A stretch of DNA of 64,000 bases from Arenibacter aquaticus (GTDB taxonomy: Bacteria > Bacteroidota > Bacteroidia > Flavobacteriales > Flavobacteriaceae): NCBI RefSeq assembly GCF_003957295.1, contig NZ_RQPJ01000002.1, forward strand, positions 682,001-746,000, in the 5' to 3' direction. The notes beneath the pieces were generated by a model. It was not told where the DNA came from and made no database searches. It saw only the letters and a program-made list of their open reading frames with translations. Below are positions 1-64,000 of the stretch, piece by piece. Made by a program: the position numbers and the translations under genes. How positions within the stretch are numbered: the first letter of the stretch is position 1; each line of letters opens with the position of its first letter.

Positions 1-48
1 TCATTGGGCCATTGGCATAACCACAGCTATAATTCAGCTTGGCCACAC

Positions 49-147
49 TTAGTTTTTGGAGTTAAAGATTCTTGCCAAAACCAACATTAACACAACAACA
101 ACAACTATGAGCCCCAGTTGCCAAAAACCTACTTTCAAATAATTCAT
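49..147 (-). CDS. possible 32-residue single-pass membrane protein
   Basis: An ATG-initiated frame of 32 codons ends in TAA just downstream of the aldo/keto reductase on the same strand. The product begins MNYLKVGFWQLG and continues into one strongly hydrophobic helix (LIVVVVVLMLVLARIF) with a short polar tail NSKN, as in many tiny membrane proteins. I do not recognise the family. It could be a chance frame near the window edge. The gap to the reductase stop is 16 bases, so co-transcription is possible. Confidence 0.3.
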   Translation of the reverse strand: MNYLKVGFWQLGLIVVVVVLMLVLARIFNSKN

Positions 148-163
148 CAGTGTGTACATAGAA

Positions 164-1204
164 TCAAGGAGCTGGATTTGGAATTTGGTTATGTATGGCT
201 TCTATGCCTTTTAGGACCTCATCACTTAGTGTTAAGTGTATACTATCAATATTCTCTTTTAGTTGTGCCATAGTGGTGGCTCCAATGATATTAGAGGTAA
301 GGAACGGCCTTGAGGTTACAAAAGCAAGCGCCATTTGAGCCAATGATAAATTGTTGGCCTCGGCCAATTCGTAATATTTTTGGGTGGCCTTAACGGCTGT
401 ATCACCACTATACCTATCATAATTGGGAAACAGGGCTATCCTGGATTTTTCTGGCTTATTGCCATCCAGATACTTTCCGCTCAATACGCCAAAAGCCATA
501 GGGGAATACGCCAAGAGTCCCAAGTTTTCACGATGGGAAATCTCTGCTAAACCAACCTCAAAAAGTCTATTTAAAAGACTGTAAGGATTCTGTATGGTAG
601 CCATTCTTGGCAGGCTTGCATGGACCTTGCTTTCCTCCAAGTATCGCATGGCGCCCCAAGGAGTTTCATTGGATATGCCCACATGCCTAATTTTTCCTTC
701 CTTGATAAGGTCTCTCAAAGTTTCCAGGATCTGATGAATATTATCTTCCCAAAAATCGCTTATATCATATTTGTACCCCCTTTTTCCAAAGTAATTGGTA
801 GAACGGTCTGGCCAATGCAACTGGTATAGGTCTATATAATCTGTCTGCAGTCTTTTTAAACTGCCTTCCACGGCTTCGGTAATAGATTCCCTATTTATAC
901 CTGTTGGCCTGATAAATTTTGCCATTTCCGATTTACCCACAATTTTGGAAGCCAAAACTATTTTATCCCGATTTCCACTTTTCTTGAACCAGTTTCCAAT
1001 AATACGTTCCGTATCGGCATAGCGCTCCTTGGTTGCTGGAATAGGATATAATTCTGCGGTGTCAAAGAAGTTCACTCCTTGGTCCAGGGCGTAATCCATT
1101 TGTTGGTGCCCCTCTTCCTCGGTATTCTGTCGGCCCCAGGTCATGGTGCCCAAACATATCTTACTTACTTCTATATCCGTATTTGGGAGGTTTGTGTATT
1201 TCAT
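164..1204 (-). CDS. tas: aldo/keto reductase, Tas family
   Basis: NAD(P)H-dependent aldo/keto reductase of 346 residues, expected to be cytoplasmic and to fold as a TIM barrel. The N-terminal LGTMTWGRQN, the D-TAELYP segment carrying the conserved Asp and catalytic Tyr (about residues 48-53), the SLKRLQTDYIDLYQLHWP stretch and the HVGISNETPWG motif closely follow E. coli Tas. The C-terminal IIGATTMAQLKENIDSIHL is the usual cofactor-binding end. Substrate is not known from sequence; Tas of E. coli was linked to suppression of a tyrosine auxotrophy, but its true substrate is unclear. It reads in the same direction as exonuclease III, 48 bases downstream of that gene. Confidence 0.9.
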   Translation of the reverse strand: MKYTNLPNTDIEVSKICLGTMTWGRQNTEEEGHQQMDYALDQGVNFFDTAELYPIPATKERYADTERIIGNWFKKSGNRDKIVLASKIVGKSEMAKFIRPTGINRESITEAVEGSLKRLQTDYIDLYQLHWPDRSTNYFGKRGYKYDISDFWEDNIHQILETLRDLIKEGKIRHVGISNETPWGAMRYLEESKVHASLPRMATIQNPYSLLNRLFEVGLAEISHRENLGLLAYSPMAFGVLSGKYLDGNKPEKSRIALFPNYDRYSGDTAVKATQKYYELAEANNLSLAQMALAFVTSRPFLTSNIIGATTMAQLKENIDSIHLTLSDEVLKGIEAIHNQIPNPAP

Positions 1205-1252
1205 ATGATACTATCGCTTATGTATTATGGGTCTATGTTAAGGCAATTCATT

Positions 1253-2014
1253 TTATTCCAATTCCACCAGAATGGGACAGTGATCACTATGAACAGCCTG
1301 TGACAAAATTACAGATCGCTTAAGCCTATCCAAGAGTGGTGTGCTCACCAAACCGTAGTCTAAACGCCACCCTTTATTATTGGCGCGTGAATTGGCCCTA
1401 TAGCTCCACCAGGTATAATTGTCCGGCTCTTTATTGAAATGTCTAAAACTATCTATAAATCCGCTGTCCAAGAAATTACCGATCCATTCCCTTTCTACGG
1501 GCAAAAATCCGGACACATTCTTATTTCGCACAGGATCGTGTATATCTATAGCCTGATGACAAATGTTGTAATCCCCACAGATAACCAAATTGGGTTTGGA
1601 TTTCTTTAAATCATCAACATACTCCTGGAAATCGGCCATATATTGCAATTTATGGTCCAACCTAGCTATGTTGGTTCCAGAAGGCAAGTAAAGGCTCATT
1701 ACCGATACCCCATTAAAATCGGCTCGGATATTCCTGCCTTCAAAATCCATATACTCTATTCCGGTCCCAAACTCCACATGGTCCGGTTCCGTTTTGGCAA
1801 GAATGGCCACCCCACTATAGCCCTTCTTTTGAGCGCTGTACCAATAGTGGTGCTTATAGCCCGAAGCTTCAATAAGTGAAAGGTCCAATTGCTCCTTATT
1901 GGCCTTTATTTCCTGTAGGCAGACCACATCCGGATCCACACTTTTTAACCAATCCAAAAAACCCTTGCCCAAGGCGGCCCTTATTCCATTTACATTGTAA
2001 GAAACAATTTTCAT
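1253..2014 (-). CDS. xth: exodeoxyribonuclease III (AP endonuclease)
   Basis: A 253-residue member of the EEP (endonuclease/exonuclease/phosphatase) fold that acts in base excision repair. It cleaves at abasic sites and removes 3' nucleotides. The motifs run in the expected order: N-terminal MKIVSYNVNGIRAA, LQEIKA with the metal-binding Glu near residue 36, the central GDYNICH (Asp and Asn), and the C-terminal HSDHCPI with the catalytic Asp-His. Length fits the family (about 250-270). The substrate-specific WWSYR and WRLDYGL segments are also present. It is distinct from the secreted EEP protein at 17.7 kb, because it has no signal peptide. Confidence 0.95.
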   Translation of the reverse strand: MKIVSYNVNGIRAALGKGFLDWLKSVDPDVVCLQEIKANKEQLDLSLIEASGYKHHYWYSAQKKGYSGVAILAKTEPDHVEFGTGIEYMDFEGRNIRADFNGVSVMSLYLPSGTNIARLDHKLQYMADFQEYVDDLKKSKPNLVICGDYNICHQAIDIHDPVRNKNVSGFLPVEREWIGNFLDSGFIDSFRHFNKEPDNYTWWSYRANSRANNKGWRLDYGLVSTPLLDRLKRSVILSQAVHSDHCPILVELE

Positions 2015-2253
2015 CGCAATCTGCTAGATTTGTAGGTTATGAGAGGTGAAACATTTTCATCTCCAATCCCATTGAGCCCCAGAGGGCTTGTTTAAATAAG
2101 GCCAAAAATAGACAATGTTTTTGTAACTGAAAAAGTCCAGTTAAGGTCGGGACACATATATCCCTGACAGTCACCCTTGTAGTATTATAACCAAAATGAT
2201 GCCCCTGAAACATATGATAATAATCATTATGTTTGCCCCTATATTTACGCACT

Positions 2254-4335
2254 ATGAGAACTACAGGTATTTGTATAGTTTTTTCCTTTCTAGCCCTTTG
2301 CCTCCATGCCCAGGATCCCTCTAAAAATGATAGTATTACCCAACTGGAAGAAATTATCCTATTGGATACCCTTCTCTCCAATACGGATAAAGGCATAATC
2401 CCCACTAAAATAATTGGCCAGAAGGTTTTTCATAACTATAGCCCTGTTGACATGGTTTCTGCCATAAATCAGGTCTCAGGGGTGTATATTCTTTCCGGGG
2501 CCTTGAATACCAATAGGATCACTATTAGAGGTGTTGGGGCCAGGACCCTATACGGAACGGATAAATTACGACTCTACTACAACAACATACCTATCACCAA
2601 TGGGTCTGGATTCTCTACTATTGAAGCCTACGATTTGGAAAACCTAAGTTCCGTTGAGGTCATAAAAGGCCCCAAGGCAACTGGATACGGAACTAATCTA
2701 GGAGGGGCTATTTTATTGAATTCCAAACAGCCTATGGCCGGGTCTACTTATTTTAGGAATAACTTCACCTTTGGTTCATACGGATTATTGAAGAACAATT
2801 TTGTTTTTAGCCATAATGAGGACAAACTATCCCTTAACCTGCAACACGGGTATTTGGAGCAGGATGGTTACAGGGAAAACAATGCGTTTAAACGAAACGG
2901 AATTCTATTGGATGTAAACTATAGTCTTGGCCCCAAGACCAATATTGGCTTACTAGTCAATCATATAGATTACATTGCCCAAATAGCTAGCTCATTGGGA
3001 GAAACCGATTTTAAGGAAGATCCAAAACAGGCTGCATTTACTTGGAAGTCCGCAAAAGGCTATGAGGACAATAACTATAGCCTTACCGGACTATCCCTAA
3101 GGCATTCCTTTAGCGAAACATTTAAAAACCAAAGCAGTATTTTTTACACCTATTTGGACCATTACGAACCCAGGCCCTTTGGAATCTTGGACGAATATAC
3201 CCATGGTTTTGGCTTTAGAACCAAATTTATGGGACAATTCATCCTTAACCGCTCATCGTTGGATTATAATTTTGGGGCAGAATTGTACAAGGATGAGTAC
3301 AATTGGGACGAGTTTGAGAATTTATACCGGGAAAATAATGGCGAAGGAAGCCTTGAGGGCGACCAATTTGCCAAAAACAAAGAATTTAGGCGGCAATTCA
3401 ATGCCTTTGGCCATCTTCTTATTCCTATTACCGATGCCTTATCGGCCCAGTTGGGACTAAATATCAACAAGACACTTTATGATTTTAGGGATTTATTCAA
3501 TACCGGCGACGCCAATAAAAGTGCTGAAAGGAATTTTGATGCCATTCTCTTGCCCAGCCTTAACTTGAATTACAACTTATCTAAGGGAAGATCCATTTTT
3601 GCCAATATAAGTCGTGGATTTTCCAATCCTACCCTTGAGGAGACCTTAACTCCCGATGGTGTAATAAACCCCGACATAGCTCAAGAAACAGGTGTTAATT
3701 ATGAAATTGGTTCAAGCTTGTTTTTCTTGGACAACAAATTACACCTAAACCTTGCCCTGTATAGAATGGATATTAAAAATCTATTGGTGGCACAGAGGGT
3801 AGCAGAAGATCAATACATTGGTAAAAATGCAGGGAAGACCAAACACCAAGGACTGGAACTGGAAGCGGAATACCGCTGGGATATATCTCCCAGTGTCAAT
3901 ATAACGCCGTTTCTTAGTTATACCTTTAACGACCACAGCTTTGTTACCTTTGTAGACCAAGAAAACAACTATTCCGGAAACCCTCTGACAGGTGTGCCCA
4001 AACAGCGATTAAATTCTGGTTTCCAAGCACATGTCAACAATCAATTTTACTGGAATACTACCCATCAATTTGTTGGTGAAATCCCATTAACGGATGCCAA
4101 TAGCCTATATAGCGATGCCTTTGGCGTGTTGAATAGCAAAGTTGGGTACAAGAACAAATTGGGCAAAAACATTTCCCTGGATGTGGCCTTTGGCCTTAAC
4201 AACATCCTTAATACGAATTATGCGCAATCTGTTCTCATTAATACCACAGGTTTTGGCGGATCTGAGCCTAGATACTACTACCCAGGTAACAACAGAAACT
4301 ACTACGGCAGTCTTAGGTTGGGGTATAGTTTGTAA
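2254..4335 (+). CDS. TonB-dependent outer-membrane receptor
   Basis: Outer-membrane TonB-dependent receptor of about 693 residues with signal peptide MRTTGICIVFSFLALCLHAQ. The plug domain covers roughly residues 50-160 (ITIRGVGARTLYG, VEVIKGPKATGYG, LGGAILLNSK) and a 22-strand barrel follows, ending in an aromatic/hydrophobic residue (LRLGYSL). It has no carboxypeptidase-like N-terminal domain and no SusD neighbour, so it resembles siderophore or metal receptors (FecA/FhuA type) more than SusC. A longer frame opens at a TTG at 2233, but the ATG at 2254 starts the signal peptide. A TATGTTTG box at 2228-2235 could be the -7 element; no good -33 TTG was found at the right distance. It has a single-gene arrangement and ends at a bidirectional terminator. 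Confidence 0.9.
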   Translation: MRTTGICIVFSFLALCLHAQDPSKNDSITQLEEIILLDTLLSNTDKGIIPTKIIGQKVFHNYSPVDMVSAINQVSGVYILSGALNTNRITIRGVGARTLYGTDKLRLYYNNIPITNGSGFSTIEAYDLENLSSVEVIKGPKATGYGTNLGGAILLNSKQPMAGSTYFRNNFTFGSYGLLKNNFVFSHNEDKLSLNLQHGYLEQDGYRENNAFKRNGILLDVNYSLGPKTNIGLLVNHIDYIAQIASSLGETDFKEDPKQAAFTWKSAKGYEDNNYSLTGLSLRHSFSETFKNQSSIFYTYLDHYEPRPFGILDEYTHGFGFRTKFMGQFILNRSSLDYNFGAELYKDEYNWDEFENLYRENNGEGSLEGDQFAKNKEFRRQFNAFGHLLIPITDALSAQLGLNINKTLYDFRDLFNTGDANKSAERNFDAILLPSLNLNYNLSKGRSIFANISRGFSNPTLEETLTPDGVINPDIAQETGVNYEIGSSLFFLDNKLHLNLALYRMDIKNLLVAQRVAEDQYIGKNAGKTKHQGLELEAEYRWDISPSVNITPFLSYTFNDHSFVTFVDQENNYSGNPLTGVPKQRLNSGFQAHVNNQFYWNTTHQFVGEIPLTDANSLYSDAFGVLNSKVGYKNKLGKNISLDVAFGLNNILNTNYAQSVLINTTGFGGSEPRYYYPGNNRNYYGSLRLGYSL

Positions 4336-4336
4336 C

Positions 4337-4380
4337 AAAAAAAGGTCCGATATAATAGAAATATACCGGACCCTTTATTT
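4337..4380. terminator. bidirectional intrinsic terminator
   Basis: Between the convergent TonB receptor and glyS lies a hairpin with arms GGTCCG (4344-4349) and CGGACC (4367-4372). It is extended by TAT/ATA pairs and flanked by A7 on the left and a T-rich tract on the right, so it can serve both strands. Confidence 0.8.
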
Positions 4381-4394
4381 TTAGTTAAAAAAGA

Positions 4395-5939
4395 TTAGAG
4401 CATACGCTGTAGCCAAGTTTTCATATCTACTTCCTTATGGATAATTCCTTTTAGATCTGCAATGGATACCCGTTCTTGTTCCATAGTATCCCTGTGACGG
4501 ATGGTAACGGTTTTATCCTCCAGCGATTGATGGTCTACCGTAATACAGAAAGGGGTGCCATTGGCATCCTGTCTTCTATATCGCCTTCCTACGGCATCCT
4601 TTTCATCATAGACCACATTAAAATCCCATTTAAGATCGTCTATAATTTCCTGGGCCAATTCTGGCAAGCCGTCTTTTTTTACCAATGGCAATACAGCTGC
4701 CTTGTTTGGGGCCAATACTGCTGGAAGCCTCAATACGGTCCTTGTGGTGTTGTTCTCCAATTTCTCCTCTACCAGTGAATTGGAAAAAACAGCCAAAAAC
4801 ATACGGTCCAGACCAATGGAGGTTTCTACCACATAGGGTACATAGCTCTCATTAAGTTCTGGGTCAAAATACTGTAATTTTTTACCCGAGTGTTTTTCAT
4901 GGCTTCCAAGGTCAAAATCGGTTCTGGAGTGAATCCCTTCCAGTTCTTTAAATCCAAATGGAAATTTAAACTCTATATCTGCGGCGGCATCGGCGTAGTG
5001 GGCCAATTTTTCATGGTCATGGAAACGGTAGTTCCCTTCTCCCATTCCTAGGGACAAATGCCATTTCATCCTATTTTCCTTCCAGCTTTCATACCATTCT
5101 TTTTGGGATCCGGGCCGTATAAAGAATTGCATTTCCATCTGCTCAAACTCCCTTTGCCTAAAAATAAATTGCCTTGCAACAATTTCGTTCCTAAAGGCCT
5201 TACCTACCTGTGCTATACCAAAAGGGATTTTCATTCTTCCCGTTTTTTGAACATTAAGGAAGTTTACAAAAATACCCTGGGCGGTTTCGGGCCTTAGGTA
5301 CAGGTCCATGGCACTATCTGCCGAAGCACCCAATTTGGTCCCGAACATGAGGTTAAATTGTTTTACATCGGTCCAATTCTTTGAACCGGATAAAGGGCAG
5401 GCGATTTCCAATTCCTCTATAAGCTTTTTAACATCGGCCAAATCCTCTTTTTCCAAGGATTGTCCCAGTCGCTTTAAAATGGTATTAATCTTTTCTTGGT
5501 AGCCTACCACCCTAGGGTTGGTAGCCAAGAACTGTTCTTTGTCAAAGGCATCCCCAAATCGCTTGTTGGCCTTGGCGACTTCCTTATCTATCTTTGCTTC
5601 TATTTTGGCGGTATAATCTTCCACCAAAACATCGGCCCGATATCTTTTTTTGGAATCTTTGTTGTCTATTAGTGGATCGTTAAAGGCATCCACGTGTCCA
5701 GAAGCCTTCCATACGGTTGGGTGCATAAATATAGCAGAATCCAGCCCCACGATATTGTCGTTCAGCTGAACCATGGCTTTCCACCAGTACTCCCGGATAT
5801 TCTTTTTTAACTCGGCGCCATTCTGGGCATAGTCGTATACGGCACTTAGACCGTCATAAATTTCGCTGGACTGGAAAACGTATCCATATTCCTTTGCATG
5901 CGATATTACCTTTTTAAAATCGTCTTCTTGTTTCACCAT
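4395..5939 (-). CDS. glyS: glycyl-tRNA synthetase (single-chain, class II)
   Basis: Charges tRNA-Gly in translation. The 514-residue length and architecture fit the homodimeric (eukaryote/archaeal-like) GlyRS rather than the alpha2beta2 type. Visible motifs are SSEIYDGLSAVYDY near the N terminus, LRPETAQGIFVNF, the motif 2 loop (FRNEIVARQFIFRQREFEQMEMQFF), IGLDRMFLAVF of motif 3, and the C-terminal anticodon-binding domain beginning LPAVLAPNKAAVLPL. A TATTTTTG box lies on the minus strand at 5944-5951, just ahead of the ATG, so the leader would be very short. No operon partner is seen. Confidence 0.96.
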   Translation of the reverse strand: MVKQEDDFKKVISHAKEYGYVFQSSEIYDGLSAVYDYAQNGAELKKNIREYWWKAMVQLNDNIVGLDSAIFMHPTVWKASGHVDAFNDPLIDNKDSKKRYRADVLVEDYTAKIEAKIDKEVAKANKRFGDAFDKEQFLATNPRVVGYQEKINTILKRLGQSLEKEDLADVKKLIEELEIACPLSGSKNWTDVKQFNLMFGTKLGASADSAMDLYLRPETAQGIFVNFLNVQKTGRMKIPFGIAQVGKAFRNEIVARQFIFRQREFEQMEMQFFIRPGSQKEWYESWKENRMKWHLSLGMGEGNYRFHDHEKLAHYADAAADIEFKFPFGFKELEGIHSRTDFDLGSHEKHSGKKLQYFDPELNESYVPYVVETSIGLDRMFLAVFSNSLVEEKLENNTTRTVLRLPAVLAPNKAAVLPLVKKDGLPELAQEIIDDLKWDFNVVYDEKDAVGRRYRRQDANGTPFCITVDHQSLEDKTVTIRHRDTMEQERVSIADLKGIIHKEVDMKTWLQRML

Positions 5940-5976
5940 TTGGCAAAAATATAATATTAGCTTAAAAGGTAGAGGT

Positions 5977-6873
5977 TTATTTTAACTGAAATTCTGAAGT
6001 TGCCAATAATTTTTCGTTCTCAAATACATTTAGGGTGTACATTCCATCCTCCAAAGACCCCTCAGGCACGGTAATAGCATCACAAACGCTAAATTCCTCG
6101 CCCATAAATACGAGTTCTACCCGCTTGCTGTAGACATTGCCATTGACAGATATGGTATTGGCATTATCTTCAATAACCCCCATATTGGGATCTAAAAATT
6201 GAAAATATATTACGCGCTCCTCATTTTGGGAATTGGGATTACCTAAAATAGTTACACAGCCCCTAAGCTTTGAGATGATATTGGCCTTATTGGTCTTAAT
6301 ATGTTTCCCGCTACGGAACCTAAACCCACTGCCTTCGGAACCTTCCATCTTCAGGTAGCTTTTGGTCTTGAGTTCCTGACTAAGCTCTCTGTTCTTTTTT
6401 CGCAACAGAGCTTCGGCCTCTGCCAGGGAACTGCTTTTGCCCCGGAGCTCTTCAATCATTTTTTTGGTCTCCTCGTACTTATTACCAAGAAGCATATTGT
6501 TGTATTTCAAGAAATTGTTCTTCAATTTTAGGCTGTCATTCTTGGCCTCCAACTTTCTAAGTTCCGTTTTGTACTCCTTGAGTTTTTCAACAGTGAAATT
6601 CAATCTGCCCACAGAATCCAATAATTGCTGTACGCGATACCTGGAATCTTGCAGTTCAATCTCGTTGACCTCATTAAGGGCTGACAATCGGTCTACGTCA
6701 GATTTCATCAGGGTAAGGTCCTTTACCAACAGTTCTTTCTCCTGTTCCAGGAAGCTTATCCTACTTTTAGATTGTGCATAACTATAATAAAAGGCAATAA
6801 GAATACCCAATATAATGGCTGCCAAAGCGGCAAGTATTATCTTATAATTAAATTTATTATCTTCAATATCCAT
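5977..6873 (-). CDS. membrane-anchored coiled-coil protein of unknown function
   Basis: Unrecognised 298-residue protein. Residues about 10-32 form one transmembrane helix (IILAALAAIILGILIAFYY). Residues about 38-170 are a long heptad-rich coiled coil full of Glu, Lys and Leu. A compact C-terminal beta domain (about 195-298) contains RGCVTILGNP, VIYFQFLDPNMG and DGMYTLNVFENEKLLATSEF. Similar proteins in Flavobacteriia are sometimes mislabelled as chromosome-partitioning proteins; nothing here supports that. The topology suggests an inner-membrane anchor with a periplasmic rod and sensor or scaffold domain. It is divergent from the ComF gene with only 43 bases between the starts. Confidence 0.75.
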   Translation of the reverse strand: MDIEDNKFNYKIILAALAAIILGILIAFYYSYAQSKSRISFLEQEKELLVKDLTLMKSDVDRLSALNEVNEIELQDSRYRVQQLLDSVGRLNFTVEKLKEYKTELRKLEAKNDSLKLKNNFLKYNNMLLGNKYEETKKMIEELRGKSSSLAEAEALLRKKNRELSQELKTKSYLKMEGSEGSGFRFRSGKHIKTNKANIISKLRGCVTILGNPNSQNEERVIYFQFLDPNMGVIEDNANTISVNGNVYSKRVELVFMGEEFSVCDAITVPEGSLEDGMYTLNVFENEKLLATSEFQLK

Positions 6874-6916
6874 CTAAAAGCATGCGTATTAAGTAGGTTA
6901 ACTGTAACAAAAATCC

Positions 6917-7618
6917 GTGTATTACAAGATTTCAAATATACTAAATGATATAAATACCATCCTTGTACCTCCCCAGTGTTTTGGATGTAATGCACTTTTA
7001 TCTAGAGGAGAAGTACACATATGTACCGTTTGTCGCAATCAACTGCCACTCACCGAATATAACTTTAACGCAGAAAACAGTGTTGACCGTATATTTTATG
7101 GTAGAATTAACATAATTAAAGCCAGTTCTTTCCTGTTTTTTACCAAAAAAGGCATAGTAAAGAACCTTATACACTACCTTAAATATAAAAATCAGGAGCA
7201 AATAGGATTATTCTTGGGCAACTGGTATGGTCACCTCTTACATCAAAACAATTTCTTGACCAATATAGATTTAGTTGTCCCCGTACCTTTGCACCGCAAA
7301 AAGCTCAGAAAAAGGGGCTATAACCAAGTGGCCTTATTTGCTAAAACAGTTGCCGACCATATAAAGGCTGAATATCGGGACGATATACTTCTTAAGACAG
7401 CCAATACAAGAACCCAAACCCAAAAATCCAGATTATTAAGATGGCAGAATAAGCAGGCCCTCTACATACTGTCCGATCCTATGTTGCTGGCCCATAAAAA
7501 TGTGCTCCTAATAGATGATGTTATTACCACTGGGGCCACAATGGAAGCCTGTGCTACCGCCATATCCCAATCCCCAGGGGCAAATATCTATCTTGCCTCT
7601 ATCGCCATTGTCCCTTAA
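6917..7618 (+). CDS. ComF-family phosphoribosyltransferase-like protein
   Basis: ComF/GntX family protein of 233 residues, related to factors needed for DNA uptake in naturally competent bacteria. The N terminus carries a zinc-type four-cysteine cluster (CFGC near residue 22 and CTVC about 15 residues later). The C terminus is a type I phosphoribosyltransferase domain with the PRPP loop VLLIDDVITTGATMEAC (about residues 196-212) and the HRKKLRKRGYNQ segment. The start is GTG at 6917; no in-frame ATG lies nearby. Other competence genes are not visible in the window, so a role in DNA uptake is inferred from family only. Confidence 0.85.
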   Translation: MYYKISNILNDINTILVPPQCFGCNALLSRGEVHICTVCRNQLPLTEYNFNAENSVDRIFYGRINIIKASSFLFFTKKGIVKNLIHYLKYKNQEQIGLFLGNWYGHLLHQNNFLTNIDLVVPVPLHRKKLRKRGYNQVALFAKTVADHIKAEYRDDILLKTANTRTQTQKSRLLRWQNKQALYILSDPMLLAHKNVLLIDDVITTGATMEACATAISQSPGANIYLASIAIVP

Positions 7619-7671
7619 TTTTACCATTCTACAAATTAGTTGTTTCTTTGTTGAATATTTTCATAATTGCT

Positions 7672-9285
7672 ATGATTCAACGCTTTTTAGGGATATTATT
7701 TTTGGCCATAACGGTCTCCGCCCTGGTACAGTGTGCCCGTAGGGGCACTCCCAGTGGGGGTCCCAAGGATATCTCCCCACCCGTTCTGGTAAAGGCAGAA
7801 CCGGAAAATATGTCCATAAATTTCAAGTCGAACAAGATTAGATTATATTTTGACGAATACGTAAAATTAAAGGATATAGACAAACAGCTCATTGTCTCCC
7901 CTCCTTTAAAATACACCCCATTAATTACCCCACAGGGGTCGGCCAACAAGTTTGTTGAAATCATCTTAAAGGATACTTTAAAGGAAAATACCACCTACAC
8001 CTTTAATTTTGGACAGAGTATAATTGACAATAATGAAGGAAATCCCAGTTCTTATTTAACCTATGTTTTTTCTACTGGTGATTATATAGATTCCCTAAAG
8101 GTATCCGGGGTGGTAAAGGATGCGTTTAACAAAGATGCAGATACGTTTATTAGCGTTATGCTCTACGAGATAGATAGCACTTATACGGATTCTACCATCT
8201 ATAGGCAGCCTCCAAATTATATCACCAATACCCTGGATAGCACTACAATTTTTCATTTAAAAAACCTTAAGGAAGGTAGGTACGCCCTTTTTGGGGTAAA
8301 GGACGAGGCTAAAAACAATGTTTTTGACCAAAGGGCCGATAAAATAGCCTTTATAAAGGACACGGTATCCCTGCCTACCGATTCTATTTATCTGCTGACC
8401 ATGTTCAAGGAAAAACCGGACTACAGTATTTCGGTGCCTAATTTTGCAGCTAGTAACAAGATAATTTTTGGGTATCAGGGCAATGCCAATGATATTGTTA
8501 TAGAAACCCTTTCCACCCTGCCCGATACCGTTAAAACTGTAATCCTAAAAGAGCGTGAAAAGGATACCTTAAACTATTGGTTTACTCCTTTTGAGGCCGA
8601 TTCATTGATTTTTACCGTTACCAATACCAAGGAGGCAGTAATAGATACTTTTTCGGTTAAAACCAAAAAAGCCGCTATGGACAGCTTGGTCCTACAAGCC
8701 AATCAGCGTGGAAGCTTAACATTTGGGCTGCCTTTTTTCATTGGGTCCAATACGCCACTTACCAAGATAGATAGTGCCAAAGTATCCCTGATACGTAAGG
8801 ATTCCAGCCTTGTAGATTTTGATATGACCTTGGACAGCTTGGACAACAAAATTGATTTTGATTTTGAGGTAGAGCCGAACGAGAATTATGTTTTGGATCT
8901 TCTCCCAGGGGCAGTGGAAGATTTTTTTGGTATGGAAAACGATACGCTGTCTTACAAACTATCAACCAAGAGTTATGCAGATTTTGGCAATTTGAGCCTT
9001 ACTTTGGAAGGGCCTGCCCGCTACCCCATAATTGTTCAAATGACCGATGAAAAAGGGGTGACCAAAAAAGAATTATATGCTACCGAACCCAGAGTGTTTG
9101 AATTCACTAATATTGAACCCTCCAAATACCTGATCCGTGTAATCTATGATGACAATGGCAACCAAAAGTGGGATACGGGGAACTATCTGCAAGGCATACA
9201 GCCAGAAAAAGTAAGTTATTACCCCAATACAGTGGAAGTAAGGGCCAACTGGGAACTGGATCAGACCTTTATTCTTTTAGACTAA
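7672..9285 (+). CDS. Ig-like domain lipoprotein (SbsA Ig-like type)
   Basis: Surface or periplasmic lipoprotein of about 537 residues. The N terminus MIQRFLGILFLAITVSALVQ ends at a lipobox-like Cys (VQC-ARRGTPSGGPKD). An N-terminal bacterial Ig-like (Big_5) domain follows (DISPPVLVKAEPENMSINF, IRLYFDEYV, ENTTYTFNFGQSIIDNNEGNPSSYLTYVFSTG). The middle and C-terminal parts are beta-sandwich repeats, ending with a PEP-like DDNGNQKWDTGNY segment. I chose the ATG at 7672 because it starts the signal peptide; an in-frame TTG lies at 7648. Its last 17 bases overlap the convergent nitrilase gene. The precise role is unknown. Confidence 0.8.
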   Translation: MIQRFLGILFLAITVSALVQCARRGTPSGGPKDISPPVLVKAEPENMSINFKSNKIRLYFDEYVKLKDIDKQLIVSPPLKYTPLITPQGSANKFVEIILKDTLKENTTYTFNFGQSIIDNNEGNPSSYLTYVFSTGDYIDSLKVSGVVKDAFNKDADTFISVMLYEIDSTYTDSTIYRQPPNYITNTLDSTTIFHLKNLKEGRYALFGVKDEAKNNVFDQRADKIAFIKDTVSLPTDSIYLLTMFKEKPDYSISVPNFAASNKIIFGYQGNANDIVIETLSTLPDTVKTVILKEREKDTLNYWFTPFEADSLIFTVTNTKEAVIDTFSVKTKKAAMDSLVLQANQRGSLTFGLPFFIGSNTPLTKIDSAKVSLIRKDSSLVDFDMTLDSLDNKIDFDFEVEPNENYVLDLLPGAVEDFFGMENDTLSYKLSTKSYADFGNLSLTLEGPARYPIIVQMTDEKGVTKKELYATEPRVFEFTNIEPSKYLIRVIYDDNGNQKWDTGNYLQGIQPEKVSYYPNTVEVRANWELDQTFILLD

Positions 9286-10045
9286 AGCGGTCCCTATCAT
9301 CCAAGAATTTGAGTTCCTCCCTAGTCTGTATTAAATGTTCCTTTTGAAGGGTAGCATATAGTACCATTTCCTTTTCGGAAAAAACCAAGGTATCCCCCAA
9401 GGAGTTGTAGGCGGCAGAGTGCCCGGAATAGGCATGCCCCAGGTGGTCTGTTCCAATTCTATTGACCCCCAAAACATAGGCCATATTTTCTATTGCTCTT
9501 GCCTTTAGCAGCGCGTCCCAGGCATTGACCCTGGATTGTGGCCAGTTGGCCACATAGATAAGTACGTCATAATCCTCGGTATTTCTGGACCAAACAGGGA
9601 AGCGCAGATCATAACAAATAAGCGGACAGATCCTAAATCCTTTAAAATCCACTATTATTTTCTTTTCCCCTCTATGATACACCTTATCTTCTCCGGCAAG
9701 AGTAAAGGTATGTCGCTTGTCATAATAGCCCTTTATTTCCTCTGGCCCTACAAACCATAGCCTATTATAATAACGCCCATCTTCAAAATATACCATACTT
9801 CCTACCAGGCCAACATTCCTAGCCTTAGCCTGTTGCTGCATCCATTGGACCGTTTTATCACCTTCTTCCTTTTCTATGTTTTTTGGGTTCATGGTGAAGG
9901 CAGTAGTGAACATTTCTGGGAGTATCACCAAATCCACATCCGGGGAAATAGAATCCATTAGTTTTGAAAAGTGTTCCCTATTTTTGGCGGGGTCCTCCCA
10001 AAAGATGGAAGATTGGACAAGTGCAATGTTAAGTGCTTTTTCCAT
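9269..10045 (-). CDS. nitrilase-superfamily amidohydrolase (omega-amidase, YafV-like)
   Basis: Carbon-nitrogen hydrolase of about 258 residues (264 if the upstream ATG at 10063 is used). The catalytic triad is visible, numbered from the longer start: Glu50 in VILPEMF, Lys116 in YYDKRHTF and Cys150 in PLICYDLRFP. Sequence around the triad (AGEDKVYHRG, YVANWPQSRVNAWDALLKARAIEN) is typical of YafV/Nit2 omega-amidases, which hydrolyse alpha-ketoglutaramate and alpha-ketosuccinamate. The preferred start is MEKALNIALVQ at 10045, because a promoter-like TAAATTTTG sits immediately upstream of 10063. The 3' end overlaps the convergent lipoprotein gene by 17 bases. Confidence 0.88.
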   Translation of the reverse strand: MEKALNIALVQSSIFWEDPAKNREHFSKLMDSISPDVDLVILPEMFTTAFTMNPKNIEKEEGDKTVQWMQQQAKARNVGLVGSMVYFEDGRYYNRLWFVGPEEIKGYYDKRHTFTLAGEDKVYHRGEKKIIVDFKGFRICPLICYDLRFPVWSRNTEDYDVLIYVANWPQSRVNAWDALLKARAIENMAYVLGVNRIGTDHLGHAYSGHSAAYNSLGDTLVFSEKEMVLYATLQKEHLIQTREELKFLDDRDRFSLKE

Positions 10046-10118
10046 TTGTCTGTGATTCATCAAAATTTACCTTGGCCGTTTATCCAACGTCAACTTATAT
10101 AATTGTTTAATTTGTAAT

Positions 10119-10589
10119 TTAAGAATTCTCCAACAAGGCGATAAGGGTAGGATCTCCCTGCATTTTAGCATGGTCTAGTGCGGTATGGCCCCTAAGATCC
10201 TTAATATTGGTATCCGCACCCTTATTTAAAAGAAGTTTTGCTATTTCTTGCCTGTTGAAGGTAGCCGCATAAATAAGGCAGGTGGCCCCCATGGTATTTC
10301 TCTCATTGATACTGGCACCTTCATCTATTAATTTATTGACAACATCCGTGTACCCCTTAAAACAAGCTCCCATCAGTGCCGTATTGCCAGAAGCGTCCTT
10401 TGCATCAATTTTTGCCCCTTTTTCCAACAACAGGTCTGTTATCTCATGCTGATCATAATAGGTAGATAGGATCAGCGGGGTGGAGCCCCTTTGATCCTTA
10501 CTGTCCAACAAAAGGGGGTTCTTCTCCAACATGGCCCTTACCTCTGCAAAGTTGCCATTCCTTATTTCATTAAAAAAGAATTCGTTCAT
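10119..10589 (-). CDS. ankyrin repeat protein
   Basis: A 156-residue protein made almost entirely of about four ankyrin repeats. The repeated core G-TPLILSTYYDQHEITDLL, GNTALMGACFKGYTDVVNKL, GATCLIYAATFNRQEIAKLL and GHTALDHAKMQGDPTLIALL is clear. Ankyrin domains mediate protein-protein contacts. There is no signal peptide, so it is probably cytoplasmic. In Bacteroidota small ankyrin proteins of this kind often sit beside catalase, but no catalase is seen here. The partner is unknown. Confidence 0.88.
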   Translation of the reverse strand: MNEFFFNEIRNGNFAEVRAMLEKNPLLLDSKDQRGSTPLILSTYYDQHEITDLLLEKGAKIDAKDASGNTALMGACFKGYTDVVNKLIDEGASINERNTMGATCLIYAATFNRQEIAKLLLNKGADTNIKDLRGHTALDHAKMQGDPTLIALLENS

Positions 10590-10810
10590 ACTATCTTTCC
10601 TTTAGTTAAATGTATGAAAAAACTAGTAAAACCTTATTCTAAAATAGTACTTTGAAATTCAATCCATTACAAGCTTAATAAGTTACAAAAACGAGGAGAC
10701 CTGTTAAATTTTATTGAATATTTTAATCATTCATTATTGAATTTTACCATTTTTGCGTATTTTACTTAAATAGTGATTTTTTAGTTTAATGTTCCCCTAA
10801 AATAAATAAG

Positions 10811-13006
10811 TTGGATACAACAGCGCACACCATACCCATTCAAGAGGCCCCTATTGCCTTAGCTACCGTGGATAGGAATTTTTATTTTGTAAATTGTTCT
10901 GACCAATGGTTTGAAGAGTTTGGCCTAGTACACAAAAACGTAGTGGGCAAGCCAATTCATGAAGTTATTCCCAACACCCCTGTACAGCTTAAAAGCATGC
11001 TGGAAAATTGTATGGCCACGGGAAAAATGCAGGAAGATGAATTGAGGCACCTGTCCCCAGGAGGTAGCAGTGCATGGTATAAATGGCGCATAAAACCTAG
11101 TAAAACAGACAACAATACTACAATAGGTTTAATAATAACCTGCTTAAACACCACAAAATCCAAAAGAGCCAAGGAATTGCTCAGGGACGCTGAAAATGTG
11201 GCCAAGATGGGGGGATGGGATCTGGATTTGATAACGAATACCGTCTATTGGTCCAATGTTACAAAATTAATACACGAAGTCCCTTTGGACTATGTGCCTA
11301 ATTTGGAAACGGGAATAAACTTTTATAAGGAGGGAGAAAGCAGGGAGACCATAACCAAATTGGTAAACAATGCCATAATGCACGGGGAGCCCTGGGATAC
11401 CGAGTTACAGTTGGTTACGGCAAAGGGTCGTGAAATATGGATAAGGACCAAGGGAAAGGCCGAATTTATAAACGGGAAATGCATCCGTGTTTTTGGCCTC
11501 TTTCAGGACATAGATGAACAAAAGAGAGCTGAAATTAAAAGTGGCCAAATCCAAGAGCGGTTGGATTTGGCTACCTCTGTTGCCCAAATTGGCATTTGGG
11601 AATACAATGTACATGAAGATATTTTGGAGTGGAATGAGCAAATGTACGAGCTCTACGGCGTTAAAAAGGAAGACTTCAACGGCGTCTATGACACTTGGAA
11701 GGCCTGTGTTCACCCTGAGGACAAAGCTCGGTGCCAACAGGAATTTGATATGGCTTTGGCCGGAACCCAGGAATTTAAAACACAGTTTAGGATAATACAT
11801 CCGGATGGAAGTATCAAATACATCAAGGCCAATGCCGGACTTTTTAAGGATGCCGACGGAAACATTACTAAGATGGTAGGGACCAACTGGGATATCACCG
11901 ATCAGATAAATGCCCAGTTGAGGTTGGATATAAACAAGGAATCTTTTAAAGGGTCTTTTGAATCATCGGCCGTTGGGATGGCTCTGGTAGCCAAGGATGG
12001 TTCCTGGATGGATGTAAACAACAGTCTATGCGTAAGTCTGGGATATACCCGCAAAGAACTATTAAGCCTTACCTTTCAAGACATAACCCACCCAGAGGAC
12101 ATAGACAATGACCTAAACCATTTACAACCTTTATTGGAAGGCAAGGGAGACAGTTACCAAATTGAAAAGCGATATTTTCACAAAACAGGACGTATTGTTT
12201 ATGTGGTACTAACCGTTACAGCAGTTAAGGATATAGAAGGGAATTTATCCCATTTTATATCACAGATAATGGACATTAGTCCTAGAATAGAAGCTAAGAA
12301 GAAATCTGAGCAGTTCTTGGAAATTACCAAGAATCAAAACAATAGTTTGTTGAATTTTGCCCATATAGTTTCACACAATCTCCGCTCACATTCTTCCAAT
12401 CTTTCTATGCTATCCAATTATTTATTGGAGGAAGAGGAGGAAAATGAAAGGAAAATCATCGAAAAAATGATCTTTGATGCCTCGGACAGTTTACACGAGA
12501 CGGTGGAGCATTTGAATGAGGTGGTCCAAATCACTACTGGGGCCCAGGAACAGATGCGTGAGGTTAACTTAAACAACACCATAATGAACGTGGAGAAGAA
12601 CATTAGTGCGCTACTAAGCGAAAAAAATGTTGAGTGTGATATTGCCGTTGACCCAAAACATAAGGTAAAGGCGGTACCAGCCTATTTGGATAGCGTACTA
12701 TTAAATCTTTTTACAAATAGTATAAAATACAGTAGCCCCCAAAGAAAGCCAAAAATTACCGTGTCTTCCAAAAAGAAGGGTAAAAATATCATTTTGGATT
12801 TTAAGGATAATGGCCTGGGAATAAACATGGAAAGACACGGCGAAAAACTCTTTGGCATGTATAAAACATTCCACCAGCACGAAGATGCCAAAGGAATAGG
12901 ACTCTTTATAACCAAGAATCAAATAGAAGCGATGGACGGTAAAATTGAGGTTGAAAGTGCCGTAGACAAAGGGACTACTTTTAGGGTCACCTTAAATGCC
13001 GAATAA
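10811..13006 (+). CDS. multi-PAS sensor histidine kinase
   Basis: Soluble histidine kinase of 731 residues with no transmembrane segment. Four PAS domains follow one another at roughly residues 10-115, 125-235, 255-365 and 378-490; several end in PAC motifs (FGLFQDIDEQKRAE, MVGTNWDITDQINAQ, HFISQIMDISPRIEAK). The dimerisation/phosphoacceptor region has NFAHIVSHNLRSHSSN with the likely His522. The HATPase domain shows NLFTNSIKYSS, DNGLGINMERHGEKLFGMY and GIGLFITKNQIEAMDGKIEV. The start appears to be TTG at 10811, because the nearest upstream ATG (10789) hits a stop within four codons. The next gene, 29 bases downstream, is its probable response regulator. Confidence 0.88.
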   Translation: MDTTAHTIPIQEAPIALATVDRNFYFVNCSDQWFEEFGLVHKNVVGKPIHEVIPNTPVQLKSMLENCMATGKMQEDELRHLSPGGSSAWYKWRIKPSKTDNNTTIGLIITCLNTTKSKRAKELLRDAENVAKMGGWDLDLITNTVYWSNVTKLIHEVPLDYVPNLETGINFYKEGESRETITKLVNNAIMHGEPWDTELQLVTAKGREIWIRTKGKAEFINGKCIRVFGLFQDIDEQKRAEIKSGQIQERLDLATSVAQIGIWEYNVHEDILEWNEQMYELYGVKKEDFNGVYDTWKACVHPEDKARCQQEFDMALAGTQEFKTQFRIIHPDGSIKYIKANAGLFKDADGNITKMVGTNWDITDQINAQLRLDINKESFKGSFESSAVGMALVAKDGSWMDVNNSLCVSLGYTRKELLSLTFQDITHPEDIDNDLNHLQPLLEGKGDSYQIEKRYFHKTGRIVYVVLTVTAVKDIEGNLSHFISQIMDISPRIEAKKKSEQFLEITKNQNNSLLNFAHIVSHNLRSHSSNLSMLSNYLLEEEEENERKIIEKMIFDASDSLHETVEHLNEVVQITTGAQEQMREVNLNNTIMNVEKNISALLSEKNVECDIAVDPKHKVKAVPAYLDSVLLNLFTNSIKYSSPQRKPKITVSSKKKGKNIILDFKDNGLGINMERHGEKLFGMYKTFHQHEDAKGIGLFITKNQIEAMDGKIEVESAVDKGTTFRVTLNAE

Positions 13007-13035
13007 ATAAAATATAAACCTAACACTATTGCATT

Positions 13036-13449
13036 ATGGGCAAATTTAAAAACAGTTGTATTATTGATGATGATCCCATCTCTGTTTTCGGTATAAAAAG
13101 ATCTATGAAGGAGACGAACTTTACTGATGATGTGGTAGTATATACCAACGGCCAGGAAGCCTTGGATGGTTTAACAAAAATGCTTAATGAAGGTAAGAAA
13201 TTACCATCCATCATTTTTTTGGACCTAAATATGCCCATCATGGATGGATGGGAATTTTTGGACGATTTTATAAAGATCCCCAATACCAACACCGAAAAAG
13301 TAATAATTTTTATTGTAAGTTCCTCCATGGATCCACGGGATATGATTAAAGCCCAAAGCTATAGCATGGTAAATAATTACATCCTAAAGCCCATTTTAAG
13401 AAAAGATTTGGTAAGATTAATGTCCGAGCTGGACATAAAACAACCTTAA
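13036..13449 (+). CDS. single-domain response regulator
   Basis: A 137-residue stand-alone receiver (CheY/Rcp1-like) domain with no output domain. The acidic pocket is formed by DDD at residues 11-13, the phosphoacceptor is Asp63 in FLDLNMPIMDG, the switch residue is Ser in IVSSSMD, and Lys118 is in NYILKPI. It follows the PAS kinase at 29 bases on the same strand, so the two probably form a phosphorelay whose output is a protein interaction or a further histidine phosphotransfer step. Its last 4 bases overlap the convergent DUF5689 lipoprotein gene. Confidence 0.92.
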   Translation: MGKFKNSCIIDDDPISVFGIKRSMKETNFTDDVVVYTNGQEALDGLTKMLNEGKKLPSIIFLDLNMPIMDGWEFLDDFIKIPNTNTEKVIIFIVSSSMDPRDMIKAQSYSMVNNYILKPILRKDLVRLMSELDIKQP

Positions 13450-14864
13450 TGTTCTCCTGGGGTAAAATCTTCAGGGGCATTTAGCGGGCTGTTTATAGTC
13501 CCCTCGTCCCCTGAATCATTATATATCGTCCATTCAGAAAATGTAAATACTGGGTTGGCCTGCTTTATATCATTGTGCCGCAAGGCCTTTCCGTCCTCAA
13601 ATTCATGATTGGTACCAGAGCCATCTTCACCTACAACACCAAAAACATCTATTATAGCGCCAAAAGGGTCTACCAACTCCAGGTTATCGTCCCCATTGGA
13701 ATCTGCCGGACCATTGATAGAGACTCCCAAGTCTGGAGCGAAGCCGTAAACAGTCTCAAAACTGTTGGCATTTGGAGAGATCACAAAAGTACTTTGCCCT
13801 TCAATTACATTGCCCGAAAGGTCTATGGTTGAGCTTACATCCGTGTTGCTATTGGTATACCTTCTTAACGTCCAGCCCTTTAAGCTTAATGGCTCATCTT
13901 CTGCACTGTACAATTCTACAAATCTTGCGGCCGTATTGTTATCCGGATCGGCCAATTCCGAGATAAATATTTTTGTAGAAGTAAATTCATCTACTACATC
14001 CTCGCAGCGTATTTCCGTAAATTGAAGATCTGTAGTGTCCCGTACCACCAGCTGATACCCTTTGCCATCCTTTACCAATACCCCTGTTATGGTTCCGTTG
14101 CCCTGGGGTAAGGGCGTGCCTTGAAAATCGGAATAGCCGCTGTTTAATAATCGTAGTTCCTCACCGTTACAATTGACCAACGTTCTAATAGTTTCCTCTT
14201 TCTTTAATGCATAGGGCAACCCAACCTCATCGCTTACTAGTTCTACTGCCTCCAAACGAACCAAAGTGCCTAACATTGAATCGTTCAAATTCGCAAGAGT
14301 TGTAGGCAGGGGCTCCAGGACTACCCCTGAATTGCATGGGGTTACAAAATGCTTTTTTACGTTGGGAGCGGGGAGTCTGCCTACGGAGAGATTTCCAAAA
14401 ACGTTAAATGCACTTCCCATGGTATACATGCCAATTCTTTTTCCTAAATACAACCCCTTGGTTTTAATCAATATCCTTGACCCCATCTCATAAAACAAAT
14501 GAGCATCCCTGAGGTCTATTTCCAGTTGCAATCCCCCTGTTGGATTTGTTGGGCTATCTTGTATATATATAACTCCAAAGAAGTTTCCAGACCTATCGGA
14601 GGACACAATACAGCCTTCAACAATCCAATCTTCCTGAATCTGTACGGTTTTATCCACATAAAGGGCTTTAAGTTCGTTAAGGCTCATATTGGGACTAGGA
14701 ACCGAATAACAATCCGGGGCAGGGGCGTTAAAATTTTTGTTCTTTACACAGGCCGATAAAACAATTAGCCCTAAAAGAAGAATACATACTCCACTACACT
14801 TATCCTTATAGTATCCCATAGTCGTAGTAATTACCTGTTTGATAAGCCCTCTGCCTAAATGCAT
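13446..14864 (-). CDS. DUF5689 / lamin-tail domain lipoprotein
   Basis: Lipoprotein of about 472 residues. A hydrophobic stretch ILLLGLIVLSAC leads to a lipobox Cys at about residue 39. Residues about 50-280 match the DUF5689 pattern (LYVDKTVQIQEDWIVEGCIVSSDRSGNFFGVIYIQD, GLQLEIDLRDAHLFYEMGSRI), an OB-fold-like region. A lamin-tail domain follows at about 300-430 (IFISELADPDNNTAARFVELYSAED, LKGWTLRRYTN, NLELVDPFGAIIDVFG). The start codon shares a base with the stop of the upstream TonB receptor (TAATG), which indicates translational coupling. Lamin-tail domains often accompany secreted nucleases, and a secreted EEP nuclease is divergently encoded next to the receptor. A role as the receptor's surface-exposed binding lipoprotein is inferred. 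Confidence 0.82.
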   Translation of the reverse strand: MHLGRGLIKQVITTTMGYYKDKCSGVCILLLGLIVLSACVKNKNFNAPAPDCYSVPSPNMSLNELKALYVDKTVQIQEDWIVEGCIVSSDRSGNFFGVIYIQDSPTNPTGGLQLEIDLRDAHLFYEMGSRILIKTKGLYLGKRIGMYTMGSAFNVFGNLSVGRLPAPNVKKHFVTPCNSGVVLEPLPTTLANLNDSMLGTLVRLEAVELVSDEVGLPYALKKEETIRTLVNCNGEELRLLNSGYSDFQGTPLPQGNGTITGVLVKDGKGYQLVVRDTTDLQFTEIRCEDVVDEFTSTKIFISELADPDNNTAARFVELYSAEDEPLSLKGWTLRRYTNSNTDVSSTIDLSGNVIEGQSTFVISPNANSFETVYGFAPDLGVSINGPADSNGDDNLELVDPFGAIIDVFGVVGEDGSGTNHEFEDGKALRHNDIKQANPVFTFSEWTIYNDSGDEGTINSPLNAPEDFTPGEH

Positions 14865-17605
14865 TAAAAACTAATAGCAAAATTTATAAAATAGGTCCGC
14901 CCATAGCCATACCAGTATTTAGGAGCAAAAGAGGGTGTTCCACTTAAATTATCCTGCTGCAATTGTCCAAAATTGCCATTCCTGCTCTGTTCATACCCTC
15001 CGGTCCTAAAAACAGCATCAAATAAGTTGTTTACACTGGCAAAAACACTAATGTACCTGCCGTTTTTTAACCATGATTTCCCCCCTATCAGATTCAACAA
15101 ATAAAAATCGTCCAATTGCTTTTGCGCCAATAGCTTCTCTACATTTTCGTCGGTAGCATCAGGAAAGGGAAGTCCGGTTTCGGGGTTTAAATAAAAACTT
15201 TGGGTGCGGGTAATGGTAGAGATCCCTGCATAGTTATTGCCCATATAATTTGCCGTGGCACCAAGCCACCAATAGTTGGGGGCCCTATATTCTGTCCCGA
15301 TAGAAAAAGCTTTCTGTGGCCCTTGTGCCAATTTGTTGTCCTTTATCTTGGCCACTCCCAAATCTATGGTCCCTTCCGGGGCAATGACTTCCTCCTCGGC
15401 CCCTGCTGTGTCAAAATTAATGCTTACCAAGGGGTCACTGGCGTACAGATATTTCCCTACGGCCGCAACAAAAGATAACTTTACCGCGGAAGAAAGCTGG
15501 TATTCCAGCCCTAATTCCATGCCGAGGTGCAGTTTGTCCAGTTGGGTTAGCACCTCTTGCACAAAGTCGCTCCCTACCCCTGCATCAACAAAGAAAAAAT
15601 TAACATCGGTAGTATTTTGAAAACGGGTGTAATAGCCCGTTACCCTTCCCTTGAGATCTGCCAGGCGCAAATGGTAATTTATATCGGTGGTAGAAATTTT
15701 TTCACTTTGAATATTTGGGACTACTAGGTTATTTTCCCTAGGGTTTATATATACATTTTGATAAACCGGGGGTTTGGTCAGATATGCCCCATTTAGGGAT
15801 ATCCAATGCCTTCCATTAAGTTTATGTGTATACCCTGACTTTAACCCGAAATTTGAAAATTGTATCTTTCCCCCTTGTCCATAAGAGGTGTTGAGGTAGC
15901 GTTGGTTCCTAAAAAGACCGTTTCTGCGATAATTGGTGGAAGTGTAATCAAATGTTAGGAAACCCTCCCATTTGGGATAATTGGCTCCCCATTGTACAAA
16001 TGCGTTAAAGACCTTGGCCCCTGTATGATAATAATAGCCAAATTTATCACCGGCCACCTTCTCTATATTTCCATCCATGTCATTTTGGGTATTGGAGAAA
16101 GGGTCAATATCTGCATGGTATTCCGCTCCTAGCAAATCCTCTATTTCAGCATAATTATCAGAATCCAACTGCAGGTAATGGCTACCAAAATCTATTCGCA
16201 GCCTATCATTGAAACTAAAATTTCCTGTACTTACTGCACTCAATTGTTTATCATCCGAATTATCGCTATAATACACATAGGCTGCCCTTCCCTGGGTCAT
16301 GGTATTGCTATTAGCCGTGTACAAACTTTCCCAATCTAGTTGGGGGTTATCCAAAAAAGCTGTCTTTGCCATATTGGCTCCAATAAAATTGGCTCCTATG
16401 GGGCTATTTATATAAAAGCTGGGCAAATAGCGGTAGTAGGTAGGATCCGGATTGGGGGCGTTATAGTAACCCAATCTACTTTTGGCAGTGTTTCCAAATT
16501 GATAGGACACTCCTGTGTTGAGCTGTAATTTGCCGGCATTATAATAATGATTCAGCATAACAAGGGGCTCCTGGATTTTTCGCTCCCTAGCATTGCGAAT
16601 CTTATCATTTTGGTACCCCCAATAGGGATTATAACGCTTCCCCTGTAACTCATAGACCTCTTGGGTAATAGCCGAGGACCTCCCCCTTCTGTTAGATGTC
16701 CAAAGTGTGGTTAGATTGATACTGTGCTTGGGGTTCAATTGAAATTCCAAGGCCCCGAAGAAAGAATAGGCATCGTATAAACTGCCATCTATATAACCTT
16801 CCTTTGCCCATCTTTTGGAAGAAGATACACTATAGGCTATTCCCTTTTTGGAGACTCCTGAAGAGTAGGTAGCCATTATTCGGCCAGCATAGGTGCGATT
16901 GGAAGCTGAAGTAGAAAGTCGTAGCCCCTTACGGAACAAGGATGGTCTGGTAATAATATTGGTAGTTCCCAATATTCCTCCAAAGGCATAATTGGAAGGT
17001 TGCAAGCCATGGGTAAATACCTGATTACGGGTGACGTCGTTTAATCCTCCCCAGTTGTTCCATTGTGGCCTGCCATCTACCAATTTATTCATGGGTATAC
17101 CATTTAGCAATATGCTGCCGTTTTCGGATCCGTAGCCTCTTACCCTAAAAAATGCCTGGCCAAAATCGAATGCAGCCCTGTTGAGAAAGATGTCCCTACT
17201 TGCTTGTAGCATTCCGGAGGTCATGGAAACACTTTCGTCTTCCAATAACTCGGTTTCCGTTAATGTAATTAGGTTATCGGTCTTTTCTTGAAGCACGTCC
17301 CTTTCAAGATAAATTATGCCTAAATTCAAATCTGTGTTTTGGACCGTAATCGGCATACTTTTGGTAATATAGTCTTGGGCTGAAATGGTTAAGATATAAT
17401 TGCCGGAACGGTTTAAGGTAATTTGAAATTGCCCGGTAGAAGAATTAGTCCGGACAGGAGCAAAACCTGTAACTTTCACCTTGGCAAGGCGAACCATTTC
17501 CTTGCTGGCCAAATCCTTTACAATTCCTATAAGCTTTTGTTGTTGCTGTGGAAATACACAGAAACTGTTGAGTAGTAAGAAGGGTATTGCTAAAGCGTTT
17601 TTCAT
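14864..17605 (-). CDS. TonB-dependent receptor with carboxypeptidase-like domain
   Basis: Outer-membrane receptor of 913 residues. After the signal peptide (MKNALAIPFLLLNSFCVFPQ) comes a carboxypeptidase D-like regulatory beta domain at about 22-105 (KLIGIVKDLASKEMVRLAKVKVTG, SGNYILTISAQDYITKSMPI). The plug (about 110-230) has FFRVRGYGSENGSILLNGIPMN, and the barrel ends NFAISF with a terminal Phe. It is coupled to the following DUF5689/lamin-tail lipoprotein through a TAATG overlap. There is no SusD-like partner; the lipoprotein may take that place. The divergent gene 121 bases away encodes a secreted nuclease-like EEP protein, which suggests import of a nucleic-acid or phosphoester product. 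The substrate is not determined by sequence. Confidence 0.88.
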   Translation of the reverse strand: MKNALAIPFLLLNSFCVFPQQQQKLIGIVKDLASKEMVRLAKVKVTGFAPVRTNSSTGQFQITLNRSGNYILTISAQDYITKSMPITVQNTDLNLGIIYLERDVLQEKTDNLITLTETELLEDESVSMTSGMLQASRDIFLNRAAFDFGQAFFRVRGYGSENGSILLNGIPMNKLVDGRPQWNNWGGLNDVTRNQVFTHGLQPSNYAFGGILGTTNIITRPSLFRKGLRLSTSASNRTYAGRIMATYSSGVSKKGIAYSVSSSKRWAKEGYIDGSLYDAYSFFGALEFQLNPKHSINLTTLWTSNRRGRSSAITQEVYELQGKRYNPYWGYQNDKIRNARERKIQEPLVMLNHYYNAGKLQLNTGVSYQFGNTAKSRLGYYNAPNPDPTYYRYLPSFYINSPIGANFIGANMAKTAFLDNPQLDWESLYTANSNTMTQGRAAYVYYSDNSDDKQLSAVSTGNFSFNDRLRIDFGSHYLQLDSDNYAEIEDLLGAEYHADIDPFSNTQNDMDGNIEKVAGDKFGYYYHTGAKVFNAFVQWGANYPKWEGFLTFDYTSTNYRRNGLFRNQRYLNTSYGQGGKIQFSNFGLKSGYTHKLNGRHWISLNGAYLTKPPVYQNVYINPRENNLVVPNIQSEKISTTDINYHLRLADLKGRVTGYYTRFQNTTDVNFFFVDAGVGSDFVQEVLTQLDKLHLGMELGLEYQLSSAVKLSFVAAVGKYLYASDPLVSINFDTAGAEEEVIAPEGTIDLGVAKIKDNKLAQGPQKAFSIGTEYRAPNYWWLGATANYMGNNYAGISTITRTQSFYLNPETGLPFPDATDENVEKLLAQKQLDDFYLLNLIGGKSWLKNGRYISVFASVNNLFDAVFRTGGYEQSRNGNFGQLQQDNLSGTPSFAPKYWYGYGRTYFINFAISF

Positions 17606-17726
17606 TGATCAATATGAAATATTTTAACAATTTTTATGTAATATATTAAAATTTGACCGTATATTCTTAAATTACCGAGAGAAAAATATGAGTTCCCTTG
17701 CTTTTTTTAGAACTAAAATGTAATCC

Positions 17727-18770
17727 ATGAGGAAGCTCAACACCCTATTGGCATTCTTTCTAATTGTTGGTTACAACTTGGCCCAGGAGGGCAAAACCTA
17801 TAAAATTAGAACTATTGCCTTTTATAACCTTGAAAACTTATTTGACACCTTGGATGATCCCGAAATCTTTGATGAAGACCGTACCCCAGAGGGCAAGGAT
17901 GTATGGACCCAGGAGCGCTATAATCGTAAAGTGGACCATATGTCAAGAGTCTTGTCCCAAATAGGGGGTGAGGCCACTAAAACCTCACCTGATATCATTG
18001 GCATCTGTGAAGTTGAGAATAGACAGGTAGTGGAAGATTTGGTAAACCATCCCTTTTTAAGGAGTAAGAACTATGGAATTATTCATTTTGATTCTCCTGA
18101 CGAGCGCGGTATAGATGTAGCGCTTTTGTACAAAAAGGAATCTTATATCCCTTCCTCGTTCAGCAGTCACCGACTTCTGCTGTACAATTCTGAAAATTTT
18201 AGGGACTACACTAGGGACCAATTGGTAGTTGGAGGCTATATGGACGGGGAGGAGATACATTTTATTGTTAACCATTGGCCTTCCAGAAGCGGGGGCGAGG
18301 CAAGAAGCAAACCCTACAGAATAGCCGCAGCCAAACTCAACAGGCGGATCATAGACTCTATTTTGAGCATTAGCCCCAAAGCCAAGATCATTGCCATGGG
18401 CGACCTGAATGATGACCCTGTGGACGATAGCTTAAAAAAAGTTTTAAAAACCAAGGGGAAACAGGCTACCCTGACACAGGACGATCTATACAATCCTATG
18501 GAAAAACTTTTTAAAAAAGGTTGGGGATCTTTGGCCTATAGGGACCAATGGAATCTCTTTGACCAGATATATTTTACCGCCAATTTTGTACTGGATTCCT
18601 ATGCGGGATTTCGGTTTTGGAAAGCAGGCATCTTTAGTCCGTACTACCTTTTGGACCAGGATGGAAAATACAAAGGCTACCCCCTGCGCACCTATGCGGG
18701 CGGAAGCTACAAAGGTGGCTATAGCGACCACTTTCCCGTATATATTTATGTAATAAAGGAGGCGAAATAA
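17727..18770 (+). CDS. secreted endonuclease/exonuclease/phosphatase family protein
   Basis: A 347-residue EEP-fold hydrolase with a cleavable signal peptide (MRKLNTLLAFFLIVGYNLAQ), so it acts in the periplasm or outside the cell. Motifs are in order: TIAFYNLENLFDTLDDP (Asn and metal site), IIGICEVENRQV (Glu), HFIVNHWPSRSGGEARSKPYR, AMGDLNDDPVDDS (Asp/Asn), and the C-terminal GGYSDHFPVYIYV (Asp-His). The HWPSR-GG motif is typical of extracellular DNase-like EEP proteins. It is divergent from the TonB receptor/DUF5689 pair. Whether it cuts DNA, RNA or a phosphoester cannot be read from sequence. Confidence 0.85.
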   Translation: MRKLNTLLAFFLIVGYNLAQEGKTYKIRTIAFYNLENLFDTLDDPEIFDEDRTPEGKDVWTQERYNRKVDHMSRVLSQIGGEATKTSPDIIGICEVENRQVVEDLVNHPFLRSKNYGIIHFDSPDERGIDVALLYKKESYIPSSFSSHRLLLYNSENFRDYTRDQLVVGGYMDGEEIHFIVNHWPSRSGGEARSKPYRIAAAKLNRRIIDSILSISPKAKIIAMGDLNDDPVDDSLKKVLKTKGKQATLTQDDLYNPMEKLFKKGWGSLAYRDQWNLFDQIYFTANFVLDSYAGFRFWKAGIFSPYYLLDQDGKYKGYPLRTYAGGSYKGGYSDHFPVYIYVIKEAK

Positions 18771-18774
18771 GGTT

Positions 18775-19368
18775 TTACTGCGGCAGTACTACCTTTATAT
18801 TTCTCCATTTCACCTTAATACCCCCTCCATCATGGATCTGCAGGGCAATGGAACCTTTGCCGTCCCCTATTTTCTTGTCAGTAATACTTACCATTTCCGT
18901 TCCATTGAGCCAAGAGGTTAAATTGTCCCCGGAAAGTTTTATTTTCATGGTATTCCATTCACCTTCTTTTAGCACCTTATCCTTTTTAGGATCTGGCTTA
19001 ATTAACCAACCTCTGCCATAGGATTCATAGACACCACCGGTATTGTGTCCGGGAGGGGCAACTTCTACCTGCCAACCGCTCACTTTGGTACCGTCTACAG
19101 TAGAGCGTACAAATACGCCACTATTGCCATTGGCCTCTTGCTTAAATTCTAGGGTAAGTTCAAAATCGTCATAATATTTATCGGTGGCCAAATATCCATA
19201 TTGCTTGTCCGGACCGCTTTCCGAAATCAATAATCCATCTTCCACGTACCATTTTTCTGTACCGTAAATGGTCCAACCCGTTAGGTCTTCCCCATTAAAT
19301 AGGGACATTTCTTGCGCTATTGCCGGTAAGGCGAACAGTGCCCAAAGAACTACTACTATATTTTTCAT
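18775..19368 (-). CDS. DUF1080 (3-keto-disaccharide hydrolase-type) secreted protein
   Basis: About 197 residues with signal peptide MKNIVVVLWALFALPAIAQ followed by one concanavalin-like jelly-roll DUF1080 domain. Motifs: LFNGEDLTGWTIYG, YVEDGLLISESG, DDFELTLEFKQEANGNSGVFVRS, GWQVEVAPPGHNTGGVYESYGRG, GEWNTMKIKLSGDNLTSWLNG, and IALQIHDGGGIKVKWRNIKV. Members act on glycans, with some shown to hydrolyse 3-keto-glycosides, but the domain is also common in proteins of unknown function. The ATG at 19368 is preferred over the one at 19377. It converges on the EEP gene with 4 bases between stops and shows no clear operon partner. Confidence 0.85.
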   Translation of the reverse strand: MKNIVVVLWALFALPAIAQEMSLFNGEDLTGWTIYGTEKWYVEDGLLISESGPDKQYGYLATDKYYDDFELTLEFKQEANGNSGVFVRSTVDGTKVSGWQVEVAPPGHNTGGVYESYGRGWLIKPDPKKDKVLKEGEWNTMKIKLSGDNLTSWLNGTEMVSITDKKIGDGKGSIALQIHDGGGIKVKWRNIKVVLPQ

Positions 19369-19475
19369 ATTGGTCATAATTTTGATTTATTAATTCAAGG
19401 TCAAAGCCATTCCTCTCCATGCCATTCCAGGATGGAACAAATTCTTTACCCCCTATAAACTTTGTATTCCAGGTG

Positions 19476-19934
19476 TTAGTTGAGCCACTGTGCCCAAGGG
19501 ATGCGACTAAGGATAAGCAACAATCCCAAACCGTAAAAAATGGTTATGGTCTTAAACTTCTTTGGACCCTCCATTACCTTTTTATGCTTGGACCAACCTA
19601 TGGTAATGAATACCAAAGCAATTATATTGATAAAGGGATGCTCCACGGCCAGCAAACGGGAAGCCGAGTTTAGTCCGCCCATTCCCAATGTCTTTATAGC
19701 ATTTAAGCCATTGGAAGACACAAAATAAAGTACCAGTCCCACAAGGAGTTGTAGATGGGATAAAATAAGGGCAAAGAGGCTTATCCTAAAATCTTTGGCC
19801 AAGGTAAAGTCTTTTTTTCCTGTCCAACCCAAGATGCCATTGGCTACTGCTAAAAACAGTACCGCCAATACCACGTAAGCAAAGTAAGAATGTAATGAGA
19901 GTATCCATTGATGCGCTAATCCGTAATCTTCCAT
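19476..19934 (-). CDS. four-helix membrane protein, cytochrome b-like
   Basis: A 152-residue integral membrane protein with about four transmembrane helices: HSYFAYVVLAVLFLAVANGILGW, ISLFALILSHLQLLVGLVLYFV, FINIIALVFITIGW and ITIFYGLGLLLILSRIPW. Histidines near or inside helices (HQW, LHSYF, SHLQ, VEHPF) are placed as in small cytochrome b-type proteins, so haem or quinone binding is possible but unproven. Similar proteins in Flavobacteriia carry assorted wrong names. The downstream stretch 19378-19475 holds no gene. Confidence 0.72.
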   Translation of the reverse strand: MEDYGLAHQWILSLHSYFAYVVLAVLFLAVANGILGWTGKKDFTLAKDFRISLFALILSHLQLLVGLVLYFVSSNGLNAIKTLGMGGLNSASRLLAVEHPFINIIALVFITIGWSKHKKVMEGPKKFKTITIFYGLGLLLILSRIPWAQWLN

Positions 19935-20164
19935 AGTTTTGTTTTAATGTATAAATGTAAGGATTTTTGGGAATAAAAAAACCGAATTACTCCCTATAAA
20001 CTCCACAGTTTAAAACTAGAAGAAAAAGCGCAAAAAATGTTGGGCGTTAAATGGATTAACATCAATTAATTAAGGGCTATTGAATAAAAAAAAAGTTTAT
20101 AGATCTATAATGCCAGTTCCTAATTCATCATAAATGGTTTTTAATTATTGTTATATGTAGGTTT

Positions 20165-20872
20165 TTACTTGACTCCTCCAAATGCTCCAAAGCACATGTT
20201 TTTATGCAAAATTTCAGTTTTTTTAAAGCCTACTTTTTTCATTAGTTCCAACTGATAAGTCATTGACCTTGGAGAGTCTTCTTTTTCTATATAATCAAAC
20301 ACTTTTCTTCTATAACCTTTCCCATCTACACTTTCTAAATAATCTCCATACCGTTCCCAGGTGTACTCATTTACAGCATTTATTTCTTGAGTTATCAAAT
20401 CTGAAATCATTAAACATCCACCTGGTTTTAATAAACTATATAATTTATTAAATGCAGTTTCCCAGTCTTTGTCATCTCTTAAATGATGTAAAACGGCCCC
20501 AGCCAATATAATATCGAAACTATTTTCTTTCAAATCTATTTTCCGAAAGTCTCCCTGAACTGTTTTAACTGGTTTATTCGTTTTTCCCGACACTCTTTCC
20601 CGTGCTTTATCCAGCATAGGTTTACTCAAGTCTACCAAAGTGCAGTTAAGATCAGTAATTTTAGATAACATCTTTAAACTATAATTTCCTGCACCACAAC
20701 CAATGTCCAATAAATTTTGAGCGTTGGGTTTTATTCTTTTTGCGGCTTCTGTTGAAAGTTCTAGAGATATTTTTGCATCAATTGTGGCTACTTGACCAGT
20801 ATCTAAATTTGAAAATCTTTCTACATCTTTATCAAATCGTTCTTTTATTTCCCTGATGGATGATTTCTTCAT
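20165..20872 (-). CDS. class I SAM-dependent methyltransferase
   Basis: A 235-residue Rossmann-fold methyltransferase. Motif I LLDIGCGAGNYSLKM lies near residue 65, followed by the acidic TLVDLSKPML, GDFRKIDLKENSFDIILAGAVLHHL, and LKPGGCLMISDL. The acceptor substrate is unknown; overall it resembles UbiE/TrmR-like small-molecule methyltransferases. Base composition is visibly more AT-rich than its left neighbours, and this is the first gene of the AT-rich island. It is divergent from a LysR regulator with 97 bases between starts, a classic regulator-target arrangement. Confidence 0.85.
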   Translation of the reverse strand: MKKSSIREIKERFDKDVERFSNLDTGQVATIDAKISLELSTEAAKRIKPNAQNLLDIGCGAGNYSLKMLSKITDLNCTLVDLSKPMLDKARERVSGKTNKPVKTVQGDFRKIDLKENSFDIILAGAVLHHLRDDKDWETAFNKLYSLLKPGGCLMISDLITQEINAVNEYTWERYGDYLESVDGKGYRRKVFDYIEKEDSPRSMTYQLELMKKVGFKKTEILHKNMCFGAFGGVK

Positions 20873-20918
20873 TGTTATAAGTTGTTATTTGCTATTTCAA
20901 ATGTATTATTCTTTTAAT

Positions 20919-20964
20919 TACCTTAAAAAGACTTATTTTGTCATCTAATGATACTTTTAAGGTA
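20919..20964. promoter_or_regulatory. 10-bp inverted repeat, candidate LysR operator
   Basis: In the divergent gap between the methyltransferase and lysR, TACCTTAAAA (20919-20928) and its exact complement TTTTAAGGTA (20955-20964) form a perfect 10-bp inverted repeat with a 26-base spacer. The right arm ends 5 bases before the lysR ATG. This fits an operator controlling both genes, but the arms are farther apart than a single T-N11-A LysR box, so two half-sites or a DNA loop would be needed. Confidence 0.5.
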
Positions 20965-20969
20965 TAGTA

Positions 20970-21833
20970 ATGGAGTTGAGGCATATAAAATATTTTATAG
21001 CAGTAGCAGACGAATTAAACTTCACAAAAGCTGCTGGGAAGCTTTGTATTTCCCAACCACCACTAAGTAGGCAAATAAAGGAACTTGAAAATGAACTTGG
21101 AGTTAGGTTGTTTGAAAGAAATAATAAAAAAGTAACTCTAACAGAAGCAGGCAAGTATTTTAAAAATGAAATAGTTTCTCAATTACAAGGTTTAGAATCG
21201 ATAGTTTTAAAAACTAGAAAAATTTCTGAAAATGTAAATGGTGAATACAGTATAGGATATATTAGTTCCACCTTTTCAGTTAAGATTTCTGAACTTGTTC
21301 AGTTCTTAACTGAAAAATATCCGTTTTTAAAGATAAAATTATACGAGGTATCTTCAGCCAAGCAGATTTTGGCCTTAGAACAAAATAAACTGGATTTAGG
21401 AATAATAAGGGCTCCTTTAATCTCTACTAAAATTAACTCTAAATTATGGTTTAAAGACTCTTATTCACTTGTTTTTAATAATAATTTAATTAAAAATGTA
21501 GAAGGTTTAGCGGAAGTGAAAGACCAAGTTTTCGTGTTTTTCAACAAAGATTATGCTCCTGTTTATTACAATTCTCTTGTTCAAATTTGTTCACAATACG
21601 GGTTTATCCCAAATATTGTTCACGAATCCAATAATATTAATTCCATAATTCAATTAGTAAGAAATGGATTAGGTGTTTCTATAGTTCCAAGTAGTATAAA
21701 AAATTGTCATAGATACTCTGAATTGTCATTTTTAGATTTAGGCAGTACTCTCACGACCGATGTCTTAATTACTACACCTAAGAAAGTGGAATCAGAAATA
21801 TCTGATTCAGCTATATCATTTTTATTGGAGTGA
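20970..21833 (+). CDS. LysR-family transcriptional regulator
   Basis: A 287-residue LTTR. The N-terminal winged helix-turn-helix is clear: MELRHIKYFIAVADELNFTKAAGKLCISQPPLSRQIKELENELGVRLFERNNKKVTLTEAG (residues 1-60, quoted here for its LysR signature in pieces: FTKAAGKLCISQPPLSRQI). The effector domain (about 90-285) contains YSIGYISSTFSVKI and LVRNGLGVSIVPSSI. It is divergent from the methyltransferase, its likely target, and has an inverted repeat just before its start. The gene is strongly AT-rich, as are the other island genes, which suggests acquisition. Confidence 0.92.
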   Translation: MELRHIKYFIAVADELNFTKAAGKLCISQPPLSRQIKELENELGVRLFERNNKKVTLTEAGKYFKNEIVSQLQGLESIVLKTRKISENVNGEYSIGYISSTFSVKISELVQFLTEKYPFLKIKLYEVSSAKQILALEQNKLDLGIIRAPLISTKINSKLWFKDSYSLVFNNNLIKNVEGLAEVKDQVFVFFNKDYAPVYYNSLVQICSQYGFIPNIVHESNNINSIIQLVRNGLGVSIVPSSIKNCHRYSELSFLDLGSTLTTDVLITTPKKVESEISDSAISFLLE

Positions 21834-21876
21834 TTTAAAATTTACACATAACCTAAGCATATAGACTACCAATTAT

Positions 21877-21931
21877 CAAGTTGCTATTAATATGGCACGA
21901 GAATGTTGCCTGTCTGACTGGATAGGCAGGC
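21877..21931. repeat. island hairpin repeat, copy A
   Basis: First of three related intergenic elements. It begins with a CAAGTTGCTATT-type segment, then TATGGCAC, and ends in the hairpin GCCTGTC (21908-21914) / GGCAGGC (21925-21931). Copy C at 23.5 kb matches it nearly base for base over about 55 bases. Confidence 0.65.
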
Positions 21932-21994
21932 TGGCTACAGGTAACTTTAATGAGCCTAATACAAACCCATTTAAAGTTATTTTTTAGTATTGCG

Positions 21995-22258
21995 TTAAGA
22001 CTTATCCATCAAACTCACATATTCCTCCAAAATTGGTTTTGCCTTTTCTATATCAGAATTTTTTATTTTTAAGCGTATGGTGTCCGTGGTTCCTCCATAA
22101 AAACCAGCTAAATTTCCTGAATTGAAGTCGTTTTGAACTATTCCATAAACTCCGATCGATTCTAGTTGATTTTTAAGACCAATAATAGCAACTTCGGTTC
22201 CCGAATAAAAATCAACGTATTGATTACCATTTTCCATTTTAAATGTTTTTATTTTCAA
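21995..22258 (-). CDS. DUF2007 domain protein (putative signal-transducing protein)
   Basis: An 87-residue protein of the DUF2007 type, a small PII-like alpha/beta fold of unknown function. The sequence runs VDFYSGTEVAIIGLKNQLESIG, then FGYGG-like loop AGFYGGTTDTIRLKIKNSDIEKAKPILEEY. In Bacteroidota these are often free-standing small proteins. The first ATG gives MKIKTFKMENGNQ; MENGNQ at residue 8 is an alternative start. It lies inside the AT-rich island, between hairpin repeat copies A and B. Confidence 0.7.
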   Translation of the reverse strand: MKIKTFKMENGNQYVDFYSGTEVAIIGLKNQLESIGVYGIVQNDFNSGNLAGFYGGTTDTIRLKIKNSDIEKAKPILEEYVSLMDKS

Positions 22259-22440
22259 TATACTCTATACCCTTTTCTTTCAAGTATTAATTTACACCCC
22301 ATAAGATAAATAAAATTGATAATAAGGATGATACCTTAACTCGTTTTATAACTGAAGATTCCACTCTTCACTATTTGGTAACATCTTTTGCCCCTATAAA
22401 AAGATATAGGCATGGTCTTGCCAATTGGATAATAGTAATC

Positions 22441-22482
22441 GTACGGCACCGGTAAGATGCCAGCCTGTCAGGATAGGTAGGC
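22441..22482. repeat. island hairpin repeat, copy B (diverged)
   Basis: ACGGCACC and AAGATGCC are followed by the hairpin GCCTGTC (22463-22469) / GGTAGGC (22476-22482). Compared with copies A and C the loop is shorter, but the stem stays pairable through G-T wobbles. Confidence 0.5.
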
Positions 22483-22513
22483 TAACTCCAGCTGGGGATT
22501 CTTCTTTAAACTG

Positions 22514-22675
22514 TTACTTTTTAGAACCCGCTTTTGAGCCTGAAGAAGAAACTTTTGAGCTTCCTCCAGATTTTCCTGGTGAGTTACTTCTTCCTCCACC
22601 GGAAGGTTTACCCGATGTTGATGGCCATCCGCCTGCATTTCCCTGTCCAGATTGTCCAGTTTTTCCTTTTCCCAT
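22514..22675 (-). CDS. small Gly/Ser/Lys-rich basic protein (53 residues)
   Basis: An ATG-initiated frame of 53 codons encodes a very biased protein: MGKGKTGQSGQGNAGGW, then PSTSGKPSGGGRSN, and a Ser/Lys/Gly tail ending GSKAGSKK. It is too short for routine gene finding. The opposite-strand open frame (22425-22748) reads as a Pro/Glu-rich mirror of it and is almost certainly the shadow. Composition suggests a disordered, nucleic-acid-binding or stress-type peptide; I do not recognise the family. It sits 40 bases downstream of the VOC gene on the same strand and could be co-transcribed with it. Confidence 0.6.
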   Translation of the reverse strand: MGKGKTGQSGQGNAGGWPSTSGKPSGGGRSNSPGKSGGSSKVSSSGSKAGSKK

Positions 22676-22715
22676 AATTCAAAATTTTATTGATTTATAT
22701 TATGTTTCTCTATTT

Positions 22716-23141
22716 TTAAAATTCGTTTGCAGTCCAAGGGTTGTATGAACCAAAATTCCATATACAGCCTTCAGTATCCTTGCATGTATAGCCACGTCCA
22801 CCGTATTCTTCATCTTTAATTTCTATTAGAATTTTTGCTCCCGCAGCAACGGCTCTCTTATAATGTTCATCAATTTTCTCAACTACAACATAAGATGCTT
22901 GAGTGTTATTTCCGTTGAGGCTTTCGGGTGTATTTACTAATTTTCCATATTCGTTTTCATTTTCAGAACTTAGCATAATCATAGAATTACCATATGTCAG
23001 TTGCGCGTGCACAATGGTATTATTCCTTCCTTCCACTATAAGATGTTTTTCAAATCCGAATGCGCTGCAAAGCCAGTCAATTGTAGTTAGGGCATTTTTG
23101 TATCGCATTGTCGGGATAATGTCTGCTTTGTTTTCCTTCAT
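22716..23141 (-). CDS. VOC-superfamily (glyoxalase/bleomycin-resistance-like) protein
   Basis: A 141-residue vicinal-oxygen-chelate protein of the PhnB/YdfR-like type. It begins with ADIIPTMRYKNALTTIDWLCSAFGFEKHLIVEG and ends VGGRGYTCKDTEGCIWNFGSYNPW-like (YGGRGYTCKDTEGCIWNF). Such proteins act as glyoxalases, dioxygenases or drug-binding resistance proteins; the metal ligands cannot be assigned with certainty, so function stays open. It is an island gene typical of cassette-like accessory content. Confidence 0.82.
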   Translation of the reverse strand: MKENKADIIPTMRYKNALTTIDWLCSAFGFEKHLIVEGRNNTIVHAQLTYGNSMIMLSSENENEYGKLVNTPESLNGNNTQASYVVVEKIDEHYKRAVAAGAKILIEIKDEEYGGRGYTCKDTEGCIWNFGSYNPWTANEF

Positions 23142-23265
23142 GCTTTTTTGATTCGTTTTCTACAACTTTAAGTTACAGAAAAGTGGTTGCTTTCTTCCTA
23201 ACCTATTCTGGAAAGTTCAGTTTTTAATTTGCACAGAACATAGGTACAAAGTGGCTCCTTTAACA

Positions 23266-23380
23266 GTTACCATGACGCACTATTAATCGTTTAATTTCCA
23301 TAAAAGTTTTTATAGTATACAGCGGAGGGAAAACACCAACCAAGTGTTTGTTTACATCTTCTCTAAGATAACGAAAATTG
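23266..23380. repeat. long direct repeat, left copy flanking the GNAT gene
   Basis: Starts GTTACC, passes CACTATTAATCGTTTAAT and AGCGGAGGGAA (23321-23331), then CCAACCAAGTGTTTG and TCTAAGATA. The same ordered blocks recur at 24311-24425, on the other side of the GNAT gene. Confidence 0.6.
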
Positions 23381-23486
23381 ATAAAAAGGACAATATCTGA
23401 ACAAGTTTTATTGGCATTATTTCCCGTCTTTCTTAACTGGCAGCCATCGTTTTCACATATAAAAAACAGACATCTGGACGGTCGAT

Positions 23487-23560
23487 CATGAAGTTGCTAT
23501 TGTTATGGCACATGCAAGATGCCTGTTTAATGGGATAGGCAGGCGCGCGCCAGCGGAGGG
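23487..23560. repeat. island hairpin repeat, copy C, plus CAGCGGAGGG motif
   Basis: GAAGTTGCTATT, TTATGGCAC and AAGATGCCTGTT parallel copy A. The hairpin is GCCTGTT (23521-23527) / GGCAGGC (23538-23544). A CAGCGGAGGG motif at 23551-23560 links this element to the long direct repeats. Confidence 0.65.
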
Positions 23561-23681
23561 TTTGTATATAGCAACAGTCCCTTATAATTGTAGATTACTG
23601 GATTTACACTAGTGACTTTCTATGAAGAACGGGACTAGTCTTTTCATAGGATACATTGTTAGCTGCTGGACTATCCGTCTT

Positions 23682-24218
23682 CTATTTATTGCCGTCAATT
23701 AAATCCAATTCCATAAACAACAAATAATTCTTAAATTCTGCTGGAATTTCCATTTCTGGATAAGGTTCAATGTCCCGAAATCCAAAACTTCTATATAAAG
23801 AGTGAGCAGCTTCCATAAACTTCGGGCTGTCGAGTCGAACTTTCTTGTAACCAGCTTTTTTCGATTCGACTAAAAGCCCTTCAAGTATTGCTCTTCCTGC
23901 ACCAATTCGTCTGAAAGTTGGGTCAACAAACATCCGTTTTATTTCTCCAATTTCGGAACTTATGCTTTTAAGGCTTCCAAGTCCGCATATTTTAGTTTCA
24001 CAAACAGCTATCATTAGTTGTCCGTGAGGTGGTTGAAATTTACTGATTTGTTGTATATCTTGTTCAACCGCTTCTTTTGGATTATGAGGATGAACACCAT
24101 AAAGTTCTTGCATTTTGTCATTACCCCAAACCAAATAGTCAAACCATAATTTTCTAATACTCTCAATATCGTCAGGAAATCTAGCACATCTTACTTCGAC
24201 ATTCGATTTTTTTGTCAT
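23682..24218 (-). CDS. GNAT-family N-acetyltransferase
   Basis: A 178-residue GCN5-related acetyltransferase. The acetyl-CoA binding motif A is IKRMFVDPTFRRIGAGRAILEGLL (R-R-x-G-x-G/A in RRIGAG), preceded by MIAVCETKICGLGSLKSI and followed by YKKVRLDSPKFMEAAHSLYRSFGFRDIEPY. The substrate is unknown. It lies inside the AT-rich island and is flanked on both sides by copies of the same direct repeat (23266-23380 and 24311-24425), which gives it a cassette-like look. Confidence 0.88.
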   Translation of the reverse strand: MTKKSNVEVRCARFPDDIESIRKLWFDYLVWGNDKMQELYGVHPHNPKEAVEQDIQQISKFQPPHGQLMIAVCETKICGLGSLKSISSEIGEIKRMFVDPTFRRIGAGRAILEGLLVESKKAGYKKVRLDSPKFMEAAHSLYRSFGFRDIEPYPEMEIPAEFKNYLLFMELDLIDGNK

Positions 24219-24635
24219 AGCTACTGTTTTTCGGTTTTGTCTGTTCGCCTTGCAGACAATGTAGATATAAAGTAACTTCTAACTATATTTCCATATTGTT
24301 ATTCTACATTGTTACCCTTAAGCACTACTAATCTTTAATAATTAAATTAATATTCTCTTTGGAGTGCAGCGGAGGGAATACTACAACCAAGCGTTGGCTT
24401 ATGCCCATCTAAGATAGTGATTTTATGGAGGTTTATACAGCATACCGACTAAGTGAAAAAAACAGCCAAAATACAAGGCGCTGCGTGCTTGCCACAGAAG
24501 AGCCGTTGTAAAACCTTTCTCAAATGCCATTATTTGACGCCCAACCAATGCGGTATCTCTTGGGGCCATAGGCTATTCTAAACTTTATTTCTTAAATTAA
24601 GACCTCAAATATAACCACCAACTATTCCAGTAGAA
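24219..24635. other. 417-base intergenic stretch, right edge of AT-rich island
   Basis: No supported gene. It contains the right copy of the long direct repeat (24311-24425). Beyond about 24470 the composition shifts (AAGGCGCTGCGTGCTTG, then GGTATCTCTTGGGGCC) toward the flanking chromosome, so the island boundary probably lies between 24430 and 24600. The sulfatase promoter should be near its right end. Confidence 0.55.
24311..24425. repeat. long direct repeat, right copy flanking the GNAT gene
   Basis: GTTACC, AGCACTACTAATCTTTAAT, GCAGCGGAGGGAA (24366-24378), ACAACCAAGCGTTGG and ATCTAAGATA occur in the same order and spacing as in the copy at 23266-23380. Identity is partial, roughly two thirds by eye. 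Confidence 0.6.
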
Positions 24636-26486
24636 ATGAAAAAAAATCTCAGCAATATTTTTGCGGTCTGTATCCTAACCCTTACTTGCACCACTTCTTT
24701 AACATCCCAGGACCTCCCCAATATTCTATGGATTACCAGTGAGGACAACAGTGCCCTTTTAGGATGTTATGGAGACCAATTTGCCTCCACCCCACATTTG
24801 GACAACTTAGCAAAGGAAGGTTTTTTATATACCCATGCCTATGCCAATGCCCCGGTATGTGCCCCTGCACGTAATACCATTATTACTGGCATTTACGCCA
24901 ATTCCGGAGGTCACTCCAATATGCGCAGCTATTACCCTAGGGGCCGGGAAGTTGAATTCCTCGTGGAGGCAATGAGAGGCCTAGGCTATTATTGTACCAA
25001 TAACAACAAAACAGATTATAATACCAATGTAGGCACTGAAGTTTGGGACGAATCCAGTTCCAAGGCCCATTATAAAAATGCACCCCAAGGAAAACCCTGG
25101 TTTGCCATATTTAACACTACCATAAGCCATGAGAGCAAAATACACCAACAATTACCGCTGAGTGAACTTGGCCCCGATCCTAAAAAAGTACCTATTGCAC
25201 CCTATCATCCTCGTACCCCGGATATGGAAAGGGACTGGGCACAGTACTACCATCGCATTCAGCAGATGGACTCTTTTGTAGGGGAACGCCTAAAAGAATT
25301 GGAAGCCTCCGGCATGGCCCATAACACTATTGTAATGTACTATGCAGACCATGGCGGTGTATTGGCACGTAGCAAACGATATGTATACGAAACGGGAACA
25401 AGGGTCCCCCTTATTGTCCGCATACCTGAAAAGTATAAAGACCTTTGGCCAACTAAGCAACCTAACGCCAAAGTAGACCGCTTGGTGAGTTTTGTAGACC
25501 TGTACCCCACCCTGTTAAACATTATAGGCAGCCCTATACCACACCGCCTACAAGGGACACCTTTTTTGGGCAACAATACTGGACCAGACCCACAGTACGC
25601 CTATATGTTCCGTGACCGTATGGACGAATGGTATGATATGAGCAGGGCCGTTAGGAGCAACAAATACCGTTACATCCATAATTATATGCCTCATCGTATA
25701 TATGCCCTGCCTATAGAATATTTGTTCAGGGCCAAATCCTTGCAGTCTTGGAAAGCAGCTTATGAAAATGGGGAATGCAATCCAATTCAGCGTGCCTATT
25801 GGAACCCCAAGCCTGTGGAAGAATTATATGATACGGAAAATGACCCTTGGGAAATAAACAACCTTGCAGAAGATCCAAAATATGCCGATATCTTGACAGA
25901 AATGCGCAACGCCAACCACAACTGGCTGGTCAACATTAAGGATACTGGTTTTATGCCCGAGGACGAGCGAAGTATCAGGGCCGGGGACAAGGCCATTTAC
26001 GATTACTTTCAAAGTGGGGAAGTGAACATTGGCAGTATTATAGAAGCAGCAGAGATTGCCTCTTTTGGCAAAGTAGAAAACAAGCAAAAGATGGTAACCT
26101 TCCTAAATTCTTCAGAATCCGCTATTCGGTATTGGGGTGCAATGGGGCTATTGCTCCTTGGGGAAGAGGGAGCCTCCGAAATAGCAGCCTTGCAAAAAGC
26201 TGTAGGCGACCCATCGGTGAGTGTTGCCGTGGTAGCGGCCGAGGCCCTTTACCAATTAGGGGAAAAGGAAGAGGCCTACAAAGGCTTTTTAAGGGCTTTA
26301 AAAACGGATAGGGAGTTTGCCCAGACACAGGCCATGAACGCAATTTATTTGATAGATGACAACAGCCAAACCCTACAAAAGGAAGTCCTTGCAGTTCTGC
26401 GAAGAATGAAAAATCCAGACCGCAAAAGCTACAACTACAGGGCGGCCATGAACTTGTTGAACAAATGGGGTATTACACAGTCATAG
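24636..26486 (+). CDS. sulfatase (formylglycine-dependent) with C-terminal HEAT-like region
   Basis: Secreted arylsulfatase-type hydrolase of 616 residues that removes sulfate esters, probably from algal or host glycans. The signal peptide runs to about residue 24. The active-site signature is Cys75-Ala-Pro-Ala-Arg79 in NAPVCAPARN, the C-x-P-x-R motif matured to formylglycine. Metal ligands are visible in ITSEDNS near residue 35 and in YYADHGGVLARSKRYVYETG. Residues about 485-610 look like HEAT-type helical repeats (AIRYWGAMGLLLLGEEGASE, SVSVAVVAAEALYQLGEKEEA), an unusual addition. It stands alone, with no SusCD pair or glycoside hydrolase nearby. No maturase gene is in the window. Confidence 0.92.
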   Translation: MKKNLSNIFAVCILTLTCTTSLTSQDLPNILWITSEDNSALLGCYGDQFASTPHLDNLAKEGFLYTHAYANAPVCAPARNTIITGIYANSGGHSNMRSYYPRGREVEFLVEAMRGLGYYCTNNNKTDYNTNVGTEVWDESSSKAHYKNAPQGKPWFAIFNTTISHESKIHQQLPLSELGPDPKKVPIAPYHPRTPDMERDWAQYYHRIQQMDSFVGERLKELEASGMAHNTIVMYYADHGGVLARSKRYVYETGTRVPLIVRIPEKYKDLWPTKQPNAKVDRLVSFVDLYPTLLNIIGSPIPHRLQGTPFLGNNTGPDPQYAYMFRDRMDEWYDMSRAVRSNKYRYIHNYMPHRIYALPIEYLFRAKSLQSWKAAYENGECNPIQRAYWNPKPVEELYDTENDPWEINNLAEDPKYADILTEMRNANHNWLVNIKDTGFMPEDERSIRAGDKAIYDYFQSGEVNIGSIIEAAEIASFGKVENKQKMVTFLNSSESAIRYWGAMGLLLLGEEGASEIAALQKAVGDPSVSVAVVAAEALYQLGEKEEAYKGFLRALKTDREFAQTQAMNAIYLIDDNSQTLQKEVLAVLRRMKNPDRKSYNYRAAMNLLNKWGITQS

Positions 26487-26679
26487 AACCAAAATTAACT
26501 TTTTGCGAAATAATTAATGGAAAGAAGCATCAGGCAACTAGCTGTACAGCAAATATGTTTGTAATGGTATTCAAAAGAAATTCTTGTTTAAAATAATTGA
26601 AGATCATGCTGTAAATGATTTGAAACAGAAGAACTATTATTTTTGAATTCTAAGGAAATTGCGTTTAACAATATAGGTA

Positions 26680-27150
26680 ATGAAAATAGAAGAAAAGCTA
26701 AATCAGTTGGGTGTTGTTTTACCCGAACTACCACCTAGGGGTGCTGGCAACTATGTATCTTGGACCATTTCCAACAATACTATTTATACTTCTGGCCAAT
26801 TACCCTGGAAAAATGGCAAATTTGGGGATTTGGCCTATGCCGGTAGGGTAGGCAGCCAATTGGATATTGCCCAAGGCTATGAGTGCGCCAGAATATGTGC
26901 CATTAACGCTATAGCCCAATTAAAGGATGCCGTAAAAGACCTGGACAGGATTGGCAAAATTATTAGGTTGGATTGTCATATACAGGCCGCGGAAGGGTTT
27001 AAAGAACATTCAGATGTCCTGGATGGCGCTTCAGATGTTTTCAACCAGGTCTTTGGGGAAAAAGGCCTCCACACCAGATCGGCATTGGGCATTAATCAGT
27101 CTCCCATGGATGCCCCAGTTATAGTATATGTACTGGCGGAAATAATATAG
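26680..27150 (+). CDS. RidA/YjgF-family protein
   Basis: A 156-residue member of the larger RidA subgroup (YjgF/Rid). RidA proteins deaminate reactive enamine/imine intermediates in amino-acid metabolism. Visible are the N-terminal NQLGVVLPELPPRGAGNYVSW, TIYTSGQLPW, and the C-terminal HTRSALGINQSPMDAPVIVYVLAEI. The canonical catalytic Arg of RidA proper (the R in the R-x-x-V-E region) is replaced by RSALG-, so activity may differ. A TATTTTTG box at 26638-26645 could be its -7 element. It stands alone downstream of the sulfatase by 193 bases. Confidence 0.85.
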   Translation: MKIEEKLNQLGVVLPELPPRGAGNYVSWTISNNTIYTSGQLPWKNGKFGDLAYAGRVGSQLDIAQGYECARICAINAIAQLKDAVKDLDRIGKIIRLDCHIQAAEGFKEHSDVLDGASDVFNQVFGEKGLHTRSALGINQSPMDAPVIVYVLAEII

Positions 27151-27717
27151 ACTTCTATTGATAGTAGCTTCAGTTTAAAATACAGCTCCTAAAGACCCTA
27201 CCCAACATACCCCTTTTGGTTTTAAATTTATCTAGATTTTAAGCTTTTTAGGGTACAGGTAAATTTACCCAATAGCCTTCAATTACCCCAAAACAATGGA
27301 AATCTATTGCTAATTTCCTTCCATCCCTATTAGGAAGCCATAAAAATTTGTCTTCCAATCTTAACAACACCCCAAACTAAGTTGTCTATATTTTTAAATG
27401 GCATTTTATATTAAACCAAAAAAAATTCCCAATTATTTTTACCGACCTCCCCTCTATTGACCCTATAAATCGCAGTATCACAAAATCCACAAAAAAGAGT
27501 TCAAAATTATTTTTAGCAATATGAAAAATCATACTTCCGAAAAATGACATAAAACCATTTTCACCTCGTTTTATTATCATATTATTAGTGTTTTTTGCTA
27601 AATGATGAATTAAATTTACTGAAAGCAATATTTAGAAGGACAAAACAGAGATTAATGCAATGAAAAGCTTGTTAAAATCGGACTATTGAAGGTCTCTACA
27701 ATCTAAAATTGAACAAT
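27151..27717. other. 567-base AT-rich intergenic stretch
   Basis: I see no convincing gene here. The one minus-strand frame of 80 codons (27386-27628) is rich in Phe, Ile and Asn with no family likeness and looks like AT-rich noise. No strong hairpin or promoter consensus was found apart from low-complexity A and T runs. It should contain the lrp promoter. Confidence 0.5.
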
Positions 27718-28176
27718 ATGAAGGATAGAGTAGATGAAATGGATTTCAAAATTTTAAGCTTATTGGCAGACAATGCACAAATGCCCTATACGGAGGTTGC
27801 CAAAAAGGCCGGGGTTTCACCTGGCACCGTTCACGCCAGAACAAAAAAAATGAAAGATCTGGGGCTGATAAAGGGAGCCACCCTTAGTTTGGACTATAGT
27901 AAGATTGGCTGGAAAATGACTATTTTTTTAGGAGTTTTCTTAAGGGAAAGCATTATGTACAAGCAGGTTATTGAGGCTCTGAAAAAAATTCCTGAAGTGG
28001 TGAAAATACATCACAGTACAGGCAAATACGATATTTTCGTGAAAATGCATGCTAGGGACAGCATGCACTACAGGGACGTGTACCAAGATACCATACTGTC
28101 TATTGTAGGAATAAAAGGTATAGAAACATTTATGTCGGTCGAAGAAAATATGAGCCGCCATATTCTATTTGATTAA
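27718..28176 (+). CDS. Lrp/AsnC-family transcriptional regulator
   Basis: A 152-residue feast/famine regulator. The N-terminal helix-turn-helix is MDFKILSLLADNAQMPYTEVAKKAGVSPGTVHARTKKMKDLGLIKGAT (key parts MPYTEVAKKAGVSPGTVHAR). The RAM effector domain follows (GWKMTIFLGVFLRES, STGKYDIFVKMHARDSMHYRD, IKGIETFMSVEENMSR). The ATG at 27718 is preferred over a TTG at 27709. It converges on pntB with 95 bases between stops. Targets are not evident from the sequence; amino-acid metabolism is usual for the family. Confidence 0.92.
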   Translation: MKDRVDEMDFKILSLLADNAQMPYTEVAKKAGVSPGTVHARTKKMKDLGLIKGATLSLDYSKIGWKMTIFLGVFLRESIMYKQVIEALKKIPEVVKIHHSTGKYDIFVKMHARDSMHYRDVYQDTILSIVGIKGIETFMSVEENMSRHILFD

Positions 28177-28271
28177 TTCAGCAATACAGGGAGGCCAACC
28201 GCACAAGATTAATCCTCCCAAGTCTTTGTTCAATTACAACCCATCCCTTCACTAATTCCCCCTACAAGGCA

Positions 28272-29651
28272 CTACATATTTTTTAATTCGGCCACCAACT
28301 CTGTCAATGCGGCCTTTGCATCTCCAAAGAGCATAGAAGTCTTGGAGTTGTAGAACAGTTCATTCTCTATTCCTGCATACCCTGCATTCATACTCCGCTT
28401 GTTAACAATAATATGTTTGGCATTTTCCACATCTAAAATAGGCATACCAAAAATAGGGCTCGCCGGATTATTGTGTGCAGCTGGATTTACCACATCATTG
28501 GCACCAACCACCAAAACAATATCGGTATTGGCAAACTGTGGGTTTATATCGTCCATTTCCACCAGCATATTGTACTCTACATTGGACTCTGCCAATAATA
28601 CATTCATATGCCCGGGCATACGTCCAGCTACAGGATGGATAGCATACTTTACACCAACCCCTTTTTTAGACAGTATTTCTTCCAACTCATGAATTACATG
28701 TTGTGCCTGGGCAACGGCCAAACCATATCCAGGAACTATGACCACATTGTTTGCATAATTCATCATAATGGCCGCATCACTGGGATTGGTATTCTTAATA
28801 GACCCCATAGTTTTGTTTTCACCCGCTGCAGCGGCAGTTGCACCAAAAGCCCCAAATATCACAGATCCCAAGGTCCTATTCATGGCCTTGCACATGGCCA
28901 CGGTTAAAATAATCCCTGCAGAACCCACCAGGATACCTCCTACCAGCATCACCATATTGTTGTACAAAATCCCTGTAATGGCCGCGGCAATACCTGTCAG
29001 TGAATTTAATAGCGAAATAACCACTGGCATATCGGCGCCCCCAATAGGGAGCACAAAGAGAATTCCATAAACCAGGCCGGTAGCCAAAAGTCCGTACAAC
29101 AACAACTGGCTATCCACCCCTGTAGCCACCATAAAGGCCGCAAAAATGACAATACCAATAACCACAATATTGTTTATACTATTGTAATAGGGTATCCTTA
29201 CCACACTTTTTAAGGTACCGTTTAATTTTCCCCAAGCAATTAAACTACCGGAAAAGGTTATGGCGCCGATGATAATCCCCGAAACTATGGTTGTAGCCTG
29301 GGTGGCATCATTCACATTTTTACCGTATTCCACCAATCCTATCAATGCGGCACTGGCCCCTCCGAAACCGTTGAACAATGAAACCAGTTCGGGCATTTTG
29401 GTCATTTCTACCTTTATGGCAATGAGCCAGCCAATAATAGACCCCACTAGAATGGCAGCTGCAATTAGCATATAAATCAGTGGAGAAACCTCCAAATCAT
29501 GGACCAAAACAGTGCCTATAATGGCCAAACCCATTCCTGCAGCCGCGATAAGATTTCCCTTCTTGGCCGTTTCTGGGTGCCCCAGCATTTTAAGGCCAAC
29601 AACAAATGTAACCGTAGCGATCAGATATATAATATTCAATAAAATCCCCAT
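28272..29651 (-). CDS. pntB: NAD(P) transhydrogenase subunit beta
   Basis: Integral membrane subunit (459 residues) of proton-translocating Re/Si-specific transhydrogenase, which couples proton influx to reduction of NADP+ by NADH. About nine transmembrane helices occupy residues 1-260 (LIAAAGMGLAIIGTVLVH, NNIVVIGIVIFAAFMVATGV). The C-terminal dIII NADP-binding domain follows, with VVIVPGYGLAVAQAQHVIHEL, HPVAGRMPGHMNVLLAE and GANDVVNPAA. Its start shares one base with the stop of the preceding small alpha subunit (TAATG), which indicates translational coupling. It is the last gene of the three-gene pnt operon. Confidence 0.96.
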   Translation of the reverse strand: MGILLNIIYLIATVTFVVGLKMLGHPETAKKGNLIAAAGMGLAIIGTVLVHDLEVSPLIYMLIAAAILVGSIIGWLIAIKVEMTKMPELVSLFNGFGGASAALIGLVEYGKNVNDATQATTIVSGIIIGAITFSGSLIAWGKLNGTLKSVVRIPYYNSINNIVVIGIVIFAAFMVATGVDSQLLLYGLLATGLVYGILFVLPIGGADMPVVISLLNSLTGIAAAITGILYNNMVMLVGGILVGSAGIILTVAMCKAMNRTLGSVIFGAFGATAAAAGENKTMGSIKNTNPSDAAIMMNYANNVVIVPGYGLAVAQAQHVIHELEEILSKKGVGVKYAIHPVAGRMPGHMNVLLAESNVEYNMLVEMDDINPQFANTDIVLVVGANDVVNPAAHNNPASPIFGMPILDVENAKHIIVNKRSMNAGYAGIENELFYNSKTSMLFGDAKAALTELVAELKNM

Positions 29652-29959
29652 TATTTTTTTCTTTTAAACATTTGTAACATTCTATCGGTAACGGCAAAGC
29701 CCCCCACAACATTCAAAACCCCCAACACAACAGCAATAAAGCCCAAGGACAAAGCCACATAATCTGTAGGGTCTGCATGCAACATCACCAATATGGCCCC
29801 TACGATCACCACACCACTCAAGGCATTGGCACCAGACATCAATGGGGTATGCAATACAGCTGGAATACTTTTTATAACCTCTACACCTACAAAAATGGCA
29901 AGGATAAGGATATAGGTAATTTGTAAGTTGTTATCTATAAATTCCAAAAATTCGTTCAT
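29651..29959 (-). CDS. pntA: NAD(P) transhydrogenase small alpha subunit (alpha-2, membrane part)
   Basis: A 102-residue membrane protein equal to the C-terminal transmembrane part of E. coli PntA. Three to four helices are visible: LQITYILILAIFVGVEVI, PLMSGANALSGVVIVGAILVML and YVALSLGFIAVVLGVLNVVGGFAV, with TDRMLQMF at the end. The split alpha subunit follows the three-subunit layout known from Rhodospirillum rubrum (PntAA, PntAB, PntB). It lies 12 bases after the alpha-1 stop and overlaps pntB by one base. Confidence 0.92.
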   Translation of the reverse strand: MNEFLEFIDNNLQITYILILAIFVGVEVIKSIPAVLHTPLMSGANALSGVVIVGAILVMLHADPTDYVALSLGFIAVVLGVLNVVGGFAVTDRMLQMFKRKK

Positions 29960-29971
29960 TGCTTTTAAGTT

Positions 29972-31072
29972 TTAGTTTTTTCTGATTTCTCCGTCGTGGA
30001 CAATCAAAGTTTCATCTGTAATTTCTTCCTCCAGATCCCACTCAAAAGTAGTTTCCTTGGTTAGGTGCATAATATAATTGTAGATATTTTTTGCGTAGAG
30101 GTCACTGGCGTTAGTAGATACACTTCTGGGATCTATACTGGTCCCTATTACCTTAACACCATTTTCAACAATGGTTTTATTGTTTTCGCTTATTTCACAG
30201 TTTCCACCTTGTGCCGCCGCCAAATCTATGATTACGGCACCGTTCTTCATCTGCATCAACTGTTCCCTAGTAATGAGTACGGGTGCCTTTCTACCAGGTA
30301 TATTGGCCGTGGTTATAACCAGATCTGCTTGAAACAAAGATTTGTTCACCGCTTCTTTTTGCTTTTTTGCATACTCTGCCGAAGCCTCCTTGGCATACCC
30401 TCCTTCCGATTGTTCTCCTTCATTATCTACCGAAATAAATTTTGCTCCCAGGGATTCTGCCTGCTCCTTGGTCTCGGACCTTATATCTGTGGCCTCCACC
30501 ACCGCTCCCAATCGCTTGGCAGTTGCAATAGCCTGTAAGCCGGCAACGCCAATACCATAGATAAGCACTCTTGAAGGCGCAATGGTCCCTGCCGAAGTCA
30601 TCATCAAAGGAAAGATTTTGGTCATTTCAAAAGCTCCCAAAATCACGGCCTTATAACCGGCCAGGTTGTTCTGCGAACTCAATACATCCATATCTTGTGC
30701 CCTGGATATCCTAGGTATGGCATCCATGGAAAAAGCCGTAGCGCCCTTATTTGCAATGGTCTGGATTAATTGGGGGTTGGACTTATGGTACAACTTACTG
30801 ATCAGGATCTGTCTTTTGTCTACCAATTTTAAATCTTCCTCGTCAAAAGGGTTGATCTTTAGGAGAACTTGCCCCTCGTGAAAAACAACTCCTCGCTTCT
30901 CTACAACTGCATCCACCTCTCTATAATCCGAATCCTTAAATGAAGAGTGCTCTCCCGCTCCCTCCTCTACCAGAATTTCAAATCCTGCGGCTATTAGCTG
31001 CTTTGCAATGTTGGGGGTTATGGCAACCCGTCTTTCACCATCAAAGGTTTCTTTTAATATGCCTATTTTCAT
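29972..31072 (-). CDS. pntA: NAD(P) transhydrogenase alpha-1 subunit (NAD-binding)
   Basis: Soluble dI subunit of 366 residues that binds NAD(H). It starts MKIGILKETFDGERRVAITPNIAKQL, has the Rossmann motif LIYGIGVAGLQAIATAKRLGAVVEATDIRSETKEQAESLGAKF, the mobile-loop region and KKQKEAVNKSLFQADLVITTANIPGRKAPVLITREQL, and ends in a short acidic tail. It shares the alanine dehydrogenase/PNT fold; the ordering with the two following membrane subunits decides for transhydrogenase. It is first gene of the pnt operon. A TAGTTTTG -7-like box lies on the minus strand at 31132-31139, without a clear -33 partner. Confidence 0.95.
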   Translation of the reverse strand: MKIGILKETFDGERRVAITPNIAKQLIAAGFEILVEEGAGEHSSFKDSDYREVDAVVEKRGVVFHEGQVLLKINPFDEEDLKLVDKRQILISKLYHKSNPQLIQTIANKGATAFSMDAIPRISRAQDMDVLSSQNNLAGYKAVILGAFEMTKIFPLMMTSAGTIAPSRVLIYGIGVAGLQAIATAKRLGAVVEATDIRSETKEQAESLGAKFISVDNEGEQSEGGYAKEASAEYAKKQKEAVNKSLFQADLVITTANIPGRKAPVLITREQLMQMKNGAVIIDLAAAQGGNCEISENNKTIVENGVKVIGTSIDPRSVSTNASDLYAKNIYNYIMHLTKETTFEWDLEEEITDETLIVHDGEIRKN

Positions 31073-31601
31073 TATGGTCTGTGGTTTGGTTAAATGTGGT
31101 TTTGTATTCGCCTAGATGTACACAAAAGCCTCAAAACTAGCGAATAAGTAAATTATTTAGATCTTTTTGTGAGAAAGTTGACAATTTTTCTGTCAATTGT
31201 TGAATAATTTACAATTCATTCCTCGTGTCATGGTTCTTGATATTTTCCTGGCCCTTTCTTTTATGTCATTAATTTTGTATGCATTACATATTTCAATATT
31301 AAGATTGTTTTTGGATATGGGCATCCTGCAGTGTCTGCCCTTTTCCATTAAGGCCTTAAGGACCCATGCAGCTCCACCGGAGTGGTAGTCGTCAAGGTTG
31401 TTTTAAACTAATATGCCACCGCCGTTGCCTTAAGCCTGTTCTGCCATCCGTTGTATAATTATAGTAACTGGGCCATTAGGAATAAACACCTTTACAAATA
31501 GGCTTTTCTAGCGCATATGTACAACTCACCCATATGATATTCATCATTTTAAGCCATATGCTTTCATGCTATCTTTGAGTTAATGGGCCTTATAATTGTT
31601 T
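31073..31601. other. 529-base divergent intergenic region between pnt and mla operons
   Basis: Holds the pnt promoter region on the left and the mlaE promoter on the right. A perfect inverted repeat TTGACA (31178-31183) / TGTCAA (31191-31196) lies about 105 bases upstream of the pnt start. Short open stretches on both strands (for example a 51-codon minus frame at 31193-31348) have no recognisable family, and I do not call them genes. Confidence 0.5.
31570..31577 (+). promoter_or_regulatory. candidate -7 box of the mla promoter
   Basis: TATCTTTG exactly matches the Bacteroidota -7 consensus TAnnTTTG and lies 24 bases before the mlaE ATG at 31602. The -33 region has TTT rather than TTG about 19 bases upstream, so the match is partial. 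Confidence 0.45.
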
Positions 31602-32390
31602 ATGGATATGAATAATGCATCAACAAAATTTAAAGGATTAAAGCAATTTTTTATTGAAGTTGGTGACCTCTCCTATTTTGCCGGCCGATTCTTTAAAGAA
31701 GCCCTAAAGCCTCCCTTCGAATTTAAGGAACTCTTGCGCCAGTGTTATCAAATGGGCAATCGTTCCCTGGTTTTGGTTGGGGTAACAGGGTTTATTATTG
31801 GCCTGGTCCTTACCTTGCAGTCCAGACCTACCTTGATACAGTTCGGTGCCGTTTCCTGGATGCCCAATATGGTTGGTATTTCTATAGTACGGGAAATAGG
31901 ACCTGTTATCACCGCCTTGATCTGTGCCGGTAGGATTGCCTCCGGTATTGGAGCGGAATTGGGCTCTATGCGGGTAACGGAGCAAATAGATGCCATGGAG
32001 GTTTCAGGAACAAATCCATTTAAGTATTTGGTGGTGACACGGATTATGGCCACTACGCTTATGCTTCCCATTTTGGTGATTTTTGGGGACTTGGTCGCAC
32101 TATATGGATCTGCATTGGTAGAGAACTTTAAAGGCAATGTTTCCTTTCTCTTATATTTTAATACCGTGTTTGATGCCTTGGCCTTTGGCGACCTGATTCC
32201 GGCAACGGTAAAATCCTTCTTTTTTGGTTTTGCCATTGGATTGGTAGGATGTTATAAGGGGTATTATTGCAAAAAAGGAACAGCAGGGGTAGGTATTGCC
32301 GCAAATACCGCAGTGGTTACCGCCTCCTTGCTATTATTTTTTGTTGATTTTATAGCCGTATTTGTTACAGACATTTTTTATGACCTTTAA
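31602..32390 (+). CDS. mlaE: MlaE-family ABC transporter permease
   Basis: Inner-membrane permease of about 262 residues for a MlaFEDB-type phospholipid transporter that maintains outer-membrane asymmetry. Diagnostic motifs include TGFIIGLVLTLQ, REIGPVITALICAGRIASGIGAELGSMRVTEQIDAMEVSGTNP and the C-terminal YKGYYCKKGTAGVGIAANTAVVTASLLLFFVDFI. Five to six transmembrane helices. I chose the ATG at 31602, since the longer frame opens only at a TTG (31596). It heads an E-F-D cluster; no mlaB or mlaC homologue is adjacent. Confidence 0.93.
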   Translation: MDMNNASTKFKGLKQFFIEVGDLSYFAGRFFKEALKPPFEFKELLRQCYQMGNRSLVLVGVTGFIIGLVLTLQSRPTLIQFGAVSWMPNMVGISIVREIGPVITALICAGRIASGIGAELGSMRVTEQIDAMEVSGTNPFKYLVVTRIMATTLMLPILVIFGDLVALYGSALVENFKGNVSFLLYFNTVFDALAFGDLIPATVKSFFFGFAIGLVGCYKGYYCKKGTAGVGIAANTAVVTASLLLFFVDFIAVFVTDIFYDL

Positions 32391-32436
32391 CATGATAAAC
32401 CACGACCACACAGTACAAAGAAAGGTAAACGCAATT

Positions 32437-33174
32437 ATGGGAACCCCAGTAATTGAAATAAAGGACCTATACAAAAGCTTCGGCGATAATCATGTGCTCA
32501 ATGGTTTTAATCTGACCTTGATGGAGGGAGAGAATTTAGTGGTCATGGGGAAGTCCGGATCTGGAAAATCGGTAATGATCAAATGTCTCGTAGGCCTTGT
32601 AAAACCGGATAGCGGTACGGTGAAGGTACTGGGTAAGGAAATTAATGAATTAGACCAAAAGCCTTTGGACGAATTGCGATCGGATATCGGTTTTCTTTTC
32701 CAGGGAAGTGCCCTTTACGACTCCATGACGGTCCGGGAAAATTTGGAATTCCCCATGCGCAGACACAAGGAACGCCTAGGAGCGGTAAGCGATACCGAAC
32801 CATTGGTAAGGGAAGCTTTGGAAAGCGTAGGGCTGGCAAAGGCCATAGATCTAATGCCGGTTGAACTCTCTGGCGGCATGAAAAGAAGGGTAGCCCTGGC
32901 CAGAACACTGATACTAAAACCCAAAGTTATCCTTTACGACGAGCCCACTAGTGGACTGGACCCTATAACTTCCAAGGAAATTATAGAACTAATGCGCTCT
33001 ATTCAAAAAAAATACGGCACTTCTTCCTTGATCATTACCCACGATGTGGATTGCGCCCGTGTAATATCGGAACGGATGATCTTATTGGTAGATGGCATTA
33101 ATTATGCCGAAGGTAGCTTTGAGGAACTGTCGCGGGCCACCGATCCGAAAATAGAGGCTTTTTTTAAAAAATAA
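32437..33174 (+). CDS. mlaF: MlaF-family ABC transporter ATP-binding protein
   Basis: ATPase of the Mla lipid transporter, about 245 residues from this start. Walker A is VMGKSGSGKSVMIK, the Q-loop is FLFQGSALYDSMTV, the signature is ELSGGMKRRVALARTL, Walker B is VILYDEPTSGLDP, and the H-loop is LIITHDVDCAR. The ABC core begins VIEIKDLYKSFG right after the ATG at 32437. An alternative ATG at 32392, two bases after the mlaE stop, would add 15 residues without homology. It is followed after 4 bases by mlaD. Confidence 0.94.
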   Translation: MGTPVIEIKDLYKSFGDNHVLNGFNLTLMEGENLVVMGKSGSGKSVMIKCLVGLVKPDSGTVKVLGKEINELDQKPLDELRSDIGFLFQGSALYDSMTVRENLEFPMRRHKERLGAVSDTEPLVREALESVGLAKAIDLMPVELSGGMKRRVALARTLILKPKVILYDEPTSGLDPITSKEIIELMRSIQKKYGTSSLIITHDVDCARVISERMILLVDGINYAEGSFEELSRATDPKIEAFFKK

Positions 33175-33178
33175 GGTT

Positions 33179-34174
33179 ATGGCAAAGACAAAATTGGAAA
33201 ACTTGAAACTTGGAATATTTGTCATCTTCGGCAGTGCTCTGTTGGTTGTGGCCGCTTATTTAATAGGCAACAGGCAAAATATGTTTGGCAAGACCATCCC
33301 CATAAGTGCTATTTTTAAAAATGCCAACGGACTCCAAAATGGTAATAATGTTCGTTTTTCGGGTATCAATGTAGGAACGGTGAATAAAATTGAAATGCTA
33401 AACGATACCAGTATTAAAGTGCATATGATCATAGCCGAGAAAATGCAAGATCATATTAAACAGGATGCCATTGCCACCATAGGCTCGGATGGTCTGGTAG
33501 GCAGTATGCTCATCAATATTGTTCCTGGCTCTGGAATGTCGCCCCACATTGGCCCGGGAGATGAATTACAGACCTATAGCAGGGTGGCCACACAGGATAT
33601 GCTCAATACCCTTAACCAAACCAATGAAAATGCTGCATTGCTCACCCAAAACCTACTTATGGTTACCCGCTCACTAACCCAAGGGAACGGGACGCTTGGC
33701 CGATTATTAAATGATTCCCTTATGGCAAATGAACTATCCAATACCATTACCAATTTGAAACATAGCAGTAGAGAGGCCAATGAAATGATTGGCCAATTAA
33801 ACCAAATGGTAGGACATATAGACCTAGAACAAAGCACTGCAGGGGTTTTATTGACCGATTCCATTTCGGGCAAAAAAATACAGAACATAATTGCCCATTT
33901 AGAAAGATCGAGCATAGCCCTGGAAAAAATGTCGGCCAATCTCAACGCCACTTTCAGCGAAATTGAACAGGGAAAGGGAGCTTTAAACTACTTGGCAACC
34001 GATACCGTTTTGGTAGATCAACTGCAGGCCAGCATGAAAAATGTTTCGGAGGGTGTCAAAAATTTTAATGAGGTTACGGAGGCATTGAAATACAATTTTT
34101 TAACAAGGCGTTATTTTAAAAAACTTAACAAGAAAAAAGAAAAAGAAAACAAGCTATCGCAAGAACCGCAATAA
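33179..34174 (+). CDS. mlaD: MlaD/MCE-domain lipid transport protein
   Basis: A 331-residue MCE protein, the periplasmic lipid-binding partner of MlaEF. One N-terminal transmembrane anchor (LGIFVIFGSALLVVAAYLIG) is followed by the MCE domain at about 38-120 (ISAIFKNANGLQNGNNVRFSGINVGTVNKIEM, GSDGLVGSMLINIVPG). A long helical tail rich in Asn, Leu and Glu follows (NTLNQTNENAALLTQNLL onward), which probably forms the tunnel or coiled coil, and ends in a basic KKLNKKKEKE stretch. Third gene of the mla cluster. Confidence 0.92.
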   Translation: MAKTKLENLKLGIFVIFGSALLVVAAYLIGNRQNMFGKTIPISAIFKNANGLQNGNNVRFSGINVGTVNKIEMLNDTSIKVHMIIAEKMQDHIKQDAIATIGSDGLVGSMLINIVPGSGMSPHIGPGDELQTYSRVATQDMLNTLNQTNENAALLTQNLLMVTRSLTQGNGTLGRLLNDSLMANELSNTITNLKHSSREANEMIGQLNQMVGHIDLEQSTAGVLLTDSISGKKIQNIIAHLERSSIALEKMSANLNATFSEIEQGKGALNYLATDTVLVDQLQASMKNVSEGVKNFNEVTEALKYNFLTRRYFKKLNKKKEKENKLSQEPQ

Positions 34175-34375
34175 TAAATGGCAATGACAGCTGTACTAAA
34201 AGGCAATCCGCAACCCAGCAATCCAAACTTTCAAATTATGAAAACCCCCTGTTTATATAAGAAATGTGGGTATTGTTGCCATGACCCTGATGCCTGATTT
34301 TAAGAAAACAATAACGCTCACTTTTTTTCATTCTGCCCCTATAATTCTAATTTCACTCAACAAAAACGAAATATC

Positions 34376-35089
34376 ATGAACGATTTAAAGAATAAAGTAG
34401 CTTATATTACTGGTGGTTCCAAAGGAATAGGATTTGGGGTAGCCGTGCAATTATTGGAGGCAGGCATGAAGGTTGCTATCAGCGGAAGATCATTGGAATC
34501 TGCAGAAAAGGCCGCGAAGCAACTGGGGCCGGAAGATAGGGTATTGGCCATTGCCTCTGACGTATCCAAGATGGCAGATGAACAGAAAGCAGTACAGAAA
34601 ATATTGGAAAAATGGGGATCCTTGGACGTGGTCATTGCCAATGCTGGTGTAGGACATTTTGCAGCTGTAGACGAAATTTCCGATATTCAATGGCATGAAA
34701 TGATAAACACCAACCTCAATGGAGTATTCCACACGCTTAAGGCTTCAGTAGAAGCTTTAAAAGAGTCCAAAGGCTATTACATTACATTGGCGAGCTTGGC
34801 AGGTACCAACTTCTTTGCCAAGGGAGCGGGTTATAACGCTACCAAATTTGGGGTTGTTGGTTTCACCCAAGCCGCTATGTTGGATCTAAGGCCCTATGAC
34901 ATTAAGGTTTCTACCATAATGCCAGGTTCCGTGGCCACCCATTTCAACAATAATGAGCCTTCTGCAAAGGACGCATGGAAAATACAGCCTGAAGACATCG
35001 GGGAGTTGGTGTTAGACCTTTTAAATATGCATCCAAGAACCCTACCTAGTAAAATAGAGGTACGGCCAACACGACCTGATAAAAAATAA
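34376..35089 (+). CDS. short-chain dehydrogenase/reductase (SDR)
   Basis: Classical SDR of 237 residues. The cofactor motif is YITGGSKGIGFGVAVQL (TGGxxGxG), then NAGVGHF (NAG), the catalytic Ser in ITLASLAGTNFFA and the Tyr-Lys pair in YNATKFGVVGF (Y-x-x-x-K). The VAIS-GRS segment after the second strand suggests an NADP-preferring Arg. Closest in pattern to 3-oxoacyl-ACP-reductase-like or sorbitol-type SDRs, but the substrate is unknown. It converges on addB with 3 bases between stops. Confidence 0.9.
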   Translation: MNDLKNKVAYITGGSKGIGFGVAVQLLEAGMKVAISGRSLESAEKAAKQLGPEDRVLAIASDVSKMADEQKAVQKILEKWGSLDVVIANAGVGHFAAVDEISDIQWHEMINTNLNGVFHTLKASVEALKESKGYYITLASLAGTNFFAKGAGYNATKFGVVGFTQAAMLDLRPYDIKVSTIMPGSVATHFNNNEPSAKDAWKIQPEDIGELVLDLLNMHPRTLPSKIEVRPTRPDKK

Positions 35090-35092
35090 TCC

Positions 35093-37843
35093 CTAAACCT
35101 CTTTTTCTACAAATGGTATTTGGGGATTAGCAATTTCCAATATCAGGGTTTTTAGGCAATGCATAAAATGGGCAATAGTTTCTTGGGTAATCAAAATATC
35201 CTTGTTTCTACTGCCCTTTTTTTCCTTTACGGCAAAATTGAGGAGTCCGCCACTTAAATTTTTAAACGAAATAATCCCTGCTTCTATAGTATCTATGGGG
35301 CGACTGTCGTTGTACATCGCCGCATAACACAGCAACTGAAAGGCTTTACTATAATCATAATCGCCAATACAATCTTCCCAGTCCACTATTTCCACATTAG
35401 GACTGGTAACCTTGCCTGTCTTGTAATCAATAATTCTAAGTCTTCCGTCTTTTTCATCAATCCGATCCAGTTTTCCCTTTAACACCACCGGAAAATCCAG
35501 TTCTGGAATGTTTATGTTGATACGCAGCTTCTCTTCAATACCTAAAATCTTGATCTTATGCTTTTCAACTTCCCTCAACTCCAATTTTAAAAAATTTTCC
35601 ACATAGCGCACAACAACATTAAAGGCGATCAGATTTTTGCCCCGACTAATATCGCCATCCGCAAAACTCTTGGCGAAATGTCCAGTTACTGTCGATTTCA
35701 CTGCGGCTATCATTTGCTTGATGATGGTGGCATCCAAATACCTGCCCAGAAAAGGCTTGTAGAGGTCCTCCAAGGAATCGTGAACAATTGTCCCAAAGGT
35801 ATTATGGGCAACAGTTTCCTCAACTGCCACTACATCATCTATTCCCAAAAGGTTCCGCTTGTAGAAGTCCAATGGATTTCTAATATAGTTGCTAAGGGAG
35901 GTTGGTGAAAAACCATTACCGGCATGCTCCTTTACCAATTCCATAAGGCCAGAATCCTTATCTATGCTCTGTAGGGATTTTACAGAAGGGACAATTTCCG
36001 GGGCTGCAACTATTTCGGTGATACTCCCCAATATATTCCCATCTGTTAGGAGCTGAGTAAGCAGTCTGCTTTTCTCTCCCCCTTCCAAGGCATCGGGTTC
36101 TGTATTATAAACCAAATAAACGTTTCTTGCCCGTTGTAAAAGTCGATAAAAATGATACGTATACACAGCATCCTTCTCCTTGTAAGTGGGAAGCTTGTAG
36201 TATTTTTTTAGGTCGAACGGAATAAATGAATTATTGGCCTTTCCCGAAGGCAATATACCTTCGTTAACAGAGGTGAGAATAACCGTTTCAAAATCCAACA
36301 CCCTGCTTTCCAACATTCCCATTATCTGCAAGCCCTCCAATGGCTCGCCTTGAAAATCAAGGGTTTCGTTACGTATCAACTCGGCATATAAACTTTCCAG
36401 GGATTTTAGATCGTTCACAAAGGAATACTCATTTACCATCTCCCTAAGCTGATTAAAATGGGTATGGAATTTATACAAATACTCCAGCCCCAATGCATCT
36501 TTTAGCTCCAAAAACCTATCCCGTAATAATTGGATAATGCGTTCACAGCAATCAATAAACGTATTACTGTTTACCGCCTCTCTAAAAAACAACAATTCCA
36601 ATAAATCCTGGTTTCCCTGTTCTATAGACTGTAAGTTCTTGGTGGTAATAAAGGCCCAATTATTCTTTTTAATTGCCTCGCTCAACATAAAAGCCGTATT
36701 GCGGCCATTCTCCGTGCAAAGGATTTGTATATATGGATGCGATAAAAAGTCTAACAATTGTTGATAATACCAGCCCTGTTGATCTTTTTTTATATGAACG
36801 GAGAAATATTGGGAGAACAAACTTGCAAGTGGCGTATTTTTTAAGGGATAGCCCATGGTAATATTTACGCTATCTATTTCGGTTGGTATTGCGTTCAGCA
36901 AGGGGTTCAGCAAGGTCTCATCCCCGAGGACCACGGCAGTTTTTTTTAGATCGGAATTGCTGTGGGCTTGCAGTTCCATCAACAGCTTCCCCACGTATTT
37001 GGTTTGGGAAACATTCTTGGGCACTCCTACAATCCTAATATTCTTTGAAGACAGATAGTTACTCTCCACCCCCTTCAATGTCTTGCCCTTAAGCCAGTCC
37101 CATGTATTTTTGTGTTGCCTAATAAAATATCCTGCATCATGAATGGGATCGTCCAAAAAGTAAGGATCTATATCCCAAAAAATGTCGGCATTTCCTCCTT
37201 TAAGAATTTCCTGAATGATATAGGATTCGGCCGTATTTAGGGCATTAAAGCCTATAAATATATGTGTTTTGTCTGCCGTTTGTGTAATGTACTCCTTTAA
37301 CTGTTCACAGGCCGTCCGATAGATCAAGCCCTGATGTCCAAGCCTTTTGGCTTTCAATAAATCATTAAAAGTGTTGTACAACAATTCCAGACCGTTCCAG
37401 AATTGGATGTAATTTTCAACCATCTCGGACTTTTCCTTCTGCAGGGACCAATGACTCATTTCCTGTATGTCGGCCAAATAGGAAAAGATATCCTTGGAAT
37501 CTATTAAATACCTGTCTATTTCATTAAAATCCTGTAATAAGGTCTGGCCCCATTTGGAGAAGGTAGCAAAACTATCCTTTTCCATGGGCCCAACGGTCAT
37601 ATAGGCTTGGTACAGGGTAAACAGCTGTTCCATATTGGAAGCCCCTTGAAGGTTGCTGATCTCTTCTACAAAACCCTCTATACTGGATATTTTGGGTGAA
37701 AACATGGTTTTATTCCCTGTTTTGGCCAAAGTGGTCCTCAGTATTGTGCCTGCCCTTTTACTGGGAAGAACAAGAATTAAGTCATCAAAGGAGTCGTAGG
37801 TACCCAATAAATCATGAACTACCTTTTGTAGAAAACTCTGCAC
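35093..37843 (-). CDS. addB: AddB-like PD-(D/E)XK nuclease/helicase subunit
   Basis: A 916-residue protein resembling AddB, the partner of AddA in double-strand break resection. The N terminus has a degenerate ATP loop (LVLPSKRAGTILRTTLAKTG). The helicase-like middle includes LPANY-free segments such as MGYPLKNTPLASLFSQY and VILTSVNEGILPSGKANNSFIPFDLKK. The C-terminal nuclease core shows LKGKLDRIDEKDGRLRIIDYKTGK, with the Asp and the D-x-K pair. The start codon is GTG. AddA lies 3 kb upstream on the same strand, separated by ompA and kbl, so the pair is split but close. Confidence 0.85.
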   Translation of the reverse strand: MQSFLQKVVHDLLGTYDSFDDLILVLPSKRAGTILRTTLAKTGNKTMFSPKISSIEGFVEEISNLQGASNMEQLFTLYQAYMTVGPMEKDSFATFSKWGQTLLQDFNEIDRYLIDSKDIFSYLADIQEMSHWSLQKEKSEMVENYIQFWNGLELLYNTFNDLLKAKRLGHQGLIYRTACEQLKEYITQTADKTHIFIGFNALNTAESYIIQEILKGGNADIFWDIDPYFLDDPIHDAGYFIRQHKNTWDWLKGKTLKGVESNYLSSKNIRIVGVPKNVSQTKYVGKLLMELQAHSNSDLKKTAVVLGDETLLNPLLNAIPTEIDSVNITMGYPLKNTPLASLFSQYFSVHIKKDQQGWYYQQLLDFLSHPYIQILCTENGRNTAFMLSEAIKKNNWAFITTKNLQSIEQGNQDLLELLFFREAVNSNTFIDCCERIIQLLRDRFLELKDALGLEYLYKFHTHFNQLREMVNEYSFVNDLKSLESLYAELIRNETLDFQGEPLEGLQIMGMLESRVLDFETVILTSVNEGILPSGKANNSFIPFDLKKYYKLPTYKEKDAVYTYHFYRLLQRARNVYLVYNTEPDALEGGEKSRLLTQLLTDGNILGSITEIVAAPEIVPSVKSLQSIDKDSGLMELVKEHAGNGFSPTSLSNYIRNPLDFYKRNLLGIDDVVAVEETVAHNTFGTIVHDSLEDLYKPFLGRYLDATIIKQMIAAVKSTVTGHFAKSFADGDISRGKNLIAFNVVVRYVENFLKLELREVEKHKIKILGIEEKLRININIPELDFPVVLKGKLDRIDEKDGRLRIIDYKTGKVTSPNVEIVDWEDCIGDYDYSKAFQLLCYAAMYNDSRPIDTIEAGIISFKNLSGGLLNFAVKEKKGSRNKDILITQETIAHFMHCLKTLILEIANPQIPFVEKEV

Positions 37844-37913
37844 AAGTCTAGGGTTTAAGAATTAAGTGGCAATAAAAATTGGGATAACAACCCATTCCAG
37901 GATCACCATACCA

Positions 37914-37947
37914 AAAATAAAAAAAGCCCCGCAATTGCGAGGCTTTT
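37914..37947 (-). terminator. intrinsic terminator of the ompA-like gene
   Basis: GCCcCGC (37926-37932) pairs with GCGaGGC (37937-37943) around an AATT loop. On the minus strand it is followed by a T7 run then ATTTTT. It lies 26 bases past the stop. Confidence 0.85.
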
Positions 37948-37973
37948 AATTATGTTTTAAAATTATCCGGGAA

Positions 37974-39314
37974 TTACTTCACCAAGTTAATTTCAACTCT
38001 TCTGTTTTGAGCTCTACCAGATCTAGTGCTGTTAGAGGCTATAGGCTTATCTTCACCGTAACCTATAGCAGATAATCTAAACTCTTCAATACCTTTTTCA
38101 ACTAAGAAAGTCTTAACAGAAAGTGCTCTGGACTCTGAAAGTTTTTGGTTCAAAGAAGAACTACCAACGCTATCTGTATGACCTTCTACCGTAAATTTAG
38201 AATTAGGGTACTCTTTAAGGATAGTGATAATATCAACCATTACAGAAGTAGACTCTGCTTTGATAGAAGACTTACCAGTATCGAACAAGATAGTTCTAGC
38301 GTATTCGTTCAATTGCTTTTGAACTTCTTCGGTAACTTCAGGACAACCTTGGTTAGCAACAGTTCCGGCAACATCTGGACAAGTATCATCTTTGTCCAAA
38401 ACACCGTCTCCGTCAGTATCAGGCCATGGGCATCCTTTGTTTGCAGAAGGACCTGCTTCGTTAGGACAAGCATCATCTTTATCGGCAACACCGTCACCGT
38501 CAGCATCTGGACAACCAGCTAAGGCAGCAAGACCAGCATCGTTAGGACAAGCATCGTCCTTATCGGCAACACCGTCACCATCAGCATCTGGACATCCGTT
38601 CATTTCCTTGGAACCGGCTTCATTAGGACAAGCATCTTTACTATCCTCTATACCATCGCCATCAGCATCTGGACATCCGTTGAACATTTCCAAACCAGCA
38701 ACCTCTGGACAAGCATCGTCTTTATCGTATACTCCGTCACCATCTGTATCAGTACCACCAAATTTGATAGCAAGACCGGCCATATGTTGGAAATGCTTAG
38801 CCAAGTAATCTTCAAAAGCATGCTTATAAGAAGACTGCAAGGTTAAACCAATATTTTCTGTAAACCAGAAGTTAAGTCCAATACCTCCATTAACGGTTCC
38901 GGCACCAACTTCATCAATCCAAGTATAACCACCACCTATTTCAATGAATGGATCAACAACTGTATTCTGTAGGAAATTATATTTGATTGTACCATCAACA
39001 GCATAGTGCGACAAGTCGTCCACGCTTACATCTCCCAATTTGTCAATTCGGTTCAAAGAACCTCTTGCTCCAATAGAGAAACCACTACCTACATATTTGG
39101 ATACCCCAACATAGGAAATAGAAGGAAGAATGTTCCAATGGTCCGTTGCATTAAAGAACTCATTTCCAAAGCTGCTAACATCTTCGGTAGGGAAAACGTC
39201 TATTGCGTTTGCTCCGAAACTTACTTGCCATGGGTTATTCTCGTCCTGCGCTTGTACGTTGTTAAAACCTACAAATAGTAAGGCAACAACCAATAATTTG
39301 CTAAGATGTTTCAT
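37974..39314 (-). CDS. OmpA-family outer-membrane protein with TSP type 3 repeats
   Basis: Abundant-type outer-membrane protein of about 446 residues. The signal peptide is [23 protein letters not shown]. An eight-strand barrel domain covers about 25-180 ([40 protein letters not shown]). Five thrombospondin type 3 repeats of 27 residues follow (consensus [18 protein letters not shown]), whose Asp clusters bind calcium. The C-terminal OmpA peptidoglycan-binding domain has [33 protein letters not shown] and [10 protein letters not shown]. The start is ATG at 39314. It has a textbook Bacteroidota promoter and its own terminator, so it is monocistronic and probably highly expressed. Confidence 0.93.
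38384..38750 (-). repeat. 81-bp in-frame tandem repeats encoding TSP type 3 motifs
   Basis: The minus-strand coding sequence repeats with an 81-base period (TTAGGACAAGCATC recurs at 38461 and 38542, then a related copy). Copies differ mostly in linkers, and the Asp-rich calcium loops are conserved at codon level. Confidence 0.8.
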
Positions 39315-39349
39315 GTTCAATTTTTTTAAGTTTAAGTGTTTATTAGCTA

Positions 39350-39379
39350 CAAATGTAGGTTGTTAAAAACTATTAACAA
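39350..39379 (-). promoter_or_regulatory. promoter of the ompA-like gene
   Basis: Minus-strand TTG (39377-39379) and TACATTTG (39350-39357) are separated by exactly 19 bases. This is a perfect match to the Bacteroidota TTG-N17..23-TAnnTTTG promoter. The ATG is 36 bases downstream. Confidence 0.8.
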
Positions 39380-39428
39380 AATTGTTCTGTTAATTTTTTT
39401 AACGCATTTCGTGCGAAAAAAAGCGCAT

Positions 39429-40622
39429 TTAAACGACTTTTAGTTTCTTTCCAACCTCAATAAATGCTGCGATTGCAAGATCCAAATGTTCCTTTTTATG
39501 TGCTGCTGATAATTGAACGCGTATCCTGGCCTTACCCTTTGGAACCACTGGATAAAAGAAACCTATTACGTATATCCCCCTTTGCAACATCAATTGGGCC
39601 ATTTCTTGTGCCAGTTTGGCATCATGGAGCATTATGGGGACAATTGCAGTGTCCCCGTCAATAATTTCAAAACCGGCCTTTTTGATTCCTTGCTTAAAGT
39701 ACTGGGTATTGTACGCCAGTCTATCACGTAGTTCGGTATTGTTTGCCAACATATCAAAAACCTTAATGGAAGCACCTACTATAGCGGGTGCCAGGGAATT
39801 GGAGAATAGGTAGGGTCTTGAGCGCTGTCTTAGTATTTCTATTATTTCCTTTTTACCGGTGGTATAGCCACCCATTGCCCCACCAAGGGCCTTGCCCAGG
39901 GTACCTGTAATAATATCTATTCTGCCCATGACCTGCTTTTCTTCCAGGGTACCCCTACCGCTAGGCCCAATAAAACCAGCCGCATGACATTCATCGATCA
40001 TAACCATAGCATCGTATTTATCGGCCAGATCGCATATTTTATCAAGCGGGGCTACCAAGCCATCCATAGAGAACACCCCATCGGTTACAACTATTTTAAA
40101 TCTGGCTCCATCCCTATCTGCCTGCTTTAGTTGCTCTTCCAAATTGTCCATATCGCTATTGGCATACCTGTAACGCTTGGCCTTGCACAAACGAACTCCG
40201 TCAATTATGGAAGCATGGTTCAAGGAGTCGGAAATAATGGCATCTTCCGGTCCCAATAAGGGTTCAAAAACACCGCCATTGGCATCAAAGGCAGCCGCAT
40301 ATAGGATAGTATCTTCTGTACCATAGAAATCAGCTATCTTTTTCTCCAGCTCCTTATGTATATCCTGAGTGCCACATATAAACCTTACCGAAGACATTCC
40401 AAAACCATGGCTGTCCAAGGTATCCTTTGCCGCCTGTACTACCTCTGGATGGGACGAAAATCCCAAATAGTTGTTGGCACAGAAATTAATAACCTCCTTG
40501 CCGCCCGCTATTTTAATTACCGCATCCTGTGGACTCACAATAATGCGTTCCTCTTTATACAGACCAGCCTCCTTTATAGCTGCCAATTCCTCCCCTAAAT
40601 ACTCCTTGATCTTTCCGTACAT
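39429..40622 (-). CDS. kbl: glycine C-acetyltransferase (2-amino-3-ketobutyrate CoA ligase)
   Basis: PLP enzyme of 397 residues that converts 2-amino-3-ketobutyrate and CoA to glycine and acetyl-CoA in threonine breakdown. Alpha-oxoamine synthase family features: [81 protein letters not shown], and the PLP lysine in [18 protein letters not shown]. The close match to Kbl (VFSMDG, full 397 length) separates it from 8-amino-7-oxononanoate synthase. A threonine dehydrogenase partner is not in the window. Confidence 0.94.
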
Positions 40623-40830
40623 AATTTAAAGTTAGATTGATTTTTGATCCTTAATAAACTCCTTGGGCCACCCCCGTCCTATTACGCCTTCTGTAGGGAT
40701 TGTATCAGAGACCTTATTATAAATAAAAGCTTCACAAAAAATCTCCGGAAGGCTTTCTGGGGATCCCGCATAACACTTCATTAACCAATGGCCCGTTCTA
40801 TATTTAACCTTTTTATTGAATTTTGTCTAC

Positions 40831-43800
40831 CTAAACGAAGTCCAACATAATTTCTTCATTAATATAGACAATAATCCTGTCTTGGATTACCAGACCCATT
40901 TCTTCCAAGGCATCCGAATAGGAATACAATTGTTCATGATAGGATGGGCTTTGCTTTCCGGTCTTATAATCCAGAATGGCTGCCCTGTTTTCCCTGATCA
41001 CAATCCTATCGGGGCGTAGCACCTTCCCCTCTTTGGTAAGGATATCCTGTTCATTTTTTACCTCGTTCCCTTTGGCAAAATAATGGGCAAGTTTAGGATG
41101 CTCTGTAATGGACCTGAGCTTGGCTATCATCCCTTCACCCTCTTCCGGCCTTATATCGCCATTGGCAATAAGAAGATCTATGGTTTTCCCAACATCCTCC
41201 CCGGTCTCTATAAGTCCCATGGCGTAATGCAATAGGTTGCCCGTACTAATTGCTGTCTCCCTTTGGGTGTCCCACAGAGATCCTGTTTTGGTCAAAATCC
41301 TAAATTCGGGTCGCTCTTTGTGCGTATATAGGTGGGGAATCTTTTGTTGCTCCTCTTTTTTCAGCCCTTCCTCTTTCTGGCTGTCCAGCTTACCAAATTC
41401 ATAACAGTCCCTGCTCTCTTCCCATAACCCTTTTTCCTTTAAGTAGTGTATAAAGAGTCCGGAGTAAAGATTGGTCTTGTGCCCCCCTTTGCTGGTCAAA
41501 TCCTTTTTACTCACCACGTACAGGGCCTTGACCGCTCTTGTAAGCGCCACATAGAGGATATTAAATGCATCCAGTTCCAATTTATGCTGCTCCTCATTGA
41601 AAATGGCCTCTGCCTGCGGTCCATAGGATAACACTTCCTGTTTTTTATTGATCAGGACCTCCTCAAAGCCGTTAAACTGTTCCGGAGGTACGGACAGCCA
41701 TAGCTTGGGGTCTATTTCTTCATAAATATTGGTGTTGGCAAAGGGAAAAATTACAATTGGAAATTCCAGTCCCTTGGATTTGTGCACTGTCATAATATGA
41801 ACGGCATCCACATTTTCGGGAGCACTTATACTTAATCCGTCCTTTTTTTTCTCCCAATATGCCAAAAACACCTGGGCATTGGAACCCTCTCTTTGCTCCA
41901 CTTCCAGGGCAACATCCAAAAAATAAGTAATATAGGCATCAGAGTTATCGGCCAGACCAAACTTTTTTACAGCATACTCCAAGGCGTCATAAACCGAGGA
42001 TTGTTGCATAATATGCGGATTAAATCCGTATGTTTCCCTTAACAAACCGCTAACATCCCCAAGGTTCTCCTGTATAAATTGATGTTTGTTCTTCCCAGCT
42101 TCGCACAAGAAATTGAGCATATCAAAACACCGCTCCAAATCATTGGGCTGCAGACTAAAATGCAATAAGTTGATAAGGAACCTCACCTTGGGATTGCTAT
42201 TTAACAACAGTGTTTCCGAAGAAATAATAGGGATTTTCCTTTGCATCAGAAAATCGGCTAAAAGTACACCGTGCTTTTTCTTCCGGGTAAGGATACAAAT
42301 ATCCTTTAGGGCATGGTTTGTTTGCAAGACCTGCTCCAAGATAGTGACCACCCTATTGCAGTAGGCCTCGTCCTCTTCCTCTTTATCAATAAAGGAAAGT
42401 TGCACCAACCCTCCTTTTTTATGGTTGTACTGCTGTTTGTTGCCTTCCATGAACAAGCGGTTATATAGTTCGCTTTCCAGGAATGGGCTGGTAACTGTAA
42501 AAAAATCGTTGTTAAATTTTATAACCTCTTCATGGCTGCGGTAATTGGCAGGAAGGTTGGCCGTTGCAGCAGGAAATACAAAGGGGTTCTCCTTTAGATC
42601 GATAAGATTTAGGAACTGCTCTGCTTTACCGCCCCGCCATCTATAAATGGCCTGTTTGGCATCGCCCACCAATAATAAAGAGCCTATTTTTCCCATGTCG
42701 TCCTGACTCTCCAGGGCATTCCCTATTAAAGGGATTAAGTTGTTCCACTGCATTTGGGAGGTATCCTGAAACTCGTCCACAAAATAGTGGCGGTATTTCT
42801 CTCCAATACGTTCATAGATAAATGGAGCTGGCTGCCCCTTTATCTCTTTGGAAATAATACTATTAAATGATGATATGGGCAACAGGTCCTGCTCTAGCTC
42901 CAGGTTCTTTATTTCTTGTTGAATGGCATTGATGACGGTAAGGGGTACAATATTGCCATATACGTTCCTAAAGAGGGAAAGGGCCAAATGGTTATCCTTT
43001 ATTTCATTGAACAAATCAATAAAACGGGGATGAAGCCCATCCAAAATACTTTTGATGTCTTGTGGACAGGACTTCGCGTAAAGGGGATCGGAATCAAATT
43101 TTTGTTTCCAGCCGGCTGCAAAGTCAATGTTTAGATCGCCCGAAGCTATTTTCACCATAAACTTTGGAAAATAGCCCGATTTAAAATTATTGAACTCCAA
43201 ACCATTGTCCTGTACTATAGTAAGTATATCCTTGGCCCGGTCAATAATTTTCACTTCCAGCTCGGAAATTTGACGTATGAGATCTTTTTTTAAAGCCAAA
43301 AAATCATCAATACGCTTAGTTTCCAATTTATTTAGGTGTTCGGCATGATTTTCATTAAAGATCAGCTTCCCTATTTTTTGAAGGTCAAAGCCAATATCCC
43401 AGCTCTTATCGTCATCAATTTTTTCCAGGGCGAAGTCTATAAGCACTTTTGTTAATTGGGCATTACTGCCCGCCCTATTGATGAGTCGAGCTATGGCTTC
43501 GTCCAACAATAGATTGGTATCCATTACCACATCAAAATTTTGTGGAAGTTTAAGGTCCTTGGCAAAAGTTCTTATTAATCTGTGGGTAAACTTATCAATA
43601 GTAGAAACATCAAAAAATGCGTAGTTGTGTAAAATCTCCTTTAAGACCTGCTTGGATCTTTTACTTAAGGTAGCCACATCTACTCCCAATTCTTGGGATA
43701 TATCCAAAAGCATGGGGGGCACATCCTCATCACCCAATGTTTCCCCAAAAGTAAAAAGGCTGCCTAGGATTCGTTGCTTCATTTCACCTACGGCCTTATT

Positions 43801-43941
43801 CGTAAATGTAATGGCCAGGATGCTACGATAATTCCTATTAAAATCAGAAGACAGTATAATTTTCAAATACTCCTTGGCCAAGGTATAGGTCTTGCCGGAG
43901 CCAGCGGAGGCATTATATATTTTATAAGGAGCGTCCTGCAC
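40831..43941 (-). CDS. addA: AddA-like UvrD-family helicase/nuclease
   Basis: A 1036-residue superfamily 1A helicase with a C-terminal PD-(D/E)XK nuclease, as in AddA/RecB. Walker A is ASAGSGKTYTLAKEY at residues 11-25, helicase motif II/III regions include YFVDEFQDTSQMQWNNLIPL and LLVGDAKQAIYRWRGGKAEQF, and later motifs include NLPANYRSHEEVI, VHIMTVHKSKGLEFPIVI and LDAFNILYVALTRAVKALYVV. The nuclease core is VLRPDRIVIRENRAAILDYKTGKQ. The start is GTG. It repairs double-strand breaks together with AddB, encoded 3 kb downstream on the same strand. It is divergent from the SOD gene with 118 bases between the starts. Confidence 0.93.
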   Translation of the reverse strand: MQDAPYKIYNASAGSGKTYTLAKEYLKIILSSDFNRNYRSILAITFTNKAVGEMKQRILGSLFTFGETLGDEDVPPMLLDISQELGVDVATLSKRSKQVLKEILHNYAFFDVSTIDKFTHRLIRTFAKDLKLPQNFDVVMDTNLLLDEAIARLINRAGSNAQLTKVLIDFALEKIDDDKSWDIGFDLQKIGKLIFNENHAEHLNKLETKRIDDFLALKKDLIRQISELEVKIIDRAKDILTIVQDNGLEFNNFKSGYFPKFMVKIASGDLNIDFAAGWKQKFDSDPLYAKSCPQDIKSILDGLHPRFIDLFNEIKDNHLALSLFRNVYGNIVPLTVINAIQQEIKNLELEQDLLPISSFNSIISKEIKGQPAPFIYERIGEKYRHYFVDEFQDTSQMQWNNLIPLIGNALESQDDMGKIGSLLLVGDAKQAIYRWRGGKAEQFLNLIDLKENPFVFPAATANLPANYRSHEEVIKFNNDFFTVTSPFLESELYNRLFMEGNKQQYNHKKGGLVQLSFIDKEEEDEAYCNRVVTILEQVLQTNHALKDICILTRKKKHGVLLADFLMQRKIPIISSETLLLNSNPKVRFLINLLHFSLQPNDLERCFDMLNFLCEAGKNKHQFIQENLGDVSGLLRETYGFNPHIMQQSSVYDALEYAVKKFGLADNSDAYITYFLDVALEVEQREGSNAQVFLAYWEKKKDGLSISAPENVDAVHIMTVHKSKGLEFPIVIFPFANTNIYEEIDPKLWLSVPPEQFNGFEEVLINKKQEVLSYGPQAEAIFNEEQHKLELDAFNILYVALTRAVKALYVVSKKDLTSKGGHKTNLYSGLFIHYLKEKGLWEESRDCYEFGKLDSQKEEGLKKEEQQKIPHLYTHKERPEFRILTKTGSLWDTQRETAISTGNLLHYAMGLIETGEDVGKTIDLLIANGDIRPEEGEGMIAKLRSITEHPKLAHYFAKGNEVKNEQDILTKEGKVLRPDRIVIRENRAAILDYKTGKQSPSYHEQLYSYSDALEEMGLVIQDRIIVYINEEIMLDFV

Positions 43942-43994
43942 GTTGTTTTAGTCGCAAATTAAGCAATATTGAACAGTTCTTAACAAATTATTAG

Positions 43995-44024
43995 TTGTAT
44001 TTATATCATAAAACCGTAATTTTG
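43995..44024 (+). promoter_or_regulatory. promoter of the superoxide dismutase gene
   Basis: TTG (43995-43997), then 19 bases, then TAATTTTG (44017-44024): a perfect Bacteroidota-type promoter. The sod ATG follows 36 bases downstream, after an A-rich leader. Confidence 0.8.
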
Positions 44025-44059
44025 AAAAACAACATTTTTTAACATAAAAACGAAACATT

Positions 44060-44668
44060 ATGGCTTTTGAATTACCAAAATTACCTTATGCGTATGACGC
44101 TTTGGAACCACATATTGATGCCAGAACAATGGAAATACACCATACCAAGCATCACAACGGGTACACTAACAATTTAAACAATGCTATAGCCGGAACGGAT
44201 TTGGAAAACAAATCAATATCCGATATACTTACCAATTTGGATATGTCCAACGGGGCCGTAAGAAATAATGGAGGTGGATTCTTTAACCATTCCCTATTCT
44301 GGGAAATCATGTCGCCCAACGGCGGTGGAACTCCTACTGGCGATTTGGCCGATGCCATCTCTGCTGCATTTGGATCATTTGAATCCTTTAAGGACGCCTT
44401 TTCCAAGGCTGCTGCAACAAGATTTGGTTCTGGATGGGCTTGGTTATGTGTGCACAAAGGAGGCAAATTGGAGATTTGCTCTACACCCAACCAGGATAAC
44501 CCAACCATGCCCGAAACTGGCTGTGGTGGATATCCAATTTTAGGTTTGGACGTGTGGGAACACGCCTATTACCTAAACTATCAGAATAGGAGACCAGACT
44601 ATATCAATGCATTTTTCAATGTAGTAAACTGGGATAAAGTAACCGAATTGTACGAGGCCAATAAATAA
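44060..44668 (+). CDS. sodA: superoxide dismutase, Mn-type residues
   Basis: A 202-residue Fe/Mn superoxide dismutase that converts superoxide to oxygen and peroxide. Metal ligands are His in [15 protein letters not shown], His in [15 protein letters not shown], and the Asp and His of [23 protein letters not shown]. At the two positions that separate Mn from Fe enzymes it has Gly before NHSLFW ([10 protein letters not shown], where FeSOD has Gln) and Gln in STPNQDNP (as in E. coli MnSOD). This points to Mn or cambialistic use. It has no signal peptide, so it is cytoplasmic. It has its own promoter and a strong terminator, so it is monocistronic. Confidence 0.95.
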
Positions 44669-44802
44669 TACCCCATACAATTGGGCATGTACGTTAAACA
44701 AGCCACACATTTTGGCTGCAAGACATATGCATTGAGCATAGACCTTCTGTCCTAAATATAATAAAAGGGTTTTTTAGCGTATAAACATACCCGCCCGCAT
44801 AT

Positions 44803-44844
44803 AAAAAGTCCGCCTTTTAGAAATTAAAAGGCGGACTTTTTTTT
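44803..44844 (+). terminator. intrinsic terminator of sod
   Basis: A 15-bp perfect stem, AAAAGTCCGCCTTTT (44804-44818) and AAAAGGCGGACTTTT (44826-44840), is followed by further Ts. Symmetric A and T tracts allow use from either side. Confidence 0.88.
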
Positions 44845-45036
44845 AGATCAATTCCAAAAGTAATGGGCTAATTGGAAAAATAAAATTAACTACCTAAAGT
44901 TCGTGTTCTGTTCATTTTTTGCATCGCCCAAAAAAAGCGACCAGGGCCGAATAAGCAAGGTACGGTGTACCCTGATTAGGAGGAGCCAGCTGTAGCCGAG
45001 GCTAGGCTGATTTTAAATTTCTATAAATCTACGCAC

Positions 45037-45136
45037 TTTCCACGGCCACACTGTCCAGGCCGCTTTCACTTGGGTGAAATGCTCTTTGGACACCTGCCTG
45101 CCGGCGAGGCAGGGCTTCCTTTGTCCAATGTGGAAA
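45037..45136. repeat. multi-branched inverted-repeat element
   Basis: An outer stem TTTCCAC (45037-45043) / GTGGAAA (45130-45136) encloses two nested or adjacent hairpins. One has TGTCC (45052-45056) / GGACA (45088-45092) around TTTCAC (45064-45069) / GTGAAA (45074-45079). The other has CCTGCC (45093-45098) / GGCAGG (45108-45113). It could be a structured RNA or a miniature mobile repeat (REP/MITE-like). No flanking target duplication was recognised. Confidence 0.5.
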
Positions 45137-45507
45137 CCACTTGATTTTGAACGAAATTGAAAATAGGCCGGTTTTAGTTCCTACAACCCAATAGCACTGA
45201 ATCTTGACTTCGAAATTACTTGTCAGATAAATCTACTTCCGTAATAGAGAGGGCGTGGCTGCAAAGAAATATTGAAGACTTGGAAATAATTCTGGCCATG
45301 GCATTGCCACATAAAAACCCCAGATCTTAAGGATCTCATAGCTAAGAAGAATCTTTTCTCCTGCCTAAAGACGACAGACAAGTTTGATTGGTTCGTGACT
45401 GGTTATTTTCTTAAATATAAATTCATGAACTAAATCGAAGATTCACGGATACCTATAATAACAATGCAGACCACCGGAGCCAAATGAATGGATAATTTTG
45501 TGGTTAT

Positions 45508-45585
45508 AAAATTGAAAAGGGTAGAGAAGTCTCTACCCTTTTCGTCCCAAATCTTACCATAAACTTAACCTACTTATGCTATGGC
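45508..45585 (-). ncRNA. predicted small RNA, copy 1 of a tandem pair
   Basis: About 75 nt on the minus strand. The predicted 5' end lies at CCATAGCATAAGTAGG, followed by TTAAGTTTATGG, TAAGATTTGGG and a terminator hairpin whose arms are AAAAGGGTAGAG (45515-45526) and CTCTACCCTTTT (45531-45542). The 39 bases 45546-45584 are identical to copy 2 except for one position. CCATA/TATGG can close a 5' hairpin. No plausible protein is encoded. The promoter is listed separately. Function unknown. Confidence 0.65.
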
Positions 45586-45589
45586 GCTA

Positions 45590-45619
45590 CTAAAATACTG
45601 GTATTGTGAGAAATAACAA
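45590..45619 (-). promoter_or_regulatory. promoter of predicted small RNA copy 1
   Basis: Minus-strand TTG (45617-45619), 19-base spacer, TATTTTAG (45590-45597; one mismatch to TAnnTTTG). The -7 box ends 5 bases before the conserved RNA body, exactly as in copy 2. Confidence 0.6.
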
Positions 45620-45702
45620 AAAGATTTATGAAATATTATCTGTCAATTTCTACACTATGATTGTTAACAAATCCATGTAACACACTTAAAATATTGATAT
45701 TC

Positions 45703-45780
45703 AGCAATAAAAAAGGCGAAGCCACGCTTCGCCTTTTTTCCCCAAATCTTACCATGAACTTAACCTACTTATGCTATGGT
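45703..45780 (-). ncRNA. predicted small RNA, copy 2 of a tandem pair
   Basis: Same organisation as copy 1, 195 bases away: CCATAGCATAAGTAGG, TTAAGTTCATGG, TAAGATTTGGG (conserved 45741-45779), then a terminator hairpin GGCGAAGC (45715-45722) / GCTTCGCC (45726-45733) flanked by A6 and T6. The hairpin sequence differs completely from copy 1 while its position and form are kept. This is what selection on an RNA with a terminator would leave. Confidence 0.68.
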
Positions 45781-45784
45781 CCTT

Positions 45785-45812
45785 CAAAAGTAAAGTAAAG
45801 CCGAGCTCACAA
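45785..45812 (-). promoter_or_regulatory. promoter of predicted small RNA copy 2
   Basis: Minus-strand TTG (45810-45812), 17-base spacer, perfect TACTTTTG (45785-45792). It ends 5 bases before the conserved RNA body. Confidence 0.68.
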
Positions 45813-45897
45813 AAAAGGTTTTAGACCAACTTCCCATTAATAGGTTGAAATACTTTACAGCTGTCATTACCCCTAATTCTTGTTCAATTTCCAATCC

Positions 45898-46479
45898 CTA
45901 TTGATCCTCTCCAAAAATATTTGCGGTATGGAATTGTAAAACTGGGACTACCTCCTTCTGAAACCAAGGGTTTTTGGCCTGCCAAAACCTATTTCTTGGG
46001 GAGGGGTGGGGCAATGGTAGGAATTGCGGCAAATAATCTTGAAAAGAACGCACGGTCTCGGTCAGGTTTTTCTTGGCCCTATTGCCCAAATAATACTTTT
46101 GGGAATAGGCACCTATCAATAGGGTCAACTTTGCCTTGGGCATGTTATTAATAAGTGTATTATGCCACATAGGGGCACATTCCGACCTAGGAGGCAGGTC
46201 ACCACCCTTCCCCTTTCCTGGGTAACAGAACCCCATAGGTATTAGGGCAACCTTGGTTTCATCGTAAAATTGTGAATTGGATATATTAAGCCATTGCCGG
46301 AGTTGTTTTCCGCTGGGGTCGTCCCATGGAATCCCGGATTGATGCACTTTGCTTCCCGGAGCCTGCCCTATAATAATTAATCTAGCACTGGGATGGGCCG
46401 AAACAATGGGTCTTGGTCCCAAAGGAAGATGGGCTTGGCAGTGTTGACAATCTCTTATTTCCGATAATAGTTCCTGCAT
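45898..46479 (-). CDS. uracil-DNA glycosylase family protein
   Basis: A 193-residue protein of the UDG superfamily (UdgX/family 4-like fold). Motif A is LIIIGQAPGSKVHQSGIPWDDPSGKQLRQWL (key GQAPG), motif B is the C-terminal LPHPSPRNRFW. An N-terminal CQHCQAHLPLG with paired cysteines resembles part of the iron-sulfur site of family 4 enzymes, but further Cys ligands are few, so cluster binding is uncertain. It probably removes uracil or related bases from DNA. The start overlaps the rsmI stop by one base (TAATG), which suggests translational coupling. Confidence 0.85.
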   Translation of the reverse strand: MQELLSEIRDCQHCQAHLPLGPRPIVSAHPSARLIIIGQAPGSKVHQSGIPWDDPSGKQLRQWLNISNSQFYDETKVALIPMGFCYPGKGKGGDLPPRSECAPMWHNTLINNMPKAKLTLLIGAYSQKYYLGNRAKKNLTETVRSFQDYLPQFLPLPHPSPRNRFWQAKNPWFQKEVVPVLQFHTANIFGEDQ

Positions 46480-47150
46480 TATTTTTTTCCCCCTACCACA
46501 ATCACGATCTCCCCCTTGGGCGGCGACTTGGTAAAGTGCTGGAGCACATCGCCAACAGCCCCCCTAATGGTTTCCTCGTACATTTTGGACAATTCCCGAG
46601 AAACCGAAACCGGCCTATCGGCTCCAAAATACGTTACAAAATGGGAAAGGGTTTTCACCAACTTATGAGGGGATTCATAAAAAATCATGGTCCTATTTTC
46701 CTCGGACAAAAGTGTCAGCCTGGTTTGCCTACCCTTTTTTACGGGCAAAAAACCTTCAAAAACAAATTTATCATTAGGAAGGCCACTATTTACCAAAGCC
46801 GGTACAAATGCTGTGGCGCCCGGAAGGCATTCTACAGCAATATCATTTTCAACACAGGCCCTGGTCAATAAAAAACCTGGATCGGATATGGCCGGTGTTC
46901 CGGCATCCGAAATCAAGGCTATGTCCCCACCAGTCTGCAACCGCCTAACAATTCCATCTACGGTTTTATGCTCATTGTGCATATGATGGCTTTGCATAGG
47001 GGTGCTAATATTATAATGGTGCAATAATTTACCGCTGGTACGGGTATCCTCGGCCAGAATAAGGTCTACTTCCTTTAAGACCCTGATGGCCCGTAAGGTA
47101 ATGTCCTCCAAATTACCAATAGGTGTTGGTACTATATATAATTTCCCCAT
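46479..47150 (-). CDS. rsmI: 16S rRNA (cytidine1402-2'-O)-methyltransferase
   Basis: A 223-residue tetrapyrrole-methylase-fold enzyme that 2'-O-methylates C1402 of 16S rRNA. Motifs: LYIVPTPIGNLEDITLRAIRVLKEVDLILAEDTRTSGKLLHHY, ALISDAGTPAISDPGFLL, CLPGATAFVPALVNSGLP and the MIFYESPHKLVKTL segment. It lacks the short C-terminal HTH extension of E. coli RsmI. A minus-strand TACTTTTG box at 47198-47205 and a small hairpin CTGTTTT/AAAACAG (47167-47186) lie upstream and would form a structured leader. It is coupled to the downstream UDG-like gene. Confidence 0.94.
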   Translation of the reverse strand: MGKLYIVPTPIGNLEDITLRAIRVLKEVDLILAEDTRTSGKLLHHYNISTPMQSHHMHNEHKTVDGIVRRLQTGGDIALISDAGTPAISDPGFLLTRACVENDIAVECLPGATAFVPALVNSGLPNDKFVFEGFLPVKKGRQTRLTLLSEENRTMIFYESPHKLVKTLSHFVTYFGADRPVSVSRELSKMYEETIRGAVGDVLQHFTKSPPKGEIVIVVGGKK

Positions 47151-47249
47151 GCATATAATTAAGGCCCTGTTTTACATTTAAAACAGCTGATTTCTGCCAA
47201 AAGTAATGAAAATCCCGGCACAGGTCATATAAAAGCCAGTAGTCTTTGG

Positions 47250-47936
47250 TTAGGCAAATTTCCTTGCAATCACGCTCATAAACCTTGCTTCATACTCTTC
47301 CTTGCCTTCCCAATTATTGTAATCTGGTTTTACCATGTTCTCAATAAAAGAAATAGAGCGTTCTTCACTGTCTATGGTACTCAACTGGGACAATACCCGG
47401 TTATAATCTTCCATATTATTATTGAACAGATGTTTTACAAAGGCCAAACGGTCATTTAAATCCACCTTGATTACCTTTTTGTGATTTGCATCAACAGCCT
47501 TGGCACTGGCAACCGGTTTGGCCACCTTCTCCTCTTTGGGCATAAATAAGTCCTTGTCATTCTTAATTAAATCCGGCTTGTTGGTGAACTGGGACAAAAC
47601 TTCCTCAATAGTGGTAGAACTTGGCATTTCGGACACCATATCCTTGATGGTATCTATACCCGGAGTAATAATATCCTCCTCGTGCGGGTTACTTTCCGGA
47701 ACCGACGAATTTGCACTCAAAACCGAATTGGCCATGGTTTCAAATTTGGAGGCAATGGCATTTTTAGACACATCAATCTCCACTTCATTGAGTTTTTCCT
47801 CAATATATTTTAAAACCGCCAACTTCTCATATAACTCCCTGGCCGAGTCATACAAGGCAGGGATATCGTTCATATTTCTGGAAGTAATAATATCTGTAGA
47901 CAACTTTCTCAACTCTTCTTTTAGTCTCTTTTTCAT
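47250..47936 (-). CDS. conserved hypothetical protein, helical and acidic
   Basis: Unrecognised protein of about 228 residues from the preferred ATG at 47936 (MKKRLKEELRKLSTDIITSRN); the longer frame adds a non-coding-looking SSTFLIYFYS stretch. Residues 1-65 form a helical region (LYDSARELYEKLAVLKYIEEKL). The middle (70-150) is acidic, Ser/Pro-rich and probably disordered. A conserved C-terminal helical part reads KVDLNDRLAFVKHLFNNNMEDYNRVLSQL and NWEGKEEYEARFMSVIARKF. No signal or membrane segment, so cytoplasmic. Function unknown. Confidence 0.75.
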   Translation of the reverse strand: MKKRLKEELRKLSTDIITSRNMNDIPALYDSARELYEKLAVLKYIEEKLNEVEIDVSKNAIASKFETMANSVLSANSSVPESNPHEEDIITPGIDTIKDMVSEMPSSTTIEEVLSQFTNKPDLIKNDKDLFMPKEEKVAKPVASAKAVDANHKKVIKVDLNDRLAFVKHLFNNNMEDYNRVLSQLSTIDSEERSISFIENMVKPDYNNWEGKEEYEARFMSVIARKFA

Positions 47937-48262
47937 ACGCTTAATCTTTTTAACTGAATAAAAATAAATTAAAAATGTAGAACTCAAGTTGCGGCAGGGC
48001 CATCATCTTGTAATTCCAATCCTGTTATTATATTTCCTATAGAATGTATTGCTGAACGCCACATTTTTGCCAAAATCATCCACGGCCTGTGGCAACACCT
48101 TCTTTTTATCCTTCCAAAGCGCTTATTTTAAACACATTGGACCAAGAATACCAGGCCCATTAACTTTTACCAACATTAATGCCAGAAGGATTATTTTTTT
48201 AATAATTTTATGCTTCCTATAAAATAAACGAAAAACAAATTACTTTCGTCTAAAATTACAAA

Positions 48263-48907
48263 ATGTTTCTCGAAAATACTGTTAACCCTAAAGAACAATT
48301 CGGTTGGATCGAAGTAATCTGTGGTTCCATGTTCTCTGGTAAGACGGAGGAATTGATCAGGAGGTTAAAACGAGCCCAGTTTGCCAAGCAGAAGGTAGAA
48401 ATATTTAAGCCAATGGTAGACAAAAGATACCATGAGGAAATGGTGGTATCACATGATGCCAATGAGATTAGATCTACCCCGGTCCCTGCTGCTGCCAATA
48501 TACGCCTACTGGCCGATAATTGTGATGTGGTAGGGATTGATGAAGCCCAGTTTTTTGATGACGAAATTGTTACGGTCTGCAATGATTTGGCCAATAAAGG
48601 GATCCGCGTTGTAGTGGCCGGACTGGATATGGACTTCAAGGGCAATCCTTTTGGCCCCATGCCCGCGCTAATGGCCACGGCAGAATATGTAACTAAAGTC
48701 CATGCCGTATGCACCCGAACCGGAAACTTGGCAAATTACAGCTACAGAAAGGCCAACAACAATAAATTGGTCTTTTTAGGTGAGACAGAAGAATATGAGC
48801 CCTTGAGCAGGGCTGCTTATTACAAGGCCATGTTAAAGGAAAAAGTAAATGCCCTGGAGGTAAACTCCGAGGAAATTATACCCCCTCAAAAAAAATCCAA
48901 TGACTAA
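48263..48907 (+). CDS. tdk: thymidine kinase
   Basis: Type II thymidine kinase of 214 residues that phosphorylates thymidine in pyrimidine salvage. Walker A is [21 protein letters not shown] (residues about 13-33), Walker B is [15 protein letters not shown], with [19 protein letters not shown] (DxDxxG) next. The lasso region ([14 protein letters not shown]) keeps only one of the usual four zinc cysteines that I can see in this part, so zinc binding looks reduced or absent. The gene overlaps alr by 8 bases, so the two are co-transcribed. Confidence 0.94.
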
Positions 48908-50006
48908 GGTTGGCGAAACCGTTCTGGAAATAGACCTTAGGGCACTGGAACACAATTACCGTTATTTGAGATCCAAGATTTACCGGGACACTAAGTTTTT
49001 AGGAGTGGTCAAGGCCTTCGCCTATGGTAGCGATTCCGTTGCCATTGCCAAAAAACTGGAAACGCTGGGGGCAGATTATCTTGCAGTAGCCTACACGGCC
49101 GAGGGCGTGGCCTTAAGAAAAGCAGGGATTAGCCTGCCCATTATAGTGTTCCATCCCCAACAGCTGAGCTTTTCTAGCATTATAGAACACTGCTTGGAAC
49201 CCTGTCTTTATTCCAAGACCATCTTCACCACATTCTCAAAAATGGCAAAAGACCTGGGTCAAAAAAATTACCCGGTACACATAAAATTCAATACCGGGCT
49301 TAATAGATTGGGCCTTGGGGAAAACGATATTGATTTTATTCTGCAATCCCTTAATGAAATGCCGCAATTAAAAGTAAGTTCCCTTTTTTCACATTTGGCA
49401 GCTTCAGAAGATGCATCGGAAAGAGACTTTACCATGGCGCAGATAGGGAAATTTGAAAAAATTAGTACGGCCATACTTAAAGAATTGAATTACGCTCCCA
49501 TGCGCCATATGTTAAATACCTCTGGAATAATAAACTATCCAGAAGCGCAGTACAACATGGTAAGGAGCGGTATTGGTCTCTATGGCTACGGAAACGAGCC
49601 GGCAGAAGACAAAAAATTGATACCTGTGGCTACCCTAAAAACGGTCATATCCCAAATACACACAATTGGGGCCAACGAAAGCGTAGGCTATAACAGGGCC
49701 TATAAGGCCAAGAACCCAAAAGTAACGGCTACCCTTCCTCTGGGACATGCAGACGGAATAGGTAGACAATACGGCAACGGAATAGGCCATGTTTGGATAC
49801 AGGGTAAAATGGCCCCCTTGATTGGCAACGTATGCATGGATATGATTATGATAGATATAACGGGAATTGATTGTAAGGAGGGGGACGAGGTAATTGTTTT
49901 TGGTAAAGAATTAAGCGCAGAGCAACTGGCCTCATCAGCAAATACCATTACCTATGAACTCCTCACAGGCATATCGCAACGGGTAAAAAGAATTTATTTG
50001 GAATAA
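48900..50006 (+). CDS. alr: alanine racemase
   Basis: PLP-dependent enzyme of 368 residues that makes D-alanine for peptidoglycan. The N terminus [19 protein letters not shown] leads to the PLP lysine in [21 protein letters not shown]. The second catalytic base Tyr is in [30 protein letters not shown]. The [13 protein letters not shown] segment is the usual active-site Met-Asp region. The standard motif K-A-x-A-Y-G reads KAFAYGS here. The start overlaps the end of tdk by 8 bases. Confidence 0.95.
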
Positions 50007-50143
50007 TAAAAATATATTCTCCTTATAACATGGAAATACAGCCCTAAAAGATGCACTGGGGACAAGTATTTTTTTAACACTTCCTTGTGAATTAGTTTTT
50101 TTAGTTAAATTGCAGATACTAATAATCACAAAAAACACTAATT

Positions 50144-50554
50144 ATGCTAAAAGAGTTTAAGGAGTTTATCATGACCGGCAATGTTATAGATTTGGCGGTT
50201 GCGGTACTATTAGCTGGTGCTGTAGGTGCAGTGGTCAGCGGATTTGTTAACGATATCATGATGCCGATAGTAGGCTACTTTACCGGAGGCGTAGATTTCT
50301 CGGATATGCAATATGTACTTTCAGAAGCTGTTGTGGCTGCAGACGGAACGGTTGAAAAACCCGAAAGTGCCATACGTTATGGAGCTTGGATAAACACCCT
50401 TATCAATTTGGTCATTGTTGGGTTTGTACTATTCGTAATTGTTAAGGCTTACAATAAAACCAAGAAACCAAAAGAAGCAGCTCCCGAAGCTCCAAAAGGA
50501 CCAAGTCAGGAAGAACTCTTGACCCAGATCAGGGATTTACTGAAAAAGCAATAA
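50144..50554 (+). CDS. mscL: large-conductance mechanosensitive channel MscL
   Basis: A 136-residue pentameric inner-membrane channel that opens under osmotic downshock. It begins MLKEFKEFIMTGNVIDLAVAVLLAGAVGAVVSGFVNDIMMPIVGYFTGG (helix TM1 with the conserved DLAVAV-AVV gate region), then a periplasmic loop. TM2 is YGAWINTLINLVIVGFVLFVIVKAYNK, and the cytoplasmic helix EELLTQIRDLLKK closes it. Length fits the family. Its own terminator lies downstream. A TTG and a weak TAAATTGC box sit upstream. Confidence 0.96.
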   Translation: MLKEFKEFIMTGNVIDLAVAVLLAGAVGAVVSGFVNDIMMPIVGYFTGGVDFSDMQYVLSEAVVAADGTVEKPESAIRYGAWINTLINLVIVGFVLFVIVKAYNKTKKPKEAAPEAPKGPSQEELLTQIRDLLKKQ

Positions 50555-50624
50555 TTTATAGAAGCATCTTGGGTCTTGCCCAACACCAAGACCTTAACCG
50601 TTACACTACCCAACTAACCAACCA

Positions 50625-50669
50625 AAAGCCGTCAACTAAGATACAATGTCTAAGTTGACGGTTCTTTTA
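50625..50669 (+). terminator. intrinsic terminator of mscL
   Basis: CCGTCAACT (50629-50637) pairs with AGTTGACGG (50653-50661), extended inward by AGA/TCT, and is followed by TTCTTTT. Confidence 0.85.
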
Positions 50670-50728
50670 TAAGTAATTGTGATATATATAACATTTTGTT
50701 ATATTATTAATATATATTCCTTTTTTGC

Positions 50729-50758
50729 TTGTTTACTGCCCTATAATCAGTACATTTG
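50729..50758 (+). promoter_or_regulatory. promoter of asd
   Basis: TTG (50729-50731), 19 bases, TACATTTG (50751-50758): perfect Bacteroidota consensus. It covers the TTG at 50756 that would open a longer asd frame, so the ATG at 50786 must be the start. Confidence 0.8.
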
Positions 50759-50785
50759 CCAACTGAAATTATAATCGTATTTAAA

Positions 50786-51775
50786 ATGAAAGTAGCTGTA
50801 GTTGGAGCAACAGGAATGGTTGGGGAAGTGATGCTAAAAGTATTGGCAGAACGTAATTTTCCATTGACCGAACTATTGTTGGTAGCCTCGGAAAGATCCG
50901 TGGGAAAAAAATTAACGTTCCAAGGAAAGGAGCACACTGTAATAGGTCTAGACACTGCTGTTGCGGCCAAACCGGACATAGCAATATTCTCTGCTGGTGG
51001 CAATACCTCTTTGGAATGGGCACCTAAATTTGCAGAGGCCGGCACCACGGTAATTGACAACTCCTCGGCATGGCGAATGGATCCCACCAAGAAATTGGTT
51101 GTTCCGGAAATAAATGCCTCAGAACTTGGAAAGGATGATAAGATTATTGCCAATCCAAACTGTTCTACAATACAGATGGTATTGGCACTATCCCCACTAC
51201 ACAATGCATACAAAATGAAACGAATAGTAGTTTCTACCTATCAGTCCGTTTCCGGAACTGGGGTTAAGGCTGTTCAGCAGTTGGAAAATGAGATTGCGGG
51301 TGTAGAGGGAGAAATGGCCTATCCTTACCCTATAGGCAAAAACGCTCTTCCACATTGTGATGTTTTTCTGGAGAACGGATACACCAAGGAAGAAATGAAA
51401 TTGGCCCGTGAACCACAGAAAATATTCAATGACAGTTCTTTTTCGGTTACGGCAACGGCAGTACGTATCCCAACAGCTGGTGGGCATTCAGAATCAGTGA
51501 ACGTAGAATTTGAAAATGATTTTGAACTTTCCAACGTCAGAAAATTGCTGAGCGAAACCCCGGGAGTGGTTGTTCAGGACAATACAGACACCAACACATA
51601 CCCCATGCCTATCTACGCCCATGGAAAGGACGACGTCTTTGTGGGAAGGATCAGAAGGGACGAAACCAGACCCAACACCTTAAATATGTGGATCGTGGCA
51701 GACAACTTACGAAAAGGTGCTGCTACCAATGCGGTACAGATTGCGGAATATTTGGTTGAAAACCAGTTGGTATAA
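50786..51775 (+). CDS. asd: aspartate-semialdehyde dehydrogenase
   Basis: A 329-residue NADPH-dependent enzyme of lysine, threonine, methionine and diaminopimelate synthesis. It starts MKVAVVGATGMVGEVMLKVLAERNFP with the Rossmann G-A-T-G-M-V-G loop. The catalytic Cys lies in IANPNCSTIQMVLAL, the substrate Arg/Glu/His region in VSTYQSVSGTGVKA and RIPTAGGHSESVNVEF. The promoter position fixes the ATG at 50786. It has its own strong terminator, so it is monocistronic. Confidence 0.96.
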   Translation: MKVAVVGATGMVGEVMLKVLAERNFPLTELLLVASERSVGKKLTFQGKEHTVIGLDTAVAAKPDIAIFSAGGNTSLEWAPKFAEAGTTVIDNSSAWRMDPTKKLVVPEINASELGKDDKIIANPNCSTIQMVLALSPLHNAYKMKRIVVSTYQSVSGTGVKAVQQLENEIAGVEGEMAYPYPIGKNALPHCDVFLENGYTKEEMKLAREPQKIFNDSSFSVTATAVRIPTAGGHSESVNVEFENDFELSNVRKLLSETPGVVVQDNTDTNTYPMPIYAHGKDDVFVGRIRRDETRPNTLNMWIVADNLRKGAATNAVQIAEYLVENQLV

Positions 51776-51849
51776 GACACAAAACACATTTCTATAGTGA
51801 GTGCCCTACCCCTGTCCGACACGGAACAAAAGGTAGTGTATAAGATGTT

Positions 51850-51886
51850 AAAACCTTTGTAATACTGCATTACAAAGGTTTTTTTT
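51850..51886 (+). terminator. intrinsic terminator of asd
   Basis: A 14-bp perfect stem, AAAACCTTTGTAAT (51850-51863) and ATTACAAAGGTTTT (51869-51882), a 5-base loop and a T tract to 51886. Confidence 0.9.
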
Positions 51887-51930
51887 GAGCTAATTTTGGG
51901 ACAATAAGTTCCTGTTTATAAAGAAATCCA

Positions 51931-54072
51931 TTGTACTCCCATTGGTCGCACCATTTTTATTGGCCTGTGGGAACAACCGCAAAAAAAGCCATCGTTTTGA
52001 AATACCCTATTACCAAGAAAGTTGATTCCATAGACACTTATTTCACCACCAAAATCCATGACCCTTATCGCTGGCTAGAGGATGATAGGAGTAAGGATAC
52101 CGAAGAATGGGTCCGCCAGCAAAACGAGACCACTTTTGACTACCTTAACAAAATTCCTTTTAGAAAAGAACTTCAAGAGCGACTGGAACAATTATGGAAT
52201 TACGAGAAATTGGGAAGGCCGTTTAAAGAAGGGAATTACACCTATTTCTTTAAAAATAACGGGCTGCAGAATCAGGATGTATTATACCGCCGCAACGATA
52301 AGGGTGAGTTAGAAGTATTCCTGGACCCTAATACCTTCTCCAAAGATGCCACCACTTCCCTGTCCGGAATCAATTTTTCCAAGGACGGCTCTATTGCGGC
52401 ATACTCCATTTCTGAAGGAGGAAGTGATTGGCGCAAGGTCATAGTGATAGATGCCAAAAACAAAACTGTTTTAGAAGATACCTTGGTAGACATAAAGTTC
52501 AGTGGCATCTCCTGGAAGGGAAATGAGGGGTTTTATTACTCCAGTTATGACAAACCCCAAGGCAGCGAACTATCGGCCAAAACAGATCAGCACAAGTTAT
52601 ATTATCACGCTTTGGGAACACCCCAAAAAGATGACGTAGTGGTATTTGGGGGTATTCCTTCTGAAAAACACAGGTATGTGGGGGGCTATGTTACAGAGGA
52701 CGACCGCTTTCTGGTTGTGACCGCCGCGGTCTCCACTTCTGGAAATAAGCTATTTATAAAAGACCTAGACCACCCCAACAGTGAATTGATCTGCATTCTT
52801 GACCAACCTGATACCGATAGCCACATTATTGACAATGCTGGCTCTAAATTATTTATTGTTACCAATAGAAATGCCCCCAACAAAAAAGTAGTTACCGTGG
52901 ATGCCAACAATCCAGCTCCTGAAAATTGGGTAGATCTAATTCCAGAAACCGATTGTGTTCTCACCATTGCCAAGGGAGGGGGATATTTTTTCACCGAATA
53001 TATGGTAGATGCCATTTCCAAAGTATACCAATACGACTACGACGGAAATAAAATTCGCCAAATAACATTACCGGGCCTAGGTAGTGCGGCAGGATTTAGT
53101 GCTAAGAAAAAAGACAAGGAAATCTATTTTTCCTTTACCAATTACAACACCCCACAGTCTATATATAAATTGAACGTTGATCCTGGCGACTATACAGTAT
53201 ATTGGAAACCGGAAATTGATTTTGAGCCTACCGATTACGAGTCCAAACAAGTATTTTACAACTCCAAGGACGGCACTAGGATCCCGATGATCATTTCCCA
53301 TAAAAAGGGATTGCGTTTAAATGGCAAGAACCCCACCATCCTATATGGATATGGGGGCTTCAATATAAGCCTTACCCCTGCTTTCTCCATAGCCAATGCC
53401 GTTTGGATGGAGCAAGGGGGCATTTATGCAGTTCCCAATTTAAGAGGAGGAGGTGAGTACGGAAAAGGTTGGCACGACGCCGGCATAAAAACAAAAAAGC
53501 AAAATGTTTTTGATGACTTTATTGCAGCAGCCGAGTATCTATTGGAAAACAACTATACCTCTAGCGATTTTTTGGCCATCCGAGGCGGCTCCAATGGCGG
53601 TTTGTTGGTAGGTGCCACCATGACACAAAGACCTGACTTAATGAAAGTAGCGTTGCCCGCCGTAGGCGTTTTGGATATGCTAAGGTACCATACTTTTACG
53701 GCTGGGGCCGGTTGGGCATACGACTATGGCACTTCTGAGGAGAGCCAAAGCATGTTTCAATATCTAAAGGGGTACTCCCCGCTACATAATGTACGTACGG
53801 GTACATCCTACCCCGCCACCCTGATCACCACTGGCGATCACGATGATAGGGTAGTACCGGCGCATAGCTTTAAATTTGCTGCCGAACTACAGGAAAAGCA
53901 AAATGGCAGTAATCCTACCCTTATCAGAATTGAAACCAATGCCGGACATGGCGCCGGAACTCCGGTAAGCAAAACGATAGCCCAATATGCCGATATCTTT
54001 GGATTTGCCCTATACAATATGGGCTTTAAAGCTTTGCCCAACCCGAGTGTGGCAAAAAAAAACAAGGATTAG
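51931..54072 (+). CDS. prolyl oligopeptidase (S9A), apparent 5' frameshift
   Basis: Serine peptidase cutting after proline in short peptides. Homology starts around [19 protein letters not shown] (codons from about 51988) and runs through [18 protein letters not shown], the beta-propeller, and the hydrolase domain with the nucleophile in [16 protein letters not shown] (G-G-S-N-G-G), the Asp in [10 protein letters not shown] and the His in NAGHGAG. The first part of the open frame ([15 protein letters not shown] from TTG 51931) is not a signal peptide. One base out of frame, from 51921, the same DNA encodes [19 protein letters not shown], a good lipoprotein signal. A run of seven A (51981-51987) lies exactly at the frame switch. 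The true gene probably starts near 51918. Confidence 0.85.
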
Positions 54073-54096
54073 TATAAAAAAATCGATAATTTTGTT

Positions 54097-54130
54097 AAAA
54101 GTCCCTTTCTTTTGGAATCGGACTTTTTTT
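54097..54130 (+). terminator. intrinsic terminator of the oligopeptidase gene
   Basis: AAAAGTCC (54097-54104) and GGACTTTT (54120-54127) form the stem with a 15-base loop; the T run continues to 54130. Confidence 0.82.
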
Positions 54131-54162
54131 ATCCCCTGTATTCAGCATTATAGTTTTGGCCT

Positions 54163-55137
54163 ATGTTAACAATTAACTCCCTTTCATTTTCTTATGACAA
54201 AACACCCATCTTAAAGGATATTAACTTTAAGGTGGCCAAAGGTGAGCATATTTCCATTGTTGGGGAAAGTGGATGTGGTAAAAGCACCCTGCTTAAAATA
54301 ATCTATGGCCTGCTCCAACCAAATAAAGGACAAATCTTTTGGGGAGACACCCAGGTAATGGGCCCTGATTACAATCTTGTTCCTGGGGAATCTTATATGA
54401 AATACCTTTCCCAGGATTTTGACCTCATGCCCTTTACCACTGTGGCAGAAAATGTGAGTCAGTTTTTATCCGTATTTTATCCGGAAGAATTAAAGGCCAG
54501 AACCCAAGAGCTACTGCAAATGATAGACATGCTTTCCTTTGCCGATGTAAAGGTAAAAAACCTTAGCGGGGGCCAACAGCAGCGGGTGGCCCTGGCCAGG
54601 GTCTTGGCACAAAAGCCCGAACTTCTATTGCTGGACGAGCCTTTTAGCCATATAGATAACTTTAGAAAAAATCAATTGAGGAGAAACCTCTTTGAATACC
54701 TGGAAAAGGAAGAAATCAGTTGTATTACCGCTACCCATGACCATCAGGACGTACTTCCCTATGCCCAAAAGATTATTGTTCTAAAGGATAGGGAAATTAT
54801 GGTAGAGGCCAAAACAGAGGATCTCTACCACAATCCAAAAAATATTTATACGGCCGCCTTATTCGGGGAGGCCAATCTTATTCCCATCAGCATTCTTAAA
54901 TCCTATGGTGAAACGGAACGTAAAATCATTGTCTACGCCCATGAATTTAGGATTTCCAACAAGTCGGGCATTCCGGTCAAGGTAGAAAAATGTTATTTTA
55001 TGGGCAGCCATTACCTGGTCCAAGCCAAATCCGACGAACACATCATACGCTTTCATCACCACGAATCCATGGAAGTAAACAAAGAGCTGTTTCTTAATAT
55101 TGCCCTGGAAACCATCAACCAGCGCCTTAAACCATAA
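54163..55137 (+). CDS. ABC transporter ATP-binding protein
   Basis: A 324-residue ABC ATPase of the spermidine/iron (PotA/FbpC-like) shape. The Walker A is IVGESGCGKSTLLKII, the Q-loop region YLSQDFDLMPFTTVAENV, signature NLSGGQQQRVALARVLAQKPELLLLDEPFSHID and the H-loop TATHDHQD. Residues about 240-324 form a TOBE-like C-terminal domain (LIPISILKSYG, YFMGSHYLVQAKSDEH). No permease or binding protein is nearby, so its partner and substrate are unknown. A TAGTTTTG -7 box at 54151-54158 lies only 4 bases before the ATG, which would make the message leaderless or nearly so. Confidence 0.88.
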   Translation: MLTINSLSFSYDKTPILKDINFKVAKGEHISIVGESGCGKSTLLKIIYGLLQPNKGQIFWGDTQVMGPDYNLVPGESYMKYLSQDFDLMPFTTVAENVSQFLSVFYPEELKARTQELLQMIDMLSFADVKVKNLSGGQQQRVALARVLAQKPELLLLDEPFSHIDNFRKNQLRRNLFEYLEKEEISCITATHDHQDVLPYAQKIIVLKDREIMVEAKTEDLYHNPKNIYTAALFGEANLIPISILKSYGETERKIIVYAHEFRISNKSGIPVKVEKCYFMGSHYLVQAKSDEHIIRFHHHESMEVNKELFLNIALETINQRLKP

Positions 55138-55146
55138 TACAGGGAT

Positions 55147-55551
55147 TTGAACAAAGAGGGCATCATACAAGAACTTAAATTTAAGGCGGTGAGGAGCAGT
55201 GGCGCCGGCGGCCAAAATGTAAATAAGGTGTCTACCAAGGTAGAATTATCCTTTGAACTGGAAAAATCTACCAACCTTAGTGAAATTGAAAAAAACAGAC
55301 TTCTCAAAAAACTTGCCCATAAATTAACCAAGGAAAAGGAACTGATCTTACAGTGCGAGGAAACCCGGAGTCAACACAAAAACAAGGAACTGGTCATAAA
55401 AAAATTTCTTAAGATCCTTGAGACCAACTTAAGGGTCCCCAAAAGGAGAATAAAGACAAAACCTACGCGGTCGGCCATAGAAAAGCGCTTAAAAAGCAAA
55501 AAGCGTGCGGCCCAAAAGAAAGCCAATAGGGGCAAACCCGATCTGGATTAG
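55147..55551 (+). CDS. arfB: ArfB-like peptidyl-tRNA hydrolase (GGQ domain)
   Basis: A 134-residue codon-independent release factor homologue (YaeJ/ArfB) that rescues ribosomes stalled on non-stop mRNA. The catalytic GGQ is in VRSSGAGGQNVNKVSTKVELSF (near residues 20-22). The C-terminal Lys/Arg-rich tail (RRIKTKPTRSAIEKRLKSKKRAAQKKANRGK) inserts into the mRNA channel in the known family. The start is TTG at 55147, nine bases after the ABC stop; no in-frame ATG precedes the conserved part. It overlaps the convergent Gre-like gene by 4 bases. Confidence 0.9.
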   Translation: MNKEGIIQELKFKAVRSSGAGGQNVNKVSTKVELSFELEKSTNLSEIEKNRLLKKLAHKLTKEKELILQCEETRSQHKNKELVIKKFLKILETNLRVPKRRIKTKPTRSAIEKRLKSKKRAAQKKANRGKPDLD

Positions 55552-56003
55552 TGAATTTCCAAAATTTTAATTTCCCTTGAATTAAAAATAACAACATCGC
55601 CCTTGCCTTTTCCCAAAAGCAATTTTCCAATAGGTGTGTTGGGTGCGATAGCATAGAACGAAACGCCATCTATTTTTAATTCGCCGGCACTGATTCCCAA
55701 ATAAAAGTTTTGTTCAGGGGTGTACACCAGATTGCCCAGTGCAATGGTTGAATTACCACTACTAAGCGGTACTTTTTTAAACAATTCCTGCAGCAACTGT
55801 ACCTCGGCCAATTGCTTGCCCAGCTTTTCACGTTCTAATTGAATCATGGCCCTTCCCGTTTCATGCTTATCCCCTGCACTGCTTTTGGTCTCCGAATTTA
55901 AAGCCTCCTGAAGCGCGGCAATATTCTTCTGAATTCGACTTAGACGATCCTTAATATAGGCCTGACAGAAGGCATAAAGTTCTTGTTTTACAGAATTGTC
56001 CAT
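55548..56003 (-). CDS. GreA/GreB-like transcription factor
   Basis: A 151-residue protein with Gre architecture. The N-terminal part (about 1-75) is a helical hairpin (LSRIQKNIAALQEALN, GRAMIQLEREKLGKQLAEVQLLQELF). The C-terminal part has the FKBP-like Gre domain, with ALGNLVYTPEQNFYLGISAG and the TPIGKLLLGKGKGDVVIFN motif. The acidic tip residues of GreA are not obvious, so RNA-cleavage stimulation is uncertain and it may compete for the secondary channel instead. Homologues in Flavobacteriia are often misnamed 3-oxoacyl-ACP synthase. Overlaps arfB by 4 bases at the 3' end. Confidence 0.7.
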   Translation of the reverse strand: MDNSVKQELYAFCQAYIKDRLSRIQKNIAALQEALNSETKSSAGDKHETGRAMIQLEREKLGKQLAEVQLLQELFKKVPLSSGNSTIALGNLVYTPEQNFYLGISAGELKIDGVSFYAIAPNTPIGKLLLGKGKGDVVIFNSREIKILEIH

Positions 56004-56055
56004 TTTACTTATTACCGTTTAATTTATTACAGGCTATTAACTATAGCCATTATGT

Positions 56056-57171
56056 CTATTTGGCCAAATAAGCCAATTCCTTACCTACCATACTGCCAAT
56101 GGCGATACCCATGCCCCCCATGCGCACGCCACAAAACACCCTGTTCGAAAGCTGCTTTACAATGGGTTGCTTTTGCCCGCCAACGCCCATAATGCCACTC
56201 CATCGCCTATCTATTTCTACAGGGGTATGGGGTATAATAATACTATGCAGCATTTCTTCCAACCGCTGCTGTATCTTGGTAGACACACCAAAAACCGTGG
56301 TTTCCTCTCCCTTAAAATCCAAATTCCTTCCACCTCCCAACAAGATGCGGTCTTCAACGTTCCTGAAATAATAGTAGCCCTCATCCAAGTGAAAGGTCCC
56401 CTTAAGGTTTAAATTTGGTATAGGTTTGGTTATTAACACCTGAGCCCTGGCCGGTTTTACCTTTTCAGGAATTAATTGGGAGGCAAATGCATTGGTAGCC
56501 ACAAATAAATGCTTTGTCTTAAATTGGAACCTATCGGTCTGCACCTCAACATGGTCCAATTGCTCTAAATAGCTTTCCACCTCAATGGAATTTAAAATGC
56601 TTACCCCGCTCTTCTGTACCTTATGCAGTAGGGCCTTCATCATTTTCCCGGTATTGATCTGCCCTTCGAACGAATTGGAGATGTAATTCTGCTGTACCCC
56701 TTGAAAATTAAATGTATTGGACTGCACCTTAAATGGAGCTGCATTAAAAATGGGTTTCAACAAAGAGTTTGCCTCTTCCAAATTATCTAAACATTCTTCA
56801 TATAGATGCTGATGATCTTTTAAAAAAACTTCATGCCCTCCATAATTTTGAAAATCCATAGGGCCATCTCCAAGATTCTCTCTAAGCAATTTAATGCCCT
56901 CATAGCGTCTTTTTACCAATTGCCGAACATCATCACTAGTATGGCTCTTTAAGTCTGCCAGGATCTCCGAAATACTACCAAAACAGGCGAATCCCGCATT
57001 TTTTGTGCTGCCCCCTTGAGGCAGCAGGCCTTTTTCCAGGGTCAATATTTTGGCCTTGGGAAACTCTCTTTTTAAGTAGAGTGCACAATTAAGCCCTACT
57101 ATCCCACTACCCACGATAGTAAAATCGACATTGGACAACCAGGTTTTATATTCCCAATAGCTTAGGTTCAT
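56056..57171 (-). CDS. FAD-dependent oxidoreductase, DAO family
   Basis: A 371-residue D-amino-acid-oxidase-fold flavoprotein. The dinucleotide motif is DFTIVGSGIVGLNCALYLKREFP (G-x-G-x-x-G) at residues about 17-38, followed by GGSTKNAGFACFGS, FVATNAFASQLIP and the C-terminal RRWSGIMGVGGQKQPIVKQL with GMGIAIGSMVGKELA. It resembles glycine oxidase/MnmC-type amino-oxidases; the substrate is unknown. It reads in the same direction as the Gre-like gene, 52 bases further on. accC is upstream but separated by a terminator. Confidence 0.86.
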   Translation of the reverse strand: MNLSYWEYKTWLSNVDFTIVGSGIVGLNCALYLKREFPKAKILTLEKGLLPQGGSTKNAGFACFGSISEILADLKSHTSDDVRQLVKRRYEGIKLLRENLGDGPMDFQNYGGHEVFLKDHQHLYEECLDNLEEANSLLKPIFNAAPFKVQSNTFNFQGVQQNYISNSFEGQINTGKMMKALLHKVQKSGVSILNSIEVESYLEQLDHVEVQTDRFQFKTKHLFVATNAFASQLIPEKVKPARAQVLITKPIPNLNLKGTFHLDEGYYYFRNVEDRILLGGGRNLDFKGEETTVFGVSTKIQQRLEEMLHSIIIPHTPVEIDRRWSGIMGVGGQKQPIVKQLSNRVFCGVRMGGMGIAIGSMVGKELAYLAK

Positions 57172-57270
57172 ATAAGGCCAACGTTTTAATAATTAATAAA
57201 AGTCAGACATCATTGGTATTAAGATATTATTTATACTCCTATGCACAAAGAGGACTGCCTATATAAACTC

Positions 57271-57313
57271 AAAAAGCGAAGTAAACTGTTCTTTATATTC
57301 CAGTTTACTTCGC
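57271..57313 (-). terminator. intrinsic terminator of the acc operon
   Basis: A 13-bp perfect stem GCGAAGTAAACTG (57276-57288) / CAGTTTACTTCGC (57301-57313) followed on the minus strand by TTTTT. It lies just beyond the accC stop. Confidence 0.88.
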
Positions 57314-57349
57314 CTTAATCCAAAAAATAACTTTCTTCTTACAATCCGA

Positions 57350-58702
57350 TTATTCCTCGGGCTGTGGAGCCATCTCAAAATCTTCCATAAATTTGGTGGT
57401 GTAATTTCCGGCCAAATAATCTGGATGGTCCATAAGCTGTCTATGGAAAGGAATAGTGGTTTTAATTCCCTCTATTACAAATTCGTCCAAGGCGCGTTTC
57501 ATTTTATTGATAGCTTCCTCCCTGGTTTGAGCCGTAGTGATAAGCTTGGCGATCATGGAATCATAATTTGGAGGAATGGTATAACCGCTATAAACGTGTG
57601 TATCCAATCTAATACCGTGTCCTCCTGGGGTATGAAGCGTAGTAATTTTCCCGGGGGAAGGCCTAAATCCGTTATAGGGGTCTTCCGCGTTTATCCTACA
57701 TTCAATAGAGTGAAGTTTGGGCAAATAATTTTTACCTGAAATAGGTACTCCCCCGGCAACTAGGATTTGCTCGCGAATAAGGTCATAATCTATTACCTGT
57801 TCCGTGATGGGGTGTTCTACCTGAATTCTGGTATTCATTTCCATAAAATAGAAGTTTCGGTGTTTATCTACCAAAAATTCTATGGTTCCCGCTCCTTCAT
57901 ACTTAATGTATTCGGCAGCTTTTACCGCTGCTTTTCCCATATCATCCCTTAATTTATCGGTCATAAATGGGGAAGGTGTCTCTTCTGTCAATTTTTGATG
58001 TCGACGTTGAATGGAGCAATCCCTTTCCGATAGGTGACAGGCTTTACCATATTGGTCGCCCACTATCTGAATTTCGATATGGCGGGGTTCCTCTATCAAT
58101 TTTTCCATATACATGCCCCCGTTGCCAAAGGCTGCAGTGGCTTCTTGCACCGCACTCTCAAAACTTTTTTCCAGGTCTTCTTCCTTCCAAACGGCGCGCA
58201 TACCTTTACCTCCACCCCCGGCAGTAGCTTTGATCATCACCGGGTAGCCCATTTTTTTGGCTATTTTTTTGGCGTCTTTTACGTCCTTCAACAAGCCGTC
58301 CGAACCTGGAACGGTAGGAACACCGGCCTTCTTCATGGTTTCCTTGGCGGTAGCCTTGTCGCCCATCTTGTCTATATGCTCTCCCGTGGCCCCAATAAAT
58401 TTTATATCGTGCTCCGCACAAATTTTGGAGAATTTGGAATTTTCAGAAAGAAATCCGTAGCCAGGGTGAATGGCATCTGCATTGGTGATTTCTGCCGCAG
58501 CTATTATATTCGGTATTTTTAAATAGGACTCGCTACTCGGCGCAGGACCAATACAGACTGCTTCATCCGCAAAACGTACATGAAGACTTTCCTCGTCTGC
58601 CTTGGAGTATACCGCTACCGTTTTAATACCCATTTCTTTACAGGTCCTAATAATACGCAGCGCAATTTCACCCCTATTTGCAATAAGTATTTTCTTAAAC
58701 AT
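57350..58702 (-). CDS. accC: acetyl-CoA carboxylase biotin carboxylase subunit
   Basis: A 450-residue biotin carboxylase of the first step of fatty acid synthesis. N-terminal domain [44 protein letters not shown]-grasp with [17 protein letters not shown], catalytic [20 protein letters not shown] and [20 protein letters not shown], ending [19 protein letters not shown]. It follows accB on the minus strand and ends at a strong terminator. Length is right for AccC rather than a fused pyruvate/propionyl carboxylase. Confidence 0.97.
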
Positions 58703-58791
58703 CTTTTGAAATTTTAAATTTTGTAATCTAAATTTTAAATGATTCTGAGCAACCCATGTTTAGATCCCCAACATTTAGCATTTAAAACTTC

Positions 58792-59280
58792 TTATGATGG
58801 ATCTACCAAAAATAATGGCTGATCAAATTCTACCGGTGAACTGTCATCTACAAGAACTTTCACAATTGTACCCGAAACTTCGGATTCAATATCGTTGAAC
58901 AATTTCATGGCTTCGATCACACAAAGTACATCTCCCTTATTAATTGTATTACCAACCTCAACGAAAGCCGGCTTATCAGGTGAAGGTTTTCTGTAGAAGG
59001 TACCTATTATAGGTGATTTTATGGTAATATATTTTGAACTTTCATCGGCTTCCTTCTTTACCTCTACCTCAGCGGCAGGTGCAGTGGCAGGTGCTGCAGG
59101 CACTTGTTGTTGCATTGGCGCCCCCATAGGGATTTGTTGTACATAGGTGGTTGGTTCGGAAGAGCTACCAACAGATCCGGTACGGATGGTTATCTTGATA
59201 TCTTCCATCTCCAATTTTACCTCACTAGCCCCAGATTTGGCCACAAATTTAATTAAGCTTTGAATTTCTTTAATATCCAT
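58792..59280 (-). CDS. accB: biotin carboxyl carrier protein of acetyl-CoA carboxylase
   Basis: A 162-residue BCCP. The N terminus [27 protein letters not shown] is the usual AccB dimerisation region. A flexible Pro/Ala linker follows ([18 protein letters not shown]). The biotinyl domain has [25 protein letters not shown] and the biotinylated Lys in [13 protein letters not shown]. It lies 89 bases upstream of accC and 33 bases downstream of fabH on the minus strand, so all three may form one transcript. Confidence 0.97.
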
Positions 59281-59313
59281 AGAATACGTTTTAGTTTATA
59301 GGTTGCGTCTAAT

Positions 59314-60309
59314 TTATGAATTGTATGCCCATTTTAAATAAATAGAGCCCCAGGTGAAACCGCCTCCAAAGGCGGCAAAAACCAAATTATCCCCTTTTTT
59401 TAACCGACTCTCGTAGTCACTTAAAAGAAGTGGTAAAGTTGCGGATGTAGTGTTTCCATATCTTTGTATGTTCATCATCACCTTGGAATCGTCCAATCCC
59501 ATCCGGTTAGATGTAGCGTCTATAATTCTTTTATTGGCCTGGTGTGGCACCAACCAGTCCACATCTGAGTGGGACAAATTATTGCGCTCCATAATCTTGG
59601 CAGCCGAATCGGCCATATTGGTCACGGCAAATTTAAACACCGATTTCCCATCTTGATAAATAAAGTGCTGTCGATTTTTAACGGTTTCCTCAGAAGCGGG
59701 AAGCAAAGAGCCACCGGCATCCATCTTTAGGAAATTTCTTCCTACCCCATCAGACCTAAGATATTCGTCCTGTAGGCCAAGTCCCTCTTCATTGGGTTCA
59801 AACAATGCCGCTCCGGCACCGTCTCCAAAAATAATACAGGTAGTTCTATCGGTATAATCTATTATAGAGGACATTTTATCGGCCCCTATAAGCAATACTT
59901 TTTTATATCTTCCAGATTCAATATAGCTAGAGGCAGTAGACATTCCGTACAGAAAACTGGAACAAGCCGCTTGCAAATCGTACGCAAAGGCATTTGTAGC
60001 CCCTATTTCAGAGGCCACATAGGCCGCTGTTGCCGCGACCATCATATCAGGTGTGGCAGTGGCCACAATGACCATATCAATCTCTTTGGGATCCAATTTA
60101 CGTTTATCCAAAAGCTGTTCGGCAGCCTTAATTGCCAAATAGGAAGTGCCCAGACCCTCCCCTTTCAAGATTCTTCGTTCTTTGATACCTGTTCTGGTGG
60201 TAATCCACTCATCATTGGTTTCAACCAAAGTTTCCAAAATCTTATTGGTCATTACAAAATCTGGTACGTATGACCCTACAGCCGTAATTGCCGACGTTAC
60301 TTTGCCCAT
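59314..60309 (-). CDS. fabH: 3-oxoacyl-ACP synthase III
   Basis: A 331-residue ketoacyl-ACP synthase III that starts fatty acid chains from acetyl- or branched acyl-CoA. N terminus AITAVGSYVPDFVMTNKILETLVETNDEWITTRTGIKERRI. The catalytic triad is Cys in DLQAACSSFLYGM, His in WLVPHQANKRIID and Asn in RYGNTTSATLPLLLSDY. It heads the fabH-accB-accC group on the minus strand and follows rpmF, but a terminator lies between, so it needs its own promoter in 60310-60420, where I see no strong consensus. Confidence 0.97.
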   Translation of the reverse strand: MGKVTSAITAVGSYVPDFVMTNKILETLVETNDEWITTRTGIKERRILKGEGLGTSYLAIKAAEQLLDKRKLDPKEIDMVIVATATPDMMVAATAAYVASEIGATNAFAYDLQAACSSFLYGMSTASSYIESGRYKKVLLIGADKMSSIIDYTDRTTCIIFGDGAGAALFEPNEEGLGLQDEYLRSDGVGRNFLKMDAGGSLLPASEETVKNRQHFIYQDGKSVFKFAVTNMADSAAKIMERNNLSHSDVDWLVPHQANKRIIDATSNRMGLDDSKVMMNIQRYGNTTSATLPLLLSDYESRLKKGDNLVFAAFGGGFTWGSIYLKWAYNS

Positions 60310-60427
60310 CTAAATTTGATATTTATCAATAAATCTTCAAAAACACTTGAAAATTTGTGAAAATTAGTGATTTTCTATGACTTTGAGTCGAAAAACGAGC
60401 TGTTTTTGACTTTAATATCATCTTCAT

Positions 60428-60458
60428 AAAAAAACTCCCACTCTTAAGAAGTGGGAGT
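60428..60458 (-). terminator. intrinsic terminator of the DUF177-rpmF operon
   Basis: ACTCCCACT (60434-60442) and AGTGGGAGT (60450-60458) form a 9-bp perfect stem followed on the minus strand by a T6-T7 tract. Confidence 0.88.
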
Positions 60459-60483
60459 CCAGATTATATTGTACTAGCCTAAA

Positions 60484-60681
60484 TTATGCTACTGCTTCCT
60501 CGGTTTTGTCAATCAAAACCTCTCCACGGTAGTATAATTTACCTTCATGCCAGTGTGCCCTGTGAAACAAGTGCATTTCTCCAGTTGTAGGATCTTGGGC
60601 TACAGTAGGAGCTACTGCCTTGTAATGCGTTCTTCTCTTGTCTCTTCTGGTTTTGGAAATTTTTCTTTTAGGATGTGCCAT
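60484..60681 (-). CDS. rpmF: 50S ribosomal protein L32
   Basis: A 65-residue L32. The N terminus [25 protein letters not shown] is characteristic (P-K-R-K-x-S-x-x-R-R-D-x-R-R), followed by [24 protein letters not shown]. The zinc cysteines of some L32 forms are absent, so this is a Cys-free type. It follows the DUF177 gene by 8 bases, the ancient yceD-rpmF pairing, and ends at a terminator. fabH is next, as in many bacteria. Confidence 0.97.
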
Positions 60682-60689
60682 TATGAAAC

Positions 60690-61220
60690 TTATTTATCCG
60701 TTAATAATTTTTTTAAAGCGTCCCATCTGGGATCAATATCTTCTTTATTTTCCTTTGTCTCTTTTGGTTGAAGTTCTTCCAGCCTGTCCAACACCTTTGA
60801 TTTTAAAGTGCCGTCCAAAACCCCTGGATGCGTCTTTTTCTGAGGTACCGACAATACTAACATCTCATAGGCGTATTGCGCAATATTGATCTGGAATTCC
60901 CCATGGGGAATTATCAATATCTCATCATTTTCGTCATTATACTCCTCCCCAAATTTAATTACCAGTTCCAAATTGGCCTCTATGCCTTGGTCATATGGTT
61001 CGCTGGTGAGGTCACAATTCACGTTTACCGTTCCCTTGGCCTGCATCTCCAACTCCATCATGGTACTCAATTTGTTCAGGGTAACATGCAAATTGATGTT
61101 AGCGCCATTAAACTCATCATACTCAAAAGACTCAAAGAACTTATTATCAATGGTATATTCAAACTCGTGTTTTCCCTGTTTCAGTCCTGAAAAAGGAATA
61201 TCATACTCCTTAAGCTGCAT
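60690..61220 (-). CDS. DUF177 (YceD-like) rRNA accumulation protein
   Basis: A protein of about 176 residues of the DUF177/YceD family, which accompanies rpmF in most bacteria and is linked to 23S rRNA accumulation. It begins [34 protein letters not shown] and contains the conserved [40 protein letters not shown] (short key [16 protein letters not shown]) and the acidic C-terminal [18 protein letters not shown]. The ATG at 61220 (or 61223) is right, because a longer TTG-opened frame from 61253 begins inside a leader hairpin close to the promoter. Confidence 0.9.
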
Positions 61221-61244
61221 CATGTTCCACACTGGTTTTAACGT

Positions 61245-61266
61245 ACCCGCCAATATAAAGGCGGGT
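61245..61266 (-). promoter_or_regulatory. 5' leader hairpin of the DUF177-rpmF message
   Basis: ACCCGCC (61245-61251) and GGCGGGT (61260-61266) form a 7-bp GC-rich stem that directly follows the promoter, so it would cap the 5' end of the mRNA. It could stabilise the message or serve as a regulatory site for L32 synthesis. Confidence 0.55.
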
Positions 61267-61267
61267 G

Positions 61268-61297
61268 CAAAGATACTATTATTTTATAAAAAGGCAA
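61268..61297 (-). promoter_or_regulatory. promoter of the DUF177-rpmF operon
   Basis: Minus-strand TTG (61295-61297), 19-base spacer, TATCTTTG (61268-61275): a perfect Bacteroidota consensus promoter. Confidence 0.8.
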
Positions 61298-61389
61298 CAA
61301 TTGGGACGAAATAAATATTTTCTTCCCAAAATCCCGTAAATCACTGAAAAGACGCACTCTAAACCCTACCCAATCCAAGGGCAACAGTA

Positions 61390-62436
61390 TTATCTTTTCA
61401 TCTTCTGTTTCTTTAAAGGGTTCGCAATGAGCCCTTTGTATTCCTGTCGGTTTTTAAAGATATGTAAGGCCGCAAACACAGCTTCTTTAAAAGAGCTATG
61501 GTCTGCCTTTCCCTTTCCTGCTATTTCATAGGCCGTTCCGTGATCTGGAGATGTCCTCACCTTGTCCAGTCCTGCGGTAAAGTTTACCCCTTTACCAAAG
61601 GACAGGGTTTTAAAGGGTATAAGTCCCTGATCGTGATATGCGGCCAAAATAGCATCAAAATTCCTATAATTATCAGAACCAAAAAAGCTGTCTGCCGAAT
61701 AGGGCCCAAATACCAAATGCCCCTTATCAGACATTTCCTTGATTACCGGTTTAAGCACCTCATCGTCTTCCTTCCCAATAACCCCACTATCACCGCTATG
61801 GGGATTAATGCCCAAGAGAGCTATCTTAGGTCTTCTTATCCCAAAATCCATCTTTAAGGAATTCTCTATAGTCGTAATCTTGGACCTAATTAGTTTTGGG
61901 GTAATAGAAGATGCCACATCCTTTACAGCGACGTGATCTGTAAGCAACCCTACCCGTAATCCGTCCGAAACCATGAACATGAGACTCTCGCCGTTCAGCT
62001 CCTGAGCCAAAAAATCGGTATGACCAGGAAAATTAAATTCCTCAGATTGAATGTTGTTCTTATTAATAGGAGCGGTCACCAACACATCTATTCCGTCATT
62101 CTTTAAAGCATCCACTGCTGCCCGGAGCGACTTTAAGGCGTACTTGCCACTCTCGGCAGTTGCCTCTCCATACTTTATAGGAGTGTGCTCCTTCCATACA
62201 TTAACCACATTAATCTTGCCATCTATAGCCTTTGTGGCGTCATGTATCCCATTAAAATTAATATTCAAGCCCAAATCCGATTTTTGTTGGGAAATGGCCT
62301 TATTGGAAGCAAAAATAATGGGCGTACAAAAATCAAGCATACGGGAATCTTCAAATGTCCTGAGTACTACCTCGCACCCTATACCATTTAAATCCCCTAT
62401 GGATATCCCCAATTTTATCTTTCCAGCTTCCTGCAT
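61390..62436 (-). CDS. pdxA: 4-hydroxythreonine-4-phosphate dehydrogenase
   Basis: A 348-residue NAD-dependent enzyme of DXP-independent-branch pyridoxal phosphate synthesis (the PdxA/PdxJ route). Motifs: KLGISIGDLNGIGCEVVLRTFED, VTAPINKNNIQSEEFNFPGHTDFLAQEL, LGINPHSGDSGVIGKED, AAYHDQGLIPFKTLSFGKGVNFTAGLDKVRTSPDHGTAYEIAGKGKA (key AYHDQGLIPFK and SPDHGTA, with metal-binding His). Length fits the family. It is divergent from riboflavin synthase, with 70 bases between the starts. A pdxJ partner is not in the window. Confidence 0.96.
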   Translation of the reverse strand: MQEAGKIKLGISIGDLNGIGCEVVLRTFEDSRMLDFCTPIIFASNKAISQQKSDLGLNINFNGIHDATKAIDGKINVVNVWKEHTPIKYGEATAESGKYALKSLRAAVDALKNDGIDVLVTAPINKNNIQSEEFNFPGHTDFLAQELNGESLMFMVSDGLRVGLLTDHVAVKDVASSITPKLIRSKITTIENSLKMDFGIRRPKIALLGINPHSGDSGVIGKEDDEVLKPVIKEMSDKGHLVFGPYSADSFFGSDNYRNFDAILAAYHDQGLIPFKTLSFGKGVNFTAGLDKVRTSPDHGTAYEIAGKGKADHSSFKEAVFAALHIFKNRQEYKGLIANPLKKQKMKR

Positions 62437-62506
62437 ATTCTGTATTCGTTTAATATGAAATAAACCTCTAAATTTACATCACAAAACTACTTAATTAAAA
62501 CGACAC

Positions 62507-63097
62507 ATGTTTACTGGGATTATTGAAACTTTGGGAGAAGTAAAAAAATTGGAACAAGAAGGCGGAAATCTGCACCTGACCATAGCATCCCCTATTACCC
62601 AAGAATTAAAAATAGACCAAAGTGTAGCCCATAATGGAGTATGCCTAACCGTGGTAAAAATAGAAGGCGACCAATATACCGTAACGGCCATAGAAGAAAC
62701 ATTGCAAAAAACCAATTTAGAGGATCTGCAAGTAGGGGAAGGGGTAAACTTGGAACGGGCCATGGTACTTGGCGCAAGATTGGACGGACATATAGTTCAG
62801 GGGCATGTAGACCAAACCGGACAATGCGTAAAAATTGAAGAAAAGGACGGTAGTTGGTTTTTTACCTTTGAATATGATCCCCAATTAAATAATGTGACCA
62901 TTGAGAAAGGCTCCATTACCATAGATGGTACCAGCTTAACGGTTGTGGATTCCCAAAAAAACAATTTTAGCGTAGCCATTATTCCATATACCTTTGAACA
63001 TACCAGATTTAAAAACTATAAGGTGGGCACTAGGGTCAACTTGGAATTTGATGTGGTAGGAAAATATGTTTCCAGGTTATTGGAGCTAAGAAATTAG
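62507..63097 (+). CDS. ribE: riboflavin synthase alpha chain
   Basis: A 196-residue trimeric enzyme that dismutates two 6,7-dimethyl-8-ribityllumazines into riboflavin. It shows the duplicated lumazine-binding barrel: first half MFTGIIETLGEVKKLEQEGGNLHLTI ... VAHNGVCLTVV (residues 1-90), second half GHIVQGHVDQTGQCVKIEEKDGSWFFTF ... GSITIDGTSLTVVD (91-180). The N-terminal MFTGIIE is diagnostic. No FMN riboswitch pattern is visible in the short leader. Confidence 0.97.
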   Translation: MFTGIIETLGEVKKLEQEGGNLHLTIASPITQELKIDQSVAHNGVCLTVVKIEGDQYTVTAIEETLQKTNLEDLQVGEGVNLERAMVLGARLDGHIVQGHVDQTGQCVKIEEKDGSWFFTFEYDPQLNNVTIEKGSITIDGTSLTVVDSQKNNFSVAIIPYTFEHTRFKNYKVGTRVNLEFDVVGKYVSRLLELRN

Positions 63098-63175
63098 CAC
63101 CTTGAAAGGCAACATTTTTGCATGTCATTACTTTAAGTACTTGGGTGTACAAGGCTACCTTATAAAAAATCTATC

Positions 63176-63922
63176 ATGATGCTTTACACCTTATTGGGAG
63201 TTAGCCTGCTCTTTATAGGCATTGGATTTCTGGTTACCGAAAACAATGCCAAGTACCTCTTATCTGGCTACAACACCTTGGACGAAAAGGAAAGAAAGCG
63301 TTTCGATTTAAAAAAATACCTCCCTTATTTCAGAAAATCTCACATTGCTCTTGGGTCATCATTACTAGTACTGGGCCTCTTATTGCACTACGGAATAAGC
63401 GAAACGGCAAGCGGAATATTTCTAGGGGTCTACCCCATTTTAGCCTATATTTACTTTATACTAAAAAGCAATACCTATTGGACTGGCAAGCAAAACAGAT
63501 GGAATAAAATTGGCATTTATATCCTTATAGCTACTCTTGCTCTTATAATAGGTCTGCTAGCATTGGGGTTAATGGAAAGCAAACTGCAGATAACCCACAA
63601 TGAAATTGAATTCCGAGGGGTATATGGGGAAACCCTTGGGGCACGCGATATAAAATCTGTTGGCCTTACCAATACATTGCCGAAAATTACATCCAAATCC
63701 AACGGATTTGCACTAGGCGAAACTAGGAAAGGGTATTTTAGAACCCAAGACGGTGAGGCGGTAAAATTGATCCTCAATTCCAACATCAAACCCTATCTAC
63801 TTATTACCAAAATAAATAATGAAAAGATTTACTTTTCTTCCAAGGACAACTCCAATAGGCCATACTTCCATCAATTGGAAGAATCCCTACCCCATACTAT
63901 TGAATTCCATGATTTGGATTAA
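63176..63922 (+). CDS. DUF3784-like membrane protein with C-terminal PH-like domain
   Basis: A 248-residue membrane protein. Four transmembrane helices: MLYTLLGVSLLFIGIGFLVTE, SHIALGSSLLVLGLLLHYG, ASGIFLGVYPILAYIYFIL and WNKIGIYILIATLALIIGLLALGLM. The first half with NAKYLLSGYNTLDEKERKRFDLKKYLPYFRK is the DUF3784 pattern, whose members have no known activity. Residues about 150-245 look like a bacterial PH-type beta domain (QITHNEIEFRGVYGETL, ARDIKSVGLTNTLPKI, YLLITKINNEKIYFSS). It follows ribE by 78 bases. Function unknown. Confidence 0.8.
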   Translation: MMLYTLLGVSLLFIGIGFLVTENNAKYLLSGYNTLDEKERKRFDLKKYLPYFRKSHIALGSSLLVLGLLLHYGISETASGIFLGVYPILAYIYFILKSNTYWTGKQNRWNKIGIYILIATLALIIGLLALGLMESKLQITHNEIEFRGVYGETLGARDIKSVGLTNTLPKITSKSNGFALGETRKGYFRTQDGEAVKLILNSNIKPYLLITKINNEKIYFSSKDNSNRPYFHQLEESLPHTIEFHDLD

Positions 63923-64000
63923 TGCCGTAAATGAAGAGTTGCCATCTAATATGGCAGCGTCCACATCGGCATAAAAAAAACGCTAAAACCTTACAAATAA

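Follow-up and report, generated by a model that had tools for sequence, protein, structure and literature searches.

The window, by which we mean the whole stretch of 64,000 nucleotides from Arenibacter aquaticus that was analysed, carries on its minus strand two tandem copies of a putative small noncoding RNA (sRNA) gene, each with promoter-like and terminator-like signals of its own, and on its plus strand a superoxide dismutase (SOD) gene that faces them. The features of the locus are as follows, with the letters A and B denoting copy classes that are described below.

44060-44668, plus strand: Fe/Mn superoxide dismutase, the conserved neighbour facing the array, with Pfam Sod_Fe_N and Sod_Fe_C over their cut-offs
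45514-45543, minus strand: terminator hairpin of copy A, read from the sequence and from folding
45515-45586, minus strand: putative sRNA copy of class A, with a predicted 5' end near 45585, a 3' end in the T run 45518-45515 and the invariant body at 45584-45546
45590-45597, minus strand: the -7 box of copy A, TATTTTAG, separated from CCATAG by 5 bases
45596-45616, minus strand: class A promoter element TTATTTCTCACAATACCAGTA, which fills the spacer from the TTG (45617-45619) to the -7 box and is kept in 30 class A copies
45709-45739, minus strand: terminator hairpin of copy B, read from the sequence and from folding
45709-45781, minus strand: putative sRNA copy of class B, with a predicted 5' end near 45780, a 3' end in the T run 45714-45709 and the invariant body at 45779-45741
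45785-45792, minus strand: the -7 box of copy B, TACTTTTG, separated from CCATAG by 5 bases
45810-45812, minus strand: upstream TTG of copy B, separated from the box by 17 bases, an element not generally kept in other copies
45812-45829, minus strand: class B upstream element TTGGTCTAAAACCTTTTT, from comparison of copies of the class

By direct reading, the two copies share a 39-base body (45584-45546 and 45779-45741, minus strand) with a single difference, T or C in AAGTTyATGG, as the initial annotation of this DNA had claimed. Its description of the flanking signals was also accurate, in that the promoters TTG-N19-TATTTTAG and TTG-N17-TACTTTTG both end 5 bases before CCATAG, and the terminator stems (45543-45531 with 45526-45514, and 45739-45726 with 45722-45709) differ in sequence. 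Both 75-nt stretches folded better than 200 of 200 dinucleotide shuffles (z -5.07 and -4.68). The repeat is not a product of chance, because the genome holds two further copies, a reversed control pattern was unmatched, and 239 of 299 genomes of the family carry an almost identical sequence. In the spacer between SOD and the sRNAs, window positions 45090-45115 hold an inverted stretch rich in GC (CCTGCCTGCCGGCGAGGCAGG); a similar string is present in another locus (L378), so that the stretch could be a dispersed repeat.

A pattern search of the genome (5.23 Mb in 24 contigs) gave four copies, and the reversed control pattern gave no matches. The pair in the window is half of this complement. 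The further two copies, with 0 and 1 mismatch to the search pattern, are located on the same contig at a distance of 108 kb and point the other way (C5:619343-619381 and 619559-619597). The half of the array beside purF (C5:619343-619629, plus strand) consists of a C and a B copy, and the half next to SOD (window 45512-45779, minus strand) of a B and an A copy. Such an arrangement would fit an inversion that broke the array internally, each half keeping one ancestral neighbour. In four further genomes of the same genus (G744, G745, G747 and G749), seen as match positions only, two copy pairs likewise lie 43-57 kb apart in opposite orientation, and these positions suggest that the same array has been split there.

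The BLASTN and covariance-model searches that the initial annotation had proposed brought out a putative RNA that is widespread in the Flavobacteriaceae, with strong model matches inside that family only. BLASTN with one copy matched 239 of 299 Flavobacteriaceae genomes, this one included. Of the 30 family genomes listed from a sample of the order (n=196), 26, again with this genome among them, scored 61.9-102.1 bits with a covariance model built from 36 copies, and outside the family the model gave only weak matches of 27-40 bits in 13 genomes; the genomes listed are seemingly sorted by kinship, and 137 genomes of the sample are without a match and absent from the list. In a sample of the phylum (n=296) the same 26 genomes matched strongly and 15 others scored 28-35 bits. 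We take the weak matches outside the family (27-40 bits) as chance, and the four that were read (L215-L218) show no core. An exact scan of named genomes for a 25-base body string returned at least 120 stretches, and the names among the 120 listed include Maribacter, Zobellia, Arenibacter, Muricauda, Robiginitalea, Kordia and Lacinutrix, which we take to be Flavobacteriaceae; other bins are labelled by family, class or phylum only. Viral contigs held no exact match, and phage and plasmid records no BLAST match. Judged by comparison of sequences, the sRNA gene family is real, is present in most of the sampled Flavobacteriaceae genomes and is fixed in place.

The site of the array is between a purF-like gene, which scores below the cut-off of the purF model, and a convergent Fe/Mn SOD, followed by a RecB-like helicase and a glycine C-acetyltransferase. 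Among the 120 stretches listed, SOD is found in 99, purF in 104, both in 86 and at least one of them in 117; the three with neither (L148, L152 and L187) may simply stop short of the neighbour. The 29 loci found by BLASTN (L006-L034) all have SOD, and 25 of them purF, while all 21 loci found with the model (L194-L214), many of them with a diverged core, have purF and 17 have SOD. At these model-found loci the aligned SOD proteins are 71-81% identical to the one in this genome, and the PurF proteins 66-74%. We note that many purF-like genes, for example those in L077, L135 and L183, are closely preceded by a terminator-like hairpin (GCCCTGAAAATTTCGGGGC and a T run); the hairpin may terminate the upstream gene or serve as an attenuator.

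The Bacteroidota promoter consensus consists of a -33 TTG and a -7 box, TAnnTTTG. The comparison of promoters covered 422 distinct copies for which 75 upstream bases were available. A -7-like box, TAnnTT[TAC][GA], stands exactly 5 bases before CCAT in 357 of them, and the strict TAnnTTTG stands at that distance in 154. A terminator-like hairpin is present in 411 of the 422, a count to be read with the origin of the copies, as the 120 named stretches were picked by the 25-base body string alone and the other copies came from searches that included the terminator. Among the 357 boxed copies there are about 136 occurrences of a TTG at 17-23 bases above the box. The proposal that each copy has its own promoter and terminator therefore stands for the box and the terminator, and does not extend to the -33 TTG, which is not generally kept. 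A promoter directly upstream and an intrinsic terminator, kept across species, are among the marks of an independently transcribed sRNA gene, and both are found here.

The copies fall into three classes, A, B and C, which are unlike in their promoters and in the bases ahead of the terminator; the classes were set by our own motif rules, which were slightly altered between analyses, and L141 was sorted differently. Class A has a conserved spacer, TTATTTCYCACAATACCAGTA, above the -7 box (30 copies sorted by body and tail). Further up, TTTC strings tend to lie 10-11 bases apart, at -50, -40 and -29 in 37, 28 and 58 of 91 copies that were themselves selected by part of the TTATTTCYCACAATACCAGTA motif. 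Class B carries an element like TTYRTCYAAAACCTTTTT above the box, and class C a related element. The A element is matched twice in this genome, once exactly and once with 3 mismatches, the latter with no gene start close behind, and the B element (up to 2 mismatches) was found at the two B copies only, its reversed control giving 4 matches. Arrays hold from one to six copies, with a single copy in 42 and several in 78 of the 120 stretches listed. The order C-B-A is uncontradicted in 77 of these 78 multi-copy arrays, of which 52 are complete C-B(n)-A, the exception being a CBAA array. Within the 120 listed stretches the distance from B to A is fixed, at 181-207 in 66 pairs, while other distances in the array vary, that from C to B being 152-899 in 58 pairs. 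Many species keep a short palindrome-like CTGATwATCA (CTGAATATCA in this genome) in the stretch that separates the A promoter from the last B terminator (window 45585-45708).

The core that all classes share is nearly invariant and is predicted to fold into a 5' hairpin with a GUAGG loop, followed by a G-rich single-stranded linker. On folding, 35 of 36 distinct 5' parts formed a hairpin that joins ACCAU and AUGGU ends with GUAGG (once GUAGA) at its tip; the exception (TTATTGCACC..) is without a hairpin. Standard pairs fill 91.7% of pair cells versus at most 54.5% when the pairing is slid (31 of 33 distinct forms, with L087:6675 and L144 left out). Covariation of the hairpin was not above that of shuffles, as 2 pairs had changed on both sides and 146 of 500 shuffles were as high, and by covariation score 47 of 500 shuffles were as high. 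As such, the hairpin is well kept, but without proof by covariation. Invariant positions are more frequent in the loop and the 3' arm than in the 5' arm. The near-invariance of the 5' part supports its original designation as the functional region.

In complementarity tests on parts of five genomes we found no convincing mRNA target, and a limited set of targets would escape these tests as run. With up to 3 mismatches allowed, a 22-base antisense pattern matched the copies alone. Upstream of 1714 genes from parts of the five genomes, words complementary to the RNA were not outstanding, save promoter-like words and CCCAAA. The former, TTTTGC and neighbouring words, were raised with the start codon excluded and are read as promoter boxes; CCCAAA reached z 2.9 against z 3.0 in the coding control. 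General pairing with the start regions of 556 genes was rejected, the enrichment being mostly due to ATG itself, and 30 of 57 SusC-type gene start regions showed no consistent site by eye. The 57 matches to the SusC/RagA family model are in this genome (G000), and their number suggests a polysaccharide specialist. A pattern for the loop matched 48 listed places, 6 of them outside arrays; of the 3 that were read among these 6, two fall within one gene. The reversed control of the pattern matched more often.

A search for longer sites covered 21 genomes, 13 of them of the same genus. Among non-self sites complementary to the linker, 17 chosen stretches were read, and a dispersed extragenic repeat opens at the site in 13 of them and not in 4. 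In L378-L381 and L383-L391, all from this genus, the repeat opens with CCCCAAATCTTACCCAAGAACTTTGCGC; the complementarity between its first 14 bases and the sRNA linker is incidental, and a relaxed search found none of its core in the fetched part of the genome that holds the window. One of the sites, CCCCAAATATTACCC, is shared by 8 genomes of the genus, and in the two that were read it lies between genes. L392 (G000:C10:186054) and L394 (G212:C22:207399) contain ATTACCCCAAATATTACCCC, a direct repeat located between genes that would pair with the linker but for one mismatch, and this direct repeat may be an operator or a target site.

Taken together, it is probable that the two copies in the window belong to a vertically inherited family of noncoding RNAs of about 70-75 nt, in which one core is placed under different signals and acts in trans. 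Comparison supports the part of this reading that concerns the locus, the C-B-A array of 1-6 copies, the box and terminator of each copy, the near-invariant core and the class-specific upstream elements. Different signals would drive classes A, B and C towards the same RNA core, which would then act in trans. It would most likely pair with a limited number of mRNAs, and the pairing segments would be the GUAGG loop, which is exposed, the UAAGAUUUGGGG linker and, within the hairpin, the 3' arm. Base-pairing seems the most likely mode on general grounds, namely the exposed G-rich loop and linker and the overall anatomy of an sRNA. As no target was found, action in trans is something that we infer. 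The reading as a whole is favoured by the four copies, the 239 of 299 genomes, the fixed neighbours, order and spacing, the box, terminator and hairpin, the broken reading frame, and the rarity of the class elements elsewhere in the genome; it is weakened by covariation no higher than in shuffles, by a -33 TTG that is not generally kept and by the lack of a conserved target. A more specific proposal, which we put forward tentatively, is a family-wide hub RNA in which separate promoters feed one core that works without an RRM_1 protein, through a partner or targets not yet described in Bacteroidota.

The main rival to base-pairing is an RNA that titrates a protein. CsrB and RsmY RNAs sequester an RNA-binding protein, and the copies described here could jointly set the level of such a decoy, with the GUAGG loop and the UUUGGGG linker as the binding sites. 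A near-invariant loop and linker, several copies under different promoters and a target search that brought up no conserved mRNA complementarity all speak for a decoy. However, each RNA offers one loop and one linker and as such few binding sites, and there is no candidate protein, since the RRM_1 domain, the one RNA-binding family searched for, is absent from the genome; we regard titration as rather unlikely. Action mainly on the neighbouring SOD or purF-like gene would account for the retention of at least one neighbour in 117 of the 120 loci listed, and in this genome the start of purF ranks second of 556 genes for pairing. The TTACC-ATG site concerned is, however, present in only 2 of 68 purF leaders and absent from another Arenibacter (L141). 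SOD ranks 90 of 556 and pairs no better than its synonymous shuffles, 60% of which are at least as strong (mean z +0.31, 107 distinct genes). SOD is also convergent and therefore shares no leader with the array. Both genes were rejected as targets, and action mainly on the neighbours seems improbable.

Small peptide genes or a mere DNA repeat would be an even poorer account, and the least credible of those considered. Copies with CATGG do hold an ATG and a short frame, the only small frame present (ATGGTAAGATTTGGG..), but a 1-nt indel (GGTAAG versus GGTAG) shifts it in many copies, and the frame-shifting form, ATGGTAGATTTGGGG, is found in most copies of a large genus (g128). Moreover, the conserved region includes the hairpin, which precedes the ATG, and the frame contains the terminator. 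A conserved reading frame, which an sRNA gene should lack, is thus not seen, in agreement with the initial annotation, which had found no coding sense. A DNA repeat, for its part, has no need of a box at a fixed distance or of a terminator whose letters change. True homology with the FopS and GibS RNAs of Bacteroides is scarcely more plausible. FopS (Rfam RF04319) is, in the accessible part of its description, a multicopy RNA of about 70 nt with a conserved 5' part and its own promoters and terminators, and is thus like the present sRNA in each of these traits, including size and copy number habit (PMC11697453). GibS is a Bacteroides sRNA catalogued as RF04182 (PMC7366714, as far as the available part of that report goes). 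The FopS model aligns over its full length, with the string UUCAUGGUA..AGAUUU shared in its seed region, but the score is low, at 18.1 bits against a threshold of 56. None of the four copies is among the five genome-wide FopS matches (18.7-24 bits; 150 of 1055 candidates scored), and both models fell far below threshold in another genus. FopS and GibS copies are dispersed, in contrast to the single tandem array here, and unlike them the present sRNA has a 5' hairpin. FopS pairs with the start regions of susC-type mRNAs. Its RRM-1 partner, RbpB, has no counterpart here by an RRM_1 search of this genome, for which the control, Bacteroides ihuae, was positive.

Flavobacteriaceae are major degraders of algal polysaccharides, and some are fish pathogens. 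Because the locus is predictable in most sampled genomes of the family, a single probe and a single deletion design could be used in many laboratory strains. The near-invariance of the core implies strong selection, and the different promoter classes make it directly testable which signals the sRNA may integrate.

The kind of RNA is known, and this member of it appears to be new, being uncatalogued as far as we searched, with the Rfp RNAs mentioned below compared by description only. Against Rfam release 15, the window and 11 further copy-bearing loci gave a tRNA only and no sRNA match at threshold. Membership of Flavo-1, which had been suggested initially, was not borne out, as no Flavo-1 match was obtained in the Rfam searches of the window and further copy-bearing loci; Flavo-1, like this sRNA, occurs in Flavobacteriaceae, according to the part of the source at hand (PMC9723704). 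STnc40 (28.6 bits, threshold 45) and sraA (26.2 bits, threshold 56) owe most of their scores to the terminator stem, and both were rejected. The accessible part of a transcriptome study of F. psychrophilum, a member of the same family, reports 85 new RNAs (Rfp), some of them conserved in other species (PMC9723704), and one of these could be the sRNA described here. Rfp18, the only Flavobacteriaceae sRNA with a test of function that we found in the literature, is described in that part with a third stem-loop, versus two hairpins in the present sRNA (PMC9723704). A literature search that included pieces of sequence, with most subscription journals outside its scope, returned no paper that we recognised as describing this sRNA, and the available part of a Red Sea paper describes no such RNA (PMC5069720). 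In other phyla, sibling (multicopy) sRNAs likewise comprise several near-identical RNAs with promoters of their own. Unlike those siblings, the sRNAs of the Flavobacteriaceae have an order of promoter classes and a locus that are fixed across the whole family.
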